Source: Bacteroidota bacterium (lineage in GTDB: Bacteria > Bacteroidota > Bacteroidia > Sphingobacteriales > Sphingobacteriaceae). Taken from it: a DNA stretch of 33,344 nucleotides. Both the position numbers and the translations under genes were made by a program. The stretch is from assembly GCA_018267005.1 (NCBI GenBank), contig JAFDZK010000009.1, positions 1 through 33,344 on the forward strand, in the 5' to 3' direction. The notes beneath the pieces are model-generated. The model was not told where the DNA came from. It did no database searches and saw nothing but the letters and a program-made list of their open reading frames with translations. Below, in pieces: positions 1 to 33,344 of this stretch. How positions within the stretch are numbered: the first letter of the stretch is position 1; each line of letters begins with the position of its first letter.

Positions 1-2
1 TC

Positions 3-686
3 TTCGACCTGGTAAAAGCTTTGGACGAAGTGGAAGGCATCGACCGGATCAGGATATCTTCTATCGAGCCCAACCTGCTCTCGGACGATATTATCGAATT
101 CGTATCGCAATCCAAACGTTTTGTTCCTCATTTCCATATCCCGCTACAGTCAGGTTCGAATAAGATATTGGGCTTGATGCGCAGGCGTTATAAACGTGAG
201 TTATATGCCGAACGTGTCGCCACGATCAAAGAATTGATGCCGGGTTGCTGTATCGGGGTGGATGTGATCGTTGGTTTTCCCGGCGAAACGCGCGAAGATT
301 TTATCGATACCTATAATTTCCTGAACGGCTTGGATATTTCCTACCTGCACGTATTTACTTATTCTGAAAGAGAAAATACGCCTGCTGCCGAAATGCCGAA
401 CCCGGTGCCCGGTTCAACCCGTGCTGACAGAAGTAAAATGCTCCATATCTTATCAGATAAAAAACGCCGGGTATTTTATGGGTCGCAGCTTAACAAAACC
501 GATGAGGTGCTTTTTGAAGGCGACATTAAAGACGGTTACATGCACGGCTTTACCCGCAATTATGTAAAGGTTAGAGCCAAATACGACCCGGTGCTGGTAA
601 ACGAATTGAAAAGGGTTTATTTAACAAATATTTCACCCAATGGAGATGTCGAAATAACAGAGGCTGAAGAAATATTAGTACATTAA
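3..686 (+). CDS. mtaB: tRNA methylthiotransferase MtaB, C-terminal part (5' end outside window)
   Basis: This reading frame is open from the window edge, so the gene starts upstream and only about the last 227 codons are present. MtaB is a radical-SAM enzyme that adds a methylthio group to N6-threonylcarbamoyladenosine at position 37 of certain tRNAs. Visible family features are IRISSIEP near the start, HIPLQSGSNKILGLMRRRY, and GVDVIVGFPGETREDF, all from the radical-SAM barrel. A C-terminal TRAM-like RNA-binding stretch follows (about the last 60 residues). The Cys-x3-Cys-x2-Cys cluster motif lies outside the window. The LMRRRY form after the PLQSGS motif favours MtaB over the relatives MiaB and RimO, but this is from memory of the families. 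The lgt gene follows after 32 bases. Confidence 0.9.
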   Translation, partial: FDLVKALDEVEGIDRIRISSIEPNLLSDDIIEFVSQSKRFVPHFHIPLQSGSNKILGLMRRRYKRELYAERVATIKELMPGCCIGVDVIVGFPGETREDFIDTYNFLNGLDISYLHVFTYSERENTPAAEMPNPVPGSTRADRSKMLHILSDKKRRVFYGSQLNKTDEVLFEGDIKDGYMHGFTRNYVKVRAKYDPVLVNELKRVYLTNISPNGDVEITEAEEILVH

Positions 687-718
687 ACCTATATTCGTCC
701 CAAATCAGCTAATTATCC

Positions 719-1915
719 ATGTTTCCTACCGTCAGCTCACTTATACAATACCTTACCGGCTGGAATATCCCGCTTCCGATACAAACTTTCGGTTTTTTTG
801 TCGCTTTGGCATTTATAGGGGCTTACTGGGCTTTCGTGCAGGAATTTAAACGGAAAGAGAAACTGGGCTGCATTCATCCCTTTCAGAAAACCGTTACCGT
901 CGGAAAACCAGCTTCCATTGAAGAACTGGCGTTAAATGGCTTGTTCGGCTTTATCCTGGGCTATAAGCTGCTCGACATGGTATTGAACTACCACGAATTG
1001 CTGGCCGATACGCAGGCGTTTATATTATCATCAAGGGGCAACTGGATCGGCGGTATTATCGGAGCGGCCATCTTTGCCTATTGGGCGTATGCCGAAAAGA
1101 AGAAGCAACAGTTACCTCAACCTCAAACCAGCCAGGTTACGGTACACCCGCATGAACTGATGGGTAGTATACTGTTGTGGGCGGCGATCTTCGGTTTTGC
1201 TGGAGCGAAGGTATTCAACGCGCTGGAAAACTGGGACGATTTTTTAAAAGACCCGGTCGGAATGCTGATTGGTTTTGAAGGCTTGACGTTTTACGGCGGT
1301 TTGATATGCGGGGGCGCCGCGGTATTGTATGTGGCGCATAAGCACGGTATTAGTATACGCAACATGCTGGATATTGGTGCACCTGGTATGATGTTGTCGT
1401 ATGGGATCGGCCGAATTGGCTGCCAGATGGCGGGCGACGGCGACTGGGGCATTTATAATACCAATCCCAAGCCGCATTGGCTTTCGTGGATGCCCGACTG
1501 GATGTGGGGCTTTAAATTTCCGCACAACATTAACATGATGGGCGAGCAGATTCCCGGTTGCCAGCTAACCAATTATTGCATCAATAAAACACATTGCTAT
1601 TGCTACGAGTTACCCATACCGGTATACCCGACCTCGTTTTACGAATCGGTGGTATGCATCCTGCTGTTTTTTGTTTTGTGGCAGATGAGGCACCGCATTA
1701 AGATACCCGGCGTATTGTTCGGGGTATACATGATAATGGCGGGCGTAGAAAGATTTTTTATCGAATTGATAAGAGTTAACACAAAATACCGTTTAGCGGG
1801 AGTACATTTTACACAGGCCGAACTGATATCCATCCTGATGGTGACCGGCGGCCTAATTCTGATACTATCTATTTTAAGGTCATCCAAAAACTTGAAGACA
1901 GTTACGAATGGTTAA
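719..1915 (+). CDS. lgt: Prolipoprotein diacylglyceryl transferase
   Basis: Lgt moves a diacylglyceryl group from phosphatidylglycerol to the lipobox cysteine of prelipoproteins, the first step of lipoprotein maturation in the inner membrane. The 398-residue product has several hydrophobic segments, FYGGLICG (191-198), [14 protein letters not shown] starting at residue 231 (the Lgt signature region, where many family members read GRxGN), and YPTSFYESV near the C-terminus. It is longer than the roughly 290-residue E. coli protein. The extra length includes a polar loop around 124-146 and an insert after the signature (about 245-295) containing a cysteine-rich [11 protein letters not shown] segment, which I recall as a Bacteroidota feature. 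Its last 8 bases overlap the GtrA-family gene, suggesting a shared transcript. A lipoprotein adaptor is encoded at 7934. Confidence 0.9.
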
Positions 1916-2369
1916 TAAGGTTCTTGCAGCTAAACTGGCGCAGAACCAGGTTGTGCGATTCATTTTCTCGGCTGGAATAGGGTTCCTGGTAGATATTTCG
2001 GTGTTTTACCTGCTTTATCACAATTTATTGACCGAACGTACCTACCAGCTCATGTCCGTCACGCTGCGAAATTCGACGGTGTCGCTGGCAGTATCTTTTT
2101 TCCTGGGTGTTGTGGTTAATTTCCTGATCACCAGGTACATGGTGTTTAGCGAATCCAAGTCACGTCCCTCAAAACAATTTTTTCGATTTGTACTGGTAGC
2201 TGTTATTGGTTTTTTTGCAAACCTGGCAATTGTCGACATATTAATACGTTACCTGGGTATGTATCCGCCGGTAGCCAGGCCATTGGCTGCTTTAAGCTTG
2301 TTTTTTGCCAGTTTCTTTATCCATAAATTATTTTCATTCAGCCTATCTTTGCGCGATCATGTATCTTGA
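1908..2369 (+). CDS. GtrA family membrane protein
   Basis: This 153-residue protein has four predicted membrane segments (about 18-36, 56-78, 88-110 and 122-142) separated by short charged loops, the layout of the GtrA family. GtrA-like proteins are thought to help move lipid-linked sugars such as undecaprenyl-phosphate glucose across the inner membrane. The early [20 protein letters not shown] and later [20 protein letters not shown] stretches fit the two-fold repeat of the family. The start overlaps the lgt stop by 8 bases and its end overlaps the inositol-phosphatase start by 11, so the three genes are probably co-translated. The substrate cannot be told from sequence. No glycosyltransferase gene lies next to it. 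Confidence 0.8.
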
Positions 2370-3147
2370 AAATTTAACGGCACAGGTAATCGATATAGCA
2401 AAGCAAGCAGGCAATTTTATCAGTAACGAACGGAAAGGCTTTTCACCGGATAAGATCGAATACAAAGGGTTGAACGACATGGTTTCTTATGTCGATAAGG
2501 GCGCCGAGAAATTGATCGTGTCCGGCCTTGAAAAAATACTCCCCGAAGCCGGCTTTGTCACCGAAGAAAAGACCGCCAGCAAAACAGGCGAACGTTATAA
2601 CTGGATTGTCGACCCACTGGATGGCACGACTAACTTTATACACGGCGTTCCTACGTATTCGGTAAGCATAGCCCTGCAGGAAAACGACGAACTGGTAATG
2701 GGCGTAGTCTATGAAATTAACCTGGACGAGTGTTTTTACGCTTGCAAGGATGCTCCGGCGTACCTGAACGGCCGCGAAATACGCGTCAGCGATGCCGCGG
2801 AAGTAAAAAGGAGCCTCGTGGCTACCGGTTTTCCTTACTATAACTTCGAAAAACAGGCTGCGTATATTGAACTGTTTACCGAATTGATGCGCAGCTGTCA
2901 TGGTTTACGCAGGCTGGGCTCGGCTGCAGTCGACCTGGTTTATACCGCCTGCGGGCGTTTCGAGTCTTTTTACGAGTATAACCTGAATCCCTGGGATGTG
3001 GCGGCGGGCGTTGTCATTGTTCGCCAGGCCGGGGGCGAAGTGGTTAATTTTAAGGGCGGGAACGAAGTGCTGAATTCGCGCGAATTACTGGCCACCAACG
3101 GGCGGATCACCGGCGAAATGCTGGGAATAATAAACAAATATTTTTAG
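2359..3147 (+). CDS. Inositol monophosphatase family protein
   Basis: This is a 262-residue metal-dependent phosphatase of the inositol monophosphatase/SuhB fold. Metal-binding elements are visible: EE at 69-70, DPLDGTTNF at 85-93, and PWDVAAG at 211-217 with the catalytic-site aspartate D213. The length is normal for the family. I start at the ATG at 2359, because the upstream part of the open frame lies inside the GtrA-family gene and lacks similarity to the fold; this start overlaps the previous stop by 11 bases. Bacterial members dephosphorylate inositol-1-phosphate or related sugar phosphates, and SuhB also affects rRNA transcription in E. coli. Which role applies here is not shown by the sequence. 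The next gene is convergent. Confidence 0.88.
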   Translation: MYLENLTAQVIDIAKQAGNFISNERKGFSPDKIEYKGLNDMVSYVDKGAEKLIVSGLEKILPEAGFVTEEKTASKTGERYNWIVDPLDGTTNFIHGVPTYSVSIALQENDELVMGVVYEINLDECFYACKDAPAYLNGREIRVSDAAEVKRSLVATGFPYYNFEKQAAYIELFTELMRSCHGLRRLGSAAVDLVYTACGRFESFYEYNLNPWDVAAGVVIVRQAGGEVVNFKGGNEVLNSRELLATNGRITGEMLGIINKYF

Positions 3148-3151
3148 AGAG

Positions 3152-3258
3152 AGATTACAGAGATTTAGAAGCCGATTACACCGATAAATTCTGTAACCAG
3201 AAGCAATCAGTGTAATCACAATAAATCCGTGGAATCACACTATAATCGGTGTAATCAT
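3152..3258. repeat. Degenerate inverted repeat built on the word GATTACACCGAT
   Basis: The gap between two convergent genes is filled by repeated variants of GATTACA and GATTTA on one side and TGTAATC and AAATC on the other. GATTACACCGAT at 3174-3185 has its exact inverse ATCGGTGTAATC at 3245-3256. The RNA could fold on either strand, so it may serve as a shared terminator. The same 12-base word recurs at 20627-20638. Confidence 0.75.
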
Positions 3259-3263
3259 AAGAA

Positions 3264-3812
3264 CTACATGGCTTCCGATACCACTTCGGTAACTTCCGGC
3301 ACCATACGTTTCAGTAAGTTTTCGATACCAGCTTTGAGGGTTACGGTAGAGGAGGGGCAACCGCTGCACGAGCCGCGCAATTCCACGGTCACTACGCCAT
3401 CCTGGAACGATTTATAGTGAATAGCCCCGCCATCCTGTTCAACAGCCGGCTTAACGTAGTCTTCCAATATTTGCTGGATCTTGATCTCGGCATCGGTCCC
3501 TTCAAATGTTACGGGCGCATGTTCTTCCAGCTTAACCTTTAGTTCCGCTTCAACGGCGCCTTTTACAAACTCCTTTAGTATGGCTTCGATATCGTCCCAT
3601 TCGGTACCTTCGGTTTTGGTTACGGTAACAAAGTTGCTGGCAAAAAACACACCGTTTACAAACGAAAATTTATATAACTCTTTGGCGAAAGGGGAGTTTT
3701 CGGCGCTCGCCTTGGTAGGATAATCGACGCTGCCATTGATAAGCAACTTGTTTACAATGAACTTCATGGTTGCCGGGTTCGGCGTCGATTCGGTATATAC
3801 GTTGATATTCAT
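3264..3812 (-). CDS. NifU/Nfu-type iron-sulfur cluster scaffold protein
   Basis: The 182-residue product has an N-terminal Nfu domain (about 1-90, starting with the typical TESTPNPATMKFI) and a C-terminal NifU domain (about 108-178). The latter has the conserved DGG at 127-129 and a Cys-x2-Cys at C149 and C152 within RGSCSGCPSS. The two cysteines bridge a 4Fe-4S cluster between two subunits in this family, which delivers clusters to target enzymes in the cytoplasm. The two-domain build is the one seen in Nfu proteins of Bacteroidota and mitochondria. The gene is convergent with the inositol-phosphatase gene, and no other suf or isc gene is in the window. Confidence 0.9.
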   Translation of the reverse strand: MNINVYTESTPNPATMKFIVNKLLINGSVDYPTKASAENSPFAKELYKFSFVNGVFFASNFVTVTKTEGTEWDDIEAILKEFVKGAVEAELKVKLEEHAPVTFEGTDAEIKIQQILEDYVKPAVEQDGGAIHYKSFQDGVVTVELRGSCSGCPSSTVTLKAGIENLLKRMVPEVTEVVSEAM

Positions 3813-3898
3813 CTTGCTCTAAATCTTAATACGAGAACAAATTTATACAGGTTTTTGATTTAAAATCATTGATAAGACAGTTTTTACTGATGTATGAC

Positions 3899-4345
3899 CT
3901 ACGCGAGGCCCTGTTTCCGGAATTTAATGAATAAGAATAAATTTCCAACAGCCATAATCGCTATGCTTGATAACCATAACCAGTAGCCCGATTGATATGT
4001 TGTGATTTGTCTAAGGTCACCACTTTCATCATCGGCAACTTTTTTGAAAAACAAAAAAGAGATCGAGAACAATAAAGCCAATAAACTTAAAACTAATGAG
4101 GCTTTATTATTTTTCTTAATTGTCAACCAGGACGCTATTATAAAAGGATTAGCAAGCCATGACAATCCTGCTGGTGAGGCAAATGAAAGTAATCCTCCAA
4201 AAAGAAATATAAAGGCACCATCCCATTGGCCACGACAACCACTTTCGATGCAAAAAGTATCTTGACTTAACGAAAAGACAAATATACTTAAGCTTATTCC
4301 AAGTATGATGAAGGCAAGTAACGCCCGACCCGGGGGGTTTTTCAT
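3899..4345 (-). CDS. Hypothetical membrane protein, AT-rich
   Basis: I do not recognise this 148-residue protein. It has four likely membrane segments (about 8-25, 45-70, 82-101 and 123-141). A loop with two cysteines (CIESGC, 32-37) follows the first, and a charged loop (KKVADDESGD) precedes the last. The gene starts 6 bases after the purB stop, so it probably shares the purB transcript. Its DNA is clearly richer in A and T than purB or the nifU-like gene, suggesting a different history. It could be a recently gained orphan. The translated hydrophobic pattern and closeness to purB argue that it is a real gene, not a chance frame. Confidence 0.6.
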   Translation of the reverse strand: MKNPPGRALLAFIILGISLSIFVFSLSQDTFCIESGCRGQWDGAFIFLFGGLLSFASPAGLSWLANPFIIASWLTIKKNNKASLVLSLLALLFSISFLFFKKVADDESGDLRQITTYQSGYWLWLSSIAIMAVGNLFLFIKFRKQGLA

Positions 4346-4351
4346 CGGTTT

Positions 4352-5692
4352 TTAAATCCCCGTATAATTTAACGGCGTTATGCGCCTGATCTCCTCCTTC
4401 ACTAATTCGCTGACCGCGAGCGTTTCGACAAATGCTTTAATGGTATCAGCGTTGATCTCCTGGTTGGTGCGTGTCAGTTCTTTTAAAGCCTCGTAAGGGT
4501 TTGGGTAACCCTCGCGCCGCAGGATAGTTTGTATAGCTTCGGCGACCACGGCCCAGTTAGCTTCCAGGTGCGCGGTCAGTACCGATTCGTTCAGCAGTAA
4601 TTTGTCAAGGCCTTTAATAGTCGAACGTATCGCAATGAGTGTGTGTGCCATCGGTACACCGATGTTACGTAATACCGTCGAGTCGGTCAGGTCGCGCTGC
4701 AGGCGCGATATAGGCAGTTTGGCCGAAAGATGCTCAAATAAAGCATTGGCGATGCCCAGGTTACCCTCGGAATTTTCAAAATCTATCGGGTTTACCTTGT
4801 GCGGCATGGCGGACGAACCCACTTCGCCGGGTTTGATCTTTTGCTTAAAGTAATTCATAGACACATAAGCCCACATATCACGGTCAAGGTCGATGATAAT
4901 GTTATTAATGCGTTTCAGGGCATCGCAATGCGCGGCAAAGTTGTCGTAATGTTCGATCTGCGTGGTGTACTGCGAGCGGCTTAAACCCAAAATATCGTTC
5001 ACAAAATGGTTACCGAAAGTTTTCCAGTCAATCTCTGGATAAGCAATATGATGTGCGTTAAAATTACCCGTCGCCCCACCGAACTTGGCTGAGTAAGGAA
5101 CCTGTTTAAGCAAGGCTAACTGGTTTTCCAGCCGCTCGACAAAAACCTGGATTTCTTTGCCCAGGCGGGTAGGAGAGGCCGGCTGACCATGGGTATGGGC
5201 AAGCATGGGTATTTTTTGCCATTTCAGTGCATAACTTTTTAATACGCCCACCAGTTCGTCTATCGCCGGCAGGTATGTGTTTTCGATAGCATATTTGAAG
5301 CTGTATGGTACAGAGGTGTTGTTTATATCCTGCGATGTAAGACCGAAGTGGATAAATTCCTTGTACTGCTCCAAGCCCAGCTTGTCGAATTCCTTTTTAA
5401 TAAAATACTCTACAGCCTTTACATCATGATTGGTAACCTTCTCTATTTCCTTGACCAATTCCGCGTCTTTTTCGCTGAAATTTTGATAAATGGCGCGTAA
5501 CTTTTCAAATAGGCCGGAGTCCAAACCTCGAAGCTGAGGCAGGGGATGTTCGCATAATGCGATAAAATATTCTATCTCGACAAATACCCGGTATTTGATC
5601 AGCGCAAATTCTGAAAAATAAACGGCCAGTTTGGATGTGGTATTACGGTAGCGGCCGTCGATAGGGGAAATAGCCGAGAGCGGGGTGAGCAT
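4352..5692 (-). CDS. purB: Adenylosuccinate lyase
   Basis: PurB carries out two fumarate-releasing steps of purine synthesis: SAICAR to AICAR, and adenylosuccinate to AMP. The protein is about 446 residues, normal for the family. It shows SPIDGRY near residue 10, the histidine-bearing THGQPASPTRLG (catalytic histidine about 169), and the fumarase/lyase signature GSSAMPHKVNP at about 293-303, whose flexible loop holds the catalytic serine. Two ATG codons lie side by side at the start (5695 and 5692). I give the second, but the first is equally possible. A small membrane-protein gene follows directly. Upstream lies a 160-base gap shared with a divergent TetR gene. Confidence 0.95.
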   Translation of the reverse strand: MLTPLSAISPIDGRYRNTTSKLAVYFSEFALIKYRVFVEIEYFIALCEHPLPQLRGLDSGLFEKLRAIYQNFSEKDAELVKEIEKVTNHDVKAVEYFIKKEFDKLGLEQYKEFIHFGLTSQDINNTSVPYSFKYAIENTYLPAIDELVGVLKSYALKWQKIPMLAHTHGQPASPTRLGKEIQVFVERLENQLALLKQVPYSAKFGGATGNFNAHHIAYPEIDWKTFGNHFVNDILGLSRSQYTTQIEHYDNFAAHCDALKRINNIIIDLDRDMWAYVSMNYFKQKIKPGEVGSSAMPHKVNPIDFENSEGNLGIANALFEHLSAKLPISRLQRDLTDSTVLRNIGVPMAHTLIAIRSTIKGLDKLLLNESVLTAHLEANWAVVAEAIQTILRREGYPNPYEALKELTRTNQEINADTIKAFVETLAVSELVKEEIRRITPLNYTGI

Positions 5693-5732
5693 CATGTTCT
5701 GTGAGCGATTTTTGACAAAAATACGAAATCAG

Positions 5733-5764
5733 TTTGCAGTTTGAAGTAAGCAGTTGGCTGCAAT
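5733..5764. repeat. Low-complexity repeat of GCAGTTTG/GCAGTTGG words
   Basis: The purB upstream gap contains degenerate tandem copies of a roughly 7-base word (CAGTTTG, CAGTTTG, AAGTAAG, CAGTTGG). It resembles the short-word intergenic repeats found elsewhere in this window. It may influence purB transcription, but nothing in the sequence shows this. Confidence 0.45.
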
Positions 5765-5836
5765 GTCTTGAAGCGGAAAGATTGTCTTGGAATTGTCATT
5801 TGGTTTCGGAAACTTTTTATTCAAAAAATGTTTCCA

Positions 5837-5844
5837 TAGTTTTG
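5837..5844 (+). promoter_or_regulatory. Candidate -7 promoter element for the TetR gene
   Basis: TAGTTTTG matches the Bacteroidota -7 consensus TAnnTTTG exactly and lies 13 bases before the ATG, which implies a very short leader. I see no well-placed TTTG for the -33 element. The neighbouring palindrome overlaps it by three bases, as expected for an autoregulated gene. Confidence 0.5.
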
Positions 5845-5858
5845 ACTCCGTAAGTCAA
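5842..5858. promoter_or_regulatory. Candidate TetR operator overlapping the start codon
   Basis: TTGACT, five bases, then AGTCAA forms a perfect 6-bp inverted repeat covering the end of the -7 element and the first base of the TetR start codon. Its size, symmetry and place suit a TetR-family dimer repressing its own gene and the efflux genes behind it. A related palindrome, TGACA-N6-TGTCA, lies at 6482-6497 before the TolC-like gene. Confidence 0.5.
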
Positions 5859-6475
5859 TGAGTCAGGAACAGAGAATTATAGAAGGCAGTCTTGAGCTTT
5901 TTTTGCAAGCGGGAATCAAGAGTGTTACCATGGACGACATCGCCAAACATTTGGGTATGTCTAAAAAAACCATATACCAGTTCTTCAAAGATAAGAATGA
6001 GCTTGTGCTGGCGCTGGTAACCAAACGGTTGAAGGACGACGAGGACGAAATGACCGAAATACTTGCCAAATCGGGAAACGTGATCGAGGAAATGATCAAC
6101 ATGATGAAATGCTCGGAAGAGATATTTTCCAGGGCGAATCCCATCGTCATTCACGACATGCAAAAATATCATCCCGACGCGTGGAAGGTATTCCAGGAAT
6201 TTAAGTCGGGGGTGATAGTGCGCACGCTCGAGGAACTATTGATCAAGGGAATTAAACAAGGCTATATCAGGCCTGAAATTGATGTGAAAGTAATAGCCCG
6301 GATGCGCGTAATGCAGGTGGAAGCCGGTTTTAACGCGGCGATTTACCCGCTAAGCGAGTTTAACCCCTGGAAAGTGCAGCGCGAACTGATGGAACATTTC
6401 AACTACGGGATTTGCACCATGAAGGGATACAAGCTGTTGAATGAATATAAAAATATACACGAAGAAGTTAATTAA
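5858..6475 (+). CDS. TetR family transcriptional regulator (efflux operon)
   Basis: This 205-residue protein has an N-terminal TetR helix-turn-helix domain (about 5-50): IIEGSLELFLQAGIKSVTMDDIA, then a recognition helix in HLGMSKKTIYQFFKDKNEL. The rest is a helical ligand-binding and dimer domain without recognisable specificity. It lies 73 bases before a TolC-adaptor-RND set on the same strand. The usual reading is a repressor that releases efflux expression when it binds a toxic compound. A palindrome at its own start codon is a likely operator, and a second related palindrome lies before the TolC-like gene. The inducer is unknown. Confidence 0.88.
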   Translation: MSQEQRIIEGSLELFLQAGIKSVTMDDIAKHLGMSKKTIYQFFKDKNELVLALVTKRLKDDEDEMTEILAKSGNVIEEMINMMKCSEEIFSRANPIVIHDMQKYHPDAWKVFQEFKSGVIVRTLEELLIKGIKQGYIRPEIDVKVIARMRVMQVEAGFNAAIYPLSEFNPWKVQRELMEHFNYGICTMKGYKLLNEYKNIHEEVN

Positions 6476-6481
6476 CGCTAA

Positions 6482-6497
6482 TGACATAGGGCTGTCA
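6482..6497. promoter_or_regulatory. Second candidate TetR-binding palindrome before the efflux genes
   Basis: TGACA, six bases, TGTCA forms a 5-bp inverted repeat between the TetR gene and the TolC-like gene. It shares TGAC/GTCA half-sites with the palindrome at 5842-5858, but the distance between half-sites differs by one base, so shared binding is uncertain. Confidence 0.3.
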
Positions 6498-6548
6498 CAA
6501 GCTCAATGAATATTTGTACTGATGAACAACCACAACTCAATATATATT

Positions 6549-7901
6549 ATGAAAAACATATTACTGATAATGTTGCTTTTGGTCGGCCCAGTCATTGCCG
6601 GCTATGGCCAACAGGCGGCACAACCCAAAGCGGAGGTTTACAATTACTCGTTAAAAGATTGCATAAACTATGCCTATGCACACCAGGACACAGTGCTGAA
6701 CGCGCAGTTGGATACAAAAAGCGCCGAATACAAGGTTAAAGAAACCACGGCAACAGGGTTGCCCCAAATTAGCGGCTCGGCAAATTTTACGGATTATTTG
6801 AAAATACCAACTACGCTTATTCCCGGCCAGTTTTTCGGTCAGCCGGCCGGTACTTTCGTGCCCGTTCAATTCGGTGTAAAATACCAGTCGAACCTGGGCT
6901 TGAGTTTAAGTCAGCTTCTGTTTGATGCCAGCTATCTTGTTGGCCTGAAGGCTTCGAGAACCTACAAGGAACTCTCGCAACGCAATTATACGCGCTCAAA
7001 GATCGACGCAAATGTCAACGTCACCAAGGCCTATTACCAGGTACTGGTAAGCAATGAGCAGGTTAAACTACTCGATGCCGACCTTGTGCAGCTTAAGCAA
7101 CAGGTGGACCAGACTGCTGCTCAAAACAAGCAGGGCTTTGTTGAAAAGATAGATGTGCAGCGCATACAAGTACAGTATAATAACCTCGTTACAATGCGCG
7201 AAAATACACTAAGGCTGCTGGCTCTGAATTACCAACTGCTCAAATTTCAGATGGGAATGCCTGTTGACGCGGAACTGGTTTTGACCGATAAACTCGAAGA
7301 CGTTTCAATGGCCGACCCGCAGGAAAACAATAGCGACACTACCTTTTACCACAACCGGATTGAGTATAATCTGCTTGAAACGCAGGAAAAGCTGAATGAA
7401 TTGGACGTGGCAAATAAAAAGGCACATTTTTATCCGACTCTTTCTTTGAATGCTAATTACAATTCATCCTATCAGAACAACAACTTCGGTAATTTGTACT
7501 CCAGCAATTTTCCGTCCAGCTATGTCGGGTTAACATTGAATGTGCCCATTTTTAGTAGTGGATTGAGGATCAATCAATTAAGAGAATCTAAGATAGAAGT
7601 GCTAAAATCGCAGAACGACTTAGCTAATATCAAAAACGGTATACTGCTACAGGCGAACGCTTCGCACATTACCTATATCAATAGTCTGAAATCGCTGGAT
7701 AACCAAAAGGAAAATCAGAAGTTGGCCCAGGAAGTACTGCGGGTATCGAAAATTAAGTACCAGCAGGGCGTGGGTTCAAGCATCGAGGTCACCCAGGCCC
7801 AAACCGACCTGGAAAGCGCGGATAATCAATATATACAGGCTTTATACAACGCTTTGATCAGTAAAGTGGATCTCGACAAAGCATACGGAAGAATTCAATA
7901 A
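6549..7901 (+). CDS. TolC family outer membrane efflux protein
   Basis: This is the outer-membrane channel of a tripartite exporter, about 450 residues. I choose the ATG at 6549 because it gives a clean signal peptide (MKNILLIMLLLVGPVIAGYGQQ region); an upstream in-frame ATG at 6522 would put nine polar residues before it. The mature part has two repeats of long amphipathic helices typical of TolC: about 50-240, then a second half starting near NRIEYNLLETQEKLNELDVANK. The second half includes GVGSSIEVTQAQTDLESA, a family hallmark near the C-terminus. The adaptor gene follows after 32 bases and the RND pump after that, so the channel, adaptor and pump probably work as one complex. Substrates are unknown. 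Confidence 0.92.
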   Translation: MKNILLIMLLLVGPVIAGYGQQAAQPKAEVYNYSLKDCINYAYAHQDTVLNAQLDTKSAEYKVKETTATGLPQISGSANFTDYLKIPTTLIPGQFFGQPAGTFVPVQFGVKYQSNLGLSLSQLLFDASYLVGLKASRTYKELSQRNYTRSKIDANVNVTKAYYQVLVSNEQVKLLDADLVQLKQQVDQTAAQNKQGFVEKIDVQRIQVQYNNLVTMRENTLRLLALNYQLLKFQMGMPVDAELVLTDKLEDVSMADPQENNSDTTFYHNRIEYNLLETQEKLNELDVANKKAHFYPTLSLNANYNSSYQNNNFGNLYSSNFPSSYVGLTLNVPIFSSGLRINQLRESKIEVLKSQNDLANIKNGILLQANASHITYINSLKSLDNQKENQKLAQEVLRVSKIKYQQGVGSSIEVTQAQTDLESADNQYIQALYNALISKVDLDKAYGRIQ

Positions 7902-7933
7902 AACAAACAACAACACCATCAGCATAAAAAGAT

Positions 7934-9055
7934 ATGAAAAAGTTATTATACCTACCACTCATACTGTTACTGGCGGCATGCAGCAAGCCGGCCGCAAATA
8001 GCAACAATAAAGAAGCGTTGCAAAAGCAACTGGCCGACCTGAAAAAGCAGCAGGCCGACATCAACTCGAAAATCGCCAAAATACAGGCGCAACTGGGTAC
8101 GCAGGACTCGGTGAAATCGATTGACGTAGCTGAAATGACCGTTAAAACCGGGCCATTTACCAATTTCGTCGACGTGCAGGGCAGCATTGATGCCAAGGAT
8201 AACGTGCTGGCTTCACCACAGGCTCCGGGCGCCATCACATCGATCTACGTAAAAGTGGGCGACCACGTTGCCAAAGGGCAAACACTCGTTCAACTGGATA
8301 ACAGCGTATTGCTGCAGCAGATAGCGCAGGCTGAGACCCAGGTGAACCTGAATAAAACCCTTTTTGACCGCCAGAAAAGCTTATGGGACCAGAAGATTGG
8401 TACCGAGGTGCAGTTTTTGCAGGCACAGGCTACTTACCAGGCGGCGCAAAAATCGCTTGCTGCATTGAAAGAGCAGGCAGGGCTTTACCGCATCGTCGCG
8501 CCGATAACCGGAACCGTCGACCAGATGGACCTTAAGCTGGGCCAGGCTGCTTCGCCCGGTGTTACTTCGATCAGGATCGTGAACACCGAGTCGCTGAAGG
8601 TGAAGGCCAATGTGCCGGAATCCTACGCAGCCAGCATTCACCAAGGCGATATGGTAAAAGTTGTAGTTCCTGATGCTAACGATACCATTACAGCTAAGGT
8701 AACCTTTGCTGCTAAAGTAATAGACGCTGCCACACGGAGCTTTGCCATCGAGATACAGTTGCCGGGCAGCAAATCCATTAAGCCGAACATGACCGCTGTG
8801 TTAAAGATAGCCGACTATTCAAAAAAGAATGCAATTGTTGTGCCTTTGAACGCTATACAAAAATCAGAATCGGGTGATTATGTGTTTGTAAACAATGACG
8901 GCCATGCGAAGAAAGTGAATGTATCCGAAGGAGCTACCTACGGCGGCCAGACGGAAATAACCGAAGGTTTAAAACCCGGCGATAAACTGATAACCGAAGG
9001 CGCCAGCGACCTGGAAGATGGCGACAAAATAAGGGTGTTACAATCGATTAATTGA
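7934..9055 (+). CDS. RND efflux periplasmic adaptor subunit (lipoprotein)
   Basis: The 373-residue adaptor links the inner-membrane pump to the TolC-like channel. It starts with a lipoprotein signal peptide ending in LLAAC (lipidated C16). A short coiled coil (about 26-55: EALQKQLADLKKQQADINSK and onward) follows. Then come a biotinyl/lipoyl-like half (around ITSIYVKVGDHVAKGQTLVQLD), a helical hairpin (about 130-170), the second half with APITGTVDQMDLKLGQ, and beta-barrel and membrane-proximal domains ending in EGLKPGDKLITEGASDLEDGD. The coiled coil placed directly after the lipid anchor is not part of the usual adaptor core. The gene stops 20 bases before the pump start. Confidence 0.93.
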   Translation: MKKLLYLPLILLLAACSKPAANSNNKEALQKQLADLKKQQADINSKIAKIQAQLGTQDSVKSIDVAEMTVKTGPFTNFVDVQGSIDAKDNVLASPQAPGAITSIYVKVGDHVAKGQTLVQLDNSVLLQQIAQAETQVNLNKTLFDRQKSLWDQKIGTEVQFLQAQATYQAAQKSLAALKEQAGLYRIVAPITGTVDQMDLKLGQAASPGVTSIRIVNTESLKVKANVPESYAASIHQGDMVKVVVPDANDTITAKVTFAAKVIDAATRSFAIEIQLPGSKSIKPNMTAVLKIADYSKKNAIVVPLNAIQKSESGDYVFVNNDGHAKKVNVSEGATYGGQTEITEGLKPGDKLITEGASDLEDGDKIRVLQSIN

Positions 9056-9075
9056 TCACGCTAAAATGATTGAAT

Positions 9076-12000
9076 ATGAAAGACGCGGAAAAAGAATTTA
9101 AACCCTCAAGTTGGGCCATCGATAATAAACGGGCGATCTATGTGCTCGTATTCTTAATTGTTTTGCTGGGACTTGCATCCTATAACAACCTGCCAAAAGA
9201 GAACTTCCCGGATATAACCATAAAAAAGATATACATAAGGACTTTTTACAATGGTCAGTCGCCGCAAAATATTGAAATGCTGGTGACCAGGCAGATCGAA
9301 AAACAGCTTAAGTCGCTGAAGGGGTTAAAAAAGGTTACGTCGAATACGCAGCAGAACGTTTCAGTAATTACGGCGGAGTTTAATGCCGACGCAAACATAC
9401 GTAACGCGAAGGAGGACGTTAAGGAGGCTGTCGATAAAGCCGCGCCCGACCTGCCTCAAAATGATAATAATTTAAAGCAATCGACGATAACCGATATTGA
9501 CGTTGCCGACCAGCCGATATTGTACATCAACTTATCCGGGAATTACGACCTGAAAAAGCTGAAGGAGTATGCGGATAATTTGAAGGATGATATTGAAGGA
9601 ATGAAGGAAATATCCAAAGTTGACGAGGTAGGAGCGCTTACGCCTAACATCCAGATCAACGTGGATATGAACAAAATGGCGGCCGCGCAAATATCGTATT
9701 CAGACATTTACCAGGCCATCGGCAGTGAAAACGTCATATCATCCGCCGGTGCGGTAAAAATAGACGGCGTACAACGCACCATCGATATTAAAGAAGACTT
9801 TAAAAGCGCCGATGAGGTAGCAGCTATGGTGATCCGTAACCCGCAGGGAAAAGCGGTTTACTTAAGGGATATTGCCGAAGTAAAAGATGGTTTCCAGGAC
9901 CAGGTAAGTTATGCAAGATTGAAGACCCCGAATAACCCCAACTTTAAAAACGTAATAACGCTTAATATTATAAAAAGAACGGGTGAGAACCTGATCGTGG
10001 CATCGGATAAAATACATGACCTGATCAAACAAAAACAGCAAACGATTTTTCCCAAAGGCCTGAACATCACGGTCACGGGCGATCAGTCGGACAAGACCCG
10101 CTCGACCTTGAACGACCTCATCAATACCATTGTTATCGGGTTTATATTGGTAACGCTTATACTCATGTTTTTTATGGGTACAACCAACGCCATCTTCGTG
10201 GCTTTGTCGGTGCCTTTATCCTGTTTTATAGCGTTTTTGTTTATGCCGGTAATAGGCTTTACGCTTAATATGATCGTATTATTCTCCTTCCTGCTGGCAT
10301 TGGGTATCGTTGTCGACGACGCTATTGTCGTGATCGAGAATACGCACCGTATTTTTGCCAATGGAAAGATTCCGATCCAAAAAGCGGCAAAGATAGCCGC
10401 GGGAGAGGTTTTTCTTCCGGTATTTTCAGGGACGATGACCACGCTGGCGCCATTTGTTCCGTTGGCGTTCTGGAACAGTTTGATAGGCGATTTCATGTTC
10501 TTCCTGCCTATTACGCTGATCATTACCCTGCTTGCCTCTTTGGTCGTAGCTTATATTATGAACCCGGTTTTCGCAGTTGATTTTATGAAACCTCACCACG
10601 AAGGTGAACATGATCATCCGAAATTTGACCGGAAAGTTGGCAAAGCGATGCTGATATTGGGAAGTGCCGCCCTGCTGGGCTACCTGATCAATTTCGGCAT
10701 AGGCAACTTTGTAGTAGTCGTTATACTTTTATACCTGTTGAACCATTTCTACCTGGTACGCGTAATCGACAGGTTCCAGAAAAATGCCTGGCCGCGTTTC
10801 CAGCATTGGTACGCGCGAAGGCTGGAATGGGCCGTGAAAAGGCCGTGGCAAATCTTGATGGGTGTAATAGTCTTGTTCTTTTTAACCATCGTATACAGCT
10901 TTGTTGTACGGACCCCGAGAGTTGAATTCTTCCCGACATCCGACCCCAACTTCGTTTATGTATATGTAACGATGCCTATCGGTACCGATCAGGCCTACAC
11001 CAACCAGGTTATTGAGGGACTTGAGAAGAAGGTTGCGAAAGTTGTGGAACCTGATAAGGATATAGTGTCGTCAATTATCTCTAATGTGTCGGTAGGTGTT
11101 ACCGATCCAACCGATGAGGACCAGGGCACTTATTACAATAAGGGTAAAATTACCGTCGCTTTTGTTGAATATGGCGAAAGGCACGGAAAGGACACTAAGG
11201 CTATCATGAACCGCATACGTAGCTCGGTACAGGGCGTTCCGGGTGCACAGATCGCCGTTACACAGGAGAACGCAGGTCCGCCCGTGCAAAAGGATATCGA
11301 TATTGAGATCGCCGGCGGTAACATGGATACGTTAGTGAATACGGCTACCCGGCTAAAAAAATATATCAACCAACAGAATATCGGTGGTATCGAGGGATTG
11401 ACTGCCGACGTGCAAAGCGATAAGCCCGAGATCGTTTTTGATGTCGACCGCGAACGTGCCAACCGCGAAGGGGTTACTACGAGCCAAATTAACCAGGCTT
11501 TATTTACATCGGTTTATGGCCTTAAAGCTTCCGATTTCAGAAATACGACAGAGGATAATTATGAAATAGATGTAAGAGCGCAGGAAAACCAGCGCAATAA
11601 CATCGATGCTTTAAAAAACATGAAGATAACCTTCCGTGACATCGCGATGGGCGGTATTATAAGGCAGGTACCCATATCGGCGTTCACGGATGTCAGGTAC
11701 ACCAGTACTTATGTGAATATCAAACATAAGCAGGAGCGAAGGGTGGTTTCGTTGTTATCGAATGTTATCAAGCCGGCCTTCAACCCGACAGAAGTGAACC
11801 AGAGTATTGCCCAGGCTATAAAAAACTTCAAGGCGCCGGAGGGGGTAAGCATAAGCATGGGTGGCGGGCAGGAAGACCAGGCCGACGCACAGAATTTCCT
11901 GGGCAGGGCCCTGATGATATCATTCGGGATCATATTGATCATCCTGATGATGCAGTTCAATTCTATCGGTAAAACCTTGATCATATTGAGTGAAATATTC

Positions 12001-12501
12001 TTTAGCATCATCGGCGTTTTCCTTGGCCTGAGCCTATTTAATATGTCAATATCGGTAGTTATGACGGGTATCGGCATTGTTGCGCTGGCCGGCGTCGTCG
12101 TCCGAAACGGTATCCTGCTGGTAGAATTTACCGATATGCTGATAGCGCAGGGAGCGAGCCTTCATGATGCCGTGGTTGAAGCCGCGCGCACCAGGATGAC
12201 CCCGGTTTTATTGACAGCCACCGCAGCCATATTAGGACTTATACCGCTGGCATTCGGCTTCAATATTGATTTTGCCGGACTGTTTACCTCGCTCAAACCG
12301 CATATTTACTTCGGCGGCGATAATAATGCATTCTGGGGTCCGTTGTCGTGGACAATGATCTTCGGCCTGGGCTTTGCCACCATCATAACGCTTATTTTGG
12401 TGCCTTGCATGTACATTTTACGTGTACGGATCAAGACCAGGCTGTTTGGCAGCAAGAAAGCTGGCGTTCATGAAGCTGAGCCTGAAATGACAACCATATA
12501 G
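9076..12501 (+). CDS. RND efflux transporter permease subunit
   Basis: This 1141-residue inner-membrane protein is an AcrB/MexB-like proton-driven exporter, longer than the usual 1030-1050. I start at the ATG at 9076; the frame also opens at a TTG two codons earlier. Recognisable parts are the first membrane helix (about 17-38), the porter domains, and membrane helix 4 with the proton-relay aspartates D414 and D415 in GIVVDDAIVVIEN. The second half repeats the fold, with GIVALAGVVVRNGILLVEF near its matching helix. An additional pair of hydrophobic segments with a histidine-rich loop (HHEGEHDHP) sits around residues 500-560, which explains the extra length. The histidines do not by themselves make it a metal exporter. 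A terminator closes the operon. Confidence 0.95.
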   Translation: MKDAEKEFKPSSWAIDNKRAIYVLVFLIVLLGLASYNNLPKENFPDITIKKIYIRTFYNGQSPQNIEMLVTRQIEKQLKSLKGLKKVTSNTQQNVSVITAEFNADANIRNAKEDVKEAVDKAAPDLPQNDNNLKQSTITDIDVADQPILYINLSGNYDLKKLKEYADNLKDDIEGMKEISKVDEVGALTPNIQINVDMNKMAAAQISYSDIYQAIGSENVISSAGAVKIDGVQRTIDIKEDFKSADEVAAMVIRNPQGKAVYLRDIAEVKDGFQDQVSYARLKTPNNPNFKNVITLNIIKRTGENLIVASDKIHDLIKQKQQTIFPKGLNITVTGDQSDKTRSTLNDLINTIVIGFILVTLILMFFMGTTNAIFVALSVPLSCFIAFLFMPVIGFTLNMIVLFSFLLALGIVVDDAIVVIENTHRIFANGKIPIQKAAKIAAGEVFLPVFSGTMTTLAPFVPLAFWNSLIGDFMFFLPITLIITLLASLVVAYIMNPVFAVDFMKPHHEGEHDHPKFDRKVGKAMLILGSAALLGYLINFGIGNFVVVVILLYLLNHFYLVRVIDRFQKNAWPRFQHWYARRLEWAVKRPWQILMGVIVLFFLTIVYSFVVRTPRVEFFPTSDPNFVYVYVTMPIGTDQAYTNQVIEGLEKKVAKVVEPDKDIVSSIISNVSVGVTDPTDEDQGTYYNKGKITVAFVEYGERHGKDTKAIMNRIRSSVQGVPGAQIAVTQENAGPPVQKDIDIEIAGGNMDTLVNTATRLKKYINQQNIGGIEGLTADVQSDKPEIVFDVDRERANREGVTTSQINQALFTSVYGLKASDFRNTTEDNYEIDVRAQENQRNNIDALKNMKITFRDIAMGGIIRQVPISAFTDVRYTSTYVNIKHKQERRVVSLLSNVIKPAFNPTEVNQSIAQAIKNFKAPEGVSISMGGGQEDQADAQNFLGRALMISFGIILIILMMQFNSIGKTLIILSEIFFSIIGVFLGLSLFNMSISVVMTGIGIVALAGVVVRNGILLVEFTDMLIAQGASLHDAVVEAARTRMTPVLLTATAAILGLIPLAFGFNIDFAGLFTSLKPHIYFGGDNNAFWGPLSWTMIFGLGFATIITLILVPCMYILRVRIKTRLFGSKKAGVHEAEPEMTTI

Positions 12502-12520
12502 CAGAATGTCAAAACATCTA

Positions 12521-12551
12521 AAAGCCGCTTCTAAGCAGGAGCGGCTTTTTT
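12521..12551 (+). terminator. Rho-independent terminator of the efflux operon
   Basis: AAAGCCGCT and AGCGGCTTT form a 9-bp stem with a 10-base loop, followed by a T-run, 20 bases after the pump stop codon. The A-run before the stem lets it also serve the convergent gene that ends at 12558. Confidence 0.9.
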
Positions 12552-12557
12552 GCGTGG

Positions 12558-13025
12558 TTATCTTTCCAGTGCATCAAAAGCTAGTCCTGCAGCGGCGGCA
12601 TAAACGGCGTGATGCAAGGCATCGACGGCGATAGTCTTTGGTTCTTCTTCCGTTACCTTTGGACCTGCTTTGAATGACGGCAGCATAATCAGCGCTGTAC
12701 CCCAGATGGCCGCAAAGTGAATGCCGATAGCGGGCAATCCCTTTAAGCCGGTGAGGCCGATCAGCCCCCGGGCCAGACCCCAGCAGGTGCCATATGCCCA
12801 ATGTATTTCCTGCGCCACCTTTTCTTTTGACTCCTCGGCAGCGGGCTTAACCTCCGTTACCTGTTCAGCAACTTTAATGGGCGCCTCGCTGGGCTTGCGC
12901 TTATTGATACGCATTTCTATCATTTGCGATAAAGTTATGGCCGCCGTTCCCGCCAAACCCGCCAGTAACCCTCTTCCTATTGCGCTGCTTATGGCACCGA
13001 CGATATTTTCTTCAACTATTTTCAT
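12558..13025 (-). CDS. Hypothetical small membrane protein
   Basis: This 155-residue protein is not assigned to a family with confidence. It has a hydrophobic glycine-rich N-terminal segment (about 8-34, GRGLLAGLAGTAAITLSQMI), a charged loop rich in K and E (about 38-72), two further membrane segments (about 78-96 and 98-118) and a final one (about 137-153). The order, and the phrase GLLAGLAGTAAI followed by a positively charged stretch, loosely recalls the DUF1440/YagU-type membrane proteins, but this is weak. It is divergent from the second TetR gene, so that regulator may control it. Its stop lies just beyond the efflux terminator. Confidence 0.7.
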   Translation of the reverse strand: MKIVEENIVGAISSAIGRGLLAGLAGTAAITLSQMIEMRINKRKPSEAPIKVAEQVTEVKPAAEESKEKVAQEIHWAYGTCWGLARGLIGLTGLKGLPAIGIHFAAIWGTALIMLPSFKAGPKVTEEEPKTIAVDALHHAVYAAAAGLAFDALER

Positions 13026-13180
13026 AATAATACTTTCCTGTTCAACAAGCGCCTGGCAAGATTGATTTACAAGTGAGGGTTAAAAACTATCGTAAGAGCG
13101 AAACAGTATTTCTACAGAAAGAGAAGGTAATATTATTGCGGCAAGTGTAAATATGACACGAATATTTGTAGAATATTTGA

Positions 13181-13188
13181 TAGTTTTG
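13181..13188 (+). promoter_or_regulatory. Candidate -7 promoter element for the second TetR gene
   Basis: TAGTTTTG fits TAnnTTTG and is identical to the element before the first TetR gene. It lies 48 bases before the ATG at 13236. Between it and the gene is a perfect palindrome, ATTTAATTAAAT (13203-13214), a possible operator. The A/T-only composition makes chance likely, so this remains tentative. Confidence 0.35.
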
Positions 13189-13235
13189 TTAAAAAAGTCA
13201 GGATTTAATTAAATATCTTATTATAAATCAATCAA

Positions 13236-13853
13236 ATGAGTTCGGTAGCCGACCAGCAGGACATTAAAAAAGAGAAAATATTAGAGGCAGCTTACCAGCA
13301 ATTTCTGCACTACGGATACTCAAAAACCACCATGAACGAGATAGCAGGGGCGCTGTCCATGTCGAAAGCGCTCCTGTATTATTACTTTCCGGATAAAAGC
13401 CAGTTATATATTGCTGTTACCCGCAAGCTCGCTTTAGAATACCTGCAGCAGTTGGAAGAAAATACTTCGGGCATTGTAAATCTTAAGGACGCATTCATAT
13501 ACCAGGTTAATACACATCACGACTTTATCGTCAACAACTATAACTTCTTTGATTTCATCAGGCTCAACGAGCAGAACCTGCCGGAGGAAATATGGCAGAT
13601 TATCGAACAGATACGGCAAGGTGAGGTCGGCCTGCTGAGCGACGCCATAACTTCCTCGGCGGCCCGTGGCGAGATCAAACCAGTCAATAATCCCCGCGAG
13701 ATCGTGGACTTGATGCTCGATGCGCTGCAGGGCGTCAGAGTTGGCGCCAAAGGGCTGAAAAAGAACACCTTTCCCAAAAAAGAACACCTGGATGAAATAC
13801 ATAAAAAAAGGCTTTTGCTGATCGATATTTTCATCAAGGGCCTGATGAATTAA
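13236..13853 (+). CDS. TetR family transcriptional regulator (second)
   Basis: This 205-residue regulator begins with the helix-turn-helix domain (about 11-57): KILEAAYQQFLHYGYSKTTM, then NEIAGALSMSKALLYYYFPDKSQLY. The C-terminal domain is helical and not informative about ligand. It is not a duplicate of the regulator at 5858 beyond the DNA-binding fold. Its only close partner is the divergent small membrane protein that starts 210 bases away at 13025. The usual TetR logic would make it the repressor of that gene and itself, but no clear operator pair shows this. It could equally act elsewhere in the genome. Confidence 0.87.
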   Translation: MSSVADQQDIKKEKILEAAYQQFLHYGYSKTTMNEIAGALSMSKALLYYYFPDKSQLYIAVTRKLALEYLQQLEENTSGIVNLKDAFIYQVNTHHDFIVNNYNFFDFIRLNEQNLPEEIWQIIEQIRQGEVGLLSDAITSSAARGEIKPVNNPREIVDLMLDALQGVRVGAKGLKKNTFPKKEHLDEIHKKRLLLIDIFIKGLMN

Positions 13854-14012
13854 CGACTGTCAACTACAGGTCATAAAAGCGTTAAATCTCAATAAACTAA
13901 GACTTTAATTCATTATATTTGACTTATTAATTGAATTGGTCAATAATTAATATTCAATATAATTATTAAAGGTACTTCTTAATTTAGAGGTGATTGTTTT
14001 AGAGTGATTGAA

Positions 14013-14044
14013 GCACCCCGGTTTATGATCGGGGTGCTTTTTTA
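14013..14044 (+). terminator. Strong Rho-independent terminator
   Basis: GCACCCCG and CGGGGTGC make a perfect 8-bp GC-rich stem with a 9-base loop, followed by a seven-base T-run. It lies 160 bases after the second TetR stop, farther than usual. It may end that transcript or a small RNA made from the AT-rich stretch 13860-14010. Two A's before the stem make it weakly usable on the other strand for the gene ending at 14055. Confidence 0.88.
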
Positions 14045-14054
14045 TATGCAGCTT

Positions 14055-14459
14055 TTAATTTTCATTGAGGCTGATTACTTTCCAGCTGTCTTTATTCATT
14101 GTATTGCCGCCAAAAAATCGAAGCGTAATTTCAAAACTGATAACGCTCTTGCTTCCTTCGGCGTTTTTCGATTCAGCATACGACTTGATGATGAATACAG
14201 AATCGGGCTTTTGCGCACATTGGTAGTCCGATTCCGGAAAACTGATATCATTTGCCTTGATGGTCGGCTTTACAAACTGTTTGGCAATAGCGTAAGCGTC
14301 GTCACTGTCGGGCACGCCTTCAACGTTCTTCCGAGTGCCCGAAAGCGCATATCGCACCATAAAGAGCGTAAAAATAAATGCAAGAACCAGCAACACAAGC
14401 ATTCCTTTTAGGGCGAAGCTTTTCTTAATCTCTTTATGACTGGAGTAGGGTTTTTCCAT
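14055..14459 (-). CDS. Hypothetical membrane-anchored protein
   Basis: The 134-residue product has a polar start, one membrane segment (about 18-38, ALKGMLVLLVLAFIFTLFMV), and a roughly 90-residue domain outside the membrane. The domain contains DDAYAIAKQFVKPTIKAND with a following SFPESDY and a final DSWKVISL. This matches, from memory, a widespread small domain of unknown function in which an alpha helix ending in a lysine-proline-type turn is followed by a beta sheet finishing in WKV. It has one cysteine (in YQCAQ). There is no operon partner: a terminator lies at one side and a gap of 420 bases at the other. Confidence 0.62.
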   Translation of the reverse strand: MEKPYSSHKEIKKSFALKGMLVLLVLAFIFTLFMVRYALSGTRKNVEGVPDSDDAYAIAKQFVKPTIKANDISFPESDYQCAQKPDSVFIIKSYAESKNAEGSKSVISFEITLRFFGGNTMNKDSWKVISLNEN

Positions 14460-14879
14460 TTATCTGATATTCAGTTAAATATTAAAAAGAGGGGAAGGAA
14501 ATATGGTTGTAGTATAACCAATAGTGCTTCTTAATGTTTTGATTTCCAGAAACATATAATTGCGCCTATATCCGGCGAAGCGTGCGTAATCGCGTTGCCG
14601 ATGAAACGGTTTATGAATTTGAACGGTTTGCAGCAAGTGGGGCATAATATTGGGGCTACCAAATACAAGCTTTGTGCCAGAAGCGCGGACGGTGTACAAC
14701 TTCCTGTGAAAGAGGACACAAATAGCCGATACTAACGAATCGTGCAAAAAACTTGTTCGCATATCGTCCGAAAATTGCCCCATTAAAGCCGGTTTGAGGC
14801 GCAGTGGGGAATTATATAATCGCGAATGCATAAATTAATTAGATGATGAAGTTTTTGTATTTAAAACCAATAAGCCTTA
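14460..14879. other. Intergenic stretch without a convincing gene
   Basis: This 420-base gap lies between two minus-strand genes. Two overlapping minus-strand frames exist (14475-14831 and 14531-14719), the second with a CPTC motif, but they overlap each other. Neither shows a domain pattern, and the first reads like random translation. The promoter of the 14459 gene should be here; I see no exact TAnnTTTG for it. Short stretches have higher GC than the flanks, so a decayed gene is possible. Confidence 0.5.
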
Positions 14880-16118
14880 TCATCCGAAAAATAAGTAACC
14901 GACAAATATAGCTGCGACAATGCCCGCGAGGTCAGCCAAAAGCCCGAATGGTATGGCATACCGCGATTTTTTTATGCCCACGGAACCGAAATATAAAGCC
15001 ACGATGTAAAATGTAGTATCGGCCGATCCATTGAAAATACAGCCGAGCCGGCCGGCGAAGCTATCCGTACCGAAGGTTTGCATGGTGCTGATCATCATGG
15101 CCCGCGAACCTGATCCGCTTAAGGGTTTCATATAAGCCACCGGCATGGCATCCACAAAGCGCGTATCAAGGTTCATTTTGGTCATGGCCCATCTCAGGCC
15201 GTCGTTCATGTACCCCAAAGCTCCGCAATTGCGAAAGACGGCTATACCTACCAGCATAGCCACTAAGTAAGGGATGATCTTGATACAGGTATCGAACCCC
15301 TGCTTTGCGCCTTCGATAAAGGCCTCGAATACATTTACTTTTTTGATCAGCCCGCCCGTGATAAAAATCACTGGTATCGCAAACAGCAGCAGGTTGCTGG
15401 TGATCTTAGAGAAATTGGCTATCTGTTCCTTGCTCAGGTAAGTCGTAAGGTACCAAACCAGCAGGCCAATAAAAAGCGTCATACCGCCAACCCAGGCGAT
15501 GATCACATGGTCGAACAGCTTTATCTTTTGCTTGATGGCGACTGCGATCATCCCTATCACAGCCGACACATAGGTGGCTATGATGCAGGGAATAAAAATA
15601 TCGGTTGGGTCTTTGGCATGAAAGATGGCTCGTTGTGCGATAATGGATACCGGCAACAATTGCATTCCGGAGGTGAGCAGCACCAGGAACATGATCTGCC
15701 CGTTCGAAGCTTCGTCTTTCTTTGGATTGATCTCCTGCAAGCTGTCCATCGCTTTTAAACCTAATGGAGTGGCCGCATTGAGCAAGCCGAGGAGATTAGC
15801 TGAAAAGCTCATGACCAAATTCCCGGTAGCCGGGTGGTTTTCCGGAATTTCAGGAAATATTCGCCTGAAAAAGGGGCCAACGATGCGGGAAAGAAAATTG
15901 ATAGCGCCGGCTTTTTCGCCGACTTTCATGACGCCCAGCCAGAAAGTCATGGCCCCGATGAGGGGCAGGGCAATATCCATTACCGACGATTGTGACGCGC
16001 TAAACACGCCGTCGACCAATGTTTTGAATGCATCTGTATCGCCCAGGAAGATCAGCCTTACCAGCGCAAAAAGAAAGGCGATGATAAAAAATGCTATCCA
16101 GATATAATTAAGGGCCAT
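14880..16118 (-). CDS. Fused SpmA-SpmB nucleoside-recognition (gate-domain) membrane protein
   Basis: The 412-residue protein joins two halves that are separate proteins, SpmA and SpmB, in Bacillus spore formers. Each half has a nucleoside-recognition gate-type membrane domain. The first half includes MALNYIWIAFFIIAF and FSASQSSVMDIALPLIGAMTFWLG. The second half includes GAKQGFDTCIKIIPYLVAMLVGIAVF and PLSGSGSRAMM, both strong SpmB features. I start at the ATG at 16118; longer starts in the frame would add a non-membrane tail overlapping the divergent DinB-like gene. The function in a non-spore-former is unknown; a transport role is a guess. A hydrophilic region (about 145-150) separates early helices. 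Confidence 0.88.
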   Translation of the reverse strand: MALNYIWIAFFIIAFLFALVRLIFLGDTDAFKTLVDGVFSASQSSVMDIALPLIGAMTFWLGVMKVGEKAGAINFLSRIVGPFFRRIFPEIPENHPATGNLVMSFSANLLGLLNAATPLGLKAMDSLQEINPKKDEASNGQIMFLVLLTSGMQLLPVSIIAQRAIFHAKDPTDIFIPCIIATYVSAVIGMIAVAIKQKIKLFDHVIIAWVGGMTLFIGLLVWYLTTYLSKEQIANFSKITSNLLLFAIPVIFITGGLIKKVNVFEAFIEGAKQGFDTCIKIIPYLVAMLVGIAVFRNCGALGYMNDGLRWAMTKMNLDTRFVDAMPVAYMKPLSGSGSRAMMISTMQTFGTDSFAGRLGCIFNGSADTTFYIVALYFGSVGIKKSRYAIPFGLLADLAGIVAAIFVGYLFFG

Positions 16119-16184
16119 AGTTATGATTGAGTTTTTGAAGGTAGTATAAAACATCGCTATCTTTAAATCAAACTTTTCCATATC

Positions 16185-16631
16185 ATGCCGGTATTTGTTG
16201 ATAACCTGACACCTGAAATAGATAGCTTCGTTCAACTTATTCAAAACAAGGTTGTTGACTGGGAAAAAAGGCCCGCACCTGGTAAATGGTCGAATAAGGA
16301 GATCATAGGCCATTTATGCGACAGCGCCATGATCAACCTACAGCGTTTTGTGCGCTGTACCTTTGAAGAAAATTTTAAACTGATTTATGAACAGGATGAA
16401 TGGGTTGCGGCGCAACACTATCAAACCATGCCCGTCGATGACCTGCTGCAATTGTGGCGCTTGCTGAACAGTCAGATCGCAAGGGTATTAAGCGATTATC
16501 CGCCCAGCCGGTGGGAGGTGAAATGTGACAGTAGTAAAAACAGGGCCGGCTTACACACCGTTGAGTGGCTGGCGCAGGATTATGTAGTCCACCTGAAACA
16601 TCATCTTAAGCAGATCACATCCGGATCATGA
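16185..16631 (+). CDS. DinB-like (DinB_2) protein
   Basis: This 148-residue four-helix protein resembles the DinB/YfiT superfamily, whose members often bind a divalent metal through three histidines and may act as thiol-dependent S-transferases. Visible marks are RPAPGKWSNKEIIGHLCDS (residues about 29-47, with the first histidine H43) and a C-terminal YVVHLKHHLKQI supplying the other histidines. The PxxGKWS motif is typical of the DinB_2 subfamily. It shares four bases with the next DinB-like gene (ATGA overlap), and they are probably co-translated. The exact reaction is unknown. Confidence 0.85.
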   Translation: MPVFVDNLTPEIDSFVQLIQNKVVDWEKRPAPGKWSNKEIIGHLCDSAMINLQRFVRCTFEENFKLIYEQDEWVAAQHYQTMPVDDLLQLWRLLNSQIARVLSDYPPSRWEVKCDSSKNRAGLHTVEWLAQDYVVHLKHHLKQITSGS

Positions 16632-17077
16632 GCGCATTGACTGAAACCTGGCACATACATAATCGCATCAACATTTACCTACTCGATGCGATCGGCGAGG
16701 CTGACCTAAATGATATTTCCGCGTCAAAAGGCCGGAACGTGGGCGAGCAGTTCGCCCATATGCACAATGTACGCCTGATGTGGCTTAAAGCGGCTGATCC
16801 GGCTTTATTGGCTGGTTTAACCAAAATAGAGAAAGAGCAGATCAGCAAAGAGGGATTAGCGGCAGCGCTTAACCAAAGTGCTGAGGCTATCGGTCAGTTA
16901 TTTGAAAGATCCGATGGTAAAATAAGGGGTTTTAAACCGCATGCGACGGCTTTTCTCGGTTATTTGATTTCTCATGAGTCGCACCATCGCGGACAAATTA
17001 TGCTGGCGCTGAAACAATCAGGTCACGCCGTGAATCAAAAAATACAATACGGATTATGGGAATGGGGAACCAGATAG
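16628..17077 (+). CDS. DinB-like protein (second)
   Basis: This 149-residue protein is another DinB-superfamily four-helix bundle, but it is not a close copy of its neighbour. Metal-binding candidates are the histidines in GEQFAHMHNVRLMWL (about 39-53) and in ISHESHHRGQIMLALKQSG (about 114-132); HESHHRGQ is a family hallmark. Its start overlaps the stop of the previous gene by 4 bases, and its end overlaps the DUF3052-like gene by 22, so the three form a compact translational unit. The substrate is unknown. The close pairing suggests the two DinB-like proteins could act together or form a heterodimer, an inference only. Confidence 0.86.
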   Translation: MSALTETWHIHNRINIYLLDAIGEADLNDISASKGRNVGEQFAHMHNVRLMWLKAADPALLAGLTKIEKEQISKEGLAAALNQSAEAIGQLFERSDGKIRGFKPHATAFLGYLISHESHHRGQIMLALKQSGHAVNQKIQYGLWEWGTR

Positions 17078-17490
17078 TGCAGACAGCGGGTTATTCGGGA
17101 ACACCTTTGGCGAAGAAACTAGGTATTAAGGATGGCTTTTACATCGACCTTATCAATGCTCCCGATTACTATATGCAGCTTTTTACCGATTTGCCGCCGA
17201 ACCTGTATTTTGAAACCAAGGACGATATAAAGATCGATTTTATTCATTTCTTCACTAAAAGCCGGGTGGAGTATCAAGCATTGTTACCCGGACTTAAAAA
17301 TAAAATAAAAACCAATGGCATGATCTGGATATCATGGCCAAAAAAATCATCGAAAATAGCAACCGATGTTACTGAAAACGACATTCGCGATCTCGCACTG
17401 AAGGCCGGTCTCGTCGATATAAAGGTCTGCGCGGTGGACGAAATCTGGTCGGGGCTGAAGCTCGTGATACCCGTTAAGCACAGGAGTTAA
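17056..17490 (+). CDS. DUF3052-like protein
   Basis: The 144-residue product has GYSGTPLAKKLGIK near its start (about 12-25), then a central IDFIHFFTKSRVEY, and MIWISWPKKSSKIATDVTEND toward the C-terminus. This order is what I recall for the DUF3052 family, small proteins of unknown function. Start codons at 17056 and 17062 are both possible; I give the longer. It begins inside the last codons of the second DinB-like gene in another frame, pointing to translational coupling. The region after its stop holds a leader-like structure that belongs to the next gene. Confidence 0.75.
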   Translation: MGMGNQIVQTAGYSGTPLAKKLGIKDGFYIDLINAPDYYMQLFTDLPPNLYFETKDDIKIDFIHFFTKSRVEYQALLPGLKNKIKTNGMIWISWPKKSSKIATDVTENDIRDLALKAGLVDIKVCAVDEIWSGLKLVIPVKHRS

Positions 17491-17603
17491 TAGGTTACCT
17501 CGTCACTCGTCATTGTTTCACCTAAAATCTGCTGATAATGAACACAATGTGTCGTTTAATTTAAAGCAAATTGCAATAACCTTTTGCCGCCATAAACGTA
17601 TGA

Positions 17604-17676
17604 ATGTTTAATTAAGCTTGCTATTGGTCGTCCCGGGTGAAAAGCCGCTTAGGACCACGATTTATTAATTAAACGT
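17604..17676 (+). promoter_or_regulatory. Structured leader candidate before the OsmC-like and sulfhydrylase genes
   Basis: GTTTAATTAA (17606-17615) pairs perfectly with TTAATTAAAC (17665-17674), and can be extended by a wobble and an A-T pair to 17604 and 17676. The enclosed 49 bases are GC-richer and can form TGGTC (17625-17629) with GACCA (17653-17657). The core contains CCCGGGTGAAAAGCC. I do not recognise a known riboswitch. Place and shape suit a cis-acting RNA for sulfur genes. Confidence 0.45.
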
Positions 17677-17729
17677 CACAATTATGAGCTACACCATGTC
17701 ACAACAACTGCATTCACGCGTAAAAGTTG

Positions 17730-17737
17730 TAAATTTG
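17730..17737 (+). promoter_or_regulatory. Candidate -7 element within the extended OsmC-like frame
   Basis: TAAATTTG fits TAnnTTTG and lies 18 bases before the internal ATG at 17756, inside a frame that opens at 17684. If used, it supports the shorter protein. I do not see a good -33 element, so a chance match is possible. Confidence 0.3.
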
Positions 17738-17755
17738 AAGGTCTTAGACCGTAAT

Positions 17756-18184
17756 ATGACTACAATACAATTAGCGCGCGTACACGGAGATTTTGGTTTC
17801 GAAGCCACCGACCAAAACGGGCATACCATCCGGATGGACAGCAGTCCGGAAAGCGGTGGTGAAAATTTTGGTGTGCGCCCTATGCAAACCCTGCTGATGG
17901 GCCTGGGCGGATGTTCGGCCATCGATGTGATCAGTATCCTGAAAAAACAGCGCCAGGATGTGGTCGATTATAAAATGACCATCAGCGGCGAGCGTGAAAC
18001 GGGTAAAGAGCCATCGTTGTGGAAATCCGTTAATGTCGAGTTTCATTTATACGGCAATATCGATCCGGATAAGGCAGCACGGGCTGTCGATCTGTCTGTT
18101 AACAAATATTGTTCAGTTGCCGCAACACTGATGGGCGGCGGTACCAAAATAACGTCGCAGGTGTTTGTGCATCCAGCGCAATAA
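17756..18184 (+). CDS. OsmC family protein
   Basis: OsmC-like proteins use a pair of cysteines to reduce organic peroxides. With the start at 17756 the product is 142 residues, the normal length, and begins MTTIQLARVHGDFGFEA as in relatives I recall. The frame is also open from an ATG at 17684, which would add 24 residues lacking family character. The reactive cysteines appear as C53 in LGGCSAIDVIS and C119 in NKYCSVAATL. It lies 33 bases before a homocysteine-forming sulfhydrylase, and in this family such pairing suggests a shared role in sulfur metabolism or protection. A structured leader precedes it. Confidence 0.85.
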   Translation: MTTIQLARVHGDFGFEATDQNGHTIRMDSSPESGGENFGVRPMQTLLMGLGGCSAIDVISILKKQRQDVVDYKMTISGERETGKEPSLWKSVNVEFHLYGNIDPDKAARAVDLSVNKYCSVAATLMGGGTKITSQVFVHPAQ

Positions 18185-18217
18185 TTAATATTCTCTTATA
18201 CATTCACTTTATTAACC

Positions 18218-19399
18218 ATGTCTAAAAAGCTAGATCCTGTTACGCAGGCTATCCGTATTCAATCTCCGCAAACCTCACAACACGAGCATTCTACACCGCT
18301 GTACCTCACAAGCAGCTTTACTTTTGACGAAGCTGAAACAATGCGTGCGGCTTTTGCGGACGAATCGCAGGATAACATTTACAGCCGTTTCAGTAATCCC
18401 AACGTCGACGAGTTTATTGCTAAAATGTGCGCATTGGAACGCGCGGAGACTGGATTTGCTACGTCGACCGGCATGAGCGCGATATTTTCCTCGATGTTCG
18501 CGCTGTTAAAGCAGGGCGACCATCTCATCTGCTGCAGCTCGGTTTTTGGCAGCACTTTTACGATCGTCACCAAATACCTGCCTAAATACGGCATCACCGC
18601 AACATTAGTACCGGTTGGCGACAACGCTGCATGGGAAGCCGCGGTACAGCCAAATACCAAAATGGTTTACCTGGAAACACCCACTAATCCGCAGTTAGAA
18701 GTGATCGACCTGGAGTGGGTTGGACGGTTCAGCAAGAAGCATAATCTTATACTGAACGTAGACAACTGTTTTGCTACCCCGCTTCTGCAAAGGCCGATCG
18801 ATTTTGGCGCCGACCTGGTGGTGCATTCTGCCACCAAATGGATCGATGGGCAGGGTAGAGTGCTGGGCGGTATTATAGTAGGAAGAAAAGATCTGGTAAA
18901 AGATATTTATTTGTTTTGCCGCAATACCGGCCCGGCCATGTCGCCGTTCAATGCCTGGATATTGAGCAAAAGCCTGGAGACATTGGACGTGCGCATGCAG
19001 CGACATTCGGAAAATGCGCTTCAAATAGCCGAAAAACTACAAAGCAACCCGCATGTTGCCTGGGTAAAATATCCGTTGTTGCCGAATCATCCGCAATATG
19101 AAATCGCCAGAAAGCAAATGAAATCAGGCGGCGGCGTGTTTTGCCTCGAGATCAAAGGCGGGCTGGAAGCGGGACGGAAATTCCTTGATGCGCTTGAATT
19201 ACTTTCGGTAACTGCTAACCTCGGCGACACGCGCAGTATTGCTTCGCACCCGGCAAGCACGACACATTCCAGGCTGACTGATGAGCAAAGGTTGTCGGTG
19301 GGTATTACCCCGGGACTCATCCGTATTTCGACTGGCTTGGAAAAACTGGAAGATATTTTAAGTGACATCGAGCAGGCTTTGGAGAAAAGCGCTAACTAG
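18218..19399 (+). CDS. metZ: O-succinyl/O-acetylhomoserine sulfhydrylase (Cys/Met metabolism PLP enzyme)
   Basis: This 393-residue enzyme of the Cys/Met PLP family joins an activated homoserine with sulfide to make homocysteine. The PLP lysine is K207 in [16 protein letters not shown]; other marks are [12 protein letters not shown] (55-66), [10 protein letters not shown] (82-91) and [13 protein letters not shown] (181-193), where D182 contacts the PLP ring. The C-terminal half has SLGxTRSIxxHPAS-like sequence (here [18 protein letters not shown]). This best resembles MetZ, an O-succinylhomoserine sulfhydrylase, but substrate choice between O-succinyl and O-acetyl is not certain. It follows the OsmC-like gene closely. 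A perfect-looking inverted repeat after the stop could end transcription. Confidence 0.88.
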
Positions 19400-19406
19400 C
19401 AATTAG

Positions 19407-19458
19407 TTGACCGGTGATTAGTGATCTGGGAATGCCCTGGTCATTAATCACCGGTTAA
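19407..19458. repeat. Inverted repeat of GACCGGTGATTAGTGA type between convergent genes
   Basis: Eighteen-base arms (19407-19424 and 19441-19458) pair with two mismatches or wobbles, separated by 16 bases. It lies just after the sulfhydrylase stop and just before the end of the convergent AHSA1 gene. It can fold from either strand and is a plausible two-way terminator, although no long T-run follows. Confidence 0.75.
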
Positions 19459-19465
19459 CAATCTC

Positions 19466-19852
19466 TTATTCCCCTTCGAAAAATTCGGCCAGCGGGCCGA
19501 AATAATAATCATCCCAGCCCGAGGCGAAATCGTCGTAGACTTTGTCGGGGATATTGGTGTGCCTCAACTCAACCGAGGTGCTATTATTTTTTGCAGGATG
19601 CAATTTGATAGTTACGATGGAGTCCTCCGGTTCTCCGTCAAAATACCATTGCTGCACGATCTTTTTACTTGGGTCAAATTCAAGATTTTTGCCCACGATA
19701 CTGCCGCCCCATAGCGAAAATTCCGAACCGGGTTCGGTGCTCATTTCGGTCGCGTCACCTGTCCATAGCTCCAAAGTTAGCGGATTGGTAAGCGCCATGT
19801 ACACCTCTTCCGGTGTAGCTGATATAGTATAATATTTCTTAAAATCTTTCAT
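19466..19852 (-). CDS. SRPBCC/AHSA1 domain protein
   Basis: This 128-residue single-domain protein has the START/Bet v1-like (SRPBCC) fold of the AHSA1 group. It begins MKDFKKYYTISATPEEVYMA, a hallmark of the group's first strand and helix, then NPLTLELWTGD, and an IVQQWYFDGEPEDSIVTIKL core strand pair. The ATG at 19852 is chosen over a TTG three codons upstream. Proteins with this fold bind hydrophobic ligands or help chaperones, but single-domain bacterial members rarely have a known function. It is convergent with the sulfhydrylase gene and 67 bases from the acetate transporter. Confidence 0.8.
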   Translation of the reverse strand: MKDFKKYYTISATPEEVYMALTNPLTLELWTGDATEMSTEPGSEFSLWGGSIVGKNLEFDPSKKIVQQWYFDGEPEDSIVTIKLHPAKNNSTSVELRHTNIPDKVYDDFASGWDDYYFGPLAEFFEGE

Positions 19853-19928
19853 CGGTCTCAACCTGTCCCGATAATTATCGGAACTAAAGTTTGCGAAGCT
19901 ACCTAATTTTCAGCTTAGGGTTTTGACG

Positions 19929-20561
19929 TTATTCCGCATTCTTCAGTCCTGTGAATTGTGATTCAGGCGATCTGTCGGTGACAGGTCCTATAGGCAAAAT
20001 CGTTTTTTCATGAACTTCATTCAAAACTATAGCTATACCTGTATATATTGCTGACAGTCCGCATATTATGCCTTCATATCCCGCAAGATGCTTGATCGAT
20101 TCATTGCCAGTTGCATCGCCGAGTGCTAACAGGACGAACAGGATAGTCAGCGTGCCGAAAACTATTTGCAGGGCGCGGTTCAGTTTAAATGTGCCGAAGA
20201 AAAGGCAAAAAGTAAAGATGCCCCACATTGCCAGGTAGCCGACCATGCCTTTTTCCGAAGGCGGGTCGACCCAGCCCATTTTGGGCATTACGATCAGCCC
20301 GACCAGCGATAGCCAAAAGAAGCCATAGGAGGTAAAGGCGGTTAGTCCAAAAATGTTATTCTTTTTCGCTTCGATGTAGCCGGCCACAACCTGTGCCAAG
20401 CCACCGTAAAAAATGCCCATGCCGAATATCATCGAATTCATTTCATAGAATCCGGCGTTGTGAAAATTAAGCAATACGGTAGTCATGCCAAAGGCGCAGA
20501 GGCCTAACGGTGCAGGGTTAGCTGGCCCGCTTTTCGCCGGAACAGGTGTTGTTGGGATCAT
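19929..20561 (-). CDS. Acetate/succinate uptake transporter (SatP, GPR1/FUN34/YaaH family)
   Basis: The 210-residue protein has six likely membrane segments and the family signature NPAPLGL at residues 15-21. Other family-like stretches are [26 protein letters not shown] (in the second and third helices) and [12 protein letters not shown]. SatP-like proteins move acetate, often together with protons, across the inner membrane. The length suits the family. It is monocistronic as far as can be seen, with a repeat-rich gap at its 5' side that it shares with divergent gpmA. Confidence 0.9.
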
Positions 20562-20626
20562 GATGTTTGAGGTTTAATGGGTTAGTTAATGCAATTTATA
20601 AAATTGATTGCACAGATTTATAGAAA

Positions 20627-20638
20627 GATTACACCGAT
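20627..20638. repeat. Third copy of the GATTACACCGAT word
   Basis: The 12-base word GATTACACCGAT, found twice in inverse orientation at 3174-3256, recurs here beside related GATTGCACAGATTTATAG sequence. It lies in the divergent gap between the acetate transporter and gpmA. Confidence 0.6.
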
Positions 20639-20707
20639 TTTTTATACGATTTTGTCAGCGGGTATTGACATTATCGGCTAATCATGTCGCAATGAAACAA
20701 GCTTTTA

Positions 20708-20735
20708 TCTTTTGCCTTAATCCTTTTACCTTTAC
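20708..20735. repeat. Upstream CTTTTGCCTTAATCCTTTTAC repeat flanking gpmA
   Basis: A low-complexity block of CTTTT/CCTT words ends five bases before the gpmA start. The reverse-complement type (AGGTTAAAGGTTAAACG) is found just after the gpmA stop (21427-21467), and another copy occurs at the window end (33321-33344). TACCTTTA in it is one base off the TAnnTTTG element. Confidence 0.5.
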
Positions 20736-20738
20736 AAT

Positions 20739-21428
20739 ATGCACAAATTAGTACTGATCCGTCACGGCGAAAGTATCTGGAACCTGGAGAACCGTTTTAC
20801 CGGCTGGACAGACGTCGACCTTTCAGAAAACGGGTACCGGCAAGCTCAAAATGCGGGCAGGCTTTTAAAGAAGCATGGCTACAATTTTGACCTTGCATTT
20901 ACTTCTGTTTTGAAAAGAGCCATTAAAACGCTGAATATCGTGCTGGAAGAAACAGATCAGCTTTGGATACCCGTACAAAAATCATGGCGGCTGAACGAAC
21001 GTTTTTATGGAGCCTTACAGGGTCTCGACAAAGCGGAAACAGCAGCTAAATACGGTGACGAGCAGGTGCACAAATGGAGGCGGGACCCCCTTGAGCATCC
21101 CCCTGCTATAAGCAGCGACGATGATCGCTATCCAGGCAAAGACCCCCGGTATAAGGATCTAACGGAGCGCGAGTTGCCGCTGACTGAAAACCTTGTCGAA
21201 ACTATGCAGCGGGTATTGCCCTACTGGCAGGAGACTATCGTACCGGTGATCAAACTCGACCAAAAGGTTATCATATCCGCTCATGGCAACAGCTTGCGGG
21301 CCCTGGTCCAGTACATCGACCATTTGACAGACGCAGAAGTGATTAGCCTGGAAATACCAACGGGCGCGCCCTTGGTTTATGAGCTTGACGATGATCTGAA
21401 CAGGATCAATAAATATTACCTGAAATAG
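20739..21428 (+). CDS. gpmA: 2,3-bisphosphoglycerate-dependent phosphoglycerate mutase
   Basis: GpmA interconverts 3- and 2-phosphoglycerate in glycolysis by way of a phosphohistidine. The 229-residue product starts at an ATG and shows the RHGES motif with catalytic H9, then [19 protein letters not shown]. The acid/base glutamate E87 is in [11 protein letters not shown], and the second histidine H182 in [11 protein letters not shown]. These are the full dPGM active-site set. The gene is flanked by low-complexity repeats of the AAAGGTTAAAGG type on both sides, the upstream one being the reverse complement of the downstream one. Confidence 0.96.
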
Positions 21429-21467
21429 GTTAAAGGTTAAACGCGAAAGAATAAAAGTGAAAGGTTT
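21427..21467. repeat. Downstream AGGTTAAAGGTTAA repeat flanking gpmA
   Basis: Tandem degenerate copies of AAAGGTTA/GAAAG words directly follow the gpmA stop. Paired with the block before the gene, it makes gpmA bounded by inverse copies of one low-complexity family. Confidence 0.5.
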
Positions 21468-21493
21468 TTGTATCTTTATTTGAATTGGGACTT

Positions 21494-21988
21494 ATGGAGT
21501 ATCGCCCTAAATTTAATAGCAGAGTTATTAGCGAAACCTTTCTTTTACCTGTTCTGCTCATATATTATTCAATTGTTAGTTATCTAAGTCATTCTTACAT
21601 CTGGATTATATTTTCTGTAATACTGTGGATCATATATCTATTTCGATTCAAAACTTTTCATTTGCTTAGGATTATATTATTGAAGAAAAAAATCTTACTA
21701 ATAAACGATGAGTATATTGAAGATGATTATAAAGGCATAAAATATTATTGGAAAGACATTCAAGAAGGTGAATCAGATAAGTACAATCTTAAATTGAAAC
21801 TTTATGACCCTATTGAATATATGAATAAATATGATAGTCCAGTTAAAAGATTTCAGGTTAATTTGTACTATAAGTTATTAAAAAAGATTCCTCCTTACAA
21901 GATTGATTTAGCGATAGTATCAACTAGTCAAACTTTGGAATCCGTTTTGGAAATAATTAACAACTACAGTATCACATCGCAATCATAG
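21494..21988 (+). CDS. Hypothetical protein with two membrane segments and PH-like domain, AT-rich
   Basis: The 164-residue product starts at the ATG at 21494. It has two adjacent membrane segments (about 14-31 and 34-50), then a soluble domain with KILLINDEYIEDDYKGIKYYWKDI. The pattern of an I-x-x-E/D-Y-I strand, an IKYYWKDI strand and a C-terminal helix (TLESVLEIINNY) recalls STM3941-type and PH-like bacterial proteins, a loose match by memory. Base composition is much richer in A and T than gpmA and proC around it. Its frame is open over its whole length and its hydrophobic pattern is ordered, so it is probably real. Confidence 0.6.
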   Translation: MEYRPKFNSRVISETFLLPVLLIYYSIVSYLSHSYIWIIFSVILWIIYLFRFKTFHLLRIILLKKKILLINDEYIEDDYKGIKYYWKDIQEGESDKYNLKLKLYDPIEYMNKYDSPVKRFQVNLYYKLLKKIPPYKIDLAIVSTSQTLESVLEIINNYSITSQS

Positions 21989-22011
21989 TCTTTATTCTTT
22001 CTCCTCACAAA

Positions 22012-22830
22012 TCAGCCCTCCTTATCGTACAACACACCCGCTTTTTCAGCCGAAGTTTTAATGCCTTTGATCATCGCCGAGCTAAAACCGTTGTGTTCCA
22101 TCTCGTTCAGGCCCGCAATGGTACAGCCTTTGGGCGAAGTTACTTTGTCGATTTCCTGTTCGGGGTGAGAAGATAATTGCAGCAGCAGATCGGCCGCGCC
22201 CTTAGCCGTTTGAGCGGCCATCTTCAGCGCGTCATGCGCATGGAATCCAATCTCTGTTCCGCCTTGTGATGCCGCACGTATGGAACGCAGGAAGAAGGCT
22301 ATACCACAGGCGCACAGCGCCGTGGCCGAGGTCATTAGTTCTTCATTGATCTGGATGCTTACGCCAACGGTATCAAAAAGCGATTTGACCAGGTTGATAT
22401 TTTCAGCGGAAGCGTTATCCGAAGCAATACAGGTCATGGATTGGCCGATAGCAATAGCGGTATTTGGCATAGCGCGAACTACCTGCACTTCCATGCCCAA
22501 CTGCTGGCGAATATCGGCGCAACTAACTCCCGAAACTACGGAAATAAGCAGGTGCTTTTGTTCCCATATCGCTGGTTTGATCTCATGCAGCAGCTTGTTT
22601 AATTGCTGCGGCAATACGGCCAGCACAACTATGTCGGCATCTTTTACCGCGGCTGAGTTATCCGATGTCACTTTATACCCGTTATCGGCCAAAGTCGACA
22701 ATGCTTTTATGTTACGCCGCGTAAGCGCAATCTGCTCCGGTTCGCAGATGTTTGCCTTCACCAGCCCCTTCGCTAAAGCCAGGCCTATATTACCGCTGCC
22801 CAATATGGCTATTTTATGCTGTATGCTCAT
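22012..22830 (-). CDS. proC: Pyrroline-5-carboxylate reductase
   Basis: ProC reduces pyrroline-5-carboxylate to proline with NAD(P)H. The 272-residue protein has the N-terminal dinucleotide-binding motif ILGSGNIGLALAKGL (about 9-23), VVRAMPNTAIAIGQSM in the middle, and a C-terminal dimer region with GGTEIGFHAHDALKMAAQT and the conserved KVTSPKGCTIAGLNEME. It is encoded 71 bases downstream of argB on the same strand, a link also known from other Bacteroidota arginine clusters. Both pathways start from glutamate, and ornithine can feed proline, so co-expression would balance proline and arginine. Confidence 0.94.
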   Translation of the reverse strand: MSIQHKIAILGSGNIGLALAKGLVKANICEPEQIALTRRNIKALSTLADNGYKVTSDNSAAVKDADIVVLAVLPQQLNKLLHEIKPAIWEQKHLLISVVSGVSCADIRQQLGMEVQVVRAMPNTAIAIGQSMTCIASDNASAENINLVKSLFDTVGVSIQINEELMTSATALCACGIAFFLRSIRAASQGGTEIGFHAHDALKMAAQTAKGAADLLLQLSSHPEQEIDKVTSPKGCTIAGLNEMEHNGFSSAMIKGIKTSAEKAGVLYDKEG

Positions 22831-22901
22831 TTTATTTTAAGTTAAAGCTGAAAACTGACTTCTGCCTCAAATTTAAAGTTATTGTTTTAGTGTTCCTGCT
22901 T

Positions 22902-23708
22902 TTAGCTTCCGGCTTTGCTCAACCGCGTGCCAAAAGGTTGTTTCTGCTGTAGCTGACTTAGCTCATCCGATTTGCCAATGATTACCGCCTTAACTCCGCA
23001 GTTGATCGCTGTAAAAGCATTATCCAGTTTAGGTAGCATACCGCTGTGGATAATCTGTTGTTTCTTCAGTTCCTCATATCGCTCCGGATCAATTTCCCTT
23101 ATCACCGATTCTTCGTCGTTAATGTCGTGCAGCACACCTTTCTTCTCAAAACAATAGACCAGTGTCGTTTCATACATGCCGGAAAGCGCCACCGCCAACG
23201 CCGAAGCGATAGTGTCGGCATTGGTGTTTAATAATTGTCCTTCGCCGTCGTGCGTAATCGCGCAAAAAACCGGCACGAAGCCGGCTTCCATCAGTTTACT
23301 GATATTCGTGGCATCGACCGACTTATCGTCAATATCACCCACAAAACCATAATCGATCGTTTTTACCGGGCGTTTTTTTGTTTTGATAAAATTTCCATCC
23401 GCACCCGTTAAGCCGATGGCATCGGTACCGTAACGCTGTAACTGAGCCACTATGTTTTTATTGATCAGCCCGCCGTAAACCATCGTCACCACACGTAAAG
23501 TGTCAATATCCGTTATCCTGCGGCCATCGACCAGCCTGGATTCGATGCCTAATTCTTCCGACAGTTGAGTTGCCACCTTTCCGCCACCGTGTACCAATAT
23601 CTTGAAACCGTTAAGCGCGGTAAAATCCTCCAGGAAATGATGCAGGCTTTCCGAATTATCGATCACATTCCCGCCGATCTTGATAATATGCAGTTGTTTT
23701 TTATCCAT
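22902..23708 (-). CDS. argB: Acetylglutamate (N-acylglutamate) kinase
   Basis: ArgB phosphorylates N-acetylglutamate, or in Bacteroidota possibly N-succinylglutamate, in the second arginine step. The 268-residue protein from the ATG at 23708 carries IIKIGGNVID (8-17), LVHGGGKVATQL, and the nucleotide-binding LLNTNADTIASALAVALS and LPKLDNAFTAINCGVKAVIIG. A TTG two codons upstream is also open, but the ATG is preferred. It lies apart from argG-argF' beyond a plus-strand NADH dehydrogenase, with proC behind it. Substrate choice cannot be read from these motifs. Confidence 0.93.
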   Translation of the reverse strand: MDKKQLHIIKIGGNVIDNSESLHHFLEDFTALNGFKILVHGGGKVATQLSEELGIESRLVDGRRITDIDTLRVVTMVYGGLINKNIVAQLQRYGTDAIGLTGADGNFIKTKKRPVKTIDYGFVGDIDDKSVDATNISKLMEAGFVPVFCAITHDGEGQLLNTNADTIASALAVALSGMYETTLVYCFEKKGVLHDINDEESVIREIDPERYEELKKQQIIHSGMLPKLDNAFTAINCGVKAVIIGKSDELSQLQQKQPFGTRLSKAGS

Positions 23709-23713
23709 ATTCA

Positions 23714-23750
23714 AAGTCCCTCTCCCTGTAGCGAGGGATTTAGGGTGAGG
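23714..23750. repeat. CCCTCTCCCT...AGGGTGAGG palindromic repeat
   Basis: TCCCTCTCCCTGTAGCGAGGGATTTAGGGTGAGG has nested inverse halves (CCCTCTCCCT with AGCGAGGGATTTAGGGTGAGG). It lies just upstream of argB. I recall very similar palindromes scattered between genes in many bacterial genomes, so it is probably a member of a dispersed repeat family. It could affect argB expression. Confidence 0.5.
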
Positions 23751-23860
23751 CAGGCTAAAATACTAATTCGGTCATATTAATTTAAAACATATTATTTGCG
23801 GTTGCACTTAATATTTAAAACGATTGCAATCATTTAAATTGCAGGCACAATCTAATATCT

Positions 23861-25162
23861 ATGGATGATCACAAAACAGCGAAAAGACCACGGGTGGTTA
23901 TCATTGGCGGAGGCTTTGCCGGTATCAATCTCGCTAAGAAACTGAAAGATAAACCGGTCGACGTGCTGCTGCTCGACAAGCATAATTACCACACTTTCCA
24001 GCCGTTGCTGTACCAGGTGGCCATGGGCTATATCGAGGCTGATTCCATCGCTTTCCCGCTTAGGCGCATATTTGCCGGGCAAAAGAACTTCGCTTTTAAC
24101 CTTGCCGAAGTAAAAAAAATAAATTCCGAAAAAAATACGGTTACTACCAATATTGGCGAGATAGCTTATGATTATCTCGTCATTGCTACGGGTGCCGATA
24201 CCAATTTCTTCGGCAATAAGCAAATCGAGCATTTTGCCATGCCGATGAAAAATGTAGGCGAAGCTCTTAATATCCGAAGCTATATGTTGCAGAACCTGGA
24301 AAAGGCCGTTATCGAGGCCGATCCGGTTGAATGTGAGGCCTTGTTGACTTTTGTGGTGGTGGGCGGTGGTCCGACGGGCGTAGAGCTTTCCGGTGCATTG
24401 GCCGAAATACGTAATCACATATTGACCGACGATTATCCTTCGCTGAACAAGGAAGATATGAAGATATACCTGGTTGAAGGTAAACCTGTGGTATTGGGTG
24501 CGATGTCGTCACAGGCATCTGAAAGTGCCAGGAACGAATTGCTGAGAATGGGCGTGACCATTTACAACAGTGTGCATGTAACGGAATACGATGGCAACGA
24601 GATCAAAATAAACGATGGCAAGGTGATCAAAACCCGCAACGTATTCTGGGCGGCAGGTGTGACGGGTCTGTTTCCCGAAGGTCTTCCGGCCGATGCTATC
24701 GTTCGGGGGAACAGGATCAAAACCGATGAGATCAACAGGGTTGCGGGGTATAAGAATATCTTTGCCATAGGTGACGTGTCGGCTATGATAACCGATACAT
24801 ATCCGAATGGCCTCCCCGGCATGGCGCAGCCCGCGATACAAACCGGACAGCACCTTGCCAAAAACATTCTGCACCTGGTCAATAATGAGCCCACAGAGCC
24901 CTTCAAATATTTCGATAAAGGTTCATTGGCAACCATCGGTCAAAACCAGGCGGTTGCCGATATTGGTAAGCTGCATTTTCATGGTTTTATAGCCTGGCTG
25001 TTGTGGATGTTCGTTCACCTGATGTCGTTGGTAGGATTCACTAACAAATTGAGCGTTCTGGCCAACTGGATGCTGAAATATCTTACACACAATACCGACG
25101 ACCGCCTCATCGTGCGCTTTTTTGATACGAAGACCAGGATGGCCGACCCGGAGACGAGATGA
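23861..25162 (+). CDS. Type II NADH dehydrogenase (NAD(P)/FAD-dependent oxidoreductase)
   Basis: The 433-residue flavoprotein is an NDH-2-like enzyme that passes electrons from NADH to quinone without pumping protons. It has the FAD-binding GGGFAG at 16-21 in VVIIGGGFAGINLAKKL, QPLLYQVAMG near 47 that fits the quinone-site region, a second GGGPTG at 168-173 for NADH, and KNIFAIGDVSAM for FAD. The C-terminus has IAWLLWMFVHLMSLVGF, a hydrophobic segment suitable for membrane attachment. It runs opposite to the arginine genes on both sides and seems to split them. Confidence 0.92.
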   Translation: MDDHKTAKRPRVVIIGGGFAGINLAKKLKDKPVDVLLLDKHNYHTFQPLLYQVAMGYIEADSIAFPLRRIFAGQKNFAFNLAEVKKINSEKNTVTTNIGEIAYDYLVIATGADTNFFGNKQIEHFAMPMKNVGEALNIRSYMLQNLEKAVIEADPVECEALLTFVVVGGGPTGVELSGALAEIRNHILTDDYPSLNKEDMKIYLVEGKPVVLGAMSSQASESARNELLRMGVTIYNSVHVTEYDGNEIKINDGKVIKTRNVFWAAGVTGLFPEGLPADAIVRGNRIKTDEINRVAGYKNIFAIGDVSAMITDTYPNGLPGMAQPAIQTGQHLAKNILHLVNNEPTEPFKYFDKGSLATIGQNQAVADIGKLHFHGFIAWLLWMFVHLMSLVGFTNKLSVLANWMLKYLTHNTDDRLIVRFFDTKTRMADPETR

Positions 25163-25211
25163 TTTCTTAAAGTCGGAAAATCCGAAAGTCCGCGTAAGCC
25201 CGAAAGAAGAG

Positions 25212-25826
25212 TTAGTGCTGGTGCTTTAGTTCCTTCATGTATTCTGCTATTTCGCGGGCGTTGGTATCATCGTTTTTTTCGAGCGAGTGGATAATGTTTT
25301 CTATTTCTCTGTCCGTACGATTTTGGCTTAATTTCTTTTTGGCTTGAAGGTCGGTCACTTCGATCTCGAAAGCTACGATGCCGTTCATCATCCTCGACCT
25401 GTATTCTTCAGGTAATCCCTGCCATTGCTGAAAATAAGCAGCTTCAAAGGTTTCGATAGTATGTTTCAATAAAGCCGGTTTCTCGTCGTCGCCGAGTATT
25501 CGGGCTTTGCCGTAAGCGTGCACAGCGATGTAATTCCAGGTGGGAACCACTTTCTCGGTTTCGTAATTTGACGGAGAGATATAGGCGTGGGGCTCTGTGA
25601 AGATCACCAGCGAAGTTTTATCAAAAATTTCCTTCGACTGAGGATTTGCTTTCGCGAAGTGGGAGAGAAGCAGCAATTTTTCGCCTTCTTCCTTCACCAA
25701 AAATGGCAGGTGAGTAGCAAAAGGTTTATCGTCGATCACCGATACGATAGCCGCAAAGCTATACCGCTGCATGAAAGCGATGATCTCTTTTCTGTCCTGG
25801 AATGCGTTGAAGGGAGGGATGTACAT
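25212..25826 (-). CDS. FMN-binding PaiB-family regulator-like protein
   Basis: The 204-residue protein resembles PaiB, which in Bacillus is tied to repression of protease and sporulation genes, and has an FMN-binding split-barrel fold. Marks are MYIPPFNAF at the start, a barrel core with ATHLPFLVKEEGEKLLLLSHFAKANPQ, AYISPSNYETEKVVPTWNY (about 75-93) and VHAYGKARIL. A C-terminal ERxRENIIHSLEKND-like helix is typical of this family (here REIENIIHSLEKND). It lies 53 bases after argF' on the same strand and could share its transcript, but no function in arginine synthesis is known. Its actual role may be in flavin or heme-related oxidation. Confidence 0.85.
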   Translation of the reverse strand: MYIPPFNAFQDRKEIIAFMQRYSFAAIVSVIDDKPFATHLPFLVKEEGEKLLLLSHFAKANPQSKEIFDKTSLVIFTEPHAYISPSNYETEKVVPTWNYIAVHAYGKARILGDDEKPALLKHTIETFEAAYFQQWQGLPEEYRSRMMNGIVAFEIEVTDLQAKKKLSQNRTDREIENIIHSLEKNDDTNAREIAEYMKELKHQH

Positions 25827-25879
25827 TTGTTATTTGGATGGTTAGCTAGTTTAGTGAACGTTCAACCAGTACAACCTCT

Positions 25880-26830
25880 TTAACTCAATCCCTCAAGCAT
25901 TTGCTTAAGCACAGCCTGCGCCGCCCACACACGATTGCCGGCTTCGTGAACCACGATTGAGTTTGGTCCGTCCAATATCTCGTCCGATAATTCTAAATTA
26001 CGGCGCACAGGAAGACAATGCATTACCTTGGCGTCGTTGGTGATTTTAAGCCGGTCGTTCGTCAGTATCCAATCCTCGTTGCCGTCGAACACCTTGCCGT
26101 AAGGCTCATAAGCCGACCAGTTTTTTACGTAAATAAAATCGGCGTGCTGCAGTGCCTCATCCTGGTTATGGGTTATCGTTGCACCTTTGGTGAAATCAGT
26201 ATTTAATGCATAACCTTCGGGATGGGTGACAGTAAAATCCAAATTCGCCTTGCACATCCATTCGGCAAATGAATTTGGTACAGCCTGCGGCAATGCTTTC
26301 ACATGCGGTGCCCAGGTTAACACCACTTTAGGGCGGGGGCGGGTTTTTAATTCTTCAATGGTTACCAGGTCGGCCAGACTTTGTAAGGGGTGACGAGTAG
26401 CCGATTCCAAGCTGACTACCGGCACCCCGCAGTATTTTACGAATTTATTAAAAATGTCTTCACTGTAATCCTGTTCGCGGTCTTTCAGCCCCGGGAACGA
26501 CCGTACACCGATAATATCCGCGTATTCACCCATTACCGCCGCTGCCTCGCGAATATGCTCGACGGTACTGCCATTCATTACTACACCATCACGCAATTCC
26601 AACGCCCAGCCCTCCTTGTCCATGTTCAGCACCATTACGTTCATACCCAAGTTCATAGCAGCCTTTTGCGTACTCATACGGGTACGCAGGCTGGGATTTA
26701 GAAAGATGAGGGCGAGGGTTTTGTTCTTGCCCAGGTCCTGGTGGGCATACGGATCTGCTTTTAATGCCAGCGCCTCTTTTACAAGGGCATTGATATTGGT
26801 AACATCATTTACGGATGAGAAAAGTTTCAT
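25880..26830 (-). CDS. argF': N-acylornithine carbamoyltransferase (acetyl- or succinylornithine type)
   Basis: This 316-residue enzyme transfers a carbamoyl group to an N-acylated ornithine, a variant found in Bacteroidota and Xanthomonas instead of classical ArgF. Key motifs are FLNPSLRTRMS (43-53) for carbamoyl phosphate, WALELRDG (75-82), ESATRHPLQSLADL with its histidine, TWAPHVKALPQAVPNSFAEWM, typical of this subfamily, and MHCLPVRRN near the C-terminus. Residue 90, in GSTVEH, is valine. I recall proline at this place in the succinyl-specific Bacteroides fragilis enzyme and glutamate in the acetyl-specific Xanthomonas enzyme. The specificity is therefore open. The start is 6 bases after argD. 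Confidence 0.94.
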   Translation of the reverse strand: MKLFSSVNDVTNINALVKEALALKADPYAHQDLGKNKTLALIFLNPSLRTRMSTQKAAMNLGMNVMVLNMDKEGWALELRDGVVMNGSTVEHIREAAAVMGEYADIIGVRSFPGLKDREQDYSEDIFNKFVKYCGVPVVSLESATRHPLQSLADLVTIEELKTRPRPKVVLTWAPHVKALPQAVPNSFAEWMCKANLDFTVTHPEGYALNTDFTKGATITHNQDEALQHADFIYVKNWSAYEPYGKVFDGNEDWILTNDRLKITNDAKVMHCLPVRRNLELSDEILDGPNSIVVHEAGNRVWAAQAVLKQMLEGLS

Positions 26831-26836
26831 GGCCTG

Positions 26837-27979
26837 TTATTGTGTAACGGTCGAATGATTCAATACAGTACTAAACGCTTCCAAAAATCTATCGGCGTGC
26901 GCTTTGGTCAGGTTCAAGGCCGGCAGCAGCCTGATCACGTTCGGTTTAGCCTCACCTGTAAAGATGTGGTGTTTATTTAGCAGCTCTTTGCGCGCGTGAG
27001 CCAGTTCCTCTGGTAATTCGATGCCGATCATCAATCCCCGGCCGCGAACTTCTTTTACCTGCTCGAATTTCGTTAGTTCTTCTATCAGGTAACCTCCAAC
27101 GGTTGCTGCATTGTTTAATAATTCTTCCTGTTCGATCACTTCCAGCACCGCCAAACCGGCAGCGCAAGCCAGGTGATTGCCACCAAAAGTAGTACCCAGC
27201 ATACCGTACGAAGGCTGTATTTTGGGCGATATAATAATGCCACCAATAGGGAAACCATTACCCATACCTTTGGCCATGCTGTAAATGTCTGCATTGACAC
27301 CCGCAAAATCATGTGAGAAAAATTTACCGGTCCGTCCGTAACCGCATTGCACCGAGTCCGCAATGAATACGGCATTAAGTTCGTTGCAAAGCGACCTGAT
27401 CTTTTGCAAAAAGCTTTCCGGTGCGACATTTATGCCGCCTACACCTTGTATGCCTTCAATGATAACTGACGAAATATCATTTCCAGCAAAAGCCTGCTCC
27501 AAAGCAGTTTCATCGTTCCAGGGCAGGAAGATCACATTATCGGTTTCGTTTACAGGCGCTACGATCTTGGGGTTGTCGGTAGCAGCAACGGCCAATGACG
27601 TACGTCCGTGAAAGGACTTCCGGAAAGCGATCACTTTCTTTTTGCCATTGTGAAACGAAGCCAGCTTCAATGCATTCTCATTGGCTTCGGCGCCCGAGTT
27701 GCACAAAAACAGTTGGTAATCCTCTTTGCCTGATACTTTACCGAGTTTTTGAGCCAATTCGGTTTGCAGCGGTATCTCAACCGAGTTGGAATAAAAACCT
27801 ATCCTGCGCAGCTGATCTTCCAATCGTTTTACATAATGAGGGTTGGTATGACCAATACTGATCACCGCATGACCGCCGTACAGATCCAGGTACTCGGTAC
27901 CTTTGTCGTCATAAACCAAACTGCCAACACCTTTTACAATGTTAATCGGGTTGATCGGGTAAACATCGAATAGTTTCAT
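26837..27979 (-). CDS. argD: Acetylornithine (N-acylornithine) aminotransferase
   Basis: ArgD uses glutamate to aminate N-acylglutamate semialdehyde and gives N-acylornithine. The 380-residue class-III aminotransferase has K237 as PLP lysine in SMAKGMGNGFPIGG, CNSGAEANENALKLA at 93-107 and FRKSFHGRTSLAVAATD at 119-135. ADSVQCGYGRTG at 207-218 holds D208, which contacts the PLP ring nitrogen; a serine replaces the usual glutamate after it. TTFGGNHLACAAG is in the C-terminal half. The next gene, argF', starts 6 bases later. The motifs do not decide between acetyl and succinyl substrates. Confidence 0.94.
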   Translation of the reverse strand: MKLFDVYPINPINIVKGVGSLVYDDKGTEYLDLYGGHAVISIGHTNPHYVKRLEDQLRRIGFYSNSVEIPLQTELAQKLGKVSGKEDYQLFLCNSGAEANENALKLASFHNGKKKVIAFRKSFHGRTSLAVAATDNPKIVAPVNETDNVIFLPWNDETALEQAFAGNDISSVIIEGIQGVGGINVAPESFLQKIRSLCNELNAVFIADSVQCGYGRTGKFFSHDFAGVNADIYSMAKGMGNGFPIGGIIISPKIQPSYGMLGTTFGGNHLACAAGLAVLEVIEQEELLNNAATVGGYLIEELTKFEQVKEVRGRGLMIGIELPEELAHARKELLNKHHIFTGEAKPNVIRLLPALNLTKAHADRFLEAFSTVLNHSTVTQ

Positions 27980-28003
27980 TCTTATTTAAGCTTTATTTGT
28001 CCC

Positions 28004-28029
28004 GTCATTGCTTCGTCCCTTGCAATAAC
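28004..28029. repeat. GTCATTGC...GCAATAAC degenerate inverted repeat
   Basis: GTCATTGC (28004-28011) and GCAATAAC (28022-28029) pair except for one base, in the 63-base gap between argC and argD. It fits a common dispersed intergenic repeat that I recall with GTCATTGCGAGG-like words. Its effect on the operon is unknown; it could act as a weak processing site. Confidence 0.35.
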
Positions 28030-28042
28030 ATTCGAATTATTA

Positions 28043-29038
28043 TTAAAAGGCCGACGCCTTAAGCCTGAGGCCAGCCATTTCATTCAGTCCAAACATCAAA
28101 TTCATATTCTGAACTGCCTGTCCTGATGCTCCTTTAAGTAAATTATCCAATATGCTGATTATGAATAGTTTATTTCCATGTTTTTCGACTTGTAAAAAGC
28201 ATTTGTTGGTATTGACGATCTGTTTTAGGTCGATATTGCGTTTGGCAACCTGCGTGAAAGGGTGACCAGTATAATAGTTTTGGTATAGTTCCTGCGCGTC
28301 TTCAGCCGACAGGTCGCTATCTACATAGATCGACGCGATAATGCCTCTCGTAAAATCGCCACGATAAGGCACAAAATTTACTGCTTTATCAAACCCAGGC
28401 TGTAATTGCCTTAACGACTCACCGATCTCTCTCAAATGCTGATGGTCGAATGCCTTATAAACAGACAGGTTATCGTTACGCCAGGTAAAGTGGGTGGTAG
28501 GCGACGGACTCTGCCCTGCACCGGTAGAACCGGTTGTTGCGGTAATATGTACTTCGCTGTTCAAAAGGCCCTTTGATGCCAGCGGCAACAACGCCAGTTG
28601 CAGGCAAGTTGCAAAACAACCGGGATTTGCAATATGATGAGCTTTTTTGATCTCGTCACGATTCAACTCAGGCAACCCGTATACAAAGCTTTTAGCTTTA
28701 TGCTTTGAGCTTTGTGCTAAACGAAAATCCTGGCTTAAATCGATGATCTTGATTCTGTCCGCGATATTGTTGGCATCCAGGAATTTCTTCGCATCACCAT
28801 GTCCGACGCATAAAAACAGTACGTCAATATCATTCGATAGCTCTGATGCAAATTTAAGATCGGTATCGCCGAGCAGGTCGGTATGCACATCGTGCACATA
28901 GTTGCCGGCATTACTGTTGCTGTGCACAAAGGCGATATCCACATTAGGGTGGTTCAGCAGGATGCGCAGCATTTCGCCCCCGGTGTACCCAGCTCCGCCA
29001 ACGATCCCTGCCCGTATTTTAGAGATTGATCCTGTCAT
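28043..29038 (-). CDS. argC: N-acetyl-gamma-glutamyl-phosphate reductase
   Basis: ArgC reduces N-acylglutamyl phosphate to the semialdehyde with NADPH. The 331-residue protein starts MTGSISKIRAGIVGGAGYTGGEMLRILLNHP, giving the nucleotide-binding GxGGxTG loop. The active-site cysteine is C141 in ANPGCFATCLQLALLPL. Further on come TGSTGAGQSPSPTTHF and NFVPYRGDFTRGII, the latter a typical conserved family stretch. Its first 20 bases overlap the end of the cupin gene in a different frame, so translation is probably coupled. The C-terminal GASGQAVQNMNLMFGLNE is intact. Confidence 0.95.
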   Translation of the reverse strand: MTGSISKIRAGIVGGAGYTGGEMLRILLNHPNVDIAFVHSNSNAGNYVHDVHTDLLGDTDLKFASELSNDIDVLFLCVGHGDAKKFLDANNIADRIKIIDLSQDFRLAQSSKHKAKSFVYGLPELNRDEIKKAHHIANPGCFATCLQLALLPLASKGLLNSEVHITATTGSTGAGQSPSPTTHFTWRNDNLSVYKAFDHQHLREIGESLRQLQPGFDKAVNFVPYRGDFTRGIIASIYVDSDLSAEDAQELYQNYYTGHPFTQVAKRNIDLKQIVNTNKCFLQVEKHGNKLFIISILDNLLKGASGQAVQNMNLMFGLNEMAGLRLKASAF

Positions 29039-29369
29039 TTTTTGTAGATGGATAGGAGTATAAAATAAATTCCAGGTCGCTTTGCTCTTTATTGCTGATC
29101 AAATGTTGCTGACCCGGCTTGATCTCGATGCCTTGCTCGGCCTTCAGTTCACTTTCTACACCATCGATGGTAAAAACCGCCCTGCCTTTGAGGATAAAGA
29201 ATATTTGTGTGGCTTTCGCGTGGTAATGCAGTTGCTCGGAAGTATCCGGAGGCATCAGTTCCTGCTTTATCGATAATGCGTCGGTGTCAATAAAATTCCA
29301 GCCGTAGCAATCATCGCCCCATTTATAATGGCTGATGCAATCGCTTTTGGAAAATATTGAGTTCTCCAT
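29019..29369 (-). CDS. Single-domain cupin protein in the arginine operon
   Basis: The 116-residue product is a small cupin barrel. Motif 1 reads with H48 and H50 in QLHYHAK, Q55 at the place where glutamate is usual, and G62. Motif 2 has P85, G86, H89 and N93 in IKPGQQHLISN. Three histidines could bind a metal, with the usual fourth acidic ligand replaced by glutamine. Its start is 5 bases after the argG stop and its end overlaps argC by 20 bases, so it is an integral part of the operon. It might be a regulator or sensor for arginine or an intermediate, but no substrate is shown. I do not know a named gene for it. Confidence 0.82.
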   Translation of the reverse strand: MENSIFSKSDCISHYKWGDDCYGWNFIDTDALSIKQELMPPDTSEQLHYHAKATQIFFILKGRAVFTIDGVESELKAEQGIEIKPGQQHLISNKEQSDLEFILYSYPSTKNDRINL

Positions 29370-29373
29370 GGGT

Positions 29374-30561
29374 CTAACCGTTTACTTTGTGGTAGATCAT
29401 TACCTGGTTCCCAAATATCTTCGAGAAGCCCTTTACATCTTCACCCGTCCAGGCGTTGTTCATTTCGCCGTAGCTGCCGAATTTGCTCGACATCAAGTCG
29501 TGATCCGACTCGATGCCAGTTACCTGGAAGCGATACGGATAAAGCTGTACAAACACTTTGCCGCTTACATTTTGCTGCGTATCGGTCAGGAAGGCCTCAA
29601 TATTACGCATAATAGGATCGTGAAACTGCCCTTCGTGTAGCCAGTTGCCGTAGAACGACGAAAGCTGATCCTTCCACGAAAGCTGCCACTTGGTTAGTAC
29701 GTGTTTTTCAAGCGTATGGTGCGCTTTGATGATGATCATCGGCGCAGCGGCCTCAAATCCCACGCGGCCTTTGATGCCAATAATGGTATCGCCCACGTGT
29801 ATGTCGCGACCAATACCATAAGGTTGAGCAATAGCCTGCAATGCCTGGATAGCTTTGGTTGGATGATCATATTTTTTGCCGTCAAGCGCAATCAACTCAC
29901 CTTTTTCGAAGGTAAGCTCAATGTTTCTTGGCTCGGTACTGGTAACCTGTGTGGGCCATGCTTCTTCGGGTAATCCTAAATTTGAAGTTAGCGTTTCCTT
30001 GCCGCCAACCGATGTTCCCCAGATACCTTTATTGATGGAATATTTGGCCTTCTCGAAATTCATGTCGACGCCATGATCTTTCAGATATTGGATCTCTTCC
30101 TCGCGGCTCAGTTTCAGGTCGCGGATGGGTGTCAGTATCTGCACATTCGGCACCAGGATATTGAAGATCATGTCAAAACGCACCTGGTCGTTACCCGCAC
30201 CGGTGCTGCCGTGCGCCACATATTCGGCGCCGATCTCTTTGGCATAGTTGGCAATAGCGGTAGCCTGGCTCACACGCTCGGCACTTACCGATAGGGGATA
30301 CGTGTTGTTCTTCAGTACGTTACCATAGATAAGGTAGCGCACGCAGGTGTTGTAAAAGTTTTCAGTCTCGTCAACCACATGGTGCGAGGTAACGCCCATG
30401 CGGTAGGCACGCTGCTCCACGTTATACAATTCTTCCTCGCTGAAACCGCCGGTGTTTACAATTACCGAATGTACTTCCAAACCGAGGTCCTGCGTTAAAT
30501 AAATACAGCAGAATGAGGTATCCAATCCGCCGCTGTATGCTAATACTACCTTTTTTTTCAT
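29374..30561 (-). CDS. argG: Argininosuccinate synthase
   Basis: ArgG joins citrulline and aspartate using ATP to give argininosuccinate. The 395-residue protein has the ATP pyrophosphatase loop VLAYSGGLDTSFC at 6-18. It also has YVAHGSTGAGNDQVRFD for the citrulline and aspartate site, and KYSINKGIWGTSVGGKETLTS in the middle. C-terminal LDGKKYDHPTKAIQALQ and GIKGRVGFEAAAPMII are also typical. Because the N-acylornithine route gives N-acylcitrulline, a deacylase must act before this enzyme; it is not in the window. An 89-base gap with hairpin repeats separates it from the GNAT gene upstream. Confidence 0.96.
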   Translation of the reverse strand: MKKKVVLAYSGGLDTSFCCIYLTQDLGLEVHSVIVNTGGFSEEELYNVEQRAYRMGVTSHHVVDETENFYNTCVRYLIYGNVLKNNTYPLSVSAERVSQATAIANYAKEIGAEYVAHGSTGAGNDQVRFDMIFNILVPNVQILTPIRDLKLSREEEIQYLKDHGVDMNFEKAKYSINKGIWGTSVGGKETLTSNLGLPEEAWPTQVTSTEPRNIELTFEKGELIALDGKKYDHPTKAIQALQAIAQPYGIGRDIHVGDTIIGIKGRVGFEAAAPMIIIKAHHTLEKHVLTKWQLSWKDQLSSFYGNWLHEGQFHDPIMRNIEAFLTDTQQNVSGKVFVQLYPYRFQVTGIESDHDLMSSKFGSYGEMNNAWTGEDVKGFSKIFGNQVMIYHKVNG

Positions 30562-30571
30562 ATTTATCTGT

Positions 30572-30638
30572 GTAGAGACGCGATACTCCGCGTCTTATAA
30601 TTTATTGTTTCATGAGACGCAAAATGTTGCGTCTCTAC
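30572..30638. repeat. GTAGAGACGC inverted repeat with two inner hairpins
   Basis: GTAGAGACGC (30572-30581) and GCGTCTCTAC (30629-30638) are perfect inverse outer arms. Inside are two perfect hairpins: AGACGCG with CGCGTCT (30576-30595, 6-base loop) and GAGACGCAA with TTGCGTCTC (30614-30635, 4-base loop). It fills the gap between the GNAT gene and argG on their shared strand. It may work as a transcript-processing or attenuation element, or be a mobile repeat. I recall similar GTAGAGACGC palindromes in many Bacteroidota and cyanobacteria genomes. Confidence 0.85.
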
Positions 30639-30650
30639 CTTAATTTAACC

Positions 30651-31310
30651 TTACCTCTCGTCCTTCGCTTCTATCTTATCCAAACCTCTTTTTATCGCAT
30701 TTTCTATCTTTTCCAGCAAGGTAGCCTTATGCGTTATCTTTTTCATCTTCTCCTCGAATTCCTTCTGCTTTTCTGCCGGATCATACAACATGGCGGTGCA
30801 CATGCAGTTCTTACGTTCCTTGCTCATCAGTATGTCGTAATTAACGCAGCTTTTACAGCCGGCCCAAAAATCCTCGTCCTGGGTAAGCTCTGAATAGGTT
30901 ACAGGCTCGTAACCCAGTTCTGAGTTGATCTTCATTACTGCCAAACCCGTTGTCAGGCCAAATATTTTGGCCTCAGGATATTTTTTCCGTGATAGTTGAA
31001 ATATCTTTTGCTTGATAGCCTTGGCCAGACCCGATTTTCTGAACTGCGGATTAACGATCAAACCTGAATTAGCCACAAACTGCCCGTGGCTCCAGGTTTC
31101 AATGTAACAAAAACCCGCCCAGGTGCCGTCTTTGTGCAGCGCGATAACCGCTTTACCTTCAAGCATTTTATTGGCCACGTATTCGGCCGATCTTTTGGCT
31201 ATACCCGTCCCCCGCGCCTTAGCCGACTCGGCCATTTCGTCGCAGATCATCTGCGCGAAATCAACGTGCTGGGCCGAGGCAACCTGTATATCAAAATCCT
31301 GTATGTCCAT
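30651..31310 (-). CDS. GNAT family N-acyltransferase, candidate first enzyme of arginine synthesis
   Basis: The 219-residue product is a GNAT acyltransferase. Its acetyl-CoA-binding turn is NPQFRKSGLAKAIKQKIF (residues 87-104), and the central strand includes AVIALHKDGTWAGFCYIETW. After the GNAT fold is a cysteine cluster: C152, C155, C169 and C171 (C-x2-C-x13-C-x-C), possibly a metal site. It heads the argG-cupin-argC-argD-argF' group. A matching gene beside argG in Bacteroides thetaiotaomicron has been proposed, as I recall, to be the N-succinylglutamate synthase. The same role, making N-acetyl- or N-succinylglutamate, is the best guess here. No argA- or argJ-like gene is otherwise in the window. 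Confidence 0.85.
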   Translation of the reverse strand: MDIQDFDIQVASAQHVDFAQMICDEMAESAKARGTGIAKRSAEYVANKMLEGKAVIALHKDGTWAGFCYIETWSHGQFVANSGLIVNPQFRKSGLAKAIKQKIFQLSRKKYPEAKIFGLTTGLAVMKINSELGYEPVTYSELTQDEDFWAGCKSCVNYDILMSKERKNCMCTAMLYDPAEKQKEFEEKMKKITHKATLLEKIENAIKRGLDKIEAKDER

Positions 31311-31731
31311 CAGAAAAAATAAATCGAAAACTTAAATATTAGATCGGGCGTGAGCCTGCGATGAATTAAATAAATTATTGGAGGAGAAGTTTCAATGAAC
31401 TTCATGCCGGGCAGGTATTGGAAATTACACCCGGGGAATGTAGAGCCTTCGTCGGGAAGGGGTAACAAAAACCGGAACAACCGTTACGGCTGCCTGCGGG
31501 GTGAAGATCACCCGGATAAGTTGCTTTAAGATGCTTTGCTGTATCACTTTAACGCGCGTTTTTGTACTTTTTAAAATCGGATGCAAAGTATCGCATTAAT
31601 TTTTATTTATGCAAGAAAAAATGTGTTTAATGTGAATAGGCTGACTTTTGGATGGGATTGTTTTATTGTTGTTTGGTGTTATTGCCTGGATAGCCGATAA
31701 AAAACAATTTAACAATACAACAATTTAGCAA
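31311..31731. other. Intergenic stretch upstream of the GNAT-arg operon
   Basis: This 421-base gap must contain the promoter of the GNAT-argG operon. A GC-rich block (about 31395-31530) holds an open plus-strand frame of 44 codons from ATG 31395 to stop 31529, preceded by a GGAGGAGAAG stretch, in a region where nothing else is recognisable. Its codons do not look like a known protein. At 31581-31590, TGCAAAGTAT resembles, on the minus strand, a -7 element with one base missing. The left part 31656-31733 is an inverted repeat. No riboswitch is recognised. Confidence 0.5.
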
Positions 31732-31733
31732 TC
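31656..31733. repeat. Inverted repeat of AACAATTTAACAAT type after the oxidoreductase gene
   Basis: GATTGTTTTATTGTTGT (31656-31672) is almost the inverse of ACAACAATTTAGCAATC (31717-31733), with only three mismatches in 17. Between them, GTGTTATTG and CAATTTAAC extend the complementarity. The right arm overlaps the last bases of the oxidoreductase stop. It can form a long AT-rich hairpin, so it could serve as a terminator for that gene. Confidence 0.75.
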
Positions 31734-32691
31734 ATCTTTTACCAACAATATCGGCAATGATCATCTCAGCATGTATCCTCGAATTTTCGATAAACCACAG
31801 GTGCGTATCCATGCCGCCGCAAACCACGCCGGCCAGGTACATGCCTTTTTGGTTGGTTTCCATGGTTTTCAGATCGTACTCGGGAAGAAATTTTCCATCG
31901 GATGAAAGGCGTATACCCAGCTTTTCCAGGAACCCGAAGTTGGGCTGATAACCCGTCATGGCCATTACAAAGTCGTTGGGTATGGTGATCTGGCCTTCAG
32001 GTGTTTGTATATCGACTTCGTTTTCGCGGATGGCTGTAACATGTGAATTAAAATATGCTTTGATGCTTCCTTCCTTGATACGATTCAACACATCGGGCCG
32101 CACCCAGTATTTTACGCGGTGACTTACTTCGGCATCGCGTATTACCAGCGTTACCTCGGCGCCTTTACGGTAAGTTTCCAAAGCTACGTCGATAGCCGAA
32201 TTGCTCGACCCGATTACTACTACCTTTTGCAGGGCATAGTAATGCGGGTCTTTATAATAATGCTTTACTTTTGGCAGGTCCTCGCCCGGGATATTCAGCT
32301 TGTTGGGAATATCATAAAAGCCCGTCGCCACGATGACATTTTTAGCCTCATAAGTGGCTTTATTGGTGCCAATATCAAAATGCCCGTTCGTTTGGGTAAC
32401 GGAAATTACTTCTTCGAACAGGTTTACGTTTAAATGGTTGGAAAAAGCCACCCGGCGGTAGTACTCCAGCGCTTCATCGCGGTTGGGTTTGTTGCGTATC
32501 GTAACAAAAGGTATACCGCCGATCTCCAGCAATTCTGACGTGGAGAAAAACGTCATGGTGGAAGGGTAGTTGTACAGCGAATTAACTAAGCAGCCTTTTT
32601 CCACAACCTGGTAAGTTAAACCGGCCTTCTGCGCGGCCAGCGCACAAGCTAAACCAATGGGGCCGCCGCCTGTAATGAGTATATCGAGCAT
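31732..32691 (-). CDS. ypdA: YpdA family putative bacillithiol disulfide reductase
   Basis: This 319-residue FAD/NAD(P)-dependent oxidoreductase starts MLDILITGGGPIGLACALAAQK, with the GGGPIG FAD-binding motif at 8-13. I use the ATG at 32691, as the upstream part of the frame has no fold and lies in a repeat. VVVIGSSNSAIDVALE gives the NADPH-binding loop, and MAMTGYQPNFGFLEKLGI and GMYLAGVVCGG follow. The CxxC redox pair of thioredoxin reductases is lacking. YpdA/Bdr in Bacillus keeps bacillithiol reduced. Bacillithiol or a similar thiol in Bacteroidota is inferred from the family. Confidence 0.85.
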   Translation of the reverse strand: MLDILITGGGPIGLACALAAQKAGLTYQVVEKGCLVNSLYNYPSTMTFFSTSELLEIGGIPFVTIRNKPNRDEALEYYRRVAFSNHLNVNLFEEVISVTQTNGHFDIGTNKATYEAKNVIVATGFYDIPNKLNIPGEDLPKVKHYYKDPHYYALQKVVVIGSSNSAIDVALETYRKGAEVTLVIRDAEVSHRVKYWVRPDVLNRIKEGSIKAYFNSHVTAIRENEVDIQTPEGQITIPNDFVMAMTGYQPNFGFLEKLGIRLSSDGKFLPEYDLKTMETNQKGMYLAGVVCGGMDTHLWFIENSRIHAEMIIADIVGKR

Positions 32692-32706
32692 ATCTTTTTT
32701 GTTATA

Positions 32707-32774
32707 AGTCCATAGACCATAGTCGATAGTCCATGGCAATTCTGGAGTTATATGTGGACCATTGACTATGGACT
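32707..32774. repeat. Inverted repeat of AGTCCATAGACCATAGTC type
   Basis: AGTCCATAGACCATAGTC (32707-32724) is the inverse of GACCATTGACTATGGACT (32757-32774) except for three bases. Related GATAGTCCATGG words lie between. The right arm contains the stop codon of the small GNAT gene at 32766-32768, and the left end adjoins the oxidoreductase start. Confidence 0.75.
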
Positions 32775-33059
32775 ATCAATATCCGCAAGCACATCCCGAA
32801 ACGCTTCGGTTCGTTCAAAAACCGAGTGTGCAAAAGGACAGGTGGGAAGCACTTTGGTATCAATTTGCCGGGCATAGTTTACGCCCGCTTCAACCAATTT
32901 AAAACCCATGTTCCTGCCTTTTAACGATGGATCCACCTCGGTATGGTAAATGTTCATCACACCGTGGCGGATCAGGTAGCGCATTTCACCCATTCGTTTG
33001 CCTTCGTTCTCTAAGTAAAAAACGCCCGCGCCGTGATGTTCTTCCTGTTTTATTTCCAT
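32766..33059 (-). CDS. Small GNAT-like N-acetyltransferase (YjdJ-like)
   Basis: This 97-residue product resembles the compact Gcn5-like YjdJ-type domain (about 95 residues), with a shortened GNAT fold. Marks are GEMRYLIRHGVMNIYHTEVDPSLKGRNMGFKLVEAGVNYARQ, where the acetyl-CoA-binding turn sits around KGRNMGFKL, and a CPFAHSVFER ending. Members are of unknown substrate, and some may act on short molecules or proteins. It lies upstream of the YpdA-like gene on the same strand, with 74 bases between that are mostly an inverted repeat; co-transcription is possible. The stop codon lies within that repeat. Confidence 0.8.
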   Translation of the reverse strand: MEIKQEEHHGAGVFYLENEGKRMGEMRYLIRHGVMNIYHTEVDPSLKGRNMGFKLVEAGVNYARQIDTKVLPTCPFAHSVFERTEAFRDVLADIDSP

Positions 33060-33063
33060 GTTT

Positions 33064-33173
33064 TGAACACGATTTACAAGATTAACAGATTAGCACGATT
33101 ATGAATGCTTTTGAATTGTAAAATTGTCGGGTAACAATCCTGAACATCTTTTGAATCTTAAAAACCGTGTTCA
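33064..33173. repeat. Inverted repeat of GAACACGATTTACAAGATT type
   Basis: GAACACGATTTACAAGATT (33065-33083) is the inverse of AATCTTAAAAACCGTGTTC (33154-33172) except for three bases, and an outer T-A pair adds one more. It lies between the SRP RNA gene and the small GNAT gene and contains GATT-type words like those at 3152-3258. Confidence 0.75.
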
Positions 33174-33194
33174 GACGAAAAGAAATAAAAAAAA

Positions 33195-33292
33195 GGGTAA
33201 GCTACTTTTATCGCACCGCTACAACCCTCTACCCTTGCTGCGTTCCCACCCTGGGGGAGTTCAAGAGGAGCTGGTCGTAAAAGACTTACCCC
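33195..33292 (-). ncRNA. ffs: Signal recognition particle RNA (4.5S type)
   Basis: Read on the minus strand, about 98 bases fold as an SRP RNA hairpin. The terminal stem pairs GGGTAAG with CTTACCC (33285-33291 and 33195-33201). The conserved apical part is present: a GGAA tetraloop (33246-33243) flanked by GTG and CGC, then CAGG before and AGCA after, as in the bacterial SRP54/Ffh-binding site. The three stem pairs next to the loop differ from the E. coli ones but keep pairing. A run of eight T residues on the minus strand follows (33194-33187), like a Rho-independent end. It works with the Ffh protein to target membrane proteins. Confidence 0.93.
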
Positions 33293-33296
33293 GGCG

Positions 33297-33304
33297 CAAA
33301 TATA
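33297..33304 (-). promoter_or_regulatory. Candidate -7 promoter element for the SRP RNA
   Basis: On the minus strand this reads TATATTTG, an exact fit to the Bacteroidota consensus TAnnTTTG. It ends 5 bases before the expected RNA start, the correct distance. No clear TTTG was seen at -33. Confidence 0.75.
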
Positions 33305-33320
33305 GAAAGTTTTTATTTAA

Positions 33321-33344
33321 GGGGAAAGGTGAAAGGCAAAAGGT
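33321..33344. repeat. AAAGGTGAAAGGCAAAAGGT low-complexity repeat at window end
   Basis: A degenerate AAAGG-word array begins here and runs out of the window. It is the same word family as the blocks flanking gpmA (20708-20735 and 21427-21467). Confidence 0.5.

Follow-up and report, generated by a model that had tools for sequence, protein, structure and literature searches.

The enzyme that opens arginine synthesis in the Bacteroidota, a major phylum of gut and soil bacteria, is known from genetics and genomic context alone. In the sections of the GapMind account that deal with Bacteroides thetaiotaomicron, BT3761 was proposed as the probable N-succinylglutamate synthase, and the pathway genes of this species, including the GNAT homologue, were important in minimal medium unless arginine was added (PMC7311316). 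The same sections state that ArgB and the carbamoyltransferase of B. fragilis take succinylated substrates (PMC7311316). A further publication, in the part concerned with this family, named it ArgA2, reported its co-occurrence with ArgF3, and cited fitness data (PMC9026213). Cabys_1732 of Caldithrix abyssi (argAGCBEH locus) is >50% identical to BT3761, and thus of the same family by reported identity, and its reported donor is acetyl-CoA, making it an N-acetylglutamate synthase according to unpublished results cited in PMC5317091. Apart from this one remark on unpublished results, we found no enzymology or structure for family members in the literature, nor any report of metal in the ArgA2/BT3761 family. 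Given that BT3761 has already been predicted in print, the function as such is not new, and the attribution given in the preliminary description, which placed the proposed N-succinylglutamate synthase of B. thetaiotaomicron beside argG, is correct (PMC7311316, PMC9026213).

The GNAT gene and its operon

The gene analyzed here lies in a 33,344-nt stretch of a Sphingobacteriaceae genome (contig JAFDZK010000009.1; the whole stretch is referred to as the window), from a species whose closest named relatives are Mucilaginibacter. It occupies positions 30651-31310, as previously placed, on the minus strand, with an ATG start at 31310 and a stop codon ending at 30651; translation of the same interval on the plus strand meets five stops. 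The 219 a.a. product is a single-domain protein matching the GNAT domain in Pfam (PF00583, 23.2 bits against a cutoff of 20.7), and is a member of the ArgA2/BT3761 family by homology and by its location beside argG, with a predicted function as N-succinylglutamate synthase. We noted nothing essential that differs between ArgA2/BT3761 and the window protein. A search of NCBIfam returned no specific name, and neither Pfam nor NCBIfam has a model dedicated to the family, with the generic N-acetyltransferase model NF005840 matching 85 of 105 family members weakly. The closest sequences with solved structures belong to small, distant GNATs such as PA4794, and no solved structure of any close relative was found.

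The GNAT cofactor turn noted earlier is present exactly as given, forming the predicted CoA pyrophosphate-binding loop at residues 87-100 (NPQFRKSGLAKAIK, nt. 31011-31052, minus strand), where the pattern R91-K-S-G94-L-A96 fits the R/Q-x-x-G-x-G/A signature of the GNAT superfamily. For comparison, we collected 172 distinct full-length homologues from relatives, a sample of the phylum, and genome contigs (pairwise identity: median 63%, minimum 40%), among which R91 is invariant. A candidate general base, Glu71 on strand beta4 (nt. 31098-31100, minus strand), is conserved as Glu in 167 of the 172, with Ser in four diverged paralogues and Asp in one sequence.

The gene heads an arginine operon, as had been proposed, with the genes running leftward on the minus strand. 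It is followed after 89 bp by argG (argininosuccinate synthase, nt. 29374-30561; TIGR00032 over cutoff) and, 4 bp further, by a gene encoding a small cupin protein (nt. 29019-29369; PF07883), which overlaps by 20 bp with argC (N-acylglutamyl-phosphate reductase, nt. 28043-29038; TIGR01850 over cutoff). After 63 bp lies an argD-like N-acylornithine aminotransferase gene (nt. 26837-27979; best match TIGR00707, under its cutoff), then, after 6 bp, argF' (N-succinylornithine carbamoyltransferase type, nt. 25880-26830), and, after a further 53 bp, an FMN-binding PaiB-like gene. Beyond this, an NDH-2-like gene on the plus strand splits the operon from argB (N-acylglutamate kinase, nt. 22902-23714; TIGR00761 over cutoff) and proC (pyrroline-5-carboxylate reductase, nt. 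22012-22830), both on the minus strand. The argE and argH genes adjoin each other on another contig. In a B. finegoldii locus with the order argR-GNAT-argG-argC-argD-proC, the GNAT is 60% identical to the window protein and carries the cysteine motif discussed below; compared with this locus, the window operon adds argF' and the cupin gene and has no adjacent argR. Across the loci in which a downstream arginine gene was found, the next one is argG in every case (143/143).

Several other features of the neighborhood were observed. The cupin gene occupies the same place between argG and argC in several Sphingobacteriaceae and Chitinophagaceae operons. Upstream of the GNAT gene, a putative bacillithiol disulfide reductase of the YpdA family is encoded on the minus strand (nt. 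31732-32739), an adjacency shared by many relatives of the genus and rarely seen outside it. A Bacteroidales small SRP RNA gene lies at nt. 33191-33298 on the same strand (RF04183, 108.7 bits).

Entry into arginine synthesis and the acyl group

The operon had been described as otherwise lacking an acylglutamate synthase, which a genome-wide search bore out. In the genome (95.8% complete), ArgJ had no match, and all matches to the full-length ArgA model TIGR01890 were under its cutoff, comprising the ArgB kinase in the window and two short ORFs elsewhere that match the GNAT part only. With no ArgJ and only sub-cutoff ArgA matches, the GNAT protein stands alone as a good candidate for the first step. 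Classical ArgA, whose reaction on glutamate the window protein is predicted to share, consists of an amino-acid-kinase domain and a GNAT domain, whereas the window protein is a GNAT without the kinase domain.

An indication of the acyl group comes from the partner carbamoyltransferase. Three residues separate the acetylornithine enzymes (AOTCase: Glu92, Asn185, Lys302) from the succinylornithine enzymes (SOTCase: A/S/P/V/Q, P, and V/I/E, respectively; reviewed in PMC4581275), and the window ArgF' carries V, P, and E at the equivalent positions. Its match to the B. fragilis SOTCase (E 6e-109) is also much stronger than that to the Xanthomonas campestris AOTCase (E 3e-54). Among 99 relatives of ArgF', the residues seen at position 92 are V, A, T, S, P, and Q, with E absent throughout; 95 have a published SOTCase residue there and the other four have T, and position 185 is P throughout (99/99). 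In a sample of 395 genomes from the phylum, 158 carry the GNAT, including 140 of the 141 genomes with a close relative of ArgF' (E < 1e-80; tallied by hand). The sole exception, G410, has the ArgF' relative without the GNAT, and a repeat search of this genome was likewise negative. The remaining 18 genomes with the GNAT encode a more distant carbamoyltransferase, with A at position 92 in the three that were read. Together, the SOTCase-type residues and the co-occurrence of the GNAT with ArgF' support succinylated intermediates.

The carbamoyltransferase evidence does not by itself prove the donor, because Cabys_1732, a member of the same family, was reported in unpublished work as an N-acetylglutamate synthase; acetyl-CoA may thus serve as the donor for some family members. 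That the window protein is itself an N-acetylglutamate synthase, or promiscuous rather than a dedicated succinyltransferase, would also agree with the closest GNAT fold being that of N-acetylglutamate synthase (NAGS; see below). Nevertheless, we consider this unlikely, as the carbamoyltransferase with which it is paired belongs to the succinyl type, judged by the residues of both the window enzyme and its relatives, and the B. fragilis ArgB and carbamoyltransferase work on succinylated substrates. The GNAT protein probably starts arginine synthesis in most Bacteroidota by succinylating glutamate; the arginine-entry role proposed earlier is backed by published genetics and context, with succinyl-CoA the probable donor. 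In the mechanism we propose, the enzyme would open the pathway as an acyl-CoA:L-glutamate N-acyltransferase, in all likelihood taking the acyl group from succinyl-CoA. The R91-x-x-G-x-A loop of the GNAT core would hold the CoA thioester. Attack of the glutamate alpha-amino group on the acyl carbon would be aided by a base, which may be E71 of strand beta4.

The four-cysteine motif

The C-terminal part of the protein contains the motif C152-x2-C155-x13-C169-x-C171 (nt. 30798-30857, minus strand), a predicted metal (zinc) site whose cysteines lie at exactly the positions originally listed. All four cysteines are present in all 172 homologues (in one, a base at C169 is ambiguous), and the spacer between the CxxC and CxC pairs is exactly 13 residues in every one. 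The two further cysteines of the protein provide an internal control, with C23 kept in 58% and C68 in 91% of homologues and replaced by Ser, Thr, Ala, Val, or Leu in some of the others. A chance motif or non-conserved cysteines are ruled out by this invariance and by shuffling of the protein, in which a C-x2-C/C-x-C set arose in only 75 of 200,000 shuffles, although any spacer of 8-20 was allowed; the loss of the cysteines among homologues, named at the outset as the result that would refute the idea, did not occur. The motif is likewise kept in ten paralogues that are 54-61% identical to the window protein, four of them (L221-L224) with Ser at the position of Glu71, and in three GNAT-ArgG fusion proteins. 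It is found in the anaerobes B. finegoldii (L231) and Alistipes (L106) and also in Mucilaginibacter and Pedobacter, which are aerobic genera. Two homologues with internal stops (G131 and G174) were inspected for selenocysteine or readthrough, which was rejected because the stops fall past the domain.

An AlphaFold model built from 11 sequences was weak in the cysteine motif, and one built from 105 sequences reached a mean pLDDT of 95, with values of 89-97 for the 10-residue blocks at the motif. In this confident model, the motif sits between the last helix and the last strand of the GNAT core, spanning the end of helix 146-152, a short helix at 158-163, and the start of the last strand at residue 172. 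Among the best 1000 Foldseek matches, the best solved structure is the N-acetylglutamate synthase 2r8v (Z 17.1, rmsd 2.7 over 152 residues, 19% identity), followed by ArgA 5yge (Z 16.0), PA2271 (15.9), and Rv2747 (15.8). Archaeal Ard1-type GNATs score close behind NAGS (Z 15.7 vs. 17.1), and thus the fold alone is no proof of substrate. Kinship of the cysteine stretch with a solved metal site was also considered and rejected, as residues 138-182 alone gave no credible match in the PDB.

In the Neisseria gonorrhoeae NAGS, Arg425 and Ser427 bind the carboxylates of glutamate (PMC4490483). Counting back from the alignment end (model residue 179, chain residue 435) and assuming no gaps, these two residues would map near C169 and C171, which suggests that the cysteine site lies where classical NAGS holds glutamate and that the acceptor site is probably built differently from that of NAGS.

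The invariance of the cysteines makes metal binding likely, and CxxC plus CxC at fixed spacing is a typical metal-site pattern. Given the motif, we judge zinc to be the likely metal. The first cysteine pair lies where the last core helix ends and the second just ahead of the last strand; all four would bind one structural zinc, pinning the loop that makes up the acceptor (glutamate) side of the pocket. A comparable arrangement is known in the arginyltransferase ATE1, which likewise has a GNAT fold and a conserved four-cysteine metal site, in that case stabilizing the substrate cleft. The ATE1 motif is CX2C-Xn-CC and lies in the N-terminal domain, whereas that of the window protein is CX2C-x13-CxC in the C-terminal part of the core, and the ATE1-type zinc-site pattern does not match the window protein.

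The strict conservation could also be read without any metal, with the cysteines kept for packing or as a nucleophile. Indeed, F148, W149, N157, L161, and T172 around the motif are invariant too, indicating that the whole stretch is strongly constrained. However, cysteines outside the motif are replaceable in some homologues, and four-cysteine sets of this kind, at constant spacing, are characteristic of metal sites, leaving the metal-free reading very unlikely in our estimation.

The preliminary description had envisaged a metal-bound or redox-sensing acyltransferase; the first part is likely from the invariance of the cysteines, and we found nothing specific for the second, no sensor-specific feature being identified in the GNAT protein. 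Were the cysteines to hold an Fe-S cluster or act as a reversible disulfide or zinc redox switch, oxidative stress or metal starvation would stop the first step of the pathway. Such a role would fit the four invariant cysteines, the thiol reductase-like gene of the YpdA family that precedes the GNAT gene in the same orientation, both in the window and in many relatives of the genus, and the precedent of ATE1, for whose four-cysteine site iron and zinc have both been reported. Yet aerobic genera, anaerobes, and paralogues with a changed candidate general base all keep the motif to the same degree, without variation, and the adjacency to YpdA is mainly confined to one genus. We regard an Fe-S cluster or redox switch as improbable and less likely than structural zinc; conservation through duplication, fusion, transfer, and both oxygen regimes points to a structural part rather than a sensor. 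It is similarly quite doubtful that the committed arginine enzyme of most Bacteroidota is a metalloenzyme whose Cys4 site in the glutamate pocket reports metal or thiol-redox status; if true, this site would be a control point missing from classical NAGS.

On balance, the best overall explanation, which we hold to be fairly likely, is a succinyl-donor arginine-entry acyltransferase with a structural-zinc Cys4 site. The invariant Cys4 site appears to be undescribed in the literature, the available portions of the published ArgA2/BT3761 accounts being silent on cysteines. It would explain a possible failure of expression or assays without zinc or reductant, makes a simple test of metal and activity possible, and provides a sequence signature that sets the family apart from the mass of unnamed GNATs.

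Fused, duplicated, and displaced copies

Three genomes, all from one family, have the GNAT and ArgG fused in frame as a single ORF of 588-630 a.a. (L140:860-2749, L141:705-2507, and L142:739-2502; minus strand), joining the first step and a late step of arginine synthesis. Some relatives of the genus (L026-L029 and L225) carry a second, diverged GNAT that is 54-57% identical to the window protein and retains the four cysteines. This gene directly adjoins one encoding an ArgE-like M20 deacylase (56-62% identical to the ArgE of the Pedobacter operon), and the two may form a putative acyl-on/acyl-off pair outside the arginine operon. In some genomes of the same class (L221-L224), a second GNAT has the beta4 sequence YIETW changed to FISSW or FISAW, replacing Glu71 with Ser and retaining the four cysteines; this protein may have a different substrate or a regulatory role.

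A GNAT with the complete cysteine motif was also found in a huge-phage record (LR756504.1, 636,363 bp; L230:7998-8600), and an identical sequence is present in IMG/VR (L233:6001-6603). It neighbors genes for a fructose-1,6-bisphosphatase and for phage exonuclease and sigma-factor functions, and no ArgG turned up in the LR756504.1 record. The phage copy may be an auxiliary metabolic gene serving arginine synthesis.

At eight loci from several other families of the phylum, the GNAT lies outside any arginine cluster among unrelated neighbors. One genome (G204, L227:1468-1614) has a short GNAT remnant, apparently a decayed duplicate, in which only the C169/C171 region is left. Finally, a record labeled as a B. 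finegoldii plasmid (NZ_OY725909.1, the source of L231) carries the arginine operon together with rhamnose genes, and may therefore be a mislabeled chromosomal piece.
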